A stretch of 64,000 nucleotides of DNA from the NCBI RefSeq assembly GCF_002844595.1, contig NZ_PJNW01000002.1:434001-498000 (forward strand). Reading direction: 5' to 3'. The notes under the pieces were generated by a model. It saw only the letters and a program-made list of their open reading frames with translations. It did not search any database and was not told the origin of the DNA. Source of the DNA: Pleomorphomonas diazotrophica (lineage in GTDB: Bacteria; Pseudomonadota; Alphaproteobacteria; Rhizobiales; Pleomorphomonadaceae). Positions 1 through 64,000 of the stretch are shown piece after piece. A program made the position numbers and the translations under genes. Within the stretch, counting starts at the first letter, position 1, and each line of letters starts with the position of its first letter.

Positions 1-137
1 GCAATCAGTTGCAGGGCGGTGTCCGCCAGCATGGCCAGAACGAAACAGACCATGGCAACGCGCAAAGCGAAGATCCTGACGTCGCGCTCGGATTGGACGG
101 GCCTGTTGAGGAGCGTCCGCAGGATCTCACCGTACAT
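1..137 (-). CDS. N-terminal fragment of an unidentified membrane protein (runs off left edge)
   Basis: Reading leftwards from an ATG at 137, an open frame of 45 codons continues through the window edge. The fragment starts MYGEILRTLLNRP and, after a short charged stretch, has a hydrophobic segment (about residues 24-44, FALRVAMVCFVLAMLADTAL) that looks like a first transmembrane helix. Nothing in it identifies a family; sensor proteins of the histidine kinase or GGDEF type often start this way, but that is only a guess. It lies on the same strand as topA, beyond a terminator-like hairpin, so it is probably a separate transcription unit. The start is the first ATG after stops in the frame, with a weak purine-rich GAAGAA upstream. 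Confidence 0.45.
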   Translation of the reverse strand, partial: MYGEILRTLLNRPVQSERDVRIFALRVAMVCFVLAMLADTALQLI

Positions 138-235
138 TATCGTTCTTCTAGACCGTTGAACGAGGCGAAGGCCTTCATCGTTCAACAGTATAGGAGGAAT
201 GTAAGGATTCAGGCAAACAAAACGATAAAATTGTA

Positions 236-268
236 AATTATCGCAGGGCCGCCGAGGAACCGGCGGCC
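236..268 (-). terminator. Probable intrinsic terminator after topA
   Basis: Perfect 8-bp inverted repeat GGCCGCCG/CGGCGGCC (247-254 and 261-268) with a 6-base loop. Read on the minus strand it is followed by a T-rich stretch (TGCGATAATTTACAATTTT). It sits 17 bases past the topA stop. Confidence 0.5.
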
Positions 269-284
269 TCGCTCTGGCGTGACA

Positions 285-2942
285 TCAGGCCGACTTTGCC
301 TTGGGCGCTTTAGGCTTGGTGGCAGCTTTCTTCGCCGTTCCGGCTGCGGACTTGGCCTTCGATGTCGCCTTTTCGTCACCGCCCGCCGCCTTCGCGCCGG
401 CCTTCGGCGCCTTGGCAGGCTTGGCCTTGGGTGCCTTGCCGGCCTTGTCGGCGATCAGCGCCACGGCCTCTTCCAACGTCACCGTCTGCGGGTCCTTGCC
501 GCGCGGCAGCGTGGCGTTGACCTTGCCCCAGGAAACATAAGGACCGTAACGCCCATCGCGCACGGTAATCTCACCGCCGGATGCCGGATGTTCGCCAAGG
601 CTCTTGAGGGCCGCTGGCGTGGCGCGGGCGCGGCCGCCACGCTCCTTCTTTTCGGCGAGAACGGCGACGGCGCGGTTGAGGCCGACGTCGAACACCTCGT
701 CGACCGACGACAGGTTGGCGTAGGCGCCATCATGGCTGACATAGGGACCGTAGCGGCCGATGTTGGCCTCGATCGGTTTTCCCGTCTCCGGGTGGTTGCC
801 GACGACGCGCGGCAGCGACAGCAGGCGGCAGGCGCGCTCAAGGTCGATGCTCTCGACCGTCCAGCCCTTGGGCAGCGAGGCGCGCTTCGGCTTGCCTTCC
901 TCGCCGAGCTGTACATAGGGGCCGAAGCGACCCGATCGCAGCGTGACGTCGAGGCCGGTTTCCGGATCGGTGCCGAGCAGCTTGACGCCGTTTTCGCCCA
1001 GGGACGCTTCTGCATCGCCGTCGCCGCCGAGCTGGCGGGTGTAGCGACATTCCGGATAGTTGGAGCAACCGATAAACGAGCCGAAGCGGCCGAGTTTCAG
1101 CGAAAGCCGGCCGGTGCCGCAGGTGGGGCAGGAGCGCGGGTCGGACCCATCGCCCCGATCGGGGAAGATATGGGCGGCGAGATCCTCGTTGAGGGCGTCG
1201 ATAACGTCGGCGACGCGCAGCTCCTTCACCTCGCCGATGCGGGTGTTGAAGTCGGTCCAGAAGCGGCGCAGCACCTCGCGCCATTCCGCCTCGCCGGCCG
1301 AGATGCGATCGAGATCCTCTTCGAGGCTGGCCGTGAAATCGTATTCGACGTAGCGCGTGAAGAAGCTTTCCAGGAAGGCGGTGACGATGCGGCCCTTATC
1401 CGAGGGGACGAGACGCTTCTTGTCGATCGACACGTAATCGCGGTCGCGCAAGGTGGCGAGCGTCGCCGCATAGGTGGATGGGCGGCCGATGCCGAGCTCT
1501 TCCATCTTCTTGACCAGCGTCGCCTCGGTGTAGCGCGGCGGCGGCTCCGTAAAGTGCTGGCTGGCCGAGACGGACTTGCGGGCGAGCACGTCGCCGACGA
1601 CAAGCGGCGGCAGGCGGGAGCCGTCCTCGTCCTCCTCGTCGTCGCGGCTTTCCTGGTAAAGCGCCAGGAAACCGTCGAACTTCAGGACGGAACCGGTGGC
1701 GCGGAGACCGGCCGCCGTGCCGCCGCTCTTGGCGGTGATGTCGACGGTGGTGCGCTCGAAGTCGGCACTCTGCATCTGGCTGGCGATGGTGCGCTTCCAG
1801 ATCAGTTCGTAGAGGCGGGCCTCGTCGGCCTCAAGATGGCGGGCCACCGTGTTCGGCAGGCGGGCGAGGTCGGTCGGACGGATGGCCTCGTGGGCCTCCT
1901 GGGCGTTCTTGGCCTTGGTGGAGTAGAAGCGCGGCTTCTCCGGCAGATAGCGCTCGCCGTATTCCTGGGCGATCACCCGACGGGCGGCGTTGACCGCTTC
2001 CGGGGCGATCTGGACGCCATCGGTACGCATGTAGGTGATGAGACCGACCGTTTCGCCGCCGATGTCGGCGCCCTCGTAGAGGCGCTGAGCGACCTGCATG
2101 GTGCGCTGGGCCGAAAAGCCGAGCTTGCGGGAGGCTTCCTGCTGCAGCGTCGAGGTGGTGAAGGGCGCGAAGGGGTGGCGCTTCTGCGGCTTCTGCTCCG
2201 CGTCGGTGACCGCGAAGGTGGCGCTGTTCAGGAAGGCACGGATCTCATTGGCGGTCACGCCGTCTGCAACGTCGAGACGGCTCATCTTCTTGCCCTTCCA
2301 CTCGGAAAGGCGGGCCTCGAACTCATCGCCGGCCGGATTGGCGAGCCGGGCGATCAGCGACCAGTATTCCTGCGGCTTGAAAGTCTCGATCTCGTTCTCG
2401 CGGTCGCAGACAAGGCGCAGCGCCACCGACTGGACGCGGCCGGCCGAGCGGGCACCCGGCAGTTTCCGCCACAGCACCGGCGACAGTGTAAAGCCGACGA
2501 GATAGTCGAGGGCGCGGCGGGCGAGATAGGCCTCCACCAGCGGCTGGTCGACGTCGCGCGGCTTGGCCATGGCGTCGAGAACGGCCTGCTTGGTGATGGC
2601 GTTGAAGACGACGCGCTGGATCGTCTTGCCCTTGAGCGCACCGCGCTTGGCGCCGAGCACCTCCAGCACGTGCCAGGAAATCGCCTCGCCCTCGCGGTCG
2701 GGGTCGGTGGCGAGAATGAGCTTGTCGGCGTCCTTCAGGGCGGCGGCGATGTCGGCCATGCGCTTGCCGGACTTTCCATCGACTTCCCAGCTCATGGCGA
2801 AATCGCTGTCGGGCAGAACGGATCCGTCCTTGGCCGGCAGGTCGCGGATGTGGCCGTAGGATGCCAGCACCGTGTAGTCGCGGCCGAGGTACTTGTTGAT
2901 GGTTTTCGCCTTGGCAGGCGACTCCACGATCACGAGGTTCAT
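285..2942 (-). CDS. topA: DNA topoisomerase I (type IA)
   Basis: Relaxes negative supercoils by cutting one DNA strand and forming a 5'-phosphotyrosine link. The 885-residue protein opens with the TOPRIM domain (IVESPAKAK at residues 5-13; DPDREGE motif near 80). The active-site tyrosine is in LITYMRTD at about residue 304. A C-terminal four-cysteine zinc ribbon (CPTCG...CSNYPEC) follows, then three copies of a GR(F/Y)GPYV repeat, and finally a basic Lys/Ala-rich tail of about 50 residues, as is common in alphaproteobacterial TopA. It is the last gene of the leftward pyrB-pyrC-plsY-dprA-topA block, although about 530 bases and an opposite-strand gene separate it from dprA, so it may have its own promoter. 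Confidence 0.97.
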   Translation of the reverse strand: MNLVIVESPAKAKTINKYLGRDYTVLASYGHIRDLPAKDGSVLPDSDFAMSWEVDGKSGKRMADIAAALKDADKLILATDPDREGEAISWHVLEVLGAKRGALKGKTIQRVVFNAITKQAVLDAMAKPRDVDQPLVEAYLARRALDYLVGFTLSPVLWRKLPGARSAGRVQSVALRLVCDRENEIETFKPQEYWSLIARLANPAGDEFEARLSEWKGKKMSRLDVADGVTANEIRAFLNSATFAVTDAEQKPQKRHPFAPFTTSTLQQEASRKLGFSAQRTMQVAQRLYEGADIGGETVGLITYMRTDGVQIAPEAVNAARRVIAQEYGERYLPEKPRFYSTKAKNAQEAHEAIRPTDLARLPNTVARHLEADEARLYELIWKRTIASQMQSADFERTTVDITAKSGGTAAGLRATGSVLKFDGFLALYQESRDDEEDEDGSRLPPLVVGDVLARKSVSASQHFTEPPPRYTEATLVKKMEELGIGRPSTYAATLATLRDRDYVSIDKKRLVPSDKGRIVTAFLESFFTRYVEYDFTASLEEDLDRISAGEAEWREVLRRFWTDFNTRIGEVKELRVADVIDALNEDLAAHIFPDRGDGSDPRSCPTCGTGRLSLKLGRFGSFIGCSNYPECRYTRQLGGDGDAEASLGENGVKLLGTDPETGLDVTLRSGRFGPYVQLGEEGKPKRASLPKGWTVESIDLERACRLLSLPRVVGNHPETGKPIEANIGRYGPYVSHDGAYANLSSVDEVFDVGLNRAVAVLAEKKERGGRARATPAALKSLGEHPASGGEITVRDGRYGPYVSWGKVNATLPRGKDPQTVTLEEAVALIADKAGKAPKAKPAKAPKAGAKAAGGDEKATSKAKSAAGTAKKAATKPKAPKAKSA

Positions 2943-3248
2943 TCAGGTGCGCCGGACAATTTCAGGAAAAAAGCTCCGCCCTCTTTAAGTGCGGCCTCCG
3001 GATTAAGCAAGGGTCGAGCCGGCGAGGCGCTTTCCGTGGGAGCGGGGAAGGGGGGCAACGATTGCCTTGCGGCAACACGGCAAGCAGCCGGTTTCGTCCG
3101 TAGTCGGCAGGCCTTTGGTGTTAACTCTCCTTGAAATGGTTGAACTATAGTGTCGGCAATCCTACGGTGTACATGAAAGGGTGTGTCATTGGCGGCCGGG
3201 CGACGGCATGTCGCGGAGCGATGTCTTGGAAAAGGGACGGAACCGATC

Positions 3249-3473
3249 ATGCGTGACGATTCTTCCGCCGACGACAAGATGTCACCGAATGAAGGCGCCG
3301 AGTATCTGGAGAAGATGATCCGCGAAATGAGTCGCGTCGCGGCAGCAGCCGAGTTGCCATTTCTGGCCTATATTCTCGGCATGGCCGCGGAAGAGGCGTC
3401 CTCCAGCCGTGTGAAGGCGGCTTTCAAGCCACCCAGGGCGACCGGCAGCGATCTCAGTCAGGACAAACCGTGA
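3249..3473 (+). CDS. Small conserved-looking protein of unknown function
   Basis: A 74-residue protein starting MRDDSSADDKMSPNEG. Its middle (EYLEKMIREMSRVAAAAEL) reads as an amphipathic helix, followed by a short hydrophobic stretch (PFLAYILGMAAEEA) and a basic end. I chose ATG 3249 rather than the upstream in-frame ATG at 3183 because AAGGGACGGA lies about 8 bases before it and the upstream part looks like random translation. It is on the plus strand, in the gap between the leftward genes dprA and topA, and ends 2 bases before the dprA stop. I recognise small proteins of this kind in rhizobia but know no function. A soluble helical or membrane-associated protein is equally possible. Confidence 0.6.
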   Translation: MRDDSSADDKMSPNEGAEYLEKMIREMSRVAAAAELPFLAYILGMAAEEASSSRVKAAFKPPRATGSDLSQDKP

Positions 3474-3475
3474 GA

Positions 3476-4603
3476 TCAACGGATGAGCGAAACGAGCTGG
3501 CTGCCATGCCGTTCGATCCGTCCTGCAAGGTCGAGTTCCAGAAGGATCACCGACACGACCGAGGGGCTCAGTCCGGTGTGCGAAATGATGTCGTCGACAG
3601 CAACCGGTGCCGGACCGAGCGCTCCGATAACCGCGGCGCGGCTTTGAGAGCTGACGGCATCGAAGGTCGCGCTTTCCTCGCTTTCCCGTAGCTCCAGGAA
3701 GGTTGGTGCGTCGGTCTCCAACATCGGACGAAGCACGGCGATGACGTCGTCGGCGGAGCGGGTGAGTGTTGCGCCATCTCGGATCAGACGGTTGGTCCCC
3801 TCGGCACGAGGGTCGAGCGGCGAGCCTGGTATGGCGAAGACTTCACGGCCCTGATCCAGTGCGTAGCGGGCGGTATGCAGCGTGCCGGAGCGGGCGGCGG
3901 CCTCCACCACGACGACGCCAAGGCTCATGCCCGAGACGATGCGGTTGCGGCGCGGGAAGTCCTTGGCGCGCGGCATCCAGCCGAAGGGCATTTCCGTGAG
4001 AATGGCGCCGCCCCGGCCGACGATCTCCTCCATCAGCGGGCCGTGCTCTTCGGGATAGACGTGGTCGATGCCGCCGGCGATCACCGCTACCGTGCCGGTG
4101 TCGAGGGACGCCCGATGGGCGGCACCGTCGATCCCGCGCGCCAGGCCGGAGACCACGACAAAACCGGCTTCGCCAAGGCCCCGGCCGATGCGCTCGGCCA
4201 TCTTGTGCCCCACCAACGAGGCGTTGCGGGAGCCGACGATGGCCGCGGTCGGCCGACGGAACAGGTCTGGCGAGCCGCCGCGGATGGTGACGAGCGGTGG
4301 CGGCGCGGCGATCTGGCGCAGGTAGGCCGGATAGAGGGCCTCGGAAATGGCGACGAGCCGCGCGCCACGACTATGCGTTCTTTCGATCTCAGCCTCGGCC
4401 TCGGCGACCGAGGGGACCGAAATCGCGGCAGATCCGCCCCGCCGGGCCAGCGTCGGCAACGCTTCGAGCGCTGCGTCGGCCGCGCCGAAATGGTTGATGA
4501 GGCTGCGGAAGGTGGCGGGCCCGACGTTCTCCGAGCGAATGAGGCGCAGCCAGGCGATGCGCTGATCGTCCGAAAGCTCAACCGCGCGTTCCGGGCCGGT
4601 CAT
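3476..4603 (-). CDS. dprA: DNA-processing protein DprA (Smf)
   Basis: DprA binds incoming single-stranded DNA and loads RecA during transformation; in many non-competent bacteria its role is unclear. The 375-residue protein has an N-terminal helix-hairpin-helix/SAM-like part (about residues 10-75). The Rossmann-like DprA core follows, with the family motifs [30 protein letters not shown] and [12 protein letters not shown]. The C-terminal winged-helix (about 310-375, ending SQLVSLIR) is typical of proteobacterial DprA. Its start codon overlaps the plsY stop (ATGA), so the two are translationally coupled. No competence genes are nearby. Confidence 0.95.
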
Positions 4604-5214
4604 CCCTTATGCCCGATCTTGCCCTCGGTGCCGGAGAGCAGACGACGGATGTTGGCGTGGTGCTTGGCCCAGACGATCGCCGTCAAAAGGGCGAACACGG
4701 CCGCCAGCGTGGTCTCGTCGAGCCCCCAGAGCGACAGCGGCACCACGAGGGTGGCGACGAGAGCGCCAAGTGACGAGTAGCGGCTGAAATAGGCGACGGC
4801 GATCCACACACCGGCGAAGATCAGCACTGCCGGCCAGAACAGGCCGAGCAGAACGCCGATGTAGGTTGCAACGCCCTTGCCGCCCTTGAAGCCGAGCCAG
4901 ATTGGAAAGAGATGTCCAAGGAAGGCGGCGACGCCGGAGAGCGTGGCCGCATCCGGTTGGGTCGGTATCAGAAGGCGCAGGATGAGGACGGCCGCCGTTC
5001 CCTTGAGGAGATCGAGAAGCAGCGTCGCGGCCGCGAGCTTCTTGTTGCCGGTTCGGAGAACATTGGTGGCGCCGATGTTGCCTGAGCCGATGCTGCGGAC
5101 GTCGCCAAGGCCGGCTGCCCGCGTCAGCAGGAGACCAAAGGGAATGGAACCGAGACCATAGCCGATCAGCGCGGCGGCGAGATAGATGATCCAGGGAGCG
5201 GCGGACTCGAACAT
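4600..5214 (-). CDS. plsY: Glycerol-3-phosphate acyltransferase PlsY
   Basis: Integral membrane enzyme that transfers an acyl group from acyl-phosphate to glycerol-3-phosphate, the first step of phospholipid synthesis. The 204-residue length is normal. The three conserved loop motifs are present: [11 protein letters not shown] near residue 22, [12 protein letters not shown] near 42-53, and [17 protein letters not shown] near 93-110. Five or six hydrophobic helices are visible. It overlaps dprA by four bases and lies 67 bases after the dihydroorotase homologue, all on one strand, so it belongs to the pyr-plsY-dprA transcription unit typical of rhizobia. Confidence 0.96.
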
Positions 5215-5281
5215 GATGCCCTCGGCGAGCTTGGGTAACTGGGGAACCGGTTACGTCCTATATGTCACTCTGCGCCGACCT

Positions 5282-6586
5282 TCAGCGCACGAACACCGGC
5301 ACACCACTCACATAGGTACGGCGAACGCGGCCGGTGAAGCGGGCGCCGTCGTATGGCGTGTTCTTCGCCTTGGAGAGGATATCCTTGGCATTCAGCACCC
5401 AAGGCTCCTCGGGGTCGAACACGATGACATCGGCCGGCGCGTCTTTCTTGAGCGTGCCGGCATCGAGGCCGGCAATCTCGGCCGGCCGCGTCGACATCGC
5501 CTCAATGAGCCTTGGAAGCGTCAGCGAGCCGTCGTGCAACAGCCTCAGTCCCGCCGCCAGGAAAGTCTCCAGCCCGATCGCGCCATCGGCCGCTTCGGCA
5601 AAGGGCAGGCGCTTGGTCTCGACATCCTGCGGGTCATGGTTGGAAACGATGACGTCGATGGCGCCGGTCTTCACGGCGTCGACGAGGGCGAGGCGATCGG
5701 CCTCGGCCCGGAGCGGCGGCGACAGTTTGAAGAAGGTGCGGTAGGCGCCGATGTCCATCTCATTGAGAGTCAGGTGCGCCGCCGAGACGGAGGCGGTGGC
5801 GGCGATACCCTTGTCCTTGGCCCAGGCCATCAGCTCGGGTGACTCGGCCGCCGACAGCAGCGAGGCGTGATAGCGGCCGCCGGCGAGGCGGGCGAGGCGG
5901 AGATCGCGGGCGAGCATGGTGGTTTCGGCCTCGGCCGGGATGCCCTGCAAGCCGAGCCGCACCGCCGTCTCCGACAGGTTCATGACGGCGGAGCCCTTCA
6001 GAGCCGCGTCCTCCGGCCGGTTGCAGACGAGGGCGCCGAAATCCTTGGCGTAGGTCAGCGCCCGGCGCAGTACCTGGGCGTTGGCGATGGCGCCGCGCCC
6101 CGACGTGAAGCCGACGGCGCCCGCTTCGCCCAAAAGACCGAACTCGGTCAGCTCGTTGCCTTCCTGTCCCTTTGTCAGGGCGGCCATGACGCGCACACGC
6201 ACCACCGATGTTCGCCGGGCACGGGTCGCTACGAAATCGACCAGTGCCGGATCGTCGATGCAGGGATCGGTGTCGGGCATGGCGACGAGCGTGGTGATGC
6301 CGCCGGCGGCGGCGGCCCGGCCGGCCGAGGCGAAGGTCTCCCGATGCTCGTGACCCGGTTCGCCGACATGGGCGCAGAGGTCGACGAGGCCGGGTGCGAC
6401 GACGAGGCCCCGGCAGTCGACGATCTCGGCGCCCTCGGGCGCGCCATTGTTGACTGCCGAGGGGCCGGCGGCCGCGATGCGGCCATCGATCATCAGCACG
6501 GCCCCAAGGCCGTCGAGATCTTGCGACGGATCGACGACGCGGGCGTTGGTCAGCCAGAGCGGGCGGGTTTGGACCATTCTGCTCAT
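5282..6586 (-). CDS. pyrC: Dihydroorotase-like protein, probably catalytically inactive (PyrC'/PyrX type)
   Basis: A 434-residue amidohydrolase-fold protein of the class I dihydroorotase family, immediately after pyrB with an ATGA overlap (start 6586, pyrB stop 6583-6585). The fold landmarks are present ([72 protein letters not shown]). The metal-ligand positions are largely altered: the HxH pair reads CAH, the FSDDG region reads FTSGRG, the AHCED region reads VCNRPED, the HVS(T) histidine is replaced by leucine (YHASLLS), and the TDHAP motif reads SNHDPQ. By analogy with Pseudomonas PyrC', I infer a structural partner of aspartate transcarbamoylase rather than an active enzyme; a working dihydroorotase should be encoded elsewhere. 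Database pipelines normally call it dihydroorotase. Confidence 0.9.
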
Positions 6587-7551
6587 CGGAAGGCCTCTCC
6601 GCCGTTGCCGCGGGCGTTCACCACCGCGTCGAGCACGGCCATGCGGATGGCGACGCCCATTTCCACCTGTTCGCGGATGAGGCTCTGTGGCCCGTCGGCG
6701 ACGGCCGGATCGATCTCCACGCCCCGGTTCATCGGGCCGGGGTGCATGACGAGGGCGTCGGGCCTGGCATAGGACAGCTTCTCCTCGTCGAGACCCCAAT
6801 AGTGGAAGTACTCGCGCACCGACGGTACGAAGGAACCCTGCATGCGCTCGCGTTGCAGGCGCAGCATCATGACGATATCCGCGTCCTTGAGGCCTTCGCG
6901 CATCGAGGTGAAGGTTTCGAGACCCATCTCGCGGAAGGCGCCGGGCACCAGGGTCGACGGACCGACCAGGCGGACGCGCGCACCGAGGGCGGTGAGCAGC
7001 AACACGTTGGAGCGGGCAACGCGGCTGTGGGCAACGTCGCCGCAGATAGCGACGATAAGGCCGTCGATACGCTGCTTGTGGCGTCGAATGGTCAGTGCGT
7101 CGAGGAGGGCCTGGGTCGGGTGCTCGTGGCTGCCGTCGCCGGCGTTGACGACGGAGCAGTCGACCTTTTGCGCCAGGAGCGCCACGGCGCCGGAAGCATT
7201 GTGGCGGACGACGATGACGTCGGGGTTCATGGCGTTGAGCGTGACCGCCGTGTCGATCAGCGTCTCGCCCTTCTTCACCGACGACTGGCCGACCGCCATG
7301 TTCATCACGTCGGCGCCGAGCCTTTTGCCGGCCAGCTCGAAGGACGACTGGGTGCGCGTCGAGTTCTCGAAGAACAGGTTGATCTGCGTGCGGCCCAGGA
7401 GGCTGTCGCGCTTCTTGGAGGGTTGTCGGCCGAGTTCGATGTTCTCTTCGGCGCGGTCGAGGAGGTCGACGATCTCCGGAGGCGAAAGGCCTTCGATCCC
7501 GAGGAGATGCGGGCGGCTGAATCCGTAGGGATTGGCGGCTTTCGTTGTCAT
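6583..7551 (-). CDS. pyrB: Aspartate carbamoyltransferase catalytic subunit
   Basis: Makes carbamoyl-aspartate from carbamoyl phosphate and aspartate, the committed step of pyrimidine synthesis. The 322-residue protein has the carbamoyl-phosphate motif [14 protein letters not shown], the [12 protein letters not shown] motif (here after GDGSHE), the second-domain motif [13 protein letters not shown], and [14 protein letters not shown] chose ATG 7551 ([12 protein letters not shown]) because a run of G (AGGGGGG) stands about 5 bases upstream and the longer N-terminus reads as non-coding. No regulatory-subunit gene (pyrI) is present; instead the dihydroorotase homologue overlaps the 3' end, which suggests a PyrB/PyrC' complex as in pseudomonads. 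Confidence 0.96.
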
Positions 7552-7644
7552 AAGCCCCCCTGATAGAGGCGTTTTGCGCCCCCGGCAAGGGTGGGGAATT
7601 CGAGTGAACAGGAGAATCCCCGGCATTGTGGCAGGGGCTTTTCA

Positions 7645-7682
7645 TTCAAGCAAAAGCCCGGCCGTTATGCGCGGCCGGGCTT
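7645..7682 (-). terminator. Intrinsic terminator after the first chemoreceptor gene
   Basis: 11-bp perfect stem AAGCCCGGCCG/CGGCCGGGCTT (7654-7664 and 7672-7682) with a 7-base loop. On the minus strand the stem ends in TTTTGC. It lies about 20 bases beyond the stop of the gene at 7704-9650 and shares the GGCCGGGC core with the terminator of the neighbouring paralogue. Confidence 0.7.
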
Positions 7683-7703
7683 GAAGATCCAGTAGGGGGA
7701 TAC

Positions 7704-9650
7704 TCAGGCGGCGTCGATCTCGGCGAGGAAGCTTTCCACCCTACGGCTGAGGTCGACCGACGACGCTTTCAGAGAGGTCACTGCGTCGAGCACCGTCCTC
7801 GCTTCGGCGCGCGTGGTGGCGGCGCCGCTGCTGAGTTCGACGATGGTACGCGACAGCTCGCTATTGCCGCGCGCCGCTTCCTGCATGTTGCGGGTGATCT
7901 CGCCGGTGGCGCCGGTCTGCTGGGTCACGGCGGAGGTGATGCTGGTCGAAACGGCATTTACCTCCTCGATGATCGCGCCGATTTCCGAAATCGCGTTGAC
8001 GGTGTTGTCGGACACCAGCTTGATCTCGCCGATCTTGCGCGAGATGTCGTCGGTGGCCTTGGCCGTCTGGTTGGCAAGCGACTTCACCTCAGCGGCAACG
8101 ACCGCGAAGCCCTTGCCGGCTTCGCCCGCTCGTGCCGCCTCGATGGTGGCGTTGAGGGCCAAGAGGTTGGTCTGCTCGGCAATGGCGGTGATCAGGCTGA
8201 CCACTTGCGTGATCTGGTCGGTCGCGGCGAGGAGTTGTCCAACCGTCTCGCGCGTCTCATTGGCCGAGACGCGGGCCTTGCCGGCGACGGCCTGCGAGGC
8301 GCCGACCTGACGGGCGATTTCGTTGGTCGAGGCTTCCAGCTCCTCACAGGTGGCGGCGACGGAGCGGACGTTGCCAGAGGCTTGTTCGGCGGCAGACGCT
8401 GCAACGCTGCTGCTGTGTTCGCTGCCTTCGGCCGTCGCCATCAGTTGCTGCGCCGAGGCTTCGAGACGCTGGGCCGCTTCCACGACGATGCCAATCGTCG
8501 CGGTGGCTTCGGCACGGAAACCTTCGATCAGCGTCTCGGCACGGGCGGCCCGACGCTCACGCTCGTCGATGGCAGCGCGCTGGTTGGTCTCAAGGCGATC
8601 GCGTTCCTCGGCATTGGTGCGGAACACGGCGACGGCAGCGGCCATCTGGCCGATCTCGTCGTGGCGGTCGAGACCGGGGATATCCGTCCGCAGATCGCCG
8701 TCGGCCAGCGAGCGCATGGCGGCGGTCATGGTGGTGATCGGCTGGGCGACGACACGCTTCAGCACCAGCCCGAGCGCGAACAGCATCAGGATCGTGGCCG
8801 CGAGGGTGGCGACAATGGCGGTGATCCTCAGCTTGTTGAGGCTGGCATAGGCCATGTCGCTGTCGAGGGCCACACCGACATACCACTTGTTCGGAACACC
8901 CTCGATGGCAACGAAGTTGGCAACCTGCGCACGATCGGCAAAGGCCGTCTCCAGCATGGTGCCCACCGTCGGGGTCGACAGCCCGCTGAAAGCGTCCGAC
9001 AAGGGCTTGCCGATCAGGCTGGCATCCGGGTGAACCAGGATCTTGCCGTCCGAGGACACCAGGAAGGCCTGCCCGATGCCGCCGAAGTTGGCGGCCTTGA
9101 TACGTTCGATCAGGGCATCGAGGGCGAAGTCGCCACCGAACACGCCGGCCAGTTTGCCATCGATCATCACGGGAACGCCGGCCGAGATGACCAGCTTCTT
9201 GGTCCCGTTGTCGAGATAGGGTTCCGTGAGCTGGGTCGACATCGCCTTGGCGGGGGTGGTGTACCATGGCCGCTGGCGCGGATCGAAGCCCTTCGGAATC
9301 TCAGCCTTGGGCAGGACAGTGAAGGCGCCGGTCTCTTCGCCGAGATAGACGGAGAGGAACTCCGAGCTTAGCGTCTTGCCGGCCAGAATGAGATCCAGGC
9401 TGTCCCTGGAGGAGCCAATGGCGTCGGCGGCCTGCTCGGCGAGCAACAAACGTCCCTCGAACCAGTTGCCCGTGCCGGAGGCGACGCTCGCCCCGGTCGT
9501 CGCAAGGGTTCGGGCGACGTTGTCTCTCAGATCCTGTCGTTCCAGCACGTAGATGGTCGTCGAGAACAGCGCGAAGCTGCCGACCACAATGAGCGATGCG
9601 GTGAGAATGATCCGGTGGAGGAGCTTGCCGCGAATGTTCAGGAAGGTCAT
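7704..9650 (-). CDS. Methyl-accepting chemotaxis protein (dCache sensor), paralogue 1
   Basis: Transmembrane chemoreceptor that controls CheA and hence flagellar rotation. The 648 residues contain: TM1 (about 13-35), a periplasmic dCache_1 sensor (about 36-280, with DPRQRPWY and [11 protein letters not shown]), TM2 (about 283-305), HAMP (about 306-360), and a cytoplasmic methyl-accepting domain with the conserved hairpin tip [20 protein letters not shown] chose ATG 9650 ([13 protein letters not shown]) because the paralogue starts at the equivalent place, giving identical length. No CheR-tethering pentapeptide is visible at the C-terminus (ends FLAEIDAA). The ligand motif has phenylalanine ([10 protein letters not shown]) where paralogue 2 has tyrosine. 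No che or flagellar genes lie nearby. Confidence 0.95.
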
Positions 9651-9952
9651 GGCAGATGGACTCTTTTGCAAGGGGCTGCCAAGAGTTAGGTCTCAAGATC
9701 TTTATGAAGAGTAACCTTTTACTCGGTGTCAGATACACTTCTCAATAAGAACATTTATCCGGGCTATAAATTGACGGAGATTTCCTAGATAGTTTATCTG
9801 ATGCTTGATCACTGAAATTGCTTTGTAGTGCTGTCTGTTTTTGCTTTGTTGCGAGTGAGTCCGTTGGTTTGATATTTTGTTGCGCGGTCGACCTAAATAG
9901 AAAACCGGCCGCCAGGAGCGGCCGGGCTCAGATTTTTGTTTTTACTGGATGC
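9651..9952. other. AT-rich spacer between the two chemoreceptor genes
   Basis: About 300 bases without a credible gene. It is clearly richer in A/T than its surroundings. It must hold the promoter of paralogue 1 (right of 9650) and, at 9895-9925, the terminator of paralogue 2. I could not identify a sigma-28 or sigma-54 promoter with confidence. Confidence 0.6.
9895..9925 (-). terminator. Intrinsic terminator after the second chemoreceptor gene
   Basis: 8-bp perfect stem CCGGCCGC/GCGGCCGG (9905-9912 and 9918-9925) with a 5-base loop; on the minus strand it is followed by TTTTCTATTT. It lies about 28 bases past the stop at 9953. Confidence 0.75.
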
Positions 9953-11899
9953 TCAGGCGGCGTCGATCTCGGCCAGGAAACTCTCGACCTTGCGCCCGAG
10001 GTCGACCGACGAGGCCTTCAGCGAGGTGACCGCATCGAGCACCGTCTTCGCCTCGGCGCGCGTCGTGGCGGCGCCACTGCTGAGTTCCACGATGGTGCGA
10101 GACAGGTCGCTGTTGCCGCGGGCCGCTTCCTGCATGTTGCGGGTGATCTCGCCGGTGGCGCCGGTCTGCTGAGTGACGGCCGATGTGATGCTCGCGGAGA
10201 CGGTATTGACCTCCTCGATGATGGCGCCAATCTCGACGATGGCGTTGACGGTGTTGTCGGACACCAGCTTGATCTCGCCGATCTTGCGCGAGATGTCCTC
10301 GGTGGCCTTGGCCGTCTGGTTGGCGAGCGATTTCACCTCGGCGGCAACGACCGCGAAGCCCTTGCCCGCCTCGCCCGCTCGTGCCGCCTCGATGGTGGCG
10401 TTGAGCGCTAGGAGGTTGGTCTGCTCGGCAATGGCGGTGATCAGGCTGACCACCTGGTTGATCTGGTCGGTGGCGGCGAGCAACTGGCCCACCGTCTCGC
10501 GCGTCTCGTTGGCCGAGGCGCGGGCCTTGCCAGCGACGGCCTGCGAGGTGCCGACCTGACGGGCGATCTCGTTGGTCGAGGCTTCCAGTTCCTCACAGGT
10601 GGAGGCGACGGAACGGACATTGCCGGACGCCTGCTCGGCGGCAGCGGCAGCGACACTGCTGCTGCGCTCGCTGCCTTCGGCAGTGGCCATCAGTTCCTGG
10701 GCCGACCCTTCAAGGCGTTGGGCGGCAGTGACGACCAATCCGATGGTTCCCGACGCTTCCGAACGGAATCGCTCGATCAGAGCTTCGGCTCGGGCAGCGC
10801 GCCGCTCGCGTTCGCTGGCGGCGGCCTTCTGGCTCTCCTCCAACCGTTCCCGCTCTTCGGCGTTGGTGCGGAACACCGCGACGGCGGCGGCCATCTGGCC
10901 GATTTCGTCGTGACGTTCGAGACAGGGGATCTCGGTCTTGAGGTTGCCGTTCGCCAGCGAGCGCATGGCGGCGGTCATCGCGGTGATCGGCTGGGCGACA
11001 ACGCGCCTCAGCACCAGTCCGAGGGCAAGCAGCATCAGAGCCGTCGCGGCAAGCGTGGCGGCAATGGCCGTCATCCCCAACCGGTTGAGGCTGGCATAGG
11101 CCATGTCGCTGTCGACGGCGACGCCAACGTACCACTTGACCGGCAGGCCATCGACGGCGACGAAGCTGGCGACGTGGTCGCGGTTGGCAAAGGTAGTTTC
11201 CATCACGCCTCCGGCGACCGGAGCCGACAGGCCGGCAAAGGCCTCCGACAGCGGCTTGCCGACCAGGCCGGCATCCGGGTGGACGAGAATCTTACCGTCC
11301 GAGGATACCAGGAAGGCTTGGCCGATGCCGCCAAAGTTGGACGCCTTGATGCGATCGATCAAAGCGTCCAGCGCGAAGTCGCCGCCGAACACGCCGATCA
11401 GCTTGCCGTCGGCGCTGACGGGCACGCAGGCGGAGATGACGACCTTGTTGGTCGCCATATCGACATAGGGCTCGGTCAGTTGGACCGACATGGCCTTGGC
11501 GGTGTCGATGTACCAGGGCCGCTTGCGCGGGTCATAATCCTTGGGCATCTCGGCCTTGGGCGAGATGGTGAAGGCGCCGTTCTCCTCGCCGAGATAGACC
11601 GACAGGAACTCCGAACTCAGCGTCTTGCCCGACAGTACGAGACCGAGCGTCTCCTTGGACGTGCCGATCGCATCGGCGGACTGGGTCGCGAGCAGAAGAC
11701 GCCCCTGGAACCAGTTGCCCGTACCAGAGGCGACGCTCGCCCCCGTTGTCGCAAGCGTGCGGGCGACATTGTCTCTCAGATCCTGCCTCTCCAGCACGTA
11801 GATCGTCGTGGAGAAGAGGGCGAAGCTCGCGATCACGATCAGCGACGCGATGAAGATAATGCGATGCAGGAGCTTGCCGCGCGTATTGAGAAGGAGCAT
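9953..11899 (-). CDS. Methyl-accepting chemotaxis protein (dCache sensor), paralogue 2
   Basis: A 648-residue chemoreceptor with the same architecture as its left neighbour: TM1, periplasmic dCache_1 domain, TM2, HAMP and methyl-accepting signalling domain, ending FLAEIDAA. Its sensor carries the complete pattern [10 protein letters not shown], then EPYVD and FGGDFALD; this fits the Y-x4-R-x-W-Y ... Y ... D amino-acid-binding signature known from PctA-type receptors, so amino acids are a likely ligand class (inference). The cytoplasmic half is nearly identical to paralogue 1 while the sensor differs more, as expected for a tandem duplication under divergent ligand selection. It has its own terminator, and the 302-base gap suggests separate promoters. 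Confidence 0.95.
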
Positions 11900-12248
11900 G
11901 TCAATTCGACTCTCGGCTATTGATTGCGATGTAAACTAATCGCCAATCCATTTAGGAATGGTAACTCTCGGGGACCCTCTCTTTTCGATTTGCAAAAGTA
12001 ACGGCGCTGTAACGCATGATAAAAACTGCCTACAAGAAGTAAGGTTATCTGGATTTACTATCGTCAGGTTGAGCCGACTTGTCCTCTACGCTCGCAGATG
12101 GTCACCCCTGCGGAGCTGCCATTCGGAAACGAGTGTGGTCGAGAGGATGGGGAGGGTGTAGCGCTGGTCGGCAAAGGACGCGCGGCCATCCGTTGCTCAA
12201 GTCGCGGCCCAACTCGCGATCCATCGTCACGCCGGTTCGGTATTTCTG
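11900..12248. other. Divergent intergenic region between chemoreceptor 2 and the AbrB-family gene
   Basis: About 350 bases with no convincing gene on either strand; short open frames here have poor codon use and no ribosome-binding site. The left half is comparatively A/T-rich and should contain the promoter of the leftward chemoreceptor; the rightward gene's promoter must be in the right half. I see no clear repeat or known operator. Confidence 0.5.
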
Positions 12249-13308
12249 ATGTCCCTCCCGTCGCCGGCCTCCGGCTCTCATGCCCAAGCCGTTCGCTGGA
12301 TCGTCCTGCTGTCGATATCCTCGGCGATCAGCATCGTCTTCGAGTTGCTTCACCTGCCGGCGGCGCTGCTGCTCGGGCCGATGGTGGCGGCAATCCTGCT
12401 CGGCGTGAACGGCAGGGCAGTAATGATGCCCCGGCCGGCTTTCATGGCGGCGCAGGGCGTGGTCGGCACGATGATGGCGCGGGCGATGCCGCCGACGGTG
12501 CTCGGCGAGATCCTCGCGGCCTGGCCGGTCATCCTGCTCGGCGTGGCATCCGTGGTGCTGACCGCCAACGTGATCGGCTACGCTCTGGCCCGCTTCCGCG
12601 TGCTGCCCGGCACCACCGCCGTCTGGGGCGCTTCGCCGGGGGCGGCCACCGCCATGGTGATCATGGCCGAGGCCTACGGCGGCGACACGCGCCTCGTCGC
12701 CGTCATGCAATATCTACGGGTGCTGATCGTCGCTTCCATGGCGTCCTTGGCCGCGCGCTTCTATCTCGGCGCGACGCTGACCGGCGGTACGGCGGCCGCC
12801 TGGTTTCCGCCGGTGCATTGGGTGAATTTCGCCGGCACGCTGGCGGTCATCGCCGCGGGCCTTCTGCTGTCCCGTCTGTTCCGCCTGACCACGGGCGCCA
12901 TGATCCTGCCGATGCTGTTCGCCATCGGCCTGCAGGGCGCCGGCGTGCTCACCGTCGAACTGCCGCCAGTCCTGCTTGCCGCGTCCTATGCCGTCTGCGG
13001 CTGGGCGATCGGCAGCCGCTTCAACCGCGAGATCATCGCCTACGCGGCGCGGGCGCTGCCAACCATTCTCCTGGCCATCGCCGTGCTGGTCGCCATTTGC
13101 GCCATTTATGCCGGCGTGCTCGCCTCGGTGACCGGCGTCGATTTCCTGACTGCCTATCTCGCGACCTCGCCGGGCGGCGCCGATTCGGTGGCCATCATCG
13201 CTGCGTCGAGCAACGTCGACATGTCCTTTGTCATGGCCATGCAGACCATGCGCTTCTTCATGGTGCTGTTGACCGGGCCGGCGACCGCACGCTTCATCGC
13301 GGACCGCG

Positions 13309-13319
<11 letters not shown>
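12249..13319 (+). CDS. AbrB-family integral membrane protein (putative transporter/regulator)
   Basis: A 356-residue very hydrophobic protein with about ten predicted helices arranged as two similar halves. The family signature is visible in the first half (WGASPGAATAMVIMAEAYGGD, then VAVMQYLRV) and again in the second (LATSPGGADSVAIIAASSNVD, then AMQTMRFFMV). This matches the Gram-negative AbrB duplication family (PF05145), often mislabelled ammonia monooxygenase or AbrB transcriptional regulator; it is a membrane protein and has no DNA-binding domain. Substrate unknown. The ATG at 12249 lacks a strong ribosome-binding site but fits the family N-terminus. The 3' end overlaps the convergent ppdK gene by 11 bases. 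Confidence 0.9.
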
Positions 13320-16026
<2,707 letters not shown>

Positions 16027-16118
16027 GACCTGCCTATAACACGGAAACCCGGTGTGTGCGTCCGTTGAGACGCTCACCCGTTTCTCCGTCGAAAGCGGAG
16101 CGGAGCCGGCCGCAGGCC

Positions 16119-16646
16119 TTATCGCGCGGCCTCGACGTCAAGGGCGAAGGGTGTGCCCTCAAAGGCGTCGGCGCCACGGCCGATGGCGTCGATGGCGGCG
16201 ATCATGCGGCCATTCCGGCCAAGCAGGCGGTCGGCGATCTCGACGATGCGGCGGTTGGGCGTTGCGGAGGGCGCCCGTTCGCGCAACAAAGTGGCGAGGG
16301 CGGCCTCGTCACGCCAGGGATTGAGTGCCGAAACCAGCGTGTAGGCGGCGGCCGTCGAGCGGGAGATGCCGGCGAAGCAGTGGACCACCAGCGGCGTGGA
16401 CCTATCCCAGTCGTTCACCCAGTCCAGCATCTGCGCCACGTGCGCTTCGCCGGGCGGCGTCATGCCGTCCAGCGTTTCGACGATGTCGTGCATGGCGAGG
16501 AAGAGGTGGTTCTGATGGCCGATGGTCGCCGGCAGGCGCATGGGTGTGCCGGCGTTGATCAGCGTTATGACATGACGGGCGCCGGTGAGGGCCACCGTCT
16601 CTTCGAGCTTGGTCAGGGAGCAGACGTGGATGGTGGTGGCAGTCAT
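16119..16646 (-). CDS. Tyrosine-phosphatase-family protein
   Basis: A 175-residue cytoplasmic protein with the cysteine-phosphatase signature HCFAGISRST (C-x5-R) at about residues 89-98 and a plausible general-acid aspartate region (DWVNDWDRS) just before it. It looks like a compact dual-specificity/protein-tyrosine-phosphatase fold of the kind common in rhizobia, with unknown substrate. It is the last gene of a ygfZ-HD-phosphatase operon and overlaps the HD gene by four bases (ATGA), so expression is coupled. The conserved catalytic loop suggests an active enzyme. Confidence 0.85.
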   Translation of the reverse strand: MTATTIHVCSLTKLEETVALTGARHVITLINAGTPMRLPATIGHQNHLFLAMHDIVETLDGMTPPGEAHVAQMLDWVNDWDRSTPLVVHCFAGISRSTAAAYTLVSALNPWRDEAALATLLRERAPSATPNRRIVEIADRLLGRNGRMIAAIDAIGRGADAFEGTPFALDVEAAR

Positions 16647-17263
16647 CGCTGGCTTTCAAGCTGTTGGAATCGAGTGAGAAAAGCCTCCTCCGCCGCGACG
16701 GTCGGCAGCGGATCGAGGCCGAGCACCGGCCCGGTCGGGGTCTGGCGGCCAATGCCCCGAGGCAAGCCGAAAATGCGCTTTGCCTCTTCCGTGGTGAAGC
16801 CGGCAAGCTCCACCGCCTCGAAATAGGCGGAGATGAGGTCCGCCTTCTTGGCGAGCTTCTTCAGGCGTTCGGTATCGTGTTTCTCCAGGCCGAAGCGACG
16901 GTGGATGGCATCGGCGAGGCGCCTCTCGACGGTCTTGTAGTCGCCGCCCATCACCGCCTTGAACGGCGAGATCATGTCTCCGATCACATACTCAGGCGCG
17001 TCATGCAGCAGCACGACGAGGCGTTGGCAGGCGGTGAGCTCGGGCTCGAGAAGACCGGCGATATCCTCGACGACGAGGCAGTGCTGGGCCACTGAGAAAG
17101 CGTGGTCACCGACGGTCTGGCCGTTCCAGCGAGCAACGCGGGCGAGGCCGTGAGCGATGTCGGTTATCTCGACGTCGAGCGGAGAGGGATCGAGAAGGTC
17201 GAGGCGTCGCCCCGACAGCATGCGCTGCCAGGCCCGGGGCGGTGAGCCGGCTTTGTCGGCCAT
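16643..17263 (-). CDS. HD-domain hydrolase (YfbR-like)
   Basis: A 206-residue HD-superfamily phosphohydrolase. The metal-binding residues appear as a histidine in DHAFSVAQHC (about 52-61), the HD doublet in LLHDAPEYVIGD (about 86-97), and a downstream aspartate in KKADLISAYFEA (about 142). YfbR-type members are 5'-deoxynucleotidases, but many family members are untested, so the substrate is not assigned. The gene lies 5 bases after ygfZ and overlaps the tyrosine-phosphatase gene, making an operon of two predicted phosphohydrolases and a folate-binding protein. Confidence 0.85.
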   Translation of the reverse strand: MADKAGSPPRAWQRMLSGRRLDLLDPSPLDVEITDIAHGLARVARWNGQTVGDHAFSVAQHCLVVEDIAGLLEPELTACQRLVVLLHDAPEYVIGDMISPFKAVMGGDYKTVERRLADAIHRRFGLEKHDTERLKKLAKKADLISAYFEAVELAGFTTEEAKRIFGLPRGIGRQTPTGPVLGLDPLPTVAAEEAFLTRFQQLESQR

Positions 17264-17268
17264 GGATG

Positions 17269-18138
17269 TCAGTCGTCCGGTTTGGATGTTTCAGGCTTTG
17301 GAGTTTCCGGCCAGCCGTAGTCGGCCCATGCCGGAAGCGCAACCGATACCGGCAGTCCGTCCACCGTGATGGTTTCGCCGGTCGTCATTGCCTCCTGAAC
17401 ACGGTCGAGCCGCAGCACGGCGACGCCGCGCGGGCCGCTTGCCGAGCCGAGATGGCCGGCAACCCGTCCGCCGACCAGGATCTCGGTGCCGGCCGGCGGC
17501 AGGTCTCGATCGGCCGAAAGCATGACCGGCCGGCGACGGGCGGTGCCGCGGTAGCGCATGCGGCTCACCACCTCCTGGCCGACGTAGCAGCCCTTGTCGA
17601 AGTTGATGCCATGCAGGCTGTCCATGGCGAGGTCATGGGGAAAGGCGTCGAGAAGCGGCAGGTCGGCGCCGGCCTCCGGAACACCGAGTGCCACGCGGTG
17701 ACCTTGCCAGACGGCCTCATCGGCGTTGGTGGCGACGGCCCCTTCGGGGGCATAGAGGCGCCAGCCGAGGTCGGGATGACGGGGGTCTGTCGCAACAAGG
17801 CCGCCGGCCGGAGGCGTACCGGTGCCGGCATAGACGACAAGCGGCGCGGCATCGATCGTCACCTTGGCCCGAAGCTTGAACATCGTCAGGCGCTTGCGGA
17901 GCTCTGCGGCGCCGGCCGCCGGGGCATCGAGCAGAAATCCGCCATTTTCCTGCCGGACAACCAGAAAATCCGAAATGATCTTGCCCTGAGGGGTCAGAAG
18001 CGCTCCGAAGGCGGCGGAGCGCCCATCCGCAACCTCGGTGTTCTGGGTGATCATGCGGTCGAGAAAGTCGGAGGCCTCTGGACCGGCGACTTCAACGACG
18101 CTACGGCTTTCGAGGCGGCAGAGGAAGGAATCGGCCAT
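17269..18138 (-). CDS. ygfZ: Folate-binding YgfZ/GcvT-domain protein
   Basis: YgfZ proteins assist assembly or repair of certain iron-sulfur enzymes and bind tetrahydrofolate. The 289-residue length is normal, and the family signature KGCYVGQEVVSRMRYRG, with the key cysteine in K-G-C-Y-x-G-Q-E, is near residue 180. The N-terminus (DSFLCRLESRSVVEVAGPEA) resembles the GcvT fold start. It is the first gene of an operon with the HD hydrolase and the tyrosine phosphatase, and is transcribed away from the AsmA-like gene. Confidence 0.93.
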   Translation of the reverse strand: MADSFLCRLESRSVVEVAGPEASDFLDRMITQNTEVADGRSAAFGALLTPQGKIISDFLVVRQENGGFLLDAPAAGAAELRKRLTMFKLRAKVTIDAAPLVVYAGTGTPPAGGLVATDPRHPDLGWRLYAPEGAVATNADEAVWQGHRVALGVPEAGADLPLLDAFPHDLAMDSLHGINFDKGCYVGQEVVSRMRYRGTARRRPVMLSADRDLPPAGTEILVGGRVAGHLGSASGPRGVAVLRLDRVQEAMTTGETITVDGLPVSVALPAWADYGWPETPKPETSKPDD

Positions 18139-18319
18139 GGTCGGAGCTTTCCGTGCACATTGGGCGTGTCGCTACGTAGTTTCCGATTGGTAGCCGGCTG
18201 TCGGAGGTGAGGCAAGCCTGCGGCCGCCGCCAGTGATGATTCCAGCCGTACTGGCCCTACGCCGGTGCGGCCTGTTCCAGGGGGATGCTGACATAGCGGG
18301 GACCGACGCCGACGAGAGG

Positions 18320-21300
18320 ATGCCGAAGGGGCGAACGCGCTGGTGGGTACGCGCCCTCCGGTTCGCGGCGATTCTGCTTGTCGCAGCCGGTGTCGCGGCC
18401 GGTTTTCTTGCCTGGCGGCTGTCGCAAGGACCGCTTTTTCTGCCGTTTCTGGCAAGCCGGATTGAAGGCGCTGTGACCAACGCGGCCCCGGACGTCAACA
18501 TCGAGGTCGGGCTTGCCGGCATCGAACTCGGAGACGATCTCAACCCCGAACTGGTCGTCCGTGACATTCGGCTGGAGCGGCCGAACGATGTCGCGGTATC
18601 GGTCAACGAAATGCGCATTGCCGCCCGCTGGCCGGCACCGACCGACAAGCACATTCCTCTCGACGGCGTAGTGCTGGATCACGTGCTGGTCAGCGACATA
18701 GGTCCAAAGGTGAAAGTACCGCCGATCGATCGAGTGGTGCTGGCGGTACGGCAGGCCGTCGAGGAGAACGGTCTTGATTTCCTGGAGATCCGCTCTTTCG
18801 GGTTCGGTATCGAACGGCCGGGGAAGATGCGGCGCGATGTCGTATCCGACGTGTCGGTAACCGGCAGCGTCCGGGAGGGACATATCGTCGAGGCGCAGGC
18901 GATCGGCCTTGGAGCGAGCGGCGCCGTGTCCCTGCGTCTCACCTCGGATCTGTCGGCCACGGACGAGCGGACTGTCGTCAACCTTGAGACGCACGGTTTC
19001 GATCTCGCCGATCTTGCTTCGGCAAAGGGTCGCGACGATCTCAATCTGGCCGGTTCGATCAGTCTGTCCGGCGCCATCACCGTTGCTCCCGGCAAGGGAG
19101 TCACTGAGGCCGGCTGGCAGGTGGTGCTCGGCCCGTCGCTTCGGTTTGGCGACACGGAGGCCAATGCTCTCGCGGGGCCGGTCCGCCTCGATTTTTCTTG
19201 GGATCCCGACAAGGAGCTGATCTCCCTCAATCCGTCGCCGATCATCCTCGACAATGGCTATCTGCTCGCCCATGGCGAAGTGGTGCCGCCTCGGAGCGAC
19301 AAGCTCTGGAGCTTCGACTTCAAGTTCGAGGGGCAGGACGTGCTGAGTGGCATTCGGACCAGCGACGGGCGGATTGCTGGCAGCTACGATCAGTCGGACG
19401 AAATGCTCGTCATGGACGACATGCACGTCGAGGGGGCCGGCATCAGCTTCACGGCTGCGGCGCGGGCGTCGCATCGAGACGGCGCCGCCTTTGCTGTCTT
19501 GTCCGGCGTTTCGCCGCGTCTGCCGCTCGCCGCTCTCAAGGCGCTCTGGCCGATCACCGTCGCTCCCGAGGTGCGGAGCTGGATCGGCACGCATATCCAC
19601 GAGGGCCTGGTTTCCAATGCCACGGTAGATCTCGCGATGCGCGGCGATCAACCGGGCGGCAGCGGCATGGTTGCGCCGGAGGCGACGCTTGCTTTCGAGT
19701 TTTCCAAGGCCGTCTTCACGCCATTCGACGATGCCCCGATGATCCGCGATGCGGTCGGGCGCGGCAAACTCACCGGCAACCGCTTCGAGATCGCCGTCGA
19801 CAGCGGCTGGGTCGATCTGGGGCAGGGGCGGCGCCTCGACCTTCAGCCTTCAACCTTCGTGGTGCCTGTCGTGAACGCAAAAGTGCCGGACGGTGAGGTG
19901 GCTCTGCGTCTCTCCGGTTCGGCGGCGGCTGGCGTCGCCCTCTGGAATCGCTTGCCCTTTGCCGAGGCTGCCGATTTTTCGCCGGACCCGGCCGACGTCG
20001 CCGGAGAGGTGATGGCCGATCTGTCGATCCGCCTGCCACTCGCCGCGGAGATTGCCGACACCGACATCGTCTATGCAGGGCGAGTCGATCTCGCTGGCTT
20101 CGCGCCCGGCACGCCGATCAGCGGTCGATCCGTAACGCGCGGCAATCTGGCGATCGAGCTCCACGACGGCGCGGCGCATGTCAGCGGAAAGGCGTTGATC
20201 GATGACGCTCCGGCCGACGTGTTCCTGACATTGCCCCTGTCGGGCGATGGCGAAGCGAAATCGGTTGTGAAGCTGAATCTCGATGCTGCGGCCGCCAAAA
20301 GCTATGGGCTTGATCTCGGAGACATGCTCGGTGGCGTCGTTGCGGTGGAAATGACCGATACCGGCACTTCTCGACGGGTGTCCGTCAATCTTGCCAAGGC
20401 AGATATCAGCCTGCCGCTGGTCGGGTTCCACAAGCCGGCGGGCAAACCGGGCACGCTCTCCTTCGACCTGTCGTCCGGATCCGCTGGGACCACCATCGAC
20501 AATCTTGTTCTGAAAGCCGGAGCGGCAGAGGTCGAAGGACAGGTCAAACTCAATGGCGCCGGCGATTTCATCGGCGCCAACCTCACCAAGTTCAACTTCT
20601 CGACTGCCGATCGGATGACCCTGAAAGCGTCGAGGGGAAGTGGCGGTCTCAAGGTTGCAGTCAGCGGGTCACGGCTCGACGCGCGTTCGCTGGTCGCCAA
20701 TCTTCTGCGCCGAACGAGCGCGACCGGCATTCCCGGCGATACCGCTCTCACCCTGTCCGCCACCATAGCCAATGTGTTCGGAGAGGCCGGCGAGCAGCTC
20801 GATGGGCTCAATCTCACGGCGGCCATCACCGACGGCGAAATCGTGGATCTGTCGCTGACGGTGCAGACGTCGGGCGGCGGTTCGGCCTCGGCGACGGTGC
20901 AGCCGGCCGCGACCGGACGGGCCATCAAGGTGGAAGCCGGCGAGGTGGGGCGTCTTCTGCGCTTCCTCGGCGTCTATCGCCGGGTCTACGGCGGACGGGC
21001 GACGCTGACCGGCGTCATCGACGATCGGGGAATCCTGTCGGCGCGCATCGACGGCAACCGATGGAAGGTGGTGGCGGAACCGGCGCTGGCACAGCTTTCC
21101 ACGGCCTCGCGCGACGGGCCGACCGAGGGGTTGTCGACGGCGGATATTCGCAGGCTGATGTTCGACGTCAAGTTCGGCAATGGCATGCTGTCGATCGGTG
21201 AGGGGTTCATTCGCACCGAGACGGCGGGCCTTACCATGGCCGGCGACGTCGACTTCTCGAAAAACGCGCTGCGCCTTGCAGGCAGTTATCTGCCGGCCAG

Positions 21301-21487
21301 CCAGCTCGACAGCGTTCTGGCGGCCATCCCCCTATTGGGTCAAACGATTTTCGCTGGCGGTGGCCGTTCCGGGTTGCTCGGCGTCTCCTACCGCCTCAGC
21401 GGACCGATCGATGCGCCGTCCCTGTCGGTCAACCCGCTATCGGCAATCGCTCCCGGCATATTCCGGCGTCTGTTCGAGCTGAAGTGA
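18320..21487 (+). CDS. AsmA-like/DUF3971 envelope protein (YhdP-type)
   Basis: A large envelope protein of about 1055 residues: one N-terminal transmembrane helix (ALRFAAILLVAAGVAAGFLAW, about residues 11-31), then a long periplasmic region rich in beta-strand patterns, ending in an AsmA-like C-terminal domain (GLTMAGDVDFSKNALRLAG ... SYRLSGPIDAPSLSVNPLSAIAPG). YhdP/TamB/AsmA relatives are thought to carry phospholipids between inner and outer membrane; that role is inferred by family. An in-frame ATG exists at 18233, but the extra 29 codons contain many rare codons and no ribosome-binding site, so I prefer 18320, where a GAGAGG stands unusually close to the start. The start remains uncertain. 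Single gene, divergent from ygfZ. Confidence 0.85.
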   Translation: MPKGRTRWWVRALRFAAILLVAAGVAAGFLAWRLSQGPLFLPFLASRIEGAVTNAAPDVNIEVGLAGIELGDDLNPELVVRDIRLERPNDVAVSVNEMRIAARWPAPTDKHIPLDGVVLDHVLVSDIGPKVKVPPIDRVVLAVRQAVEENGLDFLEIRSFGFGIERPGKMRRDVVSDVSVTGSVREGHIVEAQAIGLGASGAVSLRLTSDLSATDERTVVNLETHGFDLADLASAKGRDDLNLAGSISLSGAITVAPGKGVTEAGWQVVLGPSLRFGDTEANALAGPVRLDFSWDPDKELISLNPSPIILDNGYLLAHGEVVPPRSDKLWSFDFKFEGQDVLSGIRTSDGRIAGSYDQSDEMLVMDDMHVEGAGISFTAAARASHRDGAAFAVLSGVSPRLPLAALKALWPITVAPEVRSWIGTHIHEGLVSNATVDLAMRGDQPGGSGMVAPEATLAFEFSKAVFTPFDDAPMIRDAVGRGKLTGNRFEIAVDSGWVDLGQGRRLDLQPSTFVVPVVNAKVPDGEVALRLSGSAAAGVALWNRLPFAEAADFSPDPADVAGEVMADLSIRLPLAAEIADTDIVYAGRVDLAGFAPGTPISGRSVTRGNLAIELHDGAAHVSGKALIDDAPADVFLTLPLSGDGEAKSVVKLNLDAAAAKSYGLDLGDMLGGVVAVEMTDTGTSRRVSVNLAKADISLPLVGFHKPAGKPGTLSFDLSSGSAGTTIDNLVLKAGAAEVEGQVKLNGAGDFIGANLTKFNFSTADRMTLKASRGSGGLKVAVSGSRLDARSLVANLLRRTSATGIPGDTALTLSATIANVFGEAGEQLDGLNLTAAITDGEIVDLSLTVQTSGGGSASATVQPAATGRAIKVEAGEVGRLLRFLGVYRRVYGGRATLTGVIDDRGILSARIDGNRWKVVAEPALAQLSTASRDGPTEGLSTADIRRLMFDVKFGNGMLSIGEGFIRTETAGLTMAGDVDFSKNALRLAGSYLPASQLDSVLAAIPLLGQTIFAGGGRSGLLGVSYRLSGPIDAPSLSVNPLSAIAPGIFRRLFELK

Positions 21488-21778
21488 CACCTCGCGCTTC
21501 GAGCGCGCTTCTGTCCATCTCCCGGACGGCGAACCTCCAAGCACTGGGTCGATAGACTTTCTGATAGTTGGCAACGCCAATAGTTCGGATGAGCAAACGC
21601 GTGCGCGATGTTAGGGTTTCCGGGCACTTGATATCGCTCGCGGGGCGCGAGAGCGGCTTTGGGTTCGCTGGGCGCAGGGCTTGATCAACAAGGGGCAAGG
21701 CGCCGATAGGTCGCGGCGTCGGCGTTTGATGTGCTGCCAGTATAGTTTTCTCAATAATCCAACCACGGACAGGCTGCC
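21488..21778. other. Intergenic region upstream of the GGDEF-EAL gene
   Basis: About 290 bases without a credible gene and of lower GC than the flanks, presumably holding the promoter of the GGDEF-EAL gene. A ribosome-binding site GGACAGG stands just before ATG 21779. No recognisable operator or terminator. Confidence 0.5.
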
Positions 21779-24205
21779 ATGTTCGCTTTGCTGGTGTTGC
21801 AAATTGCCGCCTTCTCTGTGTTCCCGCTTTACTTCACTACACTTTCCGGCCCGATTAGGCAGGTGCACTTCTATGTCTATATTTCTCTTGTTCTTCTAAT
21901 CGGTGGGTTCTGGGGAAACATCTACTCTCTTCCGATTGCCGACGGTATCGTCGTATCCGGCGGTAATCTATGTTACGGCGCTTTCATGATGACGGCGGTC
22001 ATGTTCGTCTGGATTGAAAGAAATGCTTTCATCCTGCGTCATCTGGTTCGGCTGGTTTTTGTTGTCGACCTGTTCAACATTGTCGTTTCCTTCTTGACGC
22101 AGTCGATTCTCAAGACCAACGGGGTTGTCAATCCGCACGGTGTGCCTACCGCACTGTTTGAGGTTTCAACCGCCTTGATTGCGCTCGGAGGCGTTCTCAT
22201 TGTCTCCGAGCTCCTGTTGCTCCTGTACATCTTCGAGTTTACGAAGAAGAGAAAGCCGCCTCTTCCGATTACCGCGGCCATCTACATTCTCTCCTTCGTG
22301 CTAGTCCTCGTGCTTGATGGCATTGCCTTTCCGTTCATCGCTTTCGGAATCAACGCCCAAATCGCCGCGATCGTCTTCGGAGGGCTGGCGGGAAAAATTT
22401 CGATCGCTGCCGCGTTCGGCATACCGCTTGCCCTGTTCGTCATCTGGAAGCGAAGGGCTTTCGTCGAGTATCTGGAAGCCGACACCGTGCGCTGGCGGCT
22501 GCTGGTCTCCAGCAGTGCCGATCTCATCAGGGAGATGGCGAAGAAGGATCAGGACGTCCGGCGGGGAGACATCGTGTTCAAGAACTCGACCGAAGGTCTC
22601 GCCATTGTCGGTCCCACCGGTATCATGCTCAAAGCCAACGCCGCCTTTCAGCGAATGCTGGATATCGGCGATGGCACCGTCGATTTGCGTCCGGCCAACT
22701 TGAACGAAGCCTTCTGGTGCGACGACAAACCCGTTCTGCTGCCGCAGAAGCCAAAGGAAATGTGGCGCCGGGAAGTGACCTTTGGGCGAGACAGAAGCCG
22801 CCCCGGTATTCTTTCCATCACCCCGACCGGTGAGGACACGGAGGGCGGCGAAACCTATGTCTACTCGCTCATCGATATCACCGAGCAAAAGAATGCTCAG
22901 GAGCGGCTCGGGTATCTTGCCTCGCGGGATCAACTGACCGGGCTTTCCAACCGCCGTGTTCTAGATCAGCGCCTTGCCGAGCTCAGAGACGCCCCCTTCG
23001 CCCTGATCATTGTCGACCTCGACCACTTCAAGGATGTGAACGACAGTTATGGACACGGAGCCGGTGATCGGGTTCTGCAGGTCGTTGCCGATCGCCTCGA
23101 TGCGGTCCGGCGGGAATATCTGAGGCCTGACGACATCCTGTGCCGTATTGGCGGCGACGAGTTCGCTTTTCTCGTTCGTTCGGAAAACAGCGGTTTCATC
23201 GAGAGCATTCTTGAGAAAATACAACTGACGCTCGGTCAGACCGTTCGCATCGACGATAATCTGGAGGTCTTTTCCTCTGCCACGCTGGGCGTCAGCTACA
23301 AGCCCAAGGCCGGCGGCCATGACGCTCTTTCGGAAGCCGATGCGGCTCTCTATGAGGCCAAGCGCAATCGGCGAGGGTCTATCGGCATCTACGAAGACAG
23401 GCTGACGGCGGAGAGCCAGAAGAAGATGAAGCTGGGCGTGAAGCTGAAAAACGCCTTGGCGAACAACGTGCTTGAAGTCCATTACCAGCCACAGTTCGAT
23501 GCTGTGAGTCACAGGCTCTGCGGTGTCGAGGCCTTGGCGCGATGGACCGATCCGGAACTCGGCGTGATTCCGCCGAGCGATTTCATTCCGGTGGCCGAGG
23601 GTACCAGCCTGATCGAGGCGGTCGGGGAGTATGTTCTGGAGAGGGCTTGCCGAGACGGTCAGGAGTGGCTTCAGCGCGGCTATGCGCCGATATCGGTCTC
23701 CGTCAACATATCGGCGAGCCAGGTCAGGTTCGGCAGCTTCAAGTCCGTTCTGTCGAAGACGTTGGCCGAGACGGGCTTCCCGGCGCACAACCTGCAAATC
23801 GAAATAACGGAGTCCTCCTACATCGAGCGCGAGAACGAGGTAACGCCGCTTCTCAAAGACCTGAAGGACATGGGGATCAGCATCGCGATCGACGACTTCG
23901 GTACGGGATACTCATCCTTCTCCTATCTCAGGGAGATGCCGTGGGATTGCATCAAGATCGACCGCAGTTTCATCACCGACATTCCTCGGGATGCCCAACA
24001 GTGCGGCTTGGCCTCGACGATCATCAAGCTTGCCAAGGTCATGTCGTTCAAGGTGGTGGCTGAGGGCGTGGAGACCCGGGAGCAGCTCGACTCCCTTGCT
24101 GCCTGGGGCTGCGACCTGATCCAGGGGTACTATTTCTCAAAGGCTCTTCCCAAGGAAAGCCTTGTCGCTTTACTGCCTCAGCGCAGCGAGACCGTCGCTC
24201 TTTAG
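21779..24205 (+). CDS. Membrane PAS-GGDEF-EAL protein (cyclic-di-GMP turnover)
   Basis: An 808-residue signalling protein. The N-terminal ~225 residues form about seven hydrophobic helices, a sensor I cannot name; a PAS-like domain (about 260-370, IVFKNSTEGLAIVGPTG) follows, then GGDEF (about 380-530) and EAL (about 545-800). The cyclase motif RIGGDEFAF is intact and is preceded by an RxxD inhibitory site (RPDD, exactly five residues before GGDEF). EAL catalytic motifs are also complete (GVEALARW, EITESS, IDDFGTGYSSFSYL, KIDRSFI, VVAEGVET). Both activities are therefore possible; which dominates cannot be read from sequence. The 5' third is less GC-rich than neighbouring genes. A terminator-like hairpin follows. 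Confidence 0.95.
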   Translation: MFALLVLQIAAFSVFPLYFTTLSGPIRQVHFYVYISLVLLIGGFWGNIYSLPIADGIVVSGGNLCYGAFMMTAVMFVWIERNAFILRHLVRLVFVVDLFNIVVSFLTQSILKTNGVVNPHGVPTALFEVSTALIALGGVLIVSELLLLLYIFEFTKKRKPPLPITAAIYILSFVLVLVLDGIAFPFIAFGINAQIAAIVFGGLAGKISIAAAFGIPLALFVIWKRRAFVEYLEADTVRWRLLVSSSADLIREMAKKDQDVRRGDIVFKNSTEGLAIVGPTGIMLKANAAFQRMLDIGDGTVDLRPANLNEAFWCDDKPVLLPQKPKEMWRREVTFGRDRSRPGILSITPTGEDTEGGETYVYSLIDITEQKNAQERLGYLASRDQLTGLSNRRVLDQRLAELRDAPFALIIVDLDHFKDVNDSYGHGAGDRVLQVVADRLDAVRREYLRPDDILCRIGGDEFAFLVRSENSGFIESILEKIQLTLGQTVRIDDNLEVFSSATLGVSYKPKAGGHDALSEADAALYEAKRNRRGSIGIYEDRLTAESQKKMKLGVKLKNALANNVLEVHYQPQFDAVSHRLCGVEALARWTDPELGVIPPSDFIPVAEGTSLIEAVGEYVLERACRDGQEWLQRGYAPISVSVNISASQVRFGSFKSVLSKTLAETGFPAHNLQIEITESSYIERENEVTPLLKDLKDMGISIAIDDFGTGYSSFSYLREMPWDCIKIDRSFITDIPRDAQQCGLASTIIKLAKVMSFKVVAEGVETREQLDSLAAWGCDLIQGYYFSKALPKESLVALLPQRSETVAL

Positions 24206-24226
24206 GTGTTTGGTCCCGTAGCGGAC

Positions 24227-24258
24227 GCGCCCCCGGCGGGAGCCGAGGGCGCTCTTTC
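24227..24258 (+). terminator. Probable terminator after the GGDEF-EAL gene
   Basis: 11-bp stem with one mismatch (24227-24237 GCGCCCCCGGC; 24242-24252 GCCGAGGGCGC) and a GGGA loop, followed by TCTTTC. It lies in the 74-base gap between two convergent genes. Confidence 0.5.
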
Positions 24259-24279
24259 AGTTCGCGATCGTTAAGGCGA

Positions 24280-25533
24280 TCACACCGGCTTCAGCAGGAT
24301 GTGCTTCTTCTTGCCGAGCGACAGCTTGATCACGCCGTCGTCGTTGAGGCTCTGGAGCGTCAGCATTTCCTTCGGGTCGGTGACCGTGCGGTCGTTGACC
24401 TTGAGGCCGCCGCCCTGGGCCGAGCGGCGGGCGTCGCCGTTGGAGGCGGCAAGGCCGGCCTGAACGAAGGCGGTGAGCACGCCGACGCCGGCCTCGAGCT
24501 CGGCTCTCGGCACCTCGACGGTGGGGAGATCGTCGGCATGGACGCCTTCCTCGAAGGTGAGCCGCGCCGTCTCGGCGGCCGCTTCGGCCGCTTCCCGTCC
24601 GTGAACGACGGCGGTCGCCTCGGTGGCGAGGATCTTCTTCGCCTCGTTGATCTCGGCGCCGCCGAGTGCGCCGAGCCGGGCGATCTCGGTGAGCGGCAGG
24701 CGGGTGAAGATCTTCAGGAAGCGGACGACGTCGGCATCCTCGGTGTTGCGGAAATACTGCCAGAAGTCATAGGGGCTGAAGAGATCGCCGTTGAGCCAGA
24801 CGGCGCCGTTCGCGGTCTTGCCCATCTTCTGACCCGAGGATGTGGTGAGCAGCGGCGTGGTCAGCGCATAGAGCTGCGGGCCGCCCATGCGGTGGCTGAG
24901 ATCGACGCCGTTGACGATGTTGCCCCACTGGTCGGAGCCGCCCATCTGCAGGATGGTGCCGTAGCGGCGGTTGAGCTCGACGAAGTCGTAGCCCTGCATG
25001 ATCATGTAGTTGAATTCGAGAAAGGACAGCGACTGCTCGCGGTCGAGACGCAGCTTGACGCTGTCGAAGGACAGCATGCGGTTGACCGAGAAGAAGCGGC
25101 CGACGTCGCGCAGGAACTCGACGTAGTTGAGCTTCATCAGCCAGTCGGCATTGTTGGCCATGATGGCGTCGGTCGGACCGTCGCCATAGCGCAGGATGCG
25201 CGAGTAGACCTTCTTGATGCTCTCGATGTTGGCGGCGATGGTTTCCGGCGACAGCAGCTTGCGCTGGTCGTCACGGAAGGAGGGGTCGCCCACCATTGAG
25301 GTGCCGCCGCCCATCAGGCTGATCGGCCGGTGGCCGGTCTCCTGCAGCCAGTAGAGCATGGTGACGGTGATGAGGTTGCCGATGTGGATGGATGTGGCGG
25401 TGGCGTCATAGCCCACATAGGCGGTGATCGGACCCTTCATGCACGCCGCGTCGAGACCCTCGGGGTCCGAGATCTGGTGGATGAAGCCGCGCTCGTCGAG
25501 CGTGCGCAGGAAATCCGACTTGAAGCCGCTCAT
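24280..25533 (-). CDS. tyrS: Tyrosyl-tRNA synthetase
   Basis: Charges tRNA-Tyr. A 417-residue class I synthetase with the HIGH-type motif HIGN ([18 protein letters not shown], about residues 49-66), the KMSKS-type loop [14 protein letters not shown] (about 232-245), the tyrosine-pocket motif [12 protein letters not shown] and GGSDQWGNI, and a C-terminal S4-like RNA-binding domain (GLKVNDRTV). Normal length for TyrRS. Transcribed away from anmK with about 100 bases between their starts. Confidence 0.97.
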
Positions 25534-25635
25534 CTGTCTATACCTTTGGTTTGTTCGCGGACCCGAATTGACGTATCAGTCCGCTGGGCTTCCTATCAGG
25601 AACGAAACCGGATTTCACGGGGTATGAGGTCAAAA

Positions 25636-26742
25636 ATGTCGGGCGATTCGGCCATGTGGGCACTCGGTCTGATGAGCGGCACGTCGATGGATGGCGTCGA
25701 CGCGGCGCTGATCCGCACCGATGGGGAGGGGATCGCCGAGTTCGGGCCGACGCTGTTCCAGGCCTATGGCGACGAGGAACGGGCGGTCCTCCGGGCCGCA
25801 CTCAAGGACGCGCTCGGCATGACGGCTCGCGACGATCGCTTCGGCCGGCTCGCCGAAGCGGAAACCGTGGTGACCGACGCACATGCCCATGCGGTGGCCG
25901 TGCTGCTGATCGCTGCCGAGAAGAAGGGCATCCGGCCCGAGGTGATCGGCTTCCACGGCCAAACGGTGCATCACGCGCCCGATCGCGGTTTCACCGCCCA
26001 GATCGGCGATGCCGGCGTGCTCGCCGAGCGCTTCAATCTGCCGGTCGTCCATGATTTCCGCTCGGCCGACATTCGCGCGGGCGGGCAGGGTGCGCCGCTG
26101 GTGCCGGTCTACCATCGGGCGCTGGCCCGGAAGGCCGGACTCACACCCCCGGTCGCCTTCCTCAACATCGGCGGCGTCGCCAACGTCACGCTGATCGGCG
26201 AGGACGGCGAACTCATCGCCTTCGATACCGGCCCCGGCAACGCCCTGATCGACGATCTCGTGTTCAACGCCACCGGGGCCCGCTTCGATGTCGATGGCGC
26301 CATCGCAGCCCAGGGACGGGTGGACGCCGCCGTTCTGGGCCAGTTGATGGATCATCCGCATTTCGAGACGCCGGCACCCAAGTCGCTCGACCGCAACACC
26401 TTCCGCGCCGATGCGGCCGCCCGGCTGCCGTTTGCCGATCGCGTGGCGACGCTGACGGCCTTCACCGCCGAGGGGATCGCCGCCGGTTTCCGTCTCGCCG
26501 GCGCGCCGGTCCGGACGGTCATCGTGTCGGGTGGCGGCGCCCGCAATCCGGTCATGATCAGGATGATCGCGGAGCGGTCCGGCGTGGAGGTGGTTCCGGC
26601 CGGCAATGTCGGTTTCGACGCCGACTTCGTCGAGGCGCAGGCCTTCGCCTATCTGGCTGCCCGCCGGCTGAAGGGTCTGCCGTCGTCCTTCTCGACCACC
26701 ACTGGCACGCCGACGCCTGTTGTTTGCGGCGAGATCGCCTGA
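25636..26742 (+). CDS. anmK: Anhydro-N-acetylmuramic acid kinase
   Basis: Opens and phosphorylates 1,6-anhydro-MurNAc to MurNAc-6-phosphate in cell-wall recycling. The 368 residues contain the family motifs GLMSGTSMDGVDAALIR (start), GFHGQTVHHAP, NIGGVANVTLIG, DTGPGNALIDDL, DRNTF and VIVSGGGARNPVMI. I chose ATG 25636 because GAGGT stands 5 bases upstream; an in-frame ATG at 25624 would add only four residues. Divergent from tyrS, an arrangement common in alphaproteobacteria. No murQ is visible nearby. Confidence 0.95.
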   Translation: MSGDSAMWALGLMSGTSMDGVDAALIRTDGEGIAEFGPTLFQAYGDEERAVLRAALKDALGMTARDDRFGRLAEAETVVTDAHAHAVAVLLIAAEKKGIRPEVIGFHGQTVHHAPDRGFTAQIGDAGVLAERFNLPVVHDFRSADIRAGGQGAPLVPVYHRALARKAGLTPPVAFLNIGGVANVTLIGEDGELIAFDTGPGNALIDDLVFNATGARFDVDGAIAAQGRVDAAVLGQLMDHPHFETPAPKSLDRNTFRADAAARLPFADRVATLTAFTAEGIAAGFRLAGAPVRTVIVSGGGARNPVMIRMIAERSGVEVVPAGNVGFDADFVEAQAFAYLAARRLKGLPSSFSTTTGTPTPVVCGEIA

Positions 26743-26787
26743 TCCATCGGGCGGCGCGCCGAAGCGTCGCTCTTCCATTGCCTCCGG

Positions 26788-27618
26788 ATGCCGCGCATGC
26801 TTGCCGATGCCTTCCTGTTCGCCGCCACCCGCCTGACGTCGCCGAAGAGCCGTCCTGCCGCCATCCGGGACGCCATCGGGTTGAGAGCTCGGGCCGACCG
26901 CTGCCGCGCCGCCTGGGCCGAGCACGAGGCGCGTACGCGGGCGGCGATCGATCGGGCGATCGATGGCGTGGCGGTCCGCCGTACGGCCGTGGTGCTGGGC
27001 TCGGGCTTGCTGCGTGACGTGCCGATCGAGCGTCTCTCCAGCATGTTCAACAAGGTGGTGCTGGTGGACATCGTCCATCTGCCGACGGTGCGGTTACGGG
27101 TGTTCCTCCGCCGCTATCCCAACGTCACCTTCATGACCCGCGACATCTCCGGCTATGATCGGCTCGCCGAGCAGTCGCGCATCAAGCTCGCCACCGGGCA
27201 GGAGGATCTTGGCGTTCGCCTCGATCCCCTGGGTTTTCTCCGCAAGATCGATGAGCTCGATCTGGTCATCTCCGCCAATGTTCTGTCGCAGATCGCCGTC
27301 GGTGCCGTGAGCCGCCTGCACGCGAAAGACGGGCAGGCGCGGATCATGCCGGAGGATGCGGTGACGCAGCTCGTTGCCGGTCATCTCGACGGGTTGGCGC
27401 AACTGCCCTGCAAGACGGTGATCGTCACCGACGTGTCCTACGTTCGGCGCCAGCGCGACGGCACCATCGTGGAAAGTCGCGACCTGCTGCATGGCGTCAC
27501 GCCGCCGTTTCCCTTCGACACATGGGATTGGCCTGTGGCGCCCTTCGGCGAAGAATCGGCCGAGCTTGAGCGCGTTCATCGGGTGATTGCTGCCGAGGAC
27601 GTGGCCGTCGATCTCTAG
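26788..27618 (+). CDS. Conserved protein of unknown function (methyltransferase-like fold)
   Basis: A 276-residue soluble protein. Around residues 66-90 it has a beta-strand/glycine motif (TAVVLGSGLLRDVPIERLS) followed by an acidic strand end (KVVLVDIVHLP), which looks like the SAM-binding start of a Rossmann methyltransferase; a later segment LDLVISANVLSQI resembles the methyltransferase strand-4 region. I do not recognise a family with known function. It follows anmK by 45 bases on the same strand and may be co-transcribed. Its end overlaps the convergent ispE gene by four bases. Codon use matches neighbours, so it is a real gene. Confidence 0.8.
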   Translation: MPRMLADAFLFAATRLTSPKSRPAAIRDAIGLRARADRCRAAWAEHEARTRAAIDRAIDGVAVRRTAVVLGSGLLRDVPIERLSSMFNKVVLVDIVHLPTVRLRVFLRRYPNVTFMTRDISGYDRLAEQSRIKLATGQEDLGVRLDPLGFLRKIDELDLVISANVLSQIAVGAVSRLHAKDGQARIMPEDAVTQLVAGHLDGLAQLPCKTVIVTDVSYVRRQRDGTIVESRDLLHGVTPPFPFDTWDWPVAPFGEESAELERVHRVIAAEDVAVDL

Positions 27619-28475
27619 AGGGTAGTGCTCGCGGGTGCCACCCACCAGTTGGGATGATCGGCCTCAAGGCGCGCTCCGGCCGCCTCAGCCGACGATCTGT
27701 CGGCGAACAGACCGAAACAGGTGGCGCCCGATCCGGACATGCGGGAAAGCCGGATTCCCGGCAAGCTCCCGAGCGCGGCAAGCACCTCGCCGATGACAGG
27801 CGCAATGGCTCTTGCCGGGGCTTCGAGATCGTTGCGCGTTTTCTCGGCGAGAAACGTCGAAAGATCGTCGATGGTCCCGAGGGCGGGGAGGGCGGGCAAG
27901 CCCGGGTTGTCCCGTCGTTCGAGTGCTCGGAAGACCGCCGGGGTCGAGACGCCGACGCGCGGGTTCACCAGAAGCAGCCCGAAGGCCAGTTGCCCGGCTG
28001 TCGGCTCGATCCGTTCGCCGACACCGGTGACGCGGGCGGGTTGCCCGGCGAGGCACATCGGTACGTCGGCCCCGAGCGACAGCGCCAGGGAGGCAAGGGC
28101 GTGGTCGTTGGCATCGATGCCCTGCAGCCGGCAGAGACCGCGCAATGTGGCCGCGGCATCGGCGGAGCCGCCGCCGATGCCGGAGGCGACCGGCAGGCGT
28201 TTGATCAGCCGAACGGATAGCGGCTCTGTCGGGCCGATCCGCTCGCGGAAACCTTGCACGGCGCGCAACACGAGATTGTCGGCATCGGCGGAAAGGCCGG
28301 CTGCCATCGGCCCGTCGATCGTGAAACGGTCCGTGTCGCTCGTCGCCAACGTCACGCTGTCGCCAACGTCGGCGAAGGCGACGAGCATGTCGAGGTCATG
28401 GTAGCCGTCCGCCCGTCGTCCGGTGACGTGCAGCGCAAGATTGATCTTGGCGCGAGCCTCTTCGACGATCGGCAT
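27615..28475 (-). CDS. ispE: 4-diphosphocytidyl-2-C-methyl-D-erythritol kinase
   Basis: GHMP-family kinase that phosphorylates CDP-methylerythritol in the MEP isoprenoid pathway. The 286-residue protein starts MPIVEEARAKINLALHVTGRRADGYHDL, carries the ATP-binding motif PVASGIGGGSADAAATLRGL (about residues 98-117), and ends with the third GHMP motif (MSGSGATCFGLF). ATG 28475 is preceded by TAAGGTC. A longer open frame extends upstream but reads as non-coding and overlaps the TPR gene. It lies 16 bases after the TPR gene on the same strand, an association seen in rhizobia. Confidence 0.96.
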   Translation of the reverse strand: MPIVEEARAKINLALHVTGRRADGYHDLDMLVAFADVGDSVTLATSDTDRFTIDGPMAAGLSADADNLVLRAVQGFRERIGPTEPLSVRLIKRLPVASGIGGGSADAAATLRGLCRLQGIDANDHALASLALSLGADVPMCLAGQPARVTGVGERIEPTAGQLAFGLLLVNPRVGVSTPAVFRALERRDNPGLPALPALGTIDDLSTFLAEKTRNDLEAPARAIAPVIGEVLAALGSLPGIRLSRMSGSGATCFGLFADRSSAEAAGARLEADHPNWWVAPASTTL

Positions 28476-28491
28476 GACCTTACCCGATGGA

Positions 28492-30279
28492 TCAGGGCGT
28501 CGCCGGGGCAGGCTTGGGGTCCGCGACTTCGGCTGCTGCCTTGTTCGCGGTCTCGTCGGTGAGGCCGTGCTCGATCTTGGCTTCGATCTTGGCGAGATCT
28601 TCCGGTTCGGGCTTGCTGGCCTTGGCGTGGTTCCACTGGAAGCGCGCCTCGAGGCGGCGACCCACCTGCCAGTACGCATCCCCCAGATGATCGTTGATGG
28701 TCGGATCGGATGGCATCAGCGACACCGCCCGCTCGAGCTCCTCGACGGCTTCGTCATACTGGCCGAGCTTGTAGTGCGCCCAGCCGAGGCTGTCGACGAT
28801 GTAGCCGTCGGTCGGGGCAAGGGCGACGGCCTTCTCGATCAGCGCCATGCCCTCCTTGAGGTTCATGCCCTTGTCGACCCAGGAATAGCCGAGATAGTTG
28901 AGCACCAGCGGCTGGTCGGGCCTCAGCTCCAGCGCCTTCTTGAAGTCCGCTTCGGCTTCCGGCCAGCGGTTGGTGCGCTCGTAGGTGATGCCGCGATTGT
29001 AGAAGACCTGCCAGTCCTCGGCCTGCGGCTTGTCGCCGATCGCCTTGACGGTGCGCGTGTAGACGTCGGCCGCCTCGGCGAACAGCTTGCGCGTCCGCAG
29101 GATGTTGCCAAGGGCGTTCAGCGCTTCCTTGTCCTTCGGATTCTTGCGAATGACGCGCTTCAGCGCGGCGCGTGCCTCGTCCACACGATCAAGCGCATTG
29201 TAATCGAAGGCGACCATGACATCGGCGTTGCGCCGGAGCGGCGACTGGGCCGCAACCTTGTCGAGAAGGGCGATCGCGTCGTCGGGACGGTTCAGACGCT
29301 CGAAGTTCTCGGCAAGCGTGATGCGGCTCATGTCGTCGCTCGGGTCGAGAGCCAGCGCGAGCTGCAGGAAGATGACGCCGAAATCATTGGTATCCTCGCG
29401 CACCACGGCCGAGCCGAGGCCGGAGAGGATTTCGGCAGCCCCCTCGTTGACCGTCCGGGCGCGAGCTGCCGGGCGGCGCCTGGCCTCGACAAGAGCGGCC
29501 ACCTCCTTGAGCAGCGGATGCCCCGGAGCCGAGGCCAGCGCCTTGTCGATGGTGGCCTTGGCGGCGTCAAAGTCGCCGTTACGGGCAAAGGTGCGCGTCG
29601 CCGCATCGATCACCGAGACCGGACCGTCGTCGATGGCAAGCGCCGCCTTGAACTCCTCGGCCGCCAGCTCACCGCGGCCGGCGACCGAAGCGATGAGGCC
29701 GGCATGGTAATGACGGAAGAACAGATACCACTTCTCGCCGTCGAGCTTGGCGAGGCGGGCAAGCGCCTCGTCGGTCTTGCCGGCGCCCTGTTCCGCCCAC
29801 GCCGAGAGGACTTCGACGGCCAGCGTCAGGAGTGGTCCGGAACGCGCCTGCTGGAACGAGGCGATGGCTTCCTCCCAACGGGCCGATTGAAAATCGTCAA
29901 GGCCGATGGTCAGCGCGGCGATCGGGCTCTTGGCATCGAGATCGCGCAGCCGTTCGGCAAACGTGCGGACCTCCGTCAGCTCGCCGGCGGCGATATAGAG
30001 AGACAGTGTGCGCTCAAGCAGGAACTTGTCATCGGGTGCATCGAGCAGCGCCGAGGCGAAATAGTCGGCCGAAGCGCGATAGTCGGAAATGCTGCCGGCG
30101 AACCGGCCGGCCAGATAATTGCCCTCGAGCGACGAGGCGACCGGCAGCCCTTCGTCCGGCTGGGCCGTTGCGGCCCCGCGCGCGCCGGCCGGAAGGGGAG
30201 CGAGCAGGGTCAGGGCCAGCGCCGTTCCGAGAAGCGGTCCCATGGCGAAGCGTCGGAGGGTCGGCTGGCGTAGCATCAT
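28492..30279 (-). CDS. Exported tetratricopeptide-repeat protein
   Basis: A 595-residue protein with a signal peptide (hydrophobic MGPLLGTALALTLLAPLPAGA near residues 13-33, then a likely cleavage before TAQPDEG). TPR-type helix pairs follow along most of the length, clearest in the C-terminal half, for example DWQVFYNRGITYERTNRWPE, LVLNYLGYSW, and YIVDSLGWAHYKLGQYDEAVEELE. The protein probably acts as a periplasmic or outer-membrane-associated scaffold; no partner is identifiable. Two adjacent ATGs (30279, 30276) begin it. ispE follows directly, so the pair is likely one transcript. Confidence 0.88.
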   Translation of the reverse strand: MMLRQPTLRRFAMGPLLGTALALTLLAPLPAGARGAATAQPDEGLPVASSLEGNYLAGRFAGSISDYRASADYFASALLDAPDDKFLLERTLSLYIAAGELTEVRTFAERLRDLDAKSPIAALTIGLDDFQSARWEEAIASFQQARSGPLLTLAVEVLSAWAEQGAGKTDEALARLAKLDGEKWYLFFRHYHAGLIASVAGRGELAAEEFKAALAIDDGPVSVIDAATRTFARNGDFDAAKATIDKALASAPGHPLLKEVAALVEARRRPAARARTVNEGAAEILSGLGSAVVREDTNDFGVIFLQLALALDPSDDMSRITLAENFERLNRPDDAIALLDKVAAQSPLRRNADVMVAFDYNALDRVDEARAALKRVIRKNPKDKEALNALGNILRTRKLFAEAADVYTRTVKAIGDKPQAEDWQVFYNRGITYERTNRWPEAEADFKKALELRPDQPLVLNYLGYSWVDKGMNLKEGMALIEKAVALAPTDGYIVDSLGWAHYKLGQYDEAVEELERAVSLMPSDPTINDHLGDAYWQVGRRLEARFQWNHAKASKPEPEDLAKIEAKIEHGLTDETANKAAAEVADPKPAPATP

Positions 30280-30506
30280 GAGCGAAGCATCCCGTCGTCG
30301 GTTGTGGCAGCGCGCAAACAATTGTGGCGTTCGAGGTGCCTCGCCCGCCGACTCCATTGAAAGGCAAAATGGCGGCAAAGGCATGGCGCTTCAAGCGCGG
30401 CGTGGTCGTCTTGGTCAAGAAAGTCGGGCGGACCATTCCCATTGCATTCCAGCCGGCAAAGTCCGAAATGGAGCATCGAACACCCGAAAGCCGGACCCAC
30501 CTTTCC

Positions 30507-31193
30507 ATGAACGTGGCCTTCACGCTGTTTCTGCTGCTCGCCTTGGGCGCTTGGCTCATCCGATGGCGAGGGGCTCGCATTCGGAGCGACATCGACGCGA
30601 TCGCCCGGAATTACGGCTTGCTCTCGGGGTTAGGCGTCGTTGCCGCTCTGGCAGTCACGGGGCGGGTGGCGTTTGCCGCGGTTGGCTTGGTCTTGCTGAT
30701 CGGCTTGCATCGGGCGGGATTGTTGCAGCCCCGGCGGGGAACGCGACGGACACAACCCTTTTATCGCTCCCCCATGATCGAAGTGGTGATCGACGGCGAG
30801 GCCATCGGTGGCCGGGTTGTGGCGGGCAGTCTTCGAGGGCGAGACCTCAACCGGCTGGACGAGCAGGAGTTGTCCAACCTCTATGCGCAGACGGCCGGCG
30901 ACCGCCGAAGCCGCGCAACGCTAGAGATTTACCTCGACCGCCGAATGCCCGGATGGCGTGAGAACATGCAAGGTGAGGCCGCATCGCGGAGCCGTCGAGC
31001 GACGAATGCGAGCGCCATGAGCGAGGAGGAGGCGTACGAGATCCTTGGGCTTCAAAAGGGCGCCGGAGAGGCCGATATCCGGGCCGCCCACCGCAGGCTG
31101 ATGAAGCGGGTGCATCCCGACCAGGGCGGCTCCACTTTCCTGGCGGTACGTATCAACCAGGCCAAGGACCGGCTTCTGTCCAAACATGTCTAG
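30507..31193 (+). CDS. Membrane-anchored J-domain (DnaJ-like) protein
   Basis: A protein of about 228 residues with two hydrophobic helices at the N-terminus (AFTLFLLLALGAWLI and SGLGVVAALAVTGRVAFAA), a cytoplasmic linker, and a C-terminal J domain (EEEAYEILGLQKGAGEADIRA...) containing the HPD motif that stimulates Hsp70 ATPase (KRVHPDQGGS). It resembles rhizobial DjlA/TIM14-like membrane J proteins. The start is uncertain: ATG 30507 (MNVAFTL) is closest to the membrane segment; in-frame ATGs at 30468 and further upstream lack ribosome-binding sites. It lies divergent from the TPR gene. Confidence 0.85.
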   Translation: MNVAFTLFLLLALGAWLIRWRGARIRSDIDAIARNYGLLSGLGVVAALAVTGRVAFAAVGLVLLIGLHRAGLLQPRRGTRRTQPFYRSPMIEVVIDGEAIGGRVVAGSLRGRDLNRLDEQELSNLYAQTAGDRRSRATLEIYLDRRMPGWRENMQGEAASRSRRATNASAMSEEEAYEILGLQKGAGEADIRAAHRRLMKRVHPDQGGSTFLAVRINQAKDRLLSKHV

Positions 31194-31309
31194 CTCCCGT
31201 TACGCAAAACTGTGGGTGCCGTTGACTGACTGTGTGTGCCGCGCCGTCTGAAAGGCGGAGACGTGCCTTGCGGATATGGCGCGGGTCGCTCCGACCGCCG
31301 GAGGGGCGG

Positions 31310-32977
31310 TCAGAGCCTGATTGTGAAACAGGCGAAGTCGCTTTTCTTCAGGGCCGCGCAGGCTCGGTTGGCGGCCTTTTCGTTGGCGAAGCCGCCGAAA
31401 CGCGCCCGCACCACGGTCGAGCCCCCCTTGCTGACCGGTTCGGCGAAGGGGCTGGCATCGGCAAGCTGCGGGGTGGTCGATTTCGCCTTGTCGAGAAGAT
31501 CCATGGCGGCGGCCTTCGAGCCGACGGCGCCAATCTGTATGTACCAGCCGCTCGGACGCGCTGCGGCCGGCGCCTCGTGCGGTGTCGCATCGCTCAGAAC
31601 GTTGGCCGGCGCGGCGGAGGCAATCTCGACGGTCTTGGCGGCGCGGCGCGGGTGGGCATCGACGCGGGCGACGAGGTCGGCCAACGGGTCGGCCTGGGGC
31701 GCCGGGCCAACGTCGGCAAAGGCTTCGGCGGCCGATGACGGCAGGCGGGCGTTGGCAAGGCTTGCCGGCAACGTCGCCGTCGCAAGGCTGACCGGTTCGG
31801 GCGAGGGGGCGAACTGCGGCGTCGCCACCGGCGCTGCGGCAACCTCTTCAACGACGGCCGGCGCGACCGGCGGCATCGGAGCAACCGACGCGGTGACGAC
31901 AGCCGGATCGGGGTCGACGATATCCGTGCCGGTCATCATCGCCGGGCGGGGCAGCGGCGCCGGATGCGGGGGCAGTGCAGACGCGGCAGCGACGCGGATA
32001 GCCGGTTCGGTCGGCGCCGCCACGCTGGCGGCGGCAACCTTCGGCGCGTTCATCACACTGGCGACGAGCTCGTCGTCATAGCCGCGGGACCGCGAGGCCT
32101 TGGGCAGATAGGTGTTGATCAACTGCACCATATGGGCATCGCGCTGCGCGGCCGTCCTGCCGCCCATGACGACGGCGACGATCTTGCGGCCGTCGCGTTT
32201 GACCGAGGTGACGAGATTGAAGCCGGACGCGTTGACATAGCCCGTCTTGATCCCATCGACGCCGTTGACGCGGCCGAGCAGCCTGTTGTGGTTGCCGATG
32301 GTGCGTCCGCGGAACGTATAGGAGCGGATCGAGAACAGAGGGTAATACTGCGGGAAACGAACCTGCAGTGCCACGCCGAGCTTCATCATGTCGCGCGCCG
32401 ACGTGTACTGGCCGGGGTCGGGCAGGCCGTTGGCGTTGCGGAAACGGGTGTTGTTCATGCCGAGGGCGCGGGCGGTGCGCGTCATGCGATCGGCGAAGGC
32501 CGGCACGGAGCCCGCGACATTCTCGGCGATGACGGCGGCGGCATCATTTGCCGAGCGGGTGATGAGGCCCTTGATGGCGTCTTCGACGGTAATGGTCTCG
32601 CCGGCGCGAAGGCCGAGCTTGGTCGGCGACTGCCTCTGGGCAAGCGCCGAGACGCGCAGAGGCGTCGACAGCTTGAAACGACCCCGGTTCAGTTCCTCAA
32701 AAAGGACATAGAGGGTCATCATCTTGGTCAGCGAAGCCGGGTAGCGCCGGGCGTCCGGGTTGGCCTGATAGAGCACCTTGCCAGTGGCCGTATCCACGAC
32801 GATCGCCGCGTATTTGGAGGGAACGACCTGGCTGGGCGCCCCTTTGGCCGCAAGGGCGACGGTGGATGCGCTCGCCGCGATGACTGCGGCGGCCGCAGGG
32901 GCCGCCATTCGATGCAGAACCTTTGAGACCAGACTACGCAAACTCAACAATGGACCGCCCTCACAACGCCAATTCAC
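31310..32977 (-). CDS. D-alanyl-D-alanine carboxypeptidase with C-terminal SPOR domain
   Basis: Periplasmic penicillin-binding protein 5-type enzyme that trims peptidoglycan pentapeptides. The 555 residues comprise a signal peptide (AAPAAAAVIAASASTVALAA), the serine peptidase domain with S-x-x-K (ASLTKMM, near residue 82), S-x-N (RSANDAAAVIAEN) and KTG (GIKTGYVNASGFNL), a long Ala/Pro-rich linker (about 295-465), and a C-terminal SPOR domain (SGWYIQIGAVGSKAAAMDLLD) that binds denuded glycan strands at the septum. The SPOR fusion is typical of alphaproteobacteria and suggests a division-site role. ATG 32977 is the longest start; ATG 32908 would begin directly at the signal peptide. Confidence 0.93.
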   Translation of the reverse strand: MNWRCEGGPLLSLRSLVSKVLHRMAAPAAAAVIAASASTVALAAKGAPSQVVPSKYAAIVVDTATGKVLYQANPDARRYPASLTKMMTLYVLFEELNRGRFKLSTPLRVSALAQRQSPTKLGLRAGETITVEDAIKGLITRSANDAAAVIAENVAGSVPAFADRMTRTARALGMNNTRFRNANGLPDPGQYTSARDMMKLGVALQVRFPQYYPLFSIRSYTFRGRTIGNHNRLLGRVNGVDGIKTGYVNASGFNLVTSVKRDGRKIVAVVMGGRTAAQRDAHMVQLINTYLPKASRSRGYDDELVASVMNAPKVAAASVAAPTEPAIRVAAASALPPHPAPLPRPAMMTGTDIVDPDPAVVTASVAPMPPVAPAVVEEVAAAPVATPQFAPSPEPVSLATATLPASLANARLPSSAAEAFADVGPAPQADPLADLVARVDAHPRRAAKTVEIASAAPANVLSDATPHEAPAAARPSGWYIQIGAVGSKAAAMDLLDKAKSTTPQLADASPFAEPVSKGGSTVVRARFGGFANEKAANRACAALKKSDFACFTIRL

Positions 32978-33499
32978 AGGCTTCGTTCCACGCGCTTCGG
33001 CGGGTTTGAAAGCCCATTACGGACCTGTTCTCCACTCCCCTGAGCCCAACGGGCAACGGTCGCAAAATTAGCGGCAACGCGGTTACGGAACCGTAAAGTT
33101 TGAATCGACTTTTCCGGATTTGCACCGTCCCGAAATAGGACTCGGCATTTTTAGGGAGATTGGCGGTAGGCGCGCGGGGCATGCAAAAAGCAGGGGGCTG
33201 CCAACATTTCACTATATTGCATCGCGCCTTGACCTAAGCGAAACTCCTTACCAGATACAGACGGGCAGCCCATCGTCTTCTCACAAGTGCGTGGAGTTCC
33301 CGCCTGGAATCCAGATTGGAATTGCGCCCCCGTTGTCCCTGATTCAATATGGCTGCACAGCCCGCAAGATCGGGGCAAGCAATCGGAGGAAAAGTTGGTT
33401 GAGGCGGTTCTGGCTGGCGCGAGGGGAATGACACTGGCGGATCTATCTTTCGGTCTGCCTGAAAGTCATCCTGTGGCCAACCAATGGGCCGACAGGGGG
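32978..33499. other. Intergenic region between the D,D-carboxypeptidase and clpS
   Basis: About 520 bases with no gene I can support. It contains the two divergent promoters (carboxypeptidase leftward, clpS-clpA rightward) and a 14-base palindrome at 33083-33096. An in-frame extension of clpS back to 33287 or ATG 33428 exists, but the extra codons do not match ClpS proteins. Confidence 0.5.
33083..33096. promoter_or_regulatory. Perfect 14-base palindrome, possible operator
   Basis: TTACGG-AA-CCGTAA, about 105 bases upstream of the carboxypeptidase start. A dyad of this size in a divergent promoter region may be a transcription-factor site, but I do not recognise the motif and cannot exclude chance. 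Confidence 0.25.
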
Positions 33500-33865
33500 A
33501 TGGAAGACAAGACGCGCCGTTCGGTCCTATCGGCCGACGACGATGACGGGGAGAGTGGGAACGGGTCGGACTCGGGAACCGGGATAGCCTCCAAGGTCCT
33601 GACCAAGACCAAACGACCGAGCATGTATCGCGTTCTGATCCTGAACGACGATTACACGCCAATGGAATTCGTGGTGCACATCCTGGAGCGTTTCTTCAAC
33701 AAGGGGCGTGAAGAGGCAACTCAGATCATGTTGCACGTCCACCATCATGGGGTGGGGGAGTGCGGTGTCTATACCTATGAAGTCGCCGAGACCAAGGTGA
33801 CGCAGGTGATGGATTTCGCGCGTCGCCATCAGCATCCGCTTCAGTGCGTCATGGAAAAAAAGTGA
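33500..33865 (+). CDS. clpS: ATP-dependent Clp protease adaptor ClpS
   Basis: Delivers N-degron substrates to ClpAP. The 121-residue protein has a low-complexity acidic N-terminus ([18 protein letters not shown]) and the conserved core ([54 protein letters not shown]), with the ND-D substrate-pocket residues intact. I chose ATG 33500, with AGGGGG directly upstream, because the length and acidic leader match rhizobial ClpS. clpA follows 9 bases later with a GTG start, so the adaptor and unfoldase are co-expressed. Confidence 0.95.
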
Positions 33866-33874
33866 GGGTCCATC

Positions 33875-36277
<2,403 letters not shown>

Positions 36278-36305
36278 TCGGCGGGACGAAGATTATCTTG
36301 GTTCA

Positions 36306-36338
36306 GGCGGCGCGATCGAACAGGTCGCGCCGCCTTTT
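36306..36338 (+). terminator. Strong intrinsic terminator after clpA
   Basis: 10-bp perfect stem GGCGGCGCGA/TCGCGCCGCC (36306-36315 and 36325-36334) with a 9-base loop, followed by TTTT. It overlaps closely with the end of the convergent hydrolase gene (stop at 36343). Confidence 0.85.
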
Positions 36339-36342
36339 CCGT

Positions 36343-37089
36343 TTATCGGGCGAAGAAGGCCGCGACGCCTTCCTTGAACACCCGGTCGCCGGTGGCCCGC
36401 ATGTGATCCCGGTTGGGAATGTCGAGCACCTCCGCGCCTGGAATCATCGCAGCGAGTTCGGACGGCGGCCCCGCGACGGCGTCCTTTGAACCGACGGCAA
36501 CCAGCGTCGGCACCCCGATGCGGGCCGTTTCCGAGGCATCGACCGGGCGACCGTAGCCGCGGATGCAGGCGGCGAGCGCCTGCCGGTCGGAACGGGTCTG
36601 GTCGGCGAACAGGCGGTAGCCACGGCCGATCGGATCGGTGACATCGTCGAGGGTGGGGGCGAGGAGGGCGGCGGCAATGTGCTCTCGGTCGAGGCCGGCT
36701 CTGGCCATGGTGCCGCCAATGCCGCCCAGTACCAACTGATCCAGACGATCGGACTGGCGGCTGGCGAAATCGATGAGGATACGCGCGCCCATGGAATAGC
36801 CGATGGCGCGAACGCGCGACAGATCGAGGTGATCGATGAGTGCCGTGACGTCGTCCGCCATTCGCTCGAGGCGATAGTCGTCGACGTGGTGCAGCTTGAC
36901 GGAGCCGCCATGCCCGCGGTTGTCGAGGGCGATCGTCCGGTAGCCGGCCTGGACAAGCCAGTCGATCCAGCCGGTGTCGAGCCAGTTGACGCGGGCATTG
37001 GACGCAAAGCCGTGAACAAGGACGACCGGCTGGCCGCTCCCCTCGTCGAGATAGGCGAAGTCGCCATCGGCGGTCGAAAAGCTCGGCAT
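36343..37089 (-). CDS. Alpha/beta-hydrolase
   Basis: A 248-residue alpha/beta-hydrolase: oxyanion motif VVLVHGFASNARVNW (about 21-35), conserved LDNRGHGGS, nucleophile elbow AIGYSMGARI (Ser near residue 98), acid residue in GSKDAVAGP and catalytic His in NRDHMRAT. The substrate is unknown; esterase or lipase-like activity is possible. I chose ATG 37089 because GGAGG stands 8 bases upstream (the sequence encoding MEVRF of the longer reading), a near-ideal ribosome-binding site. Divergent from the zinc-finger/FAD-monooxygenase/MFS group. Confidence 0.88.
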   Translation of the reverse strand: MPSFSTADGDFAYLDEGSGQPVVLVHGFASNARVNWLDTGWIDWLVQAGYRTIALDNRGHGGSVKLHHVDDYRLERMADDVTALIDHLDLSRVRAIGYSMGARILIDFASRQSDRLDQLVLGGIGGTMARAGLDREHIAAALLAPTLDDVTDPIGRGYRLFADQTRSDRQALAACIRGYGRPVDASETARIGVPTLVAVGSKDAVAGPPSELAAMIPGAEVLDIPNRDHMRATGDRVFKEGVAAFFAR

Positions 37090-37219
37090 GAAACGAACCT
37101 CCATCGCGCCGTTGGCGCCGGTCGGCAAGTGCCATCCCTTTTGCCGCAAAGGGACTGTTCTTGCTGCCGTCTTGCCGGTATGCTTCCTGGCGTCAGGGAT
37201 TTCAACAAGGGTATCGTGC

Positions 37220-37465
37220 ATGGCCGACGCTATCGTTCCTCATTTCGCCAACGACGCCGGGGTGACGACCATCCGGATTGGCGCGAAGGAATTCATGTGC
37301 ATCGGCGCCAAGCCGCCCTTCGACCATCCGCACATCTTCCTGGAAATGGGAGATGACGCCGAAGTCGTCTGTTCCTATTGCTCGACCGTCTATCGCTACG
37401 ATCCGTCGCTCAAGGCGACCGAATCGGAACCCAAGGACGCCGCGTGGCAGCCGAAAGCGGCCTGA
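37220..37465 (+). CDS. Small zinc-finger protein (CHCC type)
   Basis: An 81-residue protein with a likely zinc-binding site formed by Cys in FMCIGAK, His in DHPHIFLEM and two Cys in VVCSYCSTVYRYD. This matches the zf-CHCC family, related to the mitochondrial complex I accessory subunit NDUFS6; bacterial members are small, widespread in alphaproteobacteria, and of unproven function. ATG 37220 starts at MADAIVPHF. The FAD monooxygenase gene begins 20 bases downstream, so the two are probably co-transcribed. Confidence 0.88.
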   Translation: MADAIVPHFANDAGVTTIRIGAKEFMCIGAKPPFDHPHIFLEMGDDAEVVCSYCSTVYRYDPSLKATESEPKDAAWQPKAA

Positions 37466-37485
37466 CCCACGCCAAGGATGGAGCT

Positions 37486-38685
37486 ATGCCGGATCACTTA
37501 CCGGTGGTGGTGGTCGGGGCCGGAATAGCCGGCCTCACGTTGTCGCTATGCCTTGCGCGTGCCGGCGTGCGGGTCACGGTAATCGATAAGGCGCCCGAGC
37601 TGCGGGAGGTTGGAGCCGGCCTCCAGCTGTCGCCCAATGCCTCTTCGATTCTCTTTCATCTCGGGCTCGGCACGGCACTCGACGCCACCGGCCTTCGTCC
37701 GGAGGCGGTGACCATCCGCGACGGGGCGAGCGGCCGCCTCATCCTGCGCATGCCGCTTGGCGAGGCGATGGTCGAGCGCTATGGCGCGCCGTATATCGTC
37801 ATCCATCGCGCCGATCTCCAGGGAACGCTGCTCGCCGCGGTCGAGCAGGAGCCGCGCGTCACGCTGCATCTCGGCGTCAACGTCACGTCCGTTGACGAGA
37901 CCGCAGCCGGCGTCGCGGTCGAGGGCGTCGAAGCCGATCAACCGGTTCGATTTGAGGGCAGCGTGCTGGTCGGCGCCGATGGCGTCCGGTCCATGGTGCG
38001 CGAGAACGTCGTCGGCGGCGGCCCCGCGCGCTATACCGGGCGCACCGCATGGCGGGCCACGTTCGAGGCTGAGGGCTTCTTTGCCCAGTCCTTCCGACAC
38101 AACGAAACCGGCCTCTGGCTCGGTCGCCATGCTCATCTCGTCCACTATGCCATAGACGCCGGCCGGGAGATCAACCTGGTCGCCGCCATCGACGACGTTT
38201 GGAACGAGGACGGCTGGGACGCGCCGGGCGACCCGGCGCAGATCCAGGCAGCTTTCCAGGATTGGCCGGAGCCGGTGCGCAAGCTCATCGCCATGCCCGA
38301 CATCTGGCGAAAGTGGGCGCTTTGCGAGGCGCCGCGCGACACGCCGTGGACCAAGGGACGGACGGTGCTGATCGGCGACGCCGTGCATGGCATGCCGCCC
38401 TTCGTGGCCCAGGGGGCGGCGATGGCCATCGAGGACGCCCGCGTCCTGGCCGGCGTGTTGGCGTCCGACTCGGGAGAAGACATTGAGGACCGCCTCCGCG
38501 CCTTTTCCGAGGGGCGCAAGGCGCGCACAGACAAGGTGGCCGCCGCCGCAAGGCGCAACGGCGTCATCTATCATCTCGGCGGAGTACCGGCGAAAGCGCG
38601 CAATCTTGGCATGCGCCTCATCGGCGCCGAGCGGCTGGCCGACAACATGGATTGGATTTATGGCTGGCGTCCGGTAGAAGGCTAG
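37486..38685 (+). CDS. FAD-dependent aromatic-ring monooxygenase (salicylate hydroxylase-like)
   Basis: A 399-residue group A flavoprotein monooxygenase. The FAD-binding GxGxxG motif is at the start (VVVVGAGIAGLTLSLCLARAG), with the family motifs EVGAGLQLSPNA, VGADGVRSMVRE (DG motif, about 155) and LIGDAVHGMPPFVAQGAAMAIED (GD motif, about 290). It resembles salicylate or 3-hydroxybenzoate hydroxylases; UbiH-like quinone hydroxylases are also related, so the substrate is open. ATG 37486 (MPDHLP) has GGAG close upstream. It lies between a zinc-finger gene and an MFS transporter with short gaps (20 bases each). Confidence 0.9.
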   Translation: MPDHLPVVVVGAGIAGLTLSLCLARAGVRVTVIDKAPELREVGAGLQLSPNASSILFHLGLGTALDATGLRPEAVTIRDGASGRLILRMPLGEAMVERYGAPYIVIHRADLQGTLLAAVEQEPRVTLHLGVNVTSVDETAAGVAVEGVEADQPVRFEGSVLVGADGVRSMVRENVVGGGPARYTGRTAWRATFEAEGFFAQSFRHNETGLWLGRHAHLVHYAIDAGREINLVAAIDDVWNEDGWDAPGDPAQIQAAFQDWPEPVRKLIAMPDIWRKWALCEAPRDTPWTKGRTVLIGDAVHGMPPFVAQGAAMAIEDARVLAGVLASDSGEDIEDRLRAFSEGRKARTDKVAAAARRNGVIYHLGGVPAKARNLGMRLIGAERLADNMDWIYGWRPVEG

Positions 38686-38705
38686 TCCCTTTCCGGATTT
38701 TCACC

Positions 38706-39902
38706 ATGGTTTCACCCGATCACGAAGGTTTCGACCGGCGCCGTCTTGCCGGTCTCGCGGCCGCGATCGGCGCCATCTCGGCCGTCGGCACATCGCTTTC
38801 CCTAGGCATGCCGCTTCTCGCCGTCATCCTGGAACAGCGTGGCCATTCGAGTTCGGTCATCGGCCTGGTAACAACGGCGGCCGGCGTCGCGGCACTTCTT
38901 AGCACCCCCTTCGTCCCGATGTTGACGCGCCGGTTCGGCGCCGCCTGGGTGCTGCTGGTCGCGGTGGTGCTCGGCACGCTCACCTTTCCGCTGTTCTATG
39001 TCTTCGATTCGATCATCGTCTGGTTCGTGCTGCGCTTTGTCTTCTCGCTCTGTCTCAACACGGCCTTCATCGTCTCCGAGTTCTGGATCAACGCGCTGGC
39101 GCCCGCCGCCCGGCGTGGCTTCGTGATGGGGGTCTATGCCACCATCCTGTCCATAGGTTTCGCGGTAGGGCCGGCCATCCTGAGCCTGATCGGATCGGAA
39201 GGCTGGTTGCCCTTTGCCGTTGGCACCGGGCTGATGGCCGTCTCCGTCCTGCCGATCATCGCCGGCTTCCGGGCCGACCCGCCGATGCACGAAGGGCAGG
39301 GTGGAAACTTCCTGCATTTTCTCACCGTCGTGCCGCTTGGCACCTTTGCCGCCTTCACCGTAGGCGCCGTCGAGTCGTCGATAATGAGCTTCTCGCCCGT
39401 CTACGGCTTGCGTCTTGGCTATAGTGAGCAGATGGCGGCGCTCCTTGTAATGGCGGTAGCGATTGGCAACATCGTCGCGCAGTTGCCTCTCGGCATGTTG
39501 TCGGATCGCATGGATCGACGGCACCTGCTGCTCTACGTCGCTCTGGGCGGCATCGTGTCGGCCGGGTTGGTGGCGGCGGTGTCGTCGAACGGTCTCCTGC
39601 TGATGATCGTGATCGGGCTTTGGGGTGGGTTGGTGGCCGGCCTTTACGCGGTGGGCCTGACCCATCTCGGCGCCCGTCTGTCCGGCAGCGATCTCGCCTC
39701 GGCCAATGCCGCGTTCGTCTTCATGTACTCGGTCGGCATGCTGGTGGGGCCGGCGGCGACCGGCGCCGGCATGGATGCGCTGGGGCCACAGGGCCTGGTG
39801 ATCGTGACGGCGGTGATTCTTGCCGGCTACGCCGGTTTCGCCCTTTTTCGCATCCGCCGGGTGCCTGAACCGAAAGCCGGAGTATCGACAAGCTCGTCTT
39901 GA
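38706..39902 (+). CDS. MFS transporter
   Basis: A 398-residue major-facilitator protein with about 12 hydrophobic helices. The loop between helices 2 and 3 has a partial MFS signature (FVPMLTRRFGAAWVL), and the second half repeats it (LPLGMLSDRMDRRHLLLYV). The substrate is unknown; the tight spacing behind the monooxygenase (20 bases) suggests co-transcription, but this does not prove that it carries the enzyme's substrate. I chose ATG 38706 (MVSPDHEGF); the longer frame overlaps the preceding gene. Confidence 0.88.
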   Translation: MVSPDHEGFDRRRLAGLAAAIGAISAVGTSLSLGMPLLAVILEQRGHSSSVIGLVTTAAGVAALLSTPFVPMLTRRFGAAWVLLVAVVLGTLTFPLFYVFDSIIVWFVLRFVFSLCLNTAFIVSEFWINALAPAARRGFVMGVYATILSIGFAVGPAILSLIGSEGWLPFAVGTGLMAVSVLPIIAGFRADPPMHEGQGGNFLHFLTVVPLGTFAAFTVGAVESSIMSFSPVYGLRLGYSEQMAALLVMAVAIGNIVAQLPLGMLSDRMDRRHLLLYVALGGIVSAGLVAAVSSNGLLLMIVIGLWGGLVAGLYAVGLTHLGARLSGSDLASANAAFVFMYSVGMLVGPAATGAGMDALGPQGLVIVTAVILAGYAGFALFRIRRVPEPKAGVSTSSS

Positions 39903-40010
39903 CTTTCGGGCGCTTTCGACTAGGGTGCCCGCCGAACGAACGACGCTACCCGCGTGGGGCGTCCAGCCGCTTTGGCTGTCACCGTCAACAAACACAAGGA
40001 ATCGGATGCC

Positions 40011-40178
40011 ATGGCCAAGGCAACGACCATCAAGATCCGGCTCGTCTCGACTGCCGACACCGGGTACTTCTACGTCACCAAGAAGAACTCGCGCACGATG
40101 ACCGAGAAGATGACCAAGACCAAGTACGACCCGGTCGCGCGCAAGCACGTCGAGTTCAAGGAATCCAAGATCAAGTGA
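40011..40178 (+). CDS. rpmG: 50S ribosomal protein L33
   Basis: A 55-residue ribosomal protein: [20 protein letters not shown], then [34 protein letters not shown] in pieces. It is the cysteine-free form of L33 without a zinc ribbon, the normal proteobacterial type. AAGGA stands about 10 bases before ATG 40011. It has its own terminator at 40237-40262 and a short gap after the MFS gene. Confidence 0.97.
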
Positions 40179-40236
40179 TCCGGCTCGGGGCCGGATGCGC
40201 CAGAGGGCGCCCGGCCTGGACGAGGCTCCACGCAAG

Positions 40237-40262
40237 AGGCACCCCACGCGGGTGCCTTTTTG
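40237..40262 (+). terminator. Intrinsic terminator after rpmG
   Basis: 8-bp perfect stem AGGCACCC/GGGTGCCT (40237-40244 and 40250-40257) with a 5-base loop, followed by TTTTT. Confidence 0.85.
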
Positions 40263-40358
40263 CATTTTGGACTTGCCGGGAACCGGCGGGCGCCACTGCG
40301 GACAGGTTCTGACACAGGGCTTTCTATAGTCGCCCTTCCCATTCCAAGGATGCCGCAG

Positions 40359-41603
40359 ATGAGTGCCGCCGATTTGTCCGCCCCTGTCACAGCCGCCGCG
40401 GCCCGTCGGGCTACGATCTTCGCGCTGGTTGCCGTGTTTCTTGACGTGGTCGGCTTCGGCCTGATCATTCCGGTTCTGCCGCGGCTCATCGAGGAAGTGG
40501 GGCATACCGGCCTCGACGACGCGGCCCGCATCGGCGGCTGGCTGTTCGCCGTCTTCAGCCTGGCGCAGTTCGTGTTCGCGCCGCTGGCCGGCGCACTGTC
40601 CGATCGCTTCGGTCGCCGGCCGCTCTTGCTGCTGGCGATCGCCGGGCTGGCGGTGGACTATGTCGTGCAGGCGCTGGCTCCGACCGTGCTGTGGCTGTTC
40701 GTCGGCCGCCTGATCGCCGGCGTCTGCGGCTCGTCGCACGTCATCGCCGGCGCGTGTCTTGCCGACGTCAGCTCGCCGGAGAATCGCGCCCGGTCCTTCG
40801 GCCGGATGACGGCGGCATTCGGTCTCGGTTTCGTGCTGGGGCCGGCGATCGGTGGGCTGCTCGGGGAGTTCGGTACCCGCGTTCCCTTCTGGTGCGCGGC
40901 GGCGCTCGCCAGCGTCAACTTCCTGTTCGGGCTATTCGGTCTGCCGGAGACGCTCGGCCGCGGCAACCGGCGGGCGTTTCGCTGGCGCGAAGCCAACCCG
41001 CTCGGCGTGCTGGCGGTGTTCGCCCGTTACCCCGGCGTGCTGCCGTCTGCCGTGGTGCTGACGGTGTTTTTCTTCGGCACCTCGATCTACCCCGCGATTT
41101 GGCCGTTCTGGGGAATCGCCAAGTATGGCTGGTCCGGCACCACCGTCGGGCTGACGCTCGCAGCCTCCGGCCTGACGGTGGCGCTGTTGCAGGGATTCGG
41201 GACCGGACCGGCGGTTGCCCGTTGGGGCGAGCGGCGGATGGCGGCGGTCGGCCTCGCCGGCGCGGCGGCCACCTGCGTCGGTTTTGCCCTGTCGCCGACC
41301 ACGGCCCTGGTCGTGGTGATGCTGGTGATCAACGCCATCGAGGGATTTGCCCACCCCATGCTGTCGGCGCTGATGTCGAAGGCGGTACCGGAGGATACCC
41401 AAGGCGCGCTGCAGGGCGGCATAACCGCTCTGATGAACCTTGCCATGTTGACCGGAGCAGTGTTCTACACTCAGGCCTTCGGCTTTTTCCTGTCACCGGC
41501 GGCACCGATCCGCAGCCCCGACGTGTCGTTCTTCATCGCCGCCGGCCTGATGCTTCTGGCCCTCGGCCTGTTTCTTCGACAGTCGAGAAGGGTGGTCGCC
41601 TGA
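40359..41603 (+). CDS. MFS exporter of the TCR/Tet type
   Basis: A 414-residue, 12-helix drug:H+ antiporter (DHA1). The first helix has the TetA-type pattern LDVVGFGLIIPVLPRLIEEVG, and the signature loop ALSDRFGRRPLLLLAIAGLAVDY is intact; GSSHVIAGACLADVS and GRMTAAFGLGFVLGPAIGG (motif C, exporters) follow. Such chromosomal homologues are annotated as tetracycline-resistance-like, but the real substrate is unknown. I chose ATG 40359 (MSAADL) because AAGGA lies 8 bases before it; an ATG at 40350 overlaps that site. Its stop is 3 bases from the stop of the convergent eipB. Confidence 0.9.
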   Translation: MSAADLSAPVTAAAARRATIFALVAVFLDVVGFGLIIPVLPRLIEEVGHTGLDDAARIGGWLFAVFSLAQFVFAPLAGALSDRFGRRPLLLLAIAGLAVDYVVQALAPTVLWLFVGRLIAGVCGSSHVIAGACLADVSSPENRARSFGRMTAAFGLGFVLGPAIGGLLGEFGTRVPFWCAAALASVNFLFGLFGLPETLGRGNRRAFRWREANPLGVLAVFARYPGVLPSAVVLTVFFFGTSIYPAIWPFWGIAKYGWSGTTVGLTLAASGLTVALLQGFGTGPAVARWGERRMAAVGLAGAAATCVGFALSPTTALVVVMLVINAIEGFAHPMLSALMSKAVPEDTQGALQGGITALMNLAMLTGAVFYTQAFGFFLSPAAPIRSPDVSFFIAAGLMLLALGLFLRQSRRVVA

Positions 41604-41606
41604 CGG

Positions 41607-42632
41607 TCACTTGTCGGGCTTCGTTTCCGGATCGGCTGGGGTAGCAGGCGCCTTGTCGGTCGCAGGCGGTTCGGTAGCTGCCGGCGGATTTTCCGTCGCC
41701 GGAGCCGCACTCTTCGGCGGCTCGGCGTCCTTTGTTGCGTTTTCCGGTTTGGCCGGGGTCTCGGCGGCAGGCTTGTCCTCGGCTGGCGGTGCGGCAGCCG
41801 GCAGGTCGGCGGAGGCCGGCGGTTTGGTGCAGGCCGTCTCGGGCAGGAGCTCCAGATGGACGATCTTGCCATTGAGGATGAAGTCGCCGTAGTCGAGGCG
41901 CATCTTGGAGGAAATGCCGTTCTCCCAGAGATCGAAGGAGATCGAGTAATCCGGGGGCTGGTCGCCGCCGGCCTCGCCGCCGAAATAGGAGACGGTGACC
42001 GGCCAGCGCCGGAAGTCGCCGATCGGCTTCTCGCTCTCGTCGGGCGGGATATCCCTGGGCGAGCCGATGACCGTCGATGTGTGGAAGACGTGCTGACCGC
42101 CGTCCGAACCGTCGTAGATGTCGTCGGAAAACACCGTGGTGCCTTTTTCAGCCTCGGCGATCGTCTTGAGGAGCTGGGCGGTGGGAAAGATCACCGGCTT
42201 GTCGATGGTGAACTCGGTATCCTCGGTAAGCTTCAGCTTGACCTTGACCTTGTCACCATCGCGGACGGCGGTTCCCGTGATGTCCTCGGTCTGTACCTCG
42301 TTGACGAAGGTCTGGGAGCGGAAGTCGAAGCTTTGGCCGTCGGCGCTCTCGAAGTTCCTGTTGCGGAGATCGGTCACCGCCGAGTTGCCTTCGCTGTCGC
42401 CGGTTTCCAATACGAAGCGGAAGTTGACATTGTAGCCCTGGCAGGCGTTGCCGGTGAACTCGTAGACCATGCGCCCTTTCATGTTGACGGCGAGGTCGCT
42501 CATCTGGGAGTTGCTCTCGAGAGCGAGGTCATAGGCGACGCGGTGCGGTACAAGACCGCCGGCGAGCGTCGGCTCGATCAGCACCGAAAAGGCGCAGGCA
42601 ATCGTCGCCGATCGGAGAAGCGATTTCATCAT
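41607..42632 (-). CDS. eipB: Cell-envelope integrity protein EipB (DUF1849) with extended tail
   Basis: A 341-residue exported protein (signal peptide about residues 1-24, SATIACAFSVLIEPTLAGG). The DUF1849 domain starts VPHRVAYDLALESNSQMSDLA. In Brucella, EipB is a periplasmic beta-spiral protein needed for envelope integrity, stabilised by one disulfide; here the matching cysteines are probably in GNACQGYNV and PETACTKPP. After the second cysteine comes a low-complexity Pro/Ala/Glu tail of about 70 residues. Two ATGs start the frame (42632 and 42629). It is a single gene on the minus strand. Confidence 0.9.
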   Translation of the reverse strand: MMKSLLRSATIACAFSVLIEPTLAGGLVPHRVAYDLALESNSQMSDLAVNMKGRMVYEFTGNACQGYNVNFRFVLETGDSEGNSAVTDLRNRNFESADGQSFDFRSQTFVNEVQTEDITGTAVRDGDKVKVKLKLTEDTEFTIDKPVIFPTAQLLKTIAEAEKGTTVFSDDIYDGSDGGQHVFHTSTVIGSPRDIPPDESEKPIGDFRRWPVTVSYFGGEAGGDQPPDYSISFDLWENGISSKMRLDYGDFILNGKIVHLELLPETACTKPPASADLPAAAPPAEDKPAAETPAKPENATKDAEPPKSAAPATENPPAATEPPATDKAPATPADPETKPDK

Positions 42633-43047
42633 TGGGTCCCCGGCGTCAAAAAATGGCTTCGTTGAGTATGAGTATATGGATAAGCCTCGCAGGATATCAC
42701 CTATCCTGTCCGATAGATCCAAACTCTGAAAGGCGGCCGCGAGGAAAAAAGAGGCCGCGCGCCTTTCGGAGCGCAAGAAGTGTTGCGCGAGTGAGTGAAC
42801 TGGCCGTTAACGCTGCTCAGGGCCGGGCTTCGCATTTTTGACGATGCGCGAGCTGCCTCACCCAGTCGTCTCCTCCTGCGCATCGGCTTTCGGCCGGACG
42901 AGTTGCGCTGGCTGCCGTGATGCGGCATGACTCGGCCACCCGAGCATTGGCCAACCAGGTTGAAACAACCGATCGGAAAGCGAAGGCTCACACTTGTTTG
43001 CTGGAGCGGCCTGTTTTCAAAGGGGCTTCAGTGTGGAGGTTCCCGAA
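42633..43047. other. Intergenic region between eipB and the RidA-family gene
   Basis: About 415 bases. Short open frames here have poor codon use and no ribosome-binding site. It holds the divergent promoters. A long imperfect hairpin spans 42728-42767 (GAAAGGCG with CGCCTTTC, plus GGCC/GGCC inside, and an A-rich loop), without a T tract, so it is not a standard terminator. Confidence 0.5.
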
Positions 43048-43512
43048 ATGACCAGTTCCGTCGAATCCGCGCTCATCGGCCTCGGCCTGACGCTGCCCGA
43101 GGCGATTGCCCCGGTTGCCAACTATGTGCCCTACGTCCGCACGGGCAACCTGCTGTTCGTCTCGGGGCAGATCTCCAAGACGACGGCCGGCGCGGCCGTC
43201 ACCGGCAAGCTCGGCGTTGATGTCGACGTGGCCGCCGGTCAGAAGGCGGCCGAACTCTGCGCCCTCAACATCCTGGCGCAGGTGAAGGCTGCCGTCGGCG
43301 ATCTCGACCGCATCGTGCGGGTCGTCCGTCTCAATGCCTTCGTCAACTCCGCCCCGGAGTTCATCGACCAGCCGCAGGTTGTCAACGGAGCGTCAAATCT
43401 CATGGCTAACGTGCTCGGCGACAAGGGAAAGCACAGCCGCACGGCCGTCGGCGTCGCCTCCCTGCCGCTCGGTGTCGCGGTGGAAATCGACGCCATCATC
43501 GAGGTTTCCTGA
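43048..43512 (+). CDS. RidA/YjgF-family protein
   Basis: A 154-residue member of the Rid family. RidA proteins hydrolyse reactive enamine/imine intermediates; the longer subfamily (about 150 residues, with LLFVSGQISKTTAG, LNILAQVKAAVGDLDRIVRVVRLNAFVNSAPEF and RTAVGVASLPLGVAVEIDAIIEV) is of less certain activity. GGAGG lies 8 bases before ATG 43048. The glycerophosphodiesterase gene follows after 5 bases, so the two form an operon. Confidence 0.92.
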   Translation: MTSSVESALIGLGLTLPEAIAPVANYVPYVRTGNLLFVSGQISKTTAGAAVTGKLGVDVDVAAGQKAAELCALNILAQVKAAVGDLDRIVRVVRLNAFVNSAPEFIDQPQVVNGASNLMANVLGDKGKHSRTAVGVASLPLGVAVEIDAIIEVS

Positions 43513-43517
43513 GGCAA

Positions 43518-44273
43518 ATGAGTGATTTTTCCTGGCTGACCGCCCGCCCGATCGCCCACCGCGGCCTGCATGACGCCAAGGTCGGGCGGATCGAGAACAC
43601 GCTTTCGGCTTTCGATGCCGCCGCGCGGGCGGGCTTTCCGATGGAGATGGATGTCCATCTCTCGGCCGATGGCGTCGTCTACGTCTTCCACGACGACGTG
43701 CTGGACCGCCTGACCACCGGCCAAGGTCCGGTTGCCGGCCGGACGATGGCCGAGCTCAAGGCCATCCCCATGGTCGGGACCGAGGACCGCATTCCGACAC
43801 TGAGGGAAGTGCTCGACCTCGTCGCCGGGCGCACCGGCCTCGTCGTCGAGATCAAGAGCTACTTTGCCGAGCGTCAGCGCGACCTCGTGGAGGCGACGGC
43901 GCGCGAGCTAGCCACCTATGGCGGACCGGTGGTGGTCGAATCCTTCGACCCGCGCCAGATCCAGGATCTCGCCGAGATTGCGCCCGACCTGCCGCGCGGC
44001 ATCGTCGCCGACGATGCGATGAGCGCCGAGGATTACAATCACTATCGCGTCCTGGCGCAGGAGGAGCTCGCGACGCTCTCCCATCGCTCCTGGTCGCACT
44101 TCCAATTCGTGAGCTATTGGGTGAAGCTCATCGGCAACGACGTCAGCCGAAAGGTGCGGGACGAGTGGAAATTGCCGGTGACGGCCTGGACCATCCGCAA
44201 GCCGGACGAGCGCCGGATGGCCGCGGAGTTCGGTGCCCAGCTGGTGTTCGAGGGATTCGATCCCGACGCCTGA
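43518..44273 (+). CDS. ugpQ: Glycerophosphodiester phosphodiesterase (UgpQ-type)
   Basis: Hydrolyses glycerophosphodiesters to glycerol-3-phosphate and alcohol. A 251-residue TIM-barrel enzyme with the family motifs IAHRGLH (catalytic His), ENTLSAFDAA, MEMDVHLSADG and YVFHDDVLDRLT, all key residues visible; the C-terminal motif TAWTIRKPDE is also typical. No signal peptide, so it is cytoplasmic. It follows the RidA-family gene with 5 bases between. Confidence 0.92.
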   Translation: MSDFSWLTARPIAHRGLHDAKVGRIENTLSAFDAAARAGFPMEMDVHLSADGVVYVFHDDVLDRLTTGQGPVAGRTMAELKAIPMVGTEDRIPTLREVLDLVAGRTGLVVEIKSYFAERQRDLVEATARELATYGGPVVVESFDPRQIQDLAEIAPDLPRGIVADDAMSAEDYNHYRVLAQEELATLSHRSWSHFQFVSYWVKLIGNDVSRKVRDEWKLPVTAWTIRKPDERRMAAEFGAQLVFEGFDPDA

Positions 44274-44294
44274 CGGGATCTCCTCCAGGAAAGC

Positions 44295-44320
44295 GGAAGG
44301 CGCCGTGAGCGACGCCTCCC
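44295..44320. terminator. Possible bidirectional terminator
   Basis: 8-bp stem with one mismatch (GGAAGGCG 44295-44302; CGCCTCCC 44313-44320) in the 51-base gap between two convergent genes. T-runs on either side are weak. Confidence 0.3.
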
Positions 44321-44324
44321 GTTG

Positions 44325-45215
44325 TTACGCCGTGAGAGCAGCCCGGTTCGCCTCAAGATAGCTGGCGATCGGGCTCGGCTTGCGGCCGGTCAGCTCCTCC
44401 ACCGCCCCCGACGTCTTGGCCAGAAGGCCGGCGCTGTTGGTCGCGTCCAGAGAGAGCAGCATCTCGATGACCGGCGGCGGCAGGTTGGCCGCCTTCAGCC
44501 CCGAGGCCAGTGCCTCAGGCGAGAGATGGACGACGTTGATGGGCTTGGCGAGCTTCTCCGACGCGAGGGCGGCAAGTTCCTCGATCGTCAGGGCTTCGGC
44601 GCCGGTGATCTCGTAGATGGCGCGATCGTCCTTCCACGGACGAATGAGGGCGGCAGCGGCGGCACGGGCGCAATCCTCATGGGCGACATAGGCCACCTTG
44701 GTGCCCGGCTCTTCAGACGTATACCAGGTGCCGCTCTTCAAAACCGCCGGCAGGCTCATGGCCAGGTTTTCCTGGTACCAGTTGTTGCGCAGGATGCGGT
44801 AGGGCAGGCCGCTGTCGAAGATGGCCGTCTCGGTGCCGGCATGATCGCCGGCGAAGGACAGGGGATGATTGTCGCCATGTGGGTTGGGTGCTGAAGTGTA
44901 GACAAGCCCCTTGACCCCGGCCGCCTTTGCGGCCTTCACGGCGGCCTGCTGGCCGGCAAGGCGGACGCCGATGGCGTCGGTCGAGACGATGAGTAGGCGA
45001 TCGATGCCAGCGAAGGCGGCGGGCAGCGTCTCGGGCTTGTCGAAATCGACCGCCCGAACGGTTACGCCCCGCGTCGAGAGATCGGAGAGCTTGCCGGGGT
45101 CGCGGGTGCCGGCGACGAGGTCGGCAGGCGCAATGCCGAACTCGCCAAGAAGCAGATTGACCACGCTGCGGCCGAGCTTGCCGGTGGCACCGGTGACCAT
45201 CAATTTCTCGCTCAT
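44325..45215 (-). CDS. NAD(P)H-binding oxidoreductase, QorB/YtfG-like
   Basis: A 296-residue atypical short-chain dehydrogenase (NmrA/QorB type). The dinucleotide-binding motif GATGKLG stands at residues 8-14, followed by RDPGKL (binding of the NADP phosphate is plausible). The central motif VYTSAPNPHGD and the C-terminal region match E. coli QorB (YtfG), an NADPH:quinone reductase. In E. coli ytfG is divergent from the HxlR regulator ytfH; here, too, an HxlR-family gene is divergent, 120 bases away. Quinone or electrophile detoxification is therefore likely, by inference. Confidence 0.88.
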   Translation of the reverse strand: MSEKLMVTGATGKLGRSVVNLLLGEFGIAPADLVAGTRDPGKLSDLSTRGVTVRAVDFDKPETLPAAFAGIDRLLIVSTDAIGVRLAGQQAAVKAAKAAGVKGLVYTSAPNPHGDNHPLSFAGDHAGTETAIFDSGLPYRILRNNWYQENLAMSLPAVLKSGTWYTSEEPGTKVAYVAHEDCARAAAAALIRPWKDDRAIYEITGAEALTIEELAALASEKLAKPINVVHLSPEALASGLKAANLPPPVIEMLLSLDATNSAGLLAKTSGAVEELTGRKPSPIASYLEANRAALTA

Positions 45216-45285
45216 GAAAGCTCCTTGATTCCGTTTCGCAACATTGTCTCTTTTTGAGATCGACCCTAAGATAGAGCGCAGGTTT

Positions 45286-45314
45286 GGGCGGGCAAGACGG
45301 CAGTTTGCCCTGCC
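45286..45314. promoter_or_regulatory. Imperfect inverted repeat, possible HxlR operator
   Basis: GGGCGGGCAA (45286-45295) and TTTGCCCTGCC (45304-45314) form a near-palindrome around an 8-base centre, between the divergent qorB-like and hxlR genes and just upstream of the regulator's ribosome-binding site. Dyads in this position are usual for HxlR autoregulation; binding is not shown. Confidence 0.3.
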
Positions 45315-45335
45315 TTAGTTACTTGGAGGGAACCG

Positions 45336-45752
45336 GTGACGGCATCAATTTCCGGCGAAGTGGACGCCATGCTCGACGGTTTTCGGCGGGCGATCGGAAT
45401 CGAACCGGATTTCGACAATTGCCCGATCCGGGGCGTTCTCGACCGCATCGGCGACAAGTGGAGCACGCTGATGGTGCTGACGCTGGCGCTCAGGCCGCAC
45501 CGCTTTGGCGAGCTGAAGCGCGCCATTCCCGATATTTCCCAGCGCATGCTGACGCAGACGCTGCGCGACCTTCAGCGCGACGGCTATGTGGCGAGGAAGG
45601 TGTTTCCAACCACTCCGCCGGCCGTCGAATACAGGCTCACCGATCTCGGAAGATCGCTGATGGTGCCGCTGGCTGGGCTGGTCGATTGGGCTGTCAAAAC
45701 GCGCGGCGAGGTCGAGGCGGCGCGCGCCGCCTTCGACCGGGAAAACGTCTGA
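45336..45752 (+). CDS. HxlR-family transcriptional regulator
   Basis: A 138-residue winged-helix regulator: NCPIRGVLDRIGDKWSTLMVLTLALRPHRFGELKR in pieces, then DISQRMLTQTLRDLQRDGYV (recognition helix) and PPAVEYRLTDLGRSL. A single cysteine at about residue 29, just before the DNA-binding domain, is where redox- or electrophile-sensing HxlR proteins (QorR, HypR) carry theirs. The start codon is GTG 45336, decided by a strong GGAGGG 5 bases upstream. Divergent from the QorB-like gene, which it probably controls. Confidence 0.92.
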   Translation: MTASISGEVDAMLDGFRRAIGIEPDFDNCPIRGVLDRIGDKWSTLMVLTLALRPHRFGELKRAIPDISQRMLTQTLRDLQRDGYVARKVFPTTPPAVEYRLTDLGRSLMVPLAGLVDWAVKTRGEVEAARAAFDRENV

Positions 45753-45762
45753 CGGATGTCCC

Positions 45763-46188
45763 TTACGCGGCGAGGGCGGCCTTGAGCTTTTCGGCGTGAG
45801 CCGTGAGCAGCGCCGCATCGGCCATCTTGCCGGTGTGCGGACGGAGCGGCACGCCGAGGTAACGCGGCACGACGTGGAAATGAAGGTGGAACACGGTCTG
45901 GCCGGCCGGTGCCTCGTTGTATTGCATGATGACCGCGCCGTCGGCCTCGAAGGCCTTCACAGCCGCCTTGGCAATCTTCTGGGTGACCTTGATCACCTTG
46001 GCAAGAACGTCCGGCTCGACGTCGAGAATGTTGCGGGCCGGCGTCTTGGGGAGAATCAGCGTGTGACCGTCCGACTGCGGCATGACGTCCATGAAGGCGA
46101 GAACATCGTCGTCCTCGTAGACCTTGTAGGCCGGAATGTCGCCGCGCAGGATCTTGGCGAAGATGTTGTCGACATCGTAGGCGGTCAT
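45763..46188 (-). CDS. HIT-family hydrolase
   Basis: A 141-residue histidine-triad protein (purine nucleoside phosphoramidase type). It begins TAYDVDNIFAKILRGDIPAYKVYEDD and carries the triad HLHFHVVPR (about 97-105), with the usual SDGHTLILPK region. The physiological substrate in bacteria is usually unknown. ATG 46188 is preceded by GGGAGAG. It lies downstream of the FemAB-like gene on the same strand (56-base gap), and is convergent with hxlR. Confidence 0.94.
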   Translation of the reverse strand: MTAYDVDNIFAKILRGDIPAYKVYEDDDVLAFMDVMPQSDGHTLILPKTPARNILDVEPDVLAKVIKVTQKIAKAAVKAFEADGAVIMQYNEAPAGQTVFHLHFHVVPRYLGVPLRPHTGKMADAALLTAHAEKLKAALAA

Positions 46189-46244
46189 CGTGCTCTCCCG
46201 AGAGGAACTGTCGGAGCGCAAGGTGGTCTGTTGCGTCCGAACGG

Positions 46245-47459
46245 TCAATCCCGTTCCTGCAGCGGGCCGCGCCGGAAGGGGCCGAGCCCCTCGAGCTCTT
46301 CTTCCGCCCTGAGGACGGCTCGTCTTTCCCGGGCGAGAAAGTCGGCCACCGCCCGACGAAGACCTGCGTTGGCGATATAGTGGGCCGAACGGGTGGTCTC
46401 CGGCAGGTAGCCACGGGACAGCTTGTGTTCGCCCTGAGCGCCGGCCTCCACCACAGCGAGGCGATGGGCGATGGCATAGTCGATGGCCTGGTGATAGCAG
46501 ACCTCGAAATGCAGGAAGGGGTGTTCCTCGATGGCGCCCCAGTTGCGGCCATAGAGCCGATCGGAGCCGATCAGGTTGAGCGCGCCGGCGATATAACGCC
46601 CGGCGCGCCGCGCCATGACCAGCAGGATACGGTCGGCCATCCTTTCGGACAGCAGGGAGAAGAAGCGACGGTTGAGATAGGGCGTGCCCCACTTGCGACC
46701 GCCGGTATCCATGTAGAAGGCGAAGAAGGCGTCCCAGTGGGCTTCGGTGAGGTCACCGCCGGTCACCCACTCGATGTCGATTCCATCCTGAAGCGCTTCC
46801 CGCCGTTCGCGTTTCAGCGCCTTGCGCTTGCGGGAGGCGAGGCGGCCGAGAAAGTCGTCGTAACTCTCGTAGCCCTCGTTCCTGAACTGGAACTGTTGGT
46901 CCAACCGTTCGAGCCATCCTTCGGCGCCGAGGGCGGCGGCACCCGGCTCGTCGACGAAGGTCACATGGGCAGATGACAGCTCGTAGCGGTCGGCGAGGAG
47001 CTTCATGCCGCGGGCCAACGCCCGGCGAGTCGCTTCGTCGGCGGCGAAGAGGCGCGGGCCACTGACCGGCGTGAAGGGTACTGACGATTGGAGCTTCGGG
47101 TAGTATCGCCCGCCGGCGCGTTCCCACGCATCGGCCCAACCATGGTCGAAGACATACTCGCCATAGGAGTGCCCCTTGAGATAAGCGGGCGCGGCCCCGA
47201 TCAGACGTCCGTTCTCGTCTTCGAGCAGCAGGTGGCTCGGCAACCAGCCGGTCTCGGCCGCGGCGCATCCCGATTCCTCGCAGGCGAGAAGAAAGTCGTA
47301 GCTGACAAAGGGATTGTAGGACGAGGGCGGCCCTTCGCCGATCCAGCGGATGGCACCACGCGGCCCGGTCTCCCAGCCGGGATTGGCAAGGCCATCCCAG
47401 TCGGCCTTGGCCACGGCGGCAAGCGTGTCGGCGGTACGCAGCGAGAGCGAATGGGGCAT
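46245..47459 (-). CDS. FemAB-like/GNAT-fold acyltransferase (DUF482)
   Basis: A 404-residue protein of the FemAB_like family (PF04339). Characteristic pieces are SSYNPFVSYDFLLACEESG, HLLLEDENGRLIGAAPAYLKGHSYGEYVFDHGWADA, PVSGPRLF, YNYD-like EGYESYDDFLGRLASRKRKALKRER, and the C-terminal FEVCYHQAIDYAI and GAQGEHKLSRGYLP. The family has two GNAT folds and is predicted to aminoacylate or acylate something; no substrate is proven. I chose ATG 47459 (MPHSLSLR); an in-frame GTG at 47558 is possible but less convincing. HIT follows on the same strand. Confidence 0.88.
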   Translation of the reverse strand: MPHSLSLRTADTLAAVAKADWDGLANPGWETGPRGAIRWIGEGPPSSYNPFVSYDFLLACEESGCAAAETGWLPSHLLLEDENGRLIGAAPAYLKGHSYGEYVFDHGWADAWERAGGRYYPKLQSSVPFTPVSGPRLFAADEATRRALARGMKLLADRYELSSAHVTFVDEPGAAALGAEGWLERLDQQFQFRNEGYESYDDFLGRLASRKRKALKRERREALQDGIDIEWVTGGDLTEAHWDAFFAFYMDTGGRKWGTPYLNRRFFSLLSERMADRILLVMARRAGRYIAGALNLIGSDRLYGRNWGAIEEHPFLHFEVCYHQAIDYAIAHRLAVVEAGAQGEHKLSRGYLPETTRSAHYIANAGLRRAVADFLARERRAVLRAEEELEGLGPFRRGPLQERD

Positions 47460-47632
47460 GGATGGAAGGAGTCGTGGCCAGTAAGGGTTAGTCCCTAGGA
47501 TAGACCGGACTTGGCAGACGAGGCAAATCTCCGATTTCTCAGGCCGATCGACCTTCACGGCTTCTCAGAGCGAAACCAAGCATTAACGGGAAGGGCTCTA
47601 TTTAAAATTGTTGCTTTTGACGGATTTCAGAC

Positions 47633-47980
47633 GTGCACAAAAGCCAGAAGTTGTCGAAGCGGGAAATGGCGGAGCTGATCGCCCGCTTGCGCAATCCCAA
47701 TGTCCGGGTTGGGGAACAGCGCGGCGCGGACCGGCTGAACTGCCATTGGCCGGCTCTGGTGCATTCCGAGCCGCGAGACATTGCCTGCGTCGTTGAGAAC
47801 ATCAGCCACAGTGGTTGCCGTATTCGTACCACCGGCACGCTGTTCGCGCGGGGGGACCCGGTGGTCGTCCGCATCCCCTCCCAGAAGATGGTGCTGGACG
47901 GAGTGATTGCCTGGGCGCGCGCCGAAGAGGCCGGCATCCAGTTCAGCTTCGGCGACGAAAGCCACAACCTGACGGTCTGA
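47633..47980 (+). CDS. PilZ-domain protein
   Basis: A 115-residue single-domain cyclic-di-GMP receptor candidate. Both binding motifs are present: R-x3-R as QRGADRL (about residues 29-34) and (D/N)-x-S-x2-G as NISHSGC (about 55-61). The C-terminal strand pattern (VLDGVIAWARAEEAGIQFS) also matches PilZ. The start is GTG 47633 with no clear ribosome-binding site; an in-frame ATG at 47669 would still keep the domain. The target is unknown: motility and polysaccharide synthesis are the usual outputs. It stands alone, divergent from the FemAB-like gene. Confidence 0.85.
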   Translation: MHKSQKLSKREMAELIARLRNPNVRVGEQRGADRLNCHWPALVHSEPRDIACVVENISHSGCRIRTTGTLFARGDPVVVRIPSQKMVLDGVIAWARAEEAGIQFSFGDESHNLTV

Positions 47981-48042
47981 CACGAGCCGAGCGGTGGAAT
48001 CCGGCAGCGGACATTGGTTGCCCGCCACCGGTCAGTTGGTCG

Positions 48043-48546
48043 TCAGTGTACCATGCCGGGCATGGCCGCCATCGGGTCGGCGCCGGTCAACAGCGTCGGG
48101 TCGAGCATGCCGAAGATCATCGCCACATGGGCGACGATCAGGAACAGCGCCACGAAGCCGGCGTGCAGGCCGAGCCTTGCCTCGGGGCGGCGATCCTTCC
48201 AGAGAAGGCCGAGATCGATCAGGGCGATGCCGCCGAGCGGGATGACGCCGGCAAGATAGAATCCGACGGCGATCACGTCCGCCGGGCCGCGCCAGGCGCC
48301 GCCGCTGGTCAGCGGCACCACGGCGGTGAAGAACAGATAGAGGAACACGCCCAGGAAATAGATGCCGGCGATCGATCCGGCGATCCGGCTCACCTGCCGC
48401 ACCGCGCCGTCGAGGCGGCGCGTGTAGAGCAGGTAGAGCTCGGCGATGGCGATGGTCTCGGCGAGAATCACCGGGACCGCCATGAAGATGATGAGGTTCC
48501 ACGGCTGGTTGGCGGCCAGCAGTTCCATGTAGTGGGTCATGGGCAT
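48043..48546 (-). CDS. Small integral membrane protein (DUF6803-like)
   Basis: A 167-residue protein with four or five hydrophobic helices (WNLIIFMAVPVILAETIAIAELYLLY; IAGSIAGIYFLGVFLYLFFTAVV; DVIAVGFYLAGVIPLGGIALIDLGLL; GFVALFLIVAHVAMIFGML in pieces). Its C-terminus is Met-rich (MAAMPGMVH). It resembles proteins labelled permease/DUF6803; no function is established. GGAGA stands 9 bases before ATG 48546. The gene lies 83 bases downstream of a His/Met/Cys-rich secreted protein on the same strand, so a shared role in metal handling is plausible but unproven. Confidence 0.75.
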   Translation of the reverse strand: MPMTHYMELLAANQPWNLIIFMAVPVILAETIAIAELYLLYTRRLDGAVRQVSRIAGSIAGIYFLGVFLYLFFTAVVPLTSGGAWRGPADVIAVGFYLAGVIPLGGIALIDLGLLWKDRRPEARLGLHAGFVALFLIVAHVAMIFGMLDPTLLTGADPMAAMPGMVH

Positions 48547-48629
48547 GATCGTCTGTCTCCGTGCGGCAGGCGCGGCGCTCCGGCCGGCGGCTGCGGCAAT
48601 GCTGAATGATGTGTTCGTTCGGAGGGCGA

Positions 48630-49028
48630 TCAGGCGCGGGGCGGCGGCGTCGGCGGCGCCGCGGACATGGCAGACAGGCGCTTGGCAACAGACGGCGCGC
48701 CGGCGGAGAACTCGGCCGTAAAGTGCGGCGCCGCGACGGCGGCGTTGAACAGGCCGGCGCAGGCGGCAGGGCAGGTGCATCCGGCGAGCTTGGCATGACT
48801 GTGACCGGTCTGGTCGCTGTCGGCGCAGGTGTTGACGTCAGCAGAAGCAAGCCAGGCCACGGCACCGTGGGCTGCGGCAACCGGTGCAGGCGTGGCAGTT
48901 GGTTGCTGCGCCGTCGCCTGGACTGAGGTCGCCATCGGATGTCCCATGCTGCCATGCTCATGCGCGGAGGCCGCCGACATCAAGGCCAGCGTGAGTAGCG
49001 CGAGGAAGGCGAGGAGCCGGCGGATCAT
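48630..49028 (-). CDS. Secreted His/Met/Cys-rich protein, possible metal binder
   Basis: A 132-residue protein with a clear signal peptide (MIRRLLAFLALLTLALMSA, cleavage likely after ASA). The mature part begins HEHGSMGHPM, a dense His/Met cluster, has an Ala/Pro/Thr-rich spacer, then a cysteine/histidine cluster (NTCADSDQTGHSHAKLAGCTCPAACAG) and a Pro-rich end. The composition recalls the copper-linked CopL/DUF2946 group, but I cannot prove membership. The neighbouring membrane protein downstream may be its partner. Expression control is not visible. Confidence 0.7.
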   Translation of the reverse strand: MIRRLLAFLALLTLALMSAASAHEHGSMGHPMATSVQATAQQPTATPAPVAAAHGAVAWLASADVNTCADSDQTGHSHAKLAGCTCPAACAGLFNAAVAAPHFTAEFSAGAPSVAKRLSAMSAAPPTPPPRA

Positions 49029-49115
49029 GCCATCATAATGCTTGAGTGACGAGTGCAGGATTATTGACGGCGGCGGGACCCACCGTCAACCACGGGAAAA
49101 TGCGGCAGGCCCTCG

Positions 49116-49589
49116 TCAGTGCTTGTGGCCGTAGACTTCCGCCGGATCGAAGCGGCGCTCGCCGCCGACCTGTTCGAGCCGCACCGGACCCTCCGCCGCC
49201 TTCTGGCCGAGCGGCGCGCGCCGGTAGAAGCAGGACACCTGTCCGGTGTGGCAGGTGGCGCCCGCGCCTTCAACCCGCACGCGCAGTACCAGCGCGTCCT
49301 GGTCGCAGTCGGTGAGCAACTCCACCACCTTCTGCACGTTGCCCGAGGTGGCGCCCTTGTGCCAGAGTTCGCCGCGCGACCGGCTCCAGTACCAGCCTTC
49401 GCCGGTTTCGATGGTCAGCGCCAGGCTCTCGGCGTTCATGTAGGCGACCATCAGCACCTGGCCGCTGTCGGCGTCGACGGTGACGCAGGCGATCGTACCA
49501 TCCGGTCCGAAGCGCGGGGTCAGCACGTCGCCGGCCTCGAGCGCGGCCTTGTCGCCGGCGGGCGGGAACAGTTTGGTCTCGGACGTCAT
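49116..49589 (-). CDS. hisI: Phosphoribosyl-AMP cyclohydrolase
   Basis: Third step of histidine synthesis: opens the purine ring of phosphoribosyl-AMP. The 157-residue monofunctional form (no fused HisE) has the conserved [33 protein letters not shown], the metal-binding [11 protein letters not shown], and the zinc cysteines in [14 protein letters not shown]. It follows folE by 7 bases on the same strand; the folE-hisI pairing is common in rhizobia. The other his genes are outside the window. Confidence 0.96.
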
Positions 49590-49596
49590 CTCGGGA

Positions 49597-50211
49597 TCAC
49601 TTGCCTTCGCCGCGCACCATCATCATGAAGCGGGCCTGTTCGGTGGGGTCGGTCTTGAAGCAGCCGGTGAAGCGCGCGGTCACCGTCGAGGCGCCCGGCT
49701 TCTGGACGCCGCGCATGGCCATGCAGAGATGCTCGGCTTCGATCAGCACGGCGGCGCCGCGTGGCTTCAGCACCTTGTCGATGGCGTTGCTGACCTGGGC
49801 CGTCATAGTCTCCTGCGTCTGCAACCGCCGCGCATACATTTCGACGATGCGGGCGAGCTTGGACAGGCCGACGACACCGGTGGTGGGATAATAGGCGATA
49901 TGGGCCTTGCCGATGAAAGGCACCATGTGGTGCTCGCAGTGGGAATAGAAGGGAATGTCGCGCACGAGGATCAGTTCCTCGTAGCCGGCCACCTCGGAGA
50001 AGATGCGGTCGAGCACTTCCTCATCGGTCTGGCCATAACCGGAGAAAAGCTCGGCATAAGCCTTTACCACGCGCTTCGGTGTGTCGAGCAACCCCTCGCG
50101 ATCAGGGTCTTCCCCGGCATAGGCGATCAGCGTCCGCACGGCGGCCTCGGCTTCCTCGCGGCTGGGACGGCGGGTCTTGCGAGCGCCGGCGGTGAAGATG
50201 GCATCGTCCAT
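49597..50211 (-). CDS. folE: GTP cyclohydrolase I
   Basis: Makes dihydroneopterin triphosphate from GTP, the first step of folate synthesis. The 204-residue protein contains the zinc and catalytic motif [19 protein letters not shown] (about 102-120), [20 protein letters not shown], and [17 protein letters not shown] (second zinc Cys). ATG 50211 ([12 protein letters not shown]) fits the family length; the upstream in-frame extension is not credible. First gene of the folE-hisI unit, divergent from the NifU-like gene. Confidence 0.96.
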
Positions 50212-50385
50212 GCTTGGTCCTTCCTGGGGCCGAGGTGCCTCGATCGGCGGCGCCACGACAGTCCGGCGTGTACCGCGCTTGGCGGTATGGCCGTCTCAGG
50301 CCTATATACGCGCCAGGAACTCGAGTTCAAAGTGGTTGGCGTCGAGCGGGAACGATATGCCCGACGGCCTGCCTTAGGTGTCAGC

Positions 50386-50826
50386 ATGCTCGATGAGATC
50401 TATAACGCCCGCATCCTCGATCTGGCCGGCAATATTGGCCGCATCGGCCGGCTCGCCGCGCCGGACGCCACGGCGACCCGCCATTCCCGCCTCTGCGGCT
50501 CGCAGATCACGGTGGATCTTCGCATGGAAGGCGACGTCGTCGCCGATTATGCCCATGAGGTAAAGGCCTGCGCACTGGGGCAGGCGGCGGCAGCGGTGAT
50601 GGCGAGACATGTCGTCGGCGCCACGGCGACAGAGCTCAGACAGGCCCGCGACGACATGTTCGCCATGCTGAAGGAAGGCGCCGCGCCGCCGGCCGGGCGC
50701 TTTGCCGAGATCAGCTGCCTCGAGCCGGTCCGTGACTTCAAGGCGCGGCATACGTCGACAATGCTGGTGTTCGAGGCGGTCGTCGCCTGCCTCGACGATA
50801 TCGCGGCGGCGCGTGCCACCGGCTGA
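50386..50826 (+). CDS. NifU/IscU-like iron-sulfur cluster scaffold protein
   Basis: A 146-residue protein of the NifU_N family. It begins MLDEIYNARILDLAGNIGRIG and has cysteines at the three scaffold positions (SRLCGSQITVDL, VKACALGQAAAAVM, ISCLEPVRDF), consistent with binding a cluster. It differs from canonical IscU in surrounding sequence, and annotation pipelines call it an iron-sulfur assembly scaffold. In rhizobia this gene precedes yidD, as here (10-base gap). No sufS, sufE or isc genes are nearby, so its partner proteins are not known from context. Confidence 0.88.
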   Translation: MLDEIYNARILDLAGNIGRIGRLAAPDATATRHSRLCGSQITVDLRMEGDVVADYAHEVKACALGQAAAAVMARHVVGATATELRQARDDMFAMLKEGAAPPAGRFAEISCLEPVRDFKARHTSTMLVFEAVVACLDDIAAARATG

Positions 50827-50836
50827 GGGGCAGGGC

Positions 50837-51205
50837 ATGTGCAGTTGCGGGCAGCGGCATGCGGATATGGTCTGTTCAAGTTCCGGTCCTCGGGGATCGA
50901 TGCCGGGGCGGATCATTGGCCATGCGCTGATCCGTGCCTACCAGTTGCTCCTGTCGCCGCTGATGGGGCGGCAATGCCGCCATCTACCCACCTGCTCCAG
51001 CTATACCGATGAGGCCATTGGCCGTTTCGGCTTGTGGGCCGGCGGTTGGATGGGGCTTGCCCGCATTCTCCGCTGCAATCCCTGGGGCTCTTCGGGCTTC
51101 GATCCGGTGCCGGAGACGATCGATCCGGCCTATCGCTGGTGGCGACCCTGGACCGGCGCGCGCTGGACCGGCGCCCATATCGATCCTGCAACCAGGCTAG
51201 ACTGA
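50837..51205 (+). CDS. yidD: Membrane protein insertion efficiency factor YidD
   Basis: A 122-residue peripheral membrane protein that helps YidC-dependent insertion. The core has an amphipathic start (RIIGHALIRAYQLLLSPLMG), then the conserved cysteine motif CRHLPTCSSYTDEAI and ARILRCNPWGSSGFDPVPE. The N-terminal ~25 residues (MCSCGQRHADMV) are not conserved; an ATG further in (MPGRIIGH) is a possible alternative start. The 3' end overlaps the convergent MFS gene by 9 bases. Confidence 0.93.
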   Translation: MCSCGQRHADMVCSSSGPRGSMPGRIIGHALIRAYQLLLSPLMGRQCRHLPTCSSYTDEAIGRFGLWAGGWMGLARILRCNPWGSSGFDPVPETIDPAYRWWRPWTGARWTGAHIDPATRLD

Positions 51206-52594
51206 CGGCTCGCCCGCCGCCTCGGCGCGATGGCCGGAGACCTCCGAGCCGGCGTTCGGCGACATACGCGCATAGATCGGGATGCAGAGAAGGCCGATCA
51301 CCGCCAGCGCCAGAAAGGCCGGCACGAAGTCGCCCGGCAGTACCGCCATGTCGCCACGGATGGAGCGGGTGACTTCGAGGGCGGCGGCGCCGACCGCCAC
51401 ACCCAGCGCCGCCGAGATCTGCTGGCCGACCGAGGAAATCGACGTGGCGTGGCTCATCCGCCGATTGTCGATCTCGGCAAAGGCGAGGCCATTGAGGGCG
51501 GTGAACTGCAGGGAACGGAAGAACCCGCCGATCAGCAGCACGGCGAAGATGGCGGCATGGGACGTATCCTTGGTGAAGGAGATGATGGCCAGCAGGAAGG
51601 CGGTGGTGAACAGCGTGTTGGCCATCAGCACCATGCGGAAGCCCCAGGCGCGAAGGATGCGCGGCGCCGTGAACTTCATCAGCACGGCGCCGGCGGCGGT
51701 GGCGAAGGTGAGCATGCCGCTCTCGAAGGGCGACATGCCAAAGCCCAGTTGCAGAAGGAGCGGCAGCAGAAAGGGAATGGCGCCGACGCCGATGCGGAAC
51801 AGCAGGCCGCCGAGCACCGAGACGCGGAAGGTCGGCAGGCGGAAGAGGGTAAGGTCCATCAGCGGTTCGGGCGTCCGCAGGGCGTGGCGGGCGTAGGCGT
51901 AGAGTGCGGCAGCGCCAAGCAGGACGAGGGCGATGTCGATCCACGGCGGCAGCACGCCGATGCCGCTCGCCGCGATGCCGAACACGAAGCCGGCGAGCCC
52001 GACTCCCGACAGCAGGAAGCCGCGTGTGTCGAGGGGCGGCAGGTTCTCTTCCTTGTAGTTCTTGATGTAGATGCTGACCAGGACGAGGCCGACGATGCTG
52101 ATGGGGATGTTGATCCAGAAGATCCAGCGCCATTCGAAATAGGTGGTGATGAAGCCGCCGAGCGGCGGCCCGAGCACCGGGCCGATCATTGCCGGTACCG
52201 TCAGCCAGCTCATGGCGCGCAGATAGTCGGACTTCCTGACCGAGCGCAGCATCACCAGCCGGCCCACCGGCACCATCATGGCGCCGCCGGCTCCCTGCAC
52301 GATGCGGGCGGCGACGAAGCCTTCGAGCGACGACGAAAGACCGCAGAAGACCGATCCCGTCACGAAGACCAGGATGGCGAGACGGAAGACGGTGCGGGCG
52401 CCGAAGCGGTCGGCCATCCAGCCGGAAATCGGCAGGAAGACGGCGACCGAGATCAGGTAGCTGGTGAAGGCGAGCTTCAGGGAAATCGGGTCGACCCCGA
52501 GGTCGATGGCGATCTGTGGCAGCGAGGTGGAGACGACCGAACTGTCCAGATTCTCCATGAACAGCGCGCAGGCGACAATCAGCGGAATGAGCAT
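51197..52594 (-). CDS. DHA2-family (14-helix) MFS exporter
   Basis: A 465-residue multidrug-type antiporter: first helix LIVACALFMENLDSSVVSTSLPQIA, loop ISGWMADRFGARTVFRLAI, motif VQGAGGAMMVPVGRLVMLR, and the motif C helix MIGPVLGPPLGGFITTYFEWRWIFWINIP. These are typical of the EmrB/QacA group. Substrate unknown. I chose ATG 52594 (MLIPLIVA); the frame extends upstream to 52660, but those residues do not resemble the family start. Divergent from the FMN riboswitch/ribN unit. Confidence 0.9.
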   Translation of the reverse strand: MLIPLIVACALFMENLDSSVVSTSLPQIAIDLGVDPISLKLAFTSYLISVAVFLPISGWMADRFGARTVFRLAILVFVTGSVFCGLSSSLEGFVAARIVQGAGGAMMVPVGRLVMLRSVRKSDYLRAMSWLTVPAMIGPVLGPPLGGFITTYFEWRWIFWINIPISIVGLVLVSIYIKNYKEENLPPLDTRGFLLSGVGLAGFVFGIAASGIGVLPPWIDIALVLLGAAALYAYARHALRTPEPLMDLTLFRLPTFRVSVLGGLLFRIGVGAIPFLLPLLLQLGFGMSPFESGMLTFATAAGAVLMKFTAPRILRAWGFRMVLMANTLFTTAFLLAIISFTKDTSHAAIFAVLLIGGFFRSLQFTALNGLAFAEIDNRRMSHATSISSVGQQISAALGVAVGAAALEVTRSIRGDMAVLPGDFVPAFLALAVIGLLCIPIYARMSPNAGSEVSGHRAEAAGEPSV

Positions 52595-52772
52595 GGCTTT
52601 CTCGTGTTTCGTCCGGTTTATGGCGGAAGCGGAAACCGGGGTCGAGAGCAGGACGATCACATGTCGGAGAACATGACTGTCATGCGCGCGGAAACGGTGT
52701 GTCGCCTTTGATTTCCAGGGCTTCCTACAGTAATGTCCGGTCTGCCGAGGTGGTTCCCCACACCGGCGACCA

Positions 52773-52913
52773 TTCTCGGGGCGGGGCGAAATTCCCCACC
52801 GGCGGTAATGGTGGCGCGAGCCGCCTAGCCCGCGAGCGCTTCGGCCTCACGGCCGGAGGTCAGCAGATCCGGTTGGATTCCGGAGCCGACGGTACAGTCC
52901 GGATGAAAGAGAA
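52773..52913 (+). promoter_or_regulatory. FMN riboswitch (RFN element)
   Basis: The conserved RFN blocks occur in order: TCGGGGCGGGGCGAAATTCC, CACCGGCGGTAAT, AGCCCGCGAGCG, GGTCAGCAGATCCGG, ATTCCGGAGCCGACGGT, ACAGTCCGGATGAAAGAGAA. The closing P1 helix pairs TTCTC (52773-52777) with GAGAA (52909-52913). It lies about 110 bases upstream of the RibN-type riboflavin transporter, which it should shut down when FMN is plentiful. Confidence 0.97.
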
Positions 52914-52999
52914 GGGTGTGCTGAAACTCCCGTTCGCGACCGGCCCCAGCCGTTCGCGATCGATTGTCTTCATGACCCGATCGCCCTGATTCCGCGTCG

Positions 53000-53016
53000 T
53001 TCCTTTGTCTGAAGGA
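53000..53016 (+). promoter_or_regulatory. Hairpin covering the ribN ribosome-binding site
   Basis: TCCTT (53001-53005) can pair with AAGGA (53012-53016), which is the ribosome-binding site for the TTG start at 53025. Such sequestration would fit translational control by the upstream FMN riboswitch, but the helix is only 5 bp and the alternative pairing is not worked out. Confidence 0.35.
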
Positions 53017-53024
53017 CCCGTACC

Positions 53025-53957
53025 TTGAATCAGAGCCCGAACCAGACCCGGTCGTTTCCCGTGCTCGGAGCGGCCTACATGGTATCCGCCGGCGTCATCT
53101 TCGCCGCCATCAACGTGCTCACCCAGTGGGTGACCGGCACCTATCATTTCTCCTCGCAGGCGCTCGCCTTCTGGCAGTACGGCCTCTCCCTGGTCTTCTT
53201 CCTGCCCACGCTGTTGAAGCTCGGCGCCGGAGCCTTCCGCACCGCTCATCCGGTGGCCCATGTCGTCCGCGTGGTGTTCGCGACGCTGGGCGTGCAGTTC
53301 TTCGTCGGCGCCCTGGCGGCTGGCGTGCCGATTGCCCAGGTGGTGGCGATCGACATGACTTCGCCGTTTATCGTGATCGTGGCGGCCCGGCTCATTCTCG
53401 GCGAGCGCATCGGCCCGCACCGGGCGCTTGCCACAACCGTCGGCTTCGTCGGCGGCATGCTGATCCTGGCGCCCTGGTCGGACAGCTTCTCGGTCTACAG
53501 TCTGCTGCCGCTCGGGGCGGCGGCGATGTGGGCGGGGTCTTCGGTGATGACCAAGCAGTTGGCCGCCGTCGAGCGGCCGGAGTCGGTGACCATCTATCTT
53601 CTGGCGCTGCTCACGCCGATCAACGCCGCCTTCCTGTTGACTTCGACCGGTTTTGACGTCGGCTCCGCCTTTGCCTTGCCGGGCGGCACGGTTCTCTGGG
53701 TCGTGCTGGCGCTCGCCGCGCTGACCGCTGCGGCGCAGTATCTCCTGACGCTCGCCTATGCGCGCGCCGACGCCTCCTATCTCCAGACCTTCGACAACGT
53801 GCGCCTGCCGCTCAACACGCTGGCCGGCTGGCTGGTGTTTGCCTATGCGCCCGACGGCTATCTCTGGATCGGCGCCCTGATGATCGTCGGCGCGTCGCTC
53901 TATCTGCTGCGCACCGAGGCGGGAAAGCGCATCGACAACGAGCCCGTACCGGCCTGA
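53025..53957 (+). CDS. ribN: Riboflavin transporter RibN (EamA/DMT family)
   Basis: A 310-residue, ten-helix EamA-type transporter with two repeated halves (GAAYMVSAGVIFAAINVLTQWV; LLPLGAAAMWAGSSVMTKQLA). DMT carriers transport many metabolites, but the upstream FMN riboswitch identifies this one as a RibN-type riboflavin importer as described in rhizobia. The start codon is TTG 53025 with GAAGGA 8 bases upstream. A strong terminator follows, so riboswitch and gene form one unit. Confidence 0.93.
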   Translation: MNQSPNQTRSFPVLGAAYMVSAGVIFAAINVLTQWVTGTYHFSSQALAFWQYGLSLVFFLPTLLKLGAGAFRTAHPVAHVVRVVFATLGVQFFVGALAAGVPIAQVVAIDMTSPFIVIVAARLILGERIGPHRALATTVGFVGGMLILAPWSDSFSVYSLLPLGAAAMWAGSSVMTKQLAAVERPESVTIYLLALLTPINAAFLLTSTGFDVGSAFALPGGTVLWVVLALAALTAAAQYLLTLAYARADASYLQTFDNVRLPLNTLAGWLVFAYAPDGYLWIGALMIVGASLYLLRTEAGKRIDNEPVPA

Positions 53958-54002
53958 GCTGACGGCGGGTGGAAAGCGCCCGTCTTCCAATTTGATCCAT
54001 AT

Positions 54003-54038
54003 GGCCGGCGGGGCAGAGTTCCGCCGGCCGCCTTTTTA
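54003..54038 (+). terminator. Intrinsic terminator after ribN
   Basis: 9-bp perfect stem GGCCGGCGG/CCGCCGGCC (54003-54011 and 54021-54029) with a 9-base loop, followed by GCCTTTTTATT. Confidence 0.85.
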
Positions 54039-54156
54039 TTGAAAGCGGTGTGAACAACCGGCGCGCGGCGGCGACCGGCTTTGCATGTGTCGCTCTTTCG
54101 TGCGAAAAGTCCGTTTCTCTCAGCGGGGTTGCCCCGCGTTCTACGGACTAAACAAC

Positions 54157-54858
54157 ATGTCGGTGCTGAAGTCGATCCAGAACGCCGTGCCGCCGATTCA
54201 CCCGGAAGGGCACAAGTTCATCCTCGTTTTCCTGGCAGGAACGGTGCTTCTTGGCTGGCTGTTCGAGCCGCTGTTCTGGATCGGGTTGGCGCTCACCATC
54301 TGGTGCGCCCTGTTCTTCCGCGATCCGGTGCGGGTGACGCCGGTATCTAGTTCGCTGGTCGTTTCGCCGGCCGACGGCCGCATCTCCGCCGTGGGTCTTG
54401 CCGTGCCGCCGCGCGAACTCGGCCTTGGCCCGGAGCCGCTGCTTCGGATCTGCGTGTTCATGAACGTGTTCGACGTGCACGTGAACCGCGCGCCGGTGAC
54501 CGGCCGGGTCGTGCGCATCGCCTACAAGGCCGGCAAGTTCATCAACGCCGAACTCGACAAGGCGAGTGAGGACAACGAACGCAACGGCCTTGTCATCGAG
54601 CGGCCGGATGGTCGCGTCGTCGGCGTGGTGCAGATCGCCGGCCTGATCGCCCGCCGCATCGTCTCGTTCACGCGGGAGGGCGAGGGGCTCACCGTCGGCG
54701 ACCGCTTCGGCCTCATCCGTTTCGGCTCGCGCGTCGATGTCTACCTTCCGGCAACGGCGACGGCGCTCGTCTCCGAGGGGGCGCGGGCGATCGCCGGCGA
54801 GACGGTGCTCGCCGATATCGACGGCACCACCAAGACGCCTTTCGTGCGCGTGGCCTGA
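54157..54858 (+). CDS. psd: Phosphatidylserine decarboxylase proenzyme (short form)
   Basis: Makes phosphatidylethanolamine from phosphatidylserine. The 233-residue short form is typical of alphaproteobacteria: N-terminal hydrophobic helices ([26 protein letters not shown] in pieces), [27 protein letters not shown], and the self-cleavage site in [13 protein letters not shown] (Gly-Ser, about residues 189-190), where the serine becomes the pyruvoyl group. pssA follows 11 bases later. Confidence 0.96.
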
Positions 54859-54869
54859 GGCGGACGGCG

Positions 54870-55724
54870 ATGCCCGGACTCTTCCCGCCGTTCGATCCCG
54901 AGCCGGAGGCCGCCGAGCGCCCCGGGCGGCTCCGTCGCATTCCGATCCGCAGCGTCATCCCCAACCTCGTGACGCTGCTGTCGCTCTGCGCCGGACTGAC
55001 GTCGATCCGCATGGGCTTTGAAGGTCGCGTGGACATGGCGGTCTACGCCATTCTGGTCGCCGCCGTGCTGGACGGGCTCGACGGCCGGCTCGCCCGCTAT
55101 CTGCGCGTCACCTCCAAGTTCGGCGCCGAGCTTGATTCCCTCAGCGACTTCCTGAGCTTCGGCGTGGCACCGCCGCTGTTGCTGTTCGTGTGGAACTTCC
55201 ACGATATCAACTCCTTCGGCTGGGTGGCGGTGGTGCTGTTCGCCATTGCCGGCGCTCTGCGGCTTGCCCGTTTCAACACCATGCTGGGTGAGGACAAGCC
55301 GGCCTGGCAGTCCAACTTCTTCACGGGCGTGCCGATCCCGGCTGGTGCGCTGGCCGTGCTGCTGCCGATCTACGTCGATCGCGTCGGCATCGACGTACCC
55401 CAGGCAGCCGCGCCGGCGGTCGTCGCCTACGTGGTGCTGATCGCGGCGCTGATGGTCAGCCGCGTGCCGACCTTCTCGGGCAAGAAATATGGCGGCATCC
55501 AGCGGGAATGGGTGGTGCCGATCCTGATCGGCGTCGTCATCCTGGCCATGCTTCTGGTCAGCTACCCGTTCCATGTGCTCAGCATTCTGACGATCCTCTA
55601 TCTCGCCTACATTCCATTCGGCTGGCGCGCCTGGAACCGGCTGGCGCGCGCCCACGGCGCCAAGGAAGACGAGCTGACGCTGGATGTCGGCGGTCCCTTT
55701 CCCGACGACGAGACCACGCCCTGA
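54870..55724 (+). CDS. pssA: CDP-diacylglycerol-serine O-phosphatidyltransferase
   Basis: Makes phosphatidylserine from CDP-diacylglycerol and serine. The 284-residue membrane protein has the CDP-alcohol phosphatidyltransferase signature D-G-x2-A-R-x8-G-x3-D-x3-D as DGRLARYLRVTSKFGAELD then SLSD (about residues 70-92), and several further helices. It is paired with psd (11-base gap), so both steps to phosphatidylethanolamine are in one operon. Confidence 0.96.
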   Translation: MPGLFPPFDPEPEAAERPGRLRRIPIRSVIPNLVTLLSLCAGLTSIRMGFEGRVDMAVYAILVAAVLDGLDGRLARYLRVTSKFGAELDSLSDFLSFGVAPPLLLFVWNFHDINSFGWVAVVLFAIAGALRLARFNTMLGEDKPAWQSNFFTGVPIPAGALAVLLPIYVDRVGIDVPQAAAPAVVAYVVLIAALMVSRVPTFSGKKYGGIQREWVVPILIGVVILAMLLVSYPFHVLSILTILYLAYIPFGWRAWNRLARAHGAKEDELTLDVGGPFPDDETTP

Positions 55725-55797
55725 GCCGGCCTTGCGGCCGATCGGGCTTTCCGCCCCCCGACGCCGACCGCCCGGCAACCTGACGAGGTGACGCGAC

Positions 55798-56715
55798 ATG
55801 ATCGACAAGACCTATCCCCGCGACATGGTCGGTTACGGCCGCAATCCTCCCGACGCCGCCTGGCCGGATGGCGCGCATGTCGCGGTTCAGTTCGTCGTCA
55901 ACTACGAGGAGGGCGGCGAGAACTGCATCCTGCACGGCGATGCCGCCTCGGAGGCCTTCCTGTCGGAGATCGTCGGCGCCCAGCCGTGGCCCGGCCAGCG
56001 GCACGCCAACATGGAGTCGATCTATGAGTACGGCTCGCGCGCCGGCTTCTGGCGGCTGCACCGCCTGTTCACCTCGCGCGCCGTCCCTGTGACGGTCTAT
56101 GGGGTCGCCACGGCGCTCGCCCGCAATCCCGACGTGGTGGCGGCCATGAAGGAGGCCGACTGGGAGATCGCCAGCCACGGCCTCAAGTGGATCGACTACA
56201 AGGACTATACCAAGGAGGCCGAACGCGAGCACATGCTCGAGGCGATCCGCATCCACGAGGAGGTCACGGGGTCGCGACCGCTCGGCTGGTATACCGGCCG
56301 CGCCTCGATCCATTCGACGGAGCTGGCGATGGAGGAGGGCGGCTTCCTCTATTCATCGGACTCCTATGCTGACGATCTGCCCTACTGGATCGACGGTCCC
56401 AACGGACCGCACCTCATCATTCCGTATACGCTCGACACCAACGATATGCGGTTTGCGACAAATCAAGGCTTCAACTCGGGTGATCAGTTCTACACCTACC
56501 TCAAGGACGCGTTCGACGTCCTCTATGAGGAAGGCCGGAACGGCAGTCCGAAAATGCTGAACGTCGGCTTGCACTGCCGCCTCGTCGGGCGGCCGGCGCG
56601 CCTTGCCGCGCTTCAGCGCTTTCTGGACTACGTCTTGTCGCATGATAAGGTCTGGATACCGCGCCGGATCGATATCGCCTGGCACTGGATCGCCCAGCAC
56701 AGGCCCGGCGGCTGA
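55798..56715 (+). CDS. puuE: Allantoinase PuuE
   Basis: Metal-independent allantoinase of the polysaccharide-deacetylase fold, acting in purine (urate) breakdown. The 305-residue protein starts YPRDMVGYGRNPPDAAWPDGAHVAVQFVVNYEEGGE and has the family blocks SIYEYGSRAGFWRLHRLF, EIASHGLKWIDYKD, GWYTGRASIHSTELA and WIDGPNGPHLIIPYTLDTNDMRF in pieces. Usual partner genes (uraD, uraH, allantoate amidohydrolase) are absent from this window. The opp genes start about 155 bases downstream on the same strand. Confidence 0.94.
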   Translation: MIDKTYPRDMVGYGRNPPDAAWPDGAHVAVQFVVNYEEGGENCILHGDAASEAFLSEIVGAQPWPGQRHANMESIYEYGSRAGFWRLHRLFTSRAVPVTVYGVATALARNPDVVAAMKEADWEIASHGLKWIDYKDYTKEAEREHMLEAIRIHEEVTGSRPLGWYTGRASIHSTELAMEEGGFLYSSDSYADDLPYWIDGPNGPHLIIPYTLDTNDMRFATNQGFNSGDQFYTYLKDAFDVLYEEGRNGSPKMLNVGLHCRLVGRPARLAALQRFLDYVLSHDKVWIPRRIDIAWHWIAQHRPGG

Positions 56716-56871
56716 GGGCAGATAAGAAGAAGAAAGAGAACAACGACCGGCGCCGTCCGGCATTACTGATGCCTTTGGACCACTGGCAAGCAAACCGGCA
56801 ACAATGAATCCCTTTGACGATCGGCGGCAAGGCGCCCGGTCGCCATCACCACAGGCAGGAGGCTCTAGAAC

Positions 56872-58494
56872 ATGAACAACACCCCCCGCGTATTTCGCGC
56901 ATTGTCGGCGACGCTGATCGCCGGCTCGATGCTCGCCGTTCTCGCGACGCCGTCGCTCGCCGAAGTCGTCATCAGGCGCGGCAACGGTGGTGATCCCCAG
57001 ACCCTCGATCAGGCGCATATCTCGATCGACGTGGAAGGCTTCATCGTTCGCGACATGTTCGAGGGGCTGACCATCTTCGATCCGCACGGCAAGGTGATCC
57101 CCGGCGTGGCCGAGAGCTGGACGCTTTCGGACGACGGTCTGGTCTATACCTTCAAGCTGCGCGAGGCCGCCAAGTGGACGGATGGCACGCCGGTGACCGC
57201 CGACGATTTCGTGTTCGCCTACCGCCGGATGGAGAGCCCGAGTGAAGCGGCCGAGTACGCCAACATCCTCTATCCGATCAAGAATGCCGAAGCGATCAAT
57301 ACCGGCAAGGAAGTCGACGGCAAGAAGCTGCCGATCGAAGCGCTGGGCGTGAAGGCGATCGATCCCAAGACCCTGGAGATCACCCTCGAACGGCCGACCC
57401 CCTATTTCATCGAGCTGCTCGCGCACTATTCGGCGCTGCCGGTGCCGAAGTGGGCCATCGAGAAGTTCGGCGGCGACTGGATCAAGCCGGGCAACATCGT
57501 TTGCAACGGCGCCTACTGCTTGACCGAGAACGTTCCCAACGATCACATCACCGCGGTGAAGAATCCCAACTATTGGGATGTGGCCAACGTCAAGATCGAC
57601 AAGATCATCTACAACCCGTCCGAAGACCAGGCGACCACCGAGCGCATGTTTGAGGCCGGCGAGCTGGACCTCGTCTATAACTTCCAGGCCGACCAGAAGA
57701 AATTCCTCGAGGAGAAGCTCGGCAAGGACCAGGTCCTGGCCTTCTCCGATCTCGCGTCCTACTATTACGTGTTCGACAGCCGCAAGCCGCCGTTCGACGA
57801 CGCCCGCGTCCGTCAGGCCTTCTCCATGGCCGTCGATCGCGAGTTCCTGTCGGAGAAGATCTATTCCGGCACGCAGATGCCGGCCTACTCCTTCGTGCCG
57901 CCGGGCATTCCGGGCTACGAGGCGGCGACCGTCACCTGGGCCGACATGGACCAGCTCGACCGCGAGGACAAGGCCAAGGAACTGCTCAAGGAGGCCGGCT
58001 ATGGCGAGGGTGGCAAGCCGCTCAAGATCGATATCCGCTTCAACACCAATGACAACCACAAGAAGGTGGCGACAGCCATTGCCGACATGTGGAAGGCGAT
58101 CGGCGCCGAGGTGACCATCCAGAATCTCGACATCAAGTCGCACTACGCCTACATGCAGGAAGGCGGCGCCTTCGATGCGGCGCGCGCCGGCTGGACGGCC
58201 GACTACGCCGATCCGGAAAACTTCCTGAACCTCCTCATCTCGACCAATACCACCTTCAACTACGGTCATTGGAAGAACGAGAAGTTCGACGAGCTGATGA
58301 AGGCGTCCTACGAGGAGCGCGATCCTGCCAAGCGCATGCAGATCCTGCATGATGCCGAGCGCATTGCCATGGACGAGCACGCCCTTGCTCCGCTGATGGT
58401 CCATGCGTCGACCTGGCTCGTGTCCAACAAGGTGCAGGGCTTCGCGCCCAATCCGCAGAACGAGCATCTGACCAAGTTCCTCTCCTTCAAGTAA
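56872..58494 (+). CDS. oppA: Oligopeptide ABC transporter substrate-binding protein
   Basis: Periplasmic peptide-binding protein (SBP_bac_5). The 540 residues include a signal peptide (FRALSATLIAGSMLAVLATPSLA), then RGNGGDPQTLDQAH, GLTIFDPHGKVIPGVAESW, NGAYCLTENVPNDHITAVKN and YAFNYIK-like family patterns. A cysteine pair lies in NIVCNGAYCL. The permease genes begin about 170 bases downstream, after a hairpin; this fits the usual excess of binding protein over permease. First gene of the opp operon. Confidence 0.95.
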   Translation: MNNTPRVFRALSATLIAGSMLAVLATPSLAEVVIRRGNGGDPQTLDQAHISIDVEGFIVRDMFEGLTIFDPHGKVIPGVAESWTLSDDGLVYTFKLREAAKWTDGTPVTADDFVFAYRRMESPSEAAEYANILYPIKNAEAINTGKEVDGKKLPIEALGVKAIDPKTLEITLERPTPYFIELLAHYSALPVPKWAIEKFGGDWIKPGNIVCNGAYCLTENVPNDHITAVKNPNYWDVANVKIDKIIYNPSEDQATTERMFEAGELDLVYNFQADQKKFLEEKLGKDQVLAFSDLASYYYVFDSRKPPFDDARVRQAFSMAVDREFLSEKIYSGTQMPAYSFVPPGIPGYEAATVTWADMDQLDREDKAKELLKEAGYGEGGKPLKIDIRFNTNDNHKKVATAIADMWKAIGAEVTIQNLDIKSHYAYMQEGGAFDAARAGWTADYADPENFLNLLISTNTTFNYGHWKNEKFDELMKASYEERDPAKRMQILHDAERIAMDEHALAPLMVHASTWLVSNKVQGFAPNPQNEHLTKFLSFK

Positions 58495-58508
58495 GGGTGC
58501 GGCTTGCT

Positions 58509-58535
58509 CCCCTCTCCCGGAACCCGGGGGAGGGG
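58509..58535 (+). other. mRNA hairpin between oppA and oppB
   Basis: A stem of 12 bp with one mismatch: CCCCTCTCCCGG (58509-58520) with CCGGGGGAGGGG (58524-58535), 3-base loop, no T tract. Hairpins behind binding-protein genes commonly protect the upstream message or partly stop transcription. Confidence 0.6.
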
Positions 58536-58662
58536 CGGCATTGGAACGCGGGCGCTTCCCGAATGCGGGGGGCGCCGTCCGTCGGCCCTTGAGGCGTCCG
58601 TCTAGGATGTCCGGTCGGCGCGCCGTTCTCGCCTTTCCTGACCATCCAACGGGGACGGGTCC

Positions 58663-59586
58663 ATGCTACGTTTTGTCCTGCGACGGCTGATGTCGGCGGT
58701 GCCGACCATCTTCATCGTCGTTACGTTATCCTTCTTCCTGATGCGTGTCGCCCCTGGCGGTCCGTTCAACCTTGAACGCCCGCTGGAGCCGCAGGTTCTC
58801 GAAAACCTCAAGCGCGCCTTCCTGCTCGACCGTCCGCTGGTGGTGCAATACGGCCACTATCTGTGGAACCTGGTGCACGGCGACCTTGGCCCCAGCTTCG
58901 TCTTCCGCGACTTCACCGTGGCGGAGCTGATCACCAAGAGTCTTCCCTATTCCATGACACTCGGCGCCTGGGCGCTTTTTGTCGCGCTCGTTGGCGGCGT
59001 GACCATCGGCTCCTACGCGGCGCTCCGGCAGAACTCGCTGGTCGACTATGCCGTGATGAGCGTCGCGAGCTTCGGCATTACCGTTCCGAACTTCGTGTTG
59101 GCGCCGATCCTGTCCTTCGTCTTCGCCGTGGTGCTGCGCTGGCTGCCGGCCGGCGGCTGGGGCGACGGCGGTCCTACCCATCTGCTGCTGCCGGTGATCT
59201 CGCTGGCGCTGCCGCAGCTTGCGATCTTTGCGCGCATCACCCGCGGCTCGATGATCGAGACGCTTCGCGCCGATCACATCCGCACCGCTCGCGCCTATGG
59301 TCTGCCGACCCGCGTGGTGGTGATCGTTCACGCCATGCGTGCCGCGCTGGTGCCGGTGGTCAGCTATCTCGGTCCGGTCGCCGCGGCGGTGCTGACCGGC
59401 TCGGTGGTGGTCGAGACGGTCTACTCGCTGCCCGGCGTCGGTCGCTACTTCGTCCTCGGAGCCCTCAACCGCGACTACACGCTGGTCATGGGCACCGTCG
59501 TGCTGATCTCGGTGTTCATCGTCGTGTTCAATCTCATGGTCGACATTCTCTACGCCGTTCTCGATCCGAGGGTCCGTTATGACTGA
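58663..59586 (+). CDS. oppB: Oligopeptide ABC transporter permease OppB
   Basis: A 307-residue inner-membrane permease with about six helices. It starts MLRFVLRRLMSAVPTIFIVV and contains RVAPGGPF and the ATPase-contact EAA loop (ARAYGLPTRVVVIVHAMRAAL in pieces, about residues 200-220). Its stop overlaps the start of oppC by eight bases (ATGACTGA), so the two are translationally coupled. Partner of oppC and the fused ATPase. Confidence 0.95.
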   Translation: MLRFVLRRLMSAVPTIFIVVTLSFFLMRVAPGGPFNLERPLEPQVLENLKRAFLLDRPLVVQYGHYLWNLVHGDLGPSFVFRDFTVAELITKSLPYSMTLGAWALFVALVGGVTIGSYAALRQNSLVDYAVMSVASFGITVPNFVLAPILSFVFAVVLRWLPAGGWGDGGPTHLLLPVISLALPQLAIFARITRGSMIETLRADHIRTARAYGLPTRVVVIVHAMRAALVPVVSYLGPVAAAVLTGSVVVETVYSLPGVGRYFVLGALNRDYTLVMGTVVLISVFIVVFNLMVDILYAVLDPRVRYD

Positions 59587-60712
59587 TATGACGCAAGTCC
59601 TCGCAGAACCGGCGGCCGCCGTGCGCGGCACCAGCCTGTGGGCCATGGCCCGTCACCGCTTCCTGCGCAACAAGGCGGCCATGGCCAGCCTGTTCGTGCT
59701 GGTGATCGTGGCGGTGTTCAGCTTCGCCGGCACCTGGGTCTACCCGCACACCTATGACCAGATCTTCCCGTCCTATGTCGCGGTGCCGCCGTCGCTCGAT
59801 CCCTATCCGCGCGAGGATACGCTGCAGCAGGTGATGCAGACGGCGGTGGAGCGGGCGCGCCTCAAGCTCGACGCCTTCGATGCCGATGGTACGAGCTACA
59901 CGGCGCGCATCAGCTCCGAAAAGCCGGTGGACCCGCGCGCCACGCGCTATCTCGACAGGCCCGACGAGTTCGACGGCGCCGAGATCATATCGACGCTCAA
60001 CGACGGCAAGACCGTCGAGGTGAAGGGCAGGATCAACGGGCAGTATTTCCCGTTTGGGACCGACCGCAACGGCCGCGACCTCGTGCCGCGCATCATGGTC
60101 GGCGGGCAGGTGTCGCTTACCGTCGGCTTGCTTGCCACCTTCGTGTCGCTGATCATCGGCGTCACCTATGGCGCCGTGTCGGGCTACGTCGGCGGCCGCG
60201 TCGACAACGTGATGATGCGCTTCGTCGAAATCCTCTACTCGCTGCCGTTCATGTTCTTCGTGATCATGCTCGTCGTGTTCTTCGGCCGGCATTTCGTGCT
60301 GATCTTCGCGGCGATCGGCGCCATCGAATGGCTGGACATGGCGCGTATCGTCCGCGGACAGACGCTGTCGCTGAAACGACGGGAGTTCGTCGAGGCGGCG
60401 CATGCCATGGGGCTTTCCAACTGGCAGATCATCCGCCGGCACGTCATCCCCAACACCATCGGCCCCGTCGTGGTGTTCGTGACGGTGCTGGTGCCGAAGG
60501 TCATCCTGCTCGAGAGTTTCCTGAGCTTCCTGGGCCTCGGCGTTCAGGAACCGATGACCTCCTGGGGATCGCTGATCGCCGAGGGCACCACGGGCATGCA
60601 GGCGGTGCCGTGGCTGCTCATCTACCCGGCCATCTTCTTCGTGGTGACGCTGTTCGCCCTCAACTTCATCGGCGACGGCCTGCGCGACGCCCTTGATCCG
60701 AAGGACCGCTGA
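59579..60712 (+). CDS. oppC: Oligopeptide ABC transporter permease OppC, with large periplasmic insert
   Basis: A 377-residue permease, about 75 residues longer than E. coli OppC. After the first helix (MASLFVLVIVAVFSFAGTWVY) comes a hydrophilic loop of roughly 100 residues (PHTYDQIFPSYVAVPPSLD to PFGTDRNGRDL), then the usual helices and the EAA loop (ARIVRGQTLSLKRREFVEAAHA in pieces, with AMGLSNWQIIRRHVIPN). Coupled to oppB by overlap; the ATPase gene starts one base after its stop. Confidence 0.95.
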   Translation: MTDMTQVLAEPAAAVRGTSLWAMARHRFLRNKAAMASLFVLVIVAVFSFAGTWVYPHTYDQIFPSYVAVPPSLDPYPREDTLQQVMQTAVERARLKLDAFDADGTSYTARISSEKPVDPRATRYLDRPDEFDGAEIISTLNDGKTVEVKGRINGQYFPFGTDRNGRDLVPRIMVGGQVSLTVGLLATFVSLIIGVTYGAVSGYVGGRVDNVMMRFVEILYSLPFMFFVIMLVVFFGRHFVLIFAAIGAIEWLDMARIVRGQTLSLKRREFVEAAHAMGLSNWQIIRRHVIPNTIGPVVVFVTVLVPKVILLESFLSFLGLGVQEPMTSWGSLIAEGTTGMQAVPWLLIYPAIFFVVTLFALNFIGDGLRDALDPKDR

Positions 60713-60713
60713 C

Positions 60714-62306
60714 ATGGCCGATACGCTTCTCGATATCCGCGGGCTCAACGTCCGCTTTTCGACGCCGGCCGGTGACATTCACGCGGTGAAGGGCATCGAC
60801 CTCCAGGTGAGCAAGGGCGAAACGCTGGCCATCGTCGGCGAAAGCGGCTCGGGCAAGAGCCAGACCATGATGGCGGTCATGGGCTTGCTCGCCGCCAACG
60901 GCCGCGCCGAAGGCTCGGCCAAGTTCCAGGGCGAGGAGATGATCGGCCTGCCGCTCGGCAAGCTGAACCGAATCCGCGGCGCCAAGATCACCATGATCTT
61001 CCAGGAGCCGATGACCTCGCTCGATCCGCTCTACAAGATCGGCAAGCAGCTCGCCGAGCCGATGATGCGCCACCGCGGCCTCTCGGCCAAGGCGGCGCGG
61101 GCGAGAGCGATCGAGCTCCTGAAGCTCGTCAAGATCCCCGACCCGGAACGGCGCGTCGACAGCTATCCTTACGAGATGTCGGGCGGCCAGCGTCAGCGCG
61201 TGATGATCGCCATGGCGCTCGCCAACGATCCGGAGCTGCTGATCGCCGACGAGCCGACCACGGCCCTCGACGTGACGATCCAGGCGCAGATCCTGGAGCT
61301 GCTCGCCGAGCTGAAGCAGCGGATCGGCCTTGCCATCGTGTTCATCAGCCACGACCTCGGCATCGTCAGGCGATTCTCCGATCGGGTCGCGGTGATGCGG
61401 ACCGGTGAGGTGGTGGAGAGTGGGCCGGTGGCCGACATCTTCGCCAACCCGCAGCATCCCTACACCAAGATGCTGCTCGCCGCCGAGCCGACCGGCCGCA
61501 AGGCGCCGCCGGCCGACAACGCGCCGGTGCTGCTGGAAGGCCGGGACGTCGACGTGCGTTTCACCATGGGCGGCGGTTTCCTCAGCGGCAAGAAGCTCGA
61601 CATTCACGCCGTGGATCATGTCGACATCCGCCTCAAGGAAGGCCAGACGATCGGCATCGTCGGCGAGAGCGGCTCCGGCAAGTCGACGCTTGGGCGTGCG
61701 CTCCTGCGTCTCAACCACGGCACCGGCGCCATCCGCTTCGGCAGCGACGATATTTCCGAGGCGAGCCGCGAGGAGATGCGCCGCCACCGCCGGCAGATGC
61801 AGCTTGTCTTCCAGGATCCCTTCGGTTCGCTCAGCCCGCGCATGACCGCCGGCCAGATCGTCACCGAGGGCCTCTTGGTCCACGAGCCGCAGCTCAGCAA
61901 GTCGGACCGCGACCTCCGCGCCATCAAGGCCTTCATGGAAGTCGGCCTCGACCCGGCGACGCGGAACCGCTATCCGCACGAGTTCTCGGGCGGTCAGCGC
62001 CAGCGCATCGCCATCGCCCGCGCCATCATTCTGAAGCCGCAGGTGGTGGTGCTGGACGAGCCGACTTCGGCACTCGATCGTTCGGTGCAGAAGCAGATCG
62101 TCGAGCTGTTGCGCGACCTGCAGGCCAAGCACGACCTCAGCTATCTGTTCATCAGCCACGACCTCGCGGTGGTCAGGGCGCTGTCGGACTACATCGTCGT
62201 GATGAAGGGCGGCAAGATCGTCGAGGAAGGGGCGACCGACCAGATCTTCGACGCGCCGCGCGAGACCTATACCCGCGAGCTGATGGCCGCCGCCTTCGGC
62301 AAGTGA
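60714..62306 (+). CDS. Fused double ATPase of the oligopeptide ABC transporter (OppD-OppF)
   Basis: A 530-residue protein with two complete ABC modules. Module 1 (about 1-260): Walker [10 protein letters not shown], signature MSGGQRQR, Walker [13 protein letters not shown]. Module 2 (about 280-530): [29 protein letters not shown], and HDLAVV switch. The two correspond to OppD and OppF joined in one chain, as in the YejF/GsiA group. It ends the opp operon, which has a terminator at 62334. Confidence 0.95.
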
Positions 62307-62333
62307 GGGGCTGCGCATATCCTCAGAATCAGC

Positions 62334-62361
62334 AAGGCCGGGCTCAGTGCCCGGCCTTTTC
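62334..62361 (+). terminator. Intrinsic terminator after the opp operon
   Basis: 10-bp perfect stem AAGGCCGGGC/GCCCGGCCTT (62334-62343 and 62349-62358) with a 5-base loop and a short T run. It lies in the gap before the convergent prfC. Confidence 0.85.
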
Positions 62362-62395
62362 GTTCTGGCGATTGCTTCTTTTGGTCAGCCGTGGC

Positions 62396-64000
62396 TCACC
62401 CTTCGGCCGGTCGCGCCTGCGTTTCCTTGACGTCGGTGAAGCGGATCTTGGGCCACTTCTCCTTGATGTAGTTGAAGGCATAGCCGGAGGTGGCGAGCAG
62501 CACGGGGTCGCCGTCGACGTCCTCGGCCATGGCCGAGCGGTTGCCGTTCTGGAAGTCGATGACGTCCTGCCGTTCGCCATCCAGCCAGCGGGCCATGTTG
62601 TACTGGCTGACCTCGAAGCCGACCTCCAGGCCATATTCCTGGTCGAGCCGCCCCTGAAGCACGTCGAGCTGCAGCGCGCCGACGAAGCCGACCAGTGCCG
62701 GCGAGCCGTCGATCGGCCGGAAGACCTGCACGACGCCCTCCTCGGCGAGCTCCTGCAGGGCCTGTTTCAGCTTCTTGGCCTTCATGGCATCCTCGAGGCG
62801 GACGCGGCGCAGGATTTCCGGGGCGAAGCTGGGCACGCCGACGAAGGCGAGGTTCTCGCCCTCGGTCAGCGTGTCGCCGATGCGGAGCGTGCCATGGTTG
62901 GGAATGCCGACGACGTCGCCGGCCCAGGCCTCGTCAGCGATCTGCCGCTCCTGGGCGAAGAAGAACTGCGGCGCCGTGAGGCCGATGGTCTTCTGCGTCC
63001 GGACGTGCTTGACCTTCATGCCGCGATTGAGCTTGCCCGAGCAGAGGCGGACGAAGGCGATGCGGTCGCGGTGGTTGGGGTCCATGTTCGCCTGGATCTT
63101 GAAGACGAAGGCGCTCATCTTCGGCTCCTCCGCCTTGACCACGCGGGTGCTCGCCGCCTGATCGCGCGGCGGAGGGGCATAGGCGGCAAGGCCGTCCAGG
63201 ATGTCCTTGATGCCGAAGTTCCTGAGCGCGGAACCCCAGAAGACTGGCGTCAGATGCCCTTCACGGAAGGATTGGAGGTCGAAGGGGTTGGTGCCTTCGG
63301 CAGCGAGATCGATTCCTTCCCTGAGCTCGGTGAGATAACGCTGTTCCAGAAGTGCATCGAGCTTGTCGTCGCCGATCTCGTCGCGGTGATCGTCGCCCTT
63401 CTCGTTCATCAGGCGGGTCTGCCGGCGCTTCAGGTCATAGGTGCCGATGAAGTCCTTGCCCGAGCCGACCGGCCAGGTGATGGGCGCCGTGTCCAAGGCC
63501 AGCGTCTTCTCGATCTCATCCAGCGTCTCGAACGGATCGCGGGCCTCTCGGTCGAGCTTGTTGACGAAGGTGACGATCGGGATGTCGCGCATGCGGCAGA
63601 CCTCGAACAGCTTGCGCGTCCGATCCTCGATGCCCTTGGCGGCGTCGATCACCATGATGGCGCTGTCGACGGCGGTCAGCGTGCGATAGGTGTCCTCGGA
63701 GAAGTCTTCGTGGCCCGGCGTGTCCAAGAGATTGAAGACGTTGCCGCCGTACTCGAAGGTCATGACCGAGGTGACGACCGAGATGCCGCGATCACGCTCG
63801 ATCTTCATCCAGTCGGATCGGGTGCGGCGGTTCTCGCCACGGGCGCGCACCTGACCGGCCAACTGGATGGCGCCGCCGAACAGCAGCAGCTTCTCCGTCA
63901 GCGTCGTCTTGCCGGCGTCCGGGTGCGAGATGATGGCGAAGGTGCGCCGCCGCTCGATCTCGCGGTGAAGCCGCGCTTCGGCGGAGGAGGGGGATTCAAG
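62396..64000 (-). CDS. prfC: Peptide chain release factor 3 (5' end outside the window)
   Basis: GTPase that recycles RF1/RF2 after translation termination. The frame stays open from the stop at 62396 to the right edge, 535 codons, so only a few N-terminal residues are missing. The P-loop AIISHPDAGKTTLTEKLL lies between about 63890 and 63945, upstream of an in-frame TTG that should not be taken as the start. Other GTPase motifs are DTPGHEDFSEDTYR and FVNKLDREA; the C-terminal part (GFVGALQLDVLQGRLDQEYG) is typical RF3. Convergent with the opp operon. Confidence 0.97.
   Translation of the reverse strand, partial: LESPSSAEARLHREIERRRTFAIISHPDAGKTTLTEKLLLFGGAIQLAGQVRARGENRRTRSDWMKIERDRGISVVTSVMTFEYGGNVFNLLDTPGHEDFSEDTYRTLTAVDSAIMVIDAAKGIEDRTRKLFEVCRMRDIPIVTFVNKLDREARDPFETLDEIEKTLALDTAPITWPVGSGKDFIGTYDLKRRQTRLMNEKGDDHRDEIGDDKLDALLEQRYLTELREGIDLAAEGTNPFDLQSFREGHLTPVFWGSALRNFGIKDILDGLAAYAPPPRDQAASTRVVKAEEPKMSAFVFKIQANMDPNHRDRIAFVRLCSGKLNRGMKVKHVRTQKTIGLTAPQFFFAQERQIADEAWAGDVVGIPNHGTLRIGDTLTEGENLAFVGVPSFAPEILRRVRLEDAMKAKKLKQALQELAEEGVVQVFRPIDGSPALVGFVGALQLDVLQGRLDQEYGLEVGFEVSQYNMARWLDGERQDVIDFQNGNRSAMAEDVDGDPVLLATSGYAFNYIKEKWPKIRFTDVKETQARPAEG

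Follow-up and report, generated by a model that had tools for sequence, protein, structure and literature searches.

We propose, with a probability of roughly 70%, that two adjacent genes of Pleomorphomonas diazotrophica form a copper-response unit, in which a CutF-like leader, acting as a nascent chain, controls the production of the DUF6803 protein encoded behind it. The unit lies on the minus strand of the window (the whole stretch of 64,000 nucleotides that was analysed), and consists of a gene for a probably secreted leader of 132 amino acids (48630-49028) followed by the DUF6803 gene (48043-48546). Its architecture, the fixed distance between the cysteine and proline motifs of the leader, a family-wide RNA stem, and the copper neighbourhoods of some loci are supported by computation. 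The copper link for the pair, which an earlier note on this DNA had drawn from composition and adjacency, is supported beyond composition. The features of the locus are as follows.

49116-49589: hisI; PRA-CH match (Pfam)
49060-49089, minus strand: promoter-like site TTGACG-18-AATAAT, in the 87 nt separating hisI and the leader gene; consensus match only
48630-49028, minus strand: CutF-like leader gene, 132 amino acids; open reading frame, published CutF-like rules (PMC9973294, PMC8456105) and 23-leader alignment
48963-49028, minus strand: putative signal peptide, leader residues 1-22, SAASA/HEHG; hydrophobic segment and AxA-type end, by eye
48759-48779, minus strand: Cys motif CTCPAAC, leader residues 84-90 (CxxxC is CPAAC, residues 86-90); C84 in at least 90% of 23 leaders
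48633-48656, minus strand: C-terminal PPTPPPRA, leader residues 125-132; P129 and P130 invariant in the alignment
48620-48632, minus strand: 5' arm of the RNA stem, starting with the leader stop codon UGA; folding and arm tests
48563-48598, minus strand: inner hairpin of the intergenic RNA, ends approximate; consensus fold of 7 Pleomorphomonas sequences
48546-48561, minus strand: 3' arm of the RNA stem, from the Shine-Dalgarno site GGAG (48557-48560) to the A of the DUF6803 start codon; folding and arm tests
48043-48546, minus strand: DUF6803 membrane protein, 167 amino acids; PF20617, 242.5 bits
48046-48108, minus strand: Met/His-rich tail, DUF6803 residues 147-167; family-wide feature

The leader protein and its conserved parts

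Both genes were confirmed at the positions given in the earlier note, as open reading frames on the minus strand. The leader begins with MIRRLLAFLALLTLALMSAASA, read by eye as a hydrophobic N-terminus with a SAASA end, followed by the HEHGSMGH start and, further on, the CTCPAAC cluster that the note had described for the secreted protein. A gap of 83 nt separates it from the DUF6803 gene on the same strand. A 245-aa open reading frame for gene 2, reaching 48780, was rejected as having an over-extended start, the real start being at 48546. The host genome has one detectable copy each of the leader and of DUF6803. One promoter-like site was found upstream of the leader, against a mean of 0.0 in shuffled sequences; TTGAC is present in all five of the aligned Pleomorphomonas loci, with ATA at the -10 position.

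With 132 residues, the leader is below the CutF-like limit of 150, and it has the CxxxC motif, the PP in the last 15 residues and the same-strand downstream gene by which such leaders are recognised. No Pfam family matched it at E <= 0.01 (the best E-value was 0.076, below the cut-off of that family). It does not match PF11162 (DUF2946), which one of the 23 leaders matches at E 0.0026, and the CXXC and C-terminal RAPP of the CruR type are absent from it, their place being taken by CxxxC and TPPPRA. The sole NCBIfam family matched by the leaders was CopL (NF033807), found with 8 of the 23 at E <= 0.01 (best 1.8e-5); the window leader scored 19.9 bits (E 9.1e-4) and did not reach the curated cut-off of 40 bits.

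We aligned the window leader with 22 others, which are 13-52% identical to it. Only P129 and P130 are invariant among the 23 leaders, and C84 and P125 are found in at least 90% of them. Five Pleomorphomonas leaders that were compared share the greater part of the putative signal peptide, together with HEHG, CPAAC and PPTPPPR; the HEHG reads HEHC in L007 and is not general among the 23. As judged from this alignment, the conserved parts of the leader are the Cys motif, already seen in the earlier note, and the C-terminal Pro-Pro, of which the note made no mention, with HEHGSMGH kept only in part. Between the window leader and that of L003 (130 codons), 54, 45 and 67 differences fall on codon positions 1, 2 and 3, respectively. 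The corresponding numbers for DUF6803 in the Pleomorphomonas comparison are 8, 2 and 38, mostly at position 3. By this measure the leader body evolves almost freely. Measured in 29 of 44 leaders, the stretch between the end of the last Cys motif and the final PP spans 36-46 residues (median 39, SD 2.4), and the total length of the same 29 leaders is 107-136 (SD 9.9). The window leader has 38 residues between the two, and the leaders of the CC type (those measured among L084-L134) have exactly 39 in 16 of 16 cases, 13 of which come from one genus. The L010 leader combines a CTSHC motif with a C-terminal PELRPPRL.

These observations bear on the role of gene 1 in the earlier note, which had seen in the pair an uncharacterised copper-type metal-handling system; gene 1 would then be a stable periplasmic metal chaperone or sink, partnering a DUF6803 transporter. 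The putative signal peptide, the His/Met/Cys content and the adjacency of the genes agree with such a role, and CutF itself was first interpreted as a possible chaperone (PMC8456105). A chaperone would, however, hardly be expected to keep only its Cys and Pro-Pro positions, with a fixed distance between them, to change nearly equally at the three codon positions, and to be followed by a stem at its stop codon; moreover, CutF is described as acting only in cis and as being degraded after export (PMC9973294). The metal-handling pair thus holds as far as co-occurrence and the copper neighbours in other phyla are concerned, but not for gene 1 as a handling protein, a function that we consider very unlikely. 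A leader that regulates the gene behind it is the reading we prefer.

DUF6803 and its genomic neighbourhoods

The product of gene 2 matches PF20617 with 242.5 bits (gathering cut-off 27) over profile positions 1-160 of 162, which bears out the earlier description of it as DUF6803-like. Its AlphaFold2 model (mean pLDDT 82.9) has four hydrophobic helical stretches, the third of them broken in two, so that the 4-5 helices counted previously were a fair estimate. In an alignment of 64 of the 80 loci and the window, 36 columns are invariant in 65 sequences, and the invariant residues include H5, Y6, M7, M22, E30, E36, D90, H128, H140, M143 and M147. Relatives in most of the phyla sampled are 55-69% identical to the window protein. 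On sequence comparison, DUF6803 is patchy in its occurrence but highly conserved. The Met-rich end already pointed out, DPMAAMPGMVH in the window, has its counterpart throughout the family: 70 of 75 distinct tails contain at least two Met/His, and M+H make up 24% of the tail versus 6.5% of the body. The mean K+R versus D+E content is 3.7/0.5 in the first loop, 1.0/1.2 in the second and 2.1/2.7 in the third. The first loop is clearly of the cytoplasmic type, which would place both ends of the protein outside; the third loop gives no clean signal.

Structural comparisons were less informative. Foldseek with the model returned no match at E <= 0.001 (best 0.7), and heme binding by DUF6803 was dropped as a candidate function, since the rows for STEAP1, cytochrome bd and cytochrome b561 were all weaker than E 0.001. 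VIA-align found generic four-helix bundles with a best Z of 10.5, with CcmF, CcmC and cytochrome b in that range; for helical bundles, a Z below about 13 may reflect no more than a shared arrangement. Searching PDB chains with the sequence profile gave none at E <= 1. Such weak matches imply that the fold tells nothing firm. In our literature search no paper named DUF6803 or PF20617; the supplementary CutF-like neighbour lists of PMC9973294 were outside that search.

The earlier note had named a lack of co-occurrence in other genomes as a refutation of its reading; the two genes were found to co-occur across Proteobacteria. We used the best 80 of 164 candidate loci encoding a DUF6803 relative, 77 of which were eligible (L008, L020 and L036 are too near a contig end). 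A leader was called when a short same-strand open reading frame with a hydrophobic segment ended at most 300 nt upstream of DUF6803, and had a Cys motif or at least five His/Cys, plus a PP within its last 15 residues. This rule identified a leader in 24 of the 77 loci, compared to 7 of 521 control frames, which were other open frames of the same loci, 200 aa or longer, rather than curated genes. In three of the 24 (L021, L039 and L067) the protein is of another, His-containing type and its gene is separated from DUF6803 by about 30 nt, and the leader of L012 was missed by the rule, as its stop-to-stop frame exceeds 200 aa, and was added to the later sets. By record titles, 34 of the 77 loci are proteobacterial: 22 with a leader (21 by the rule, and L012) and 12 without, 8 of these 12 being from Nitrosomonadales or Methyloglobulus. 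Among the other eligible loci, 40 of 43 have no CutF-like leader. DUF6803 therefore does not need the leader. In a second set, from a family search of further genomes, a leader was present in 26 of 40 loci (5 of the 26 repeat the first set): all 8 from the window's genus, 13 of 24 from the genus g147, and 5 of 8 from the family of G246. Weak or broken matches (L087, L118-L123) and L088-L092 were not used.

Among the best 80 of 164 loci, the closest named records are from Pleomorphomonas species, with DUF6803 90-97% identical, and the titles cover Pseudomonadota, Bacillota, Cyanobacteria, Chloroflexota, Coriobacteriales, Spirochaetes and Patescibacteria (MAG labels as given). In a sample of 60 genomes, DUF6803 was found in 9 of 14 from the window's genus, counting the window's own genome, and in none of the 46 others; in a phylum sample, it was above the cut-off in 5 of 398. 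We considered plasmid spread as a cause of this patchy distribution and rejected it, DUF6803 being on only 1 of 72,556 plasmid records. No leader was found on plasmid records, though leaders are too variable for this search to exclude one.

Some loci have arrangements of their own. Three genomes of the genus g147 (G504, G670 and G675; loci L103-L105 and L124-L127) carry two or three DUF6803 copies, and the four extra copies examined (L124-L127) stand behind other small open reading frames and have no leader. In four records of the Patescibacteria group and one other bacterium (L018, L021, L039, L067 and L073), a small membrane protein is encoded directly upstream of DUF6803; in four of the five, about 30 nt lie between the two genes. 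Some of these proteins have a His/Met-rich loop and three have a C-terminal SPP, so they are possibly a different type of leader; inspection by eye revealed no convincing stem in these five loci.

Copper genes were found beside DUF6803 in a minority of the loci, including loci of other phyla, most loci having none. Neighbours were identified with Pfam on one or two members per kind, and by blastp for the rest. In raw counts, a CopA-like P-type ATPase is near DUF6803 in four loci (L057, L061, L063 and L079, the last of which also has a leader), and a multicopper oxidase in seven (L033, L081 and five Nitrosomonadales). These are the two kinds of neighbour that the earlier note had suggested looking for. 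L053, L057, L075 and L077 encode DsbD_2 proteins that include HMA and cupredoxin-like parts, although a number of the part matches are below the Pfam cut-off; in L053, L075 and L077 the DsbD_2 gene ends 27-29 nt before DUF6803.

It is conceivable that the same leader switch serves another metal, such as nickel, cobalt, zinc or silver. The window leader has His-rich stretches, and His-only CutF-like clusters precede HupE/UreJ genes (PMC9973294). By contrast, the Cys-type CutF-like leaders described in the same source mostly precede copper genes, and DUF6803 itself has a Met-rich tail and is accompanied in some loci by copper ATPases or multicopper oxidases. Another metal is accordingly improbable in our view, and copper is retained as the likely ligand.

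Two further kinds of gene occur directly behind DUF6803. One encodes a small His/Met/Cys-rich membrane protein (MNCCNN...GHM...LCCGAP) and was seen in three Bacillota loci (L057:5534-5860, L060:1201-1500 and L061:5598-5933); the L057 copy, when scanned, had no Pfam match. The other encodes lipoproteins with a PCYCGC motif (PF13798, function unknown), and occurs in L028, L053, L055, L066, L074, L075, L077 and L033, i.e. in Bacillus-type loci and one Anaerolineales MAG, thus linking two uncharacterised families. The PCYCGC proteins were not counted as copper evidence, as the literature passage on them assigns them no function.

An RNA stem over the DUF6803 start

In the window, UGAUCGCCCUCCG, beginning at the leader stop codon, pairs with CGGAGACAGACGAUCA, which contains the Shine-Dalgarno site GGAG and has the first base of the start codon, A, as its last. 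The consensus fold of seven Pleomorphomonas sequences has 25 pairs, 4 of them changed on both sides, and a covariation term of 0.03; a term so close to zero means that within Pleomorphomonas the stem is conserved, not covarying. Across genera the arm sequences vary and yet match each other, as in L012 (GAGCUUUUC/GAAAAGCUC), L065 (GAUUCUCC/GGAGAAUC) and L050 (GACACGGU/ACCGUGUC).

An initial folding test, which included the coding flanks and used mononucleotide shuffles, gave z-values from -3.8 to +1.4; the window, at 0.4, was not more stable than expected by chance. Given these mixed values, the arms were examined alone, by comparing own with swapped pairs of arms. Own pairs were better in 23 loci (0 of 100000 permutations were as good), and still so after thinning to 16 loci (44 of 100000). 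The same held for another 21 loci (79 of 100000) and, when longer arms were used and each group was represented by one locus, for 24 loci (0 of 100000). From the last two tests we dropped L093 and L095-L098, whose arms are identical to those of L003-L007. Variation in GC content between loci alone favours own arms, and for this reason the stop-codon arm was also compared with stretches from the same leader. This control gave a Fisher p of 4e-5 for 21 thinned loci (each fraction floored at 0.001), with 5 of the 21 at 0.05 or better. The value for the window was 0.13, i.e. 13% of the stretches of its own leader pair equally with the 3' arm.

The stop-to-start RNA was also folded against dinucleotide shuffles. 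Outside a low-GC group, 20 of 30 loci were at z <= -1.64 and 25 of 30 had at least five closing pairs; for 22 control intergenic stretches the numbers were 3 and 4, respectively. The remaining 10 loci missed z -1.64, and L007, L070, L079, L086 and L100 were without closing pairs. For the window alone we obtained z -1.76 (12 of 200 shuffles) and z -2.07 (4 of 100). The five loci folded beside the window in the former run had been chosen as strong-looking, and the set of 30 is the unselected version. The stem is therefore weakly significant in the window alone, and supported for the loci outside the low-GC group when these are taken as a set. In the low-GC group (13 loci of g147, and L130), own arms were no better than swapped ones (26314 of 100000), and 4 of 14 loci reached z -1.64. 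In most of these loci the Pro-Pro codons (CCUCCA-like) are themselves the anti-Shine-Dalgarno sequence, so that here the pairing may follow from the codons alone. In L084, L085, L101-L110 and L113, the Pro-Pro codons (CCU-CCA and similar) pair with the DUF6803 Shine-Dalgarno site, and a ribosome paused at the prolines would thus occupy the anti-Shine-Dalgarno sequence.

A freely evolving body, Cys and Pro-Pro motifs kept at a near-fixed distance, and RNA hiding the start of DUF6803 together make up an anatomy of the CutF type. Judged from these traits, the leader is most likely a regulatory leader of this type rather than a metal-handling protein.

Proposed mechanism and comparison with known leader systems

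How could such a leader control DUF6803? In R. capsulatus, CutF has a C69xxHC73 motif and a C-terminal PEPEGPPPRL, and C73 and the PPP at 114-116 give a spacing of 41 on the scale used here (PMC8456105). The oxidase gene behind a stem-loop is translated only if CutF itself is translated and Sec-exported, in cis; its CxxxC and Pro-rich end are required as well, copper lowers CutF export, and the tail alone caused no strong stalling in the published tests (PMC9973294).

By analogy, the leader described here would be exported during its own translation, and its Cys motif, some 38 residues before the last Pro-Pro, would from chain length already be outside the membrane as PPTPPPRA is decoded. Copper bound to the Cys motif may retain the chain and lengthen a pause at the Pro codons. 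The usual footprint of a ribosome extends about 16 nt to its front edge. Assuming a pause with P129 in the P site, in analogy to toeprints on RAPP peptides (PMC12992588), the front edge would be at about 48628, inside the 5' arm. The paused ribosome would open the stem at the stop codon and make both the Shine-Dalgarno site of gene 2 and its start codon accessible. DUF6803 would then be made, as a four-helix inner-membrane protein with conserved His/Met and an extracytoplasmic Met/His tail, and might bind copper(I) at the membrane and pass it on. From these findings we infer that copper is the ligand and that the ribosome pauses, as well as the sign of the response and what DUF6803 does; the sign (copper switching DUF6803 on) is carried over from CutF, and CruR has the opposite one.

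CruR, the other studied case, provides the main alternative. There, 45 residues separate CXXC from RAPP, regulation proceeds via Rho termination, copper switches expression off and the export signal is dispensable (PMC9426467). If the present leader worked likewise, copper would relieve an arrest, Rho would end transcription between the genes, and DUF6803 would be made under copper scarcity, for uptake or delivery to an oxidase. The cytochrome c and CcmE/CcmF genes near DUF6803 in loci of the Bacillus and Neobacillus types would suit such a function. Against this, the leader has CxxxC and PPTPPPRA rather than CXXC and RAPP, a stem over the ribosome-binding site is the arrangement of CutF (PMC9973294), and the copper ATPases near some DUF6803 loci suggest detoxification. 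A CruR-like switch thus seems unlikely, if less so than the other alternatives, and a CutF-like one remains our preferred explanation. It is tempting to speculate further that DUF6803 represents a new class of copper proteins in the membrane, namely compact four-helix transporters or relays for Cu(I) that carry a Met/His tail and are patchy in their distribution. Proteobacteria would have placed this protein under a CutF-type switch, the stem of which starts from the stop codon of the leader or, in one genus of low GC content, from the Pro-Pro codons (CCU-CCA). This wider proposal is a tentative one.

A family of unknown function would in this way gain a testable role in copper handling, and an apparent new target would join the small set of nascent-chain metal sensors. 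The leaders also form a natural set, in which the Cys motif, the Pro-Pro end, the spacing of these two and the RNA stem are the principal constants, and which could be used to explore how a metal bound outside the membrane acts on a pause within the ribosome.

Among known systems, gene 2 is a full-length member of DUF6803 (PF20617), a family without a described function and without a PDB chain matching its profile. CopL of Xanthomonas and Stenotrophomonas is reported to act in cis on the gene behind it (PMC9973294), and is the only NCBIfam family matched by the leaders; the window protein, however, is below the cut-off, and the gene behind it is not copA. With CruR of Bordetella pertussis (DUF2946), our leader shares a leader reading frame with a Cys motif and a C-terminal Pro-Pro at conserved spacing, in front of copper genes. 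It differs from CruR in both motifs and in the missing DUF2946 match, and CruR acts by Rho termination, with copper as the off signal and no need for export. The likeness is greatest to CutF, encoded in cutFOG of R. capsulatus: a small protein, Sec-exported in CutF and putatively so here, with CxxxC and a Pro-rich end (PEPEGPPPRL in CutF, PPTPPPRA here), about 40 residues from Cys to Pro (41 and 38, respectively), a metal gene behind it on the same strand, and a stem over the downstream Shine-Dalgarno site. This comparison concerns motifs and layout, and the targets differ, a multicopper oxidase in the case of CutF and DUF6803 here. The leader thus appears to belong to the known CutF kind, with DUF6803 as an apparently new target.
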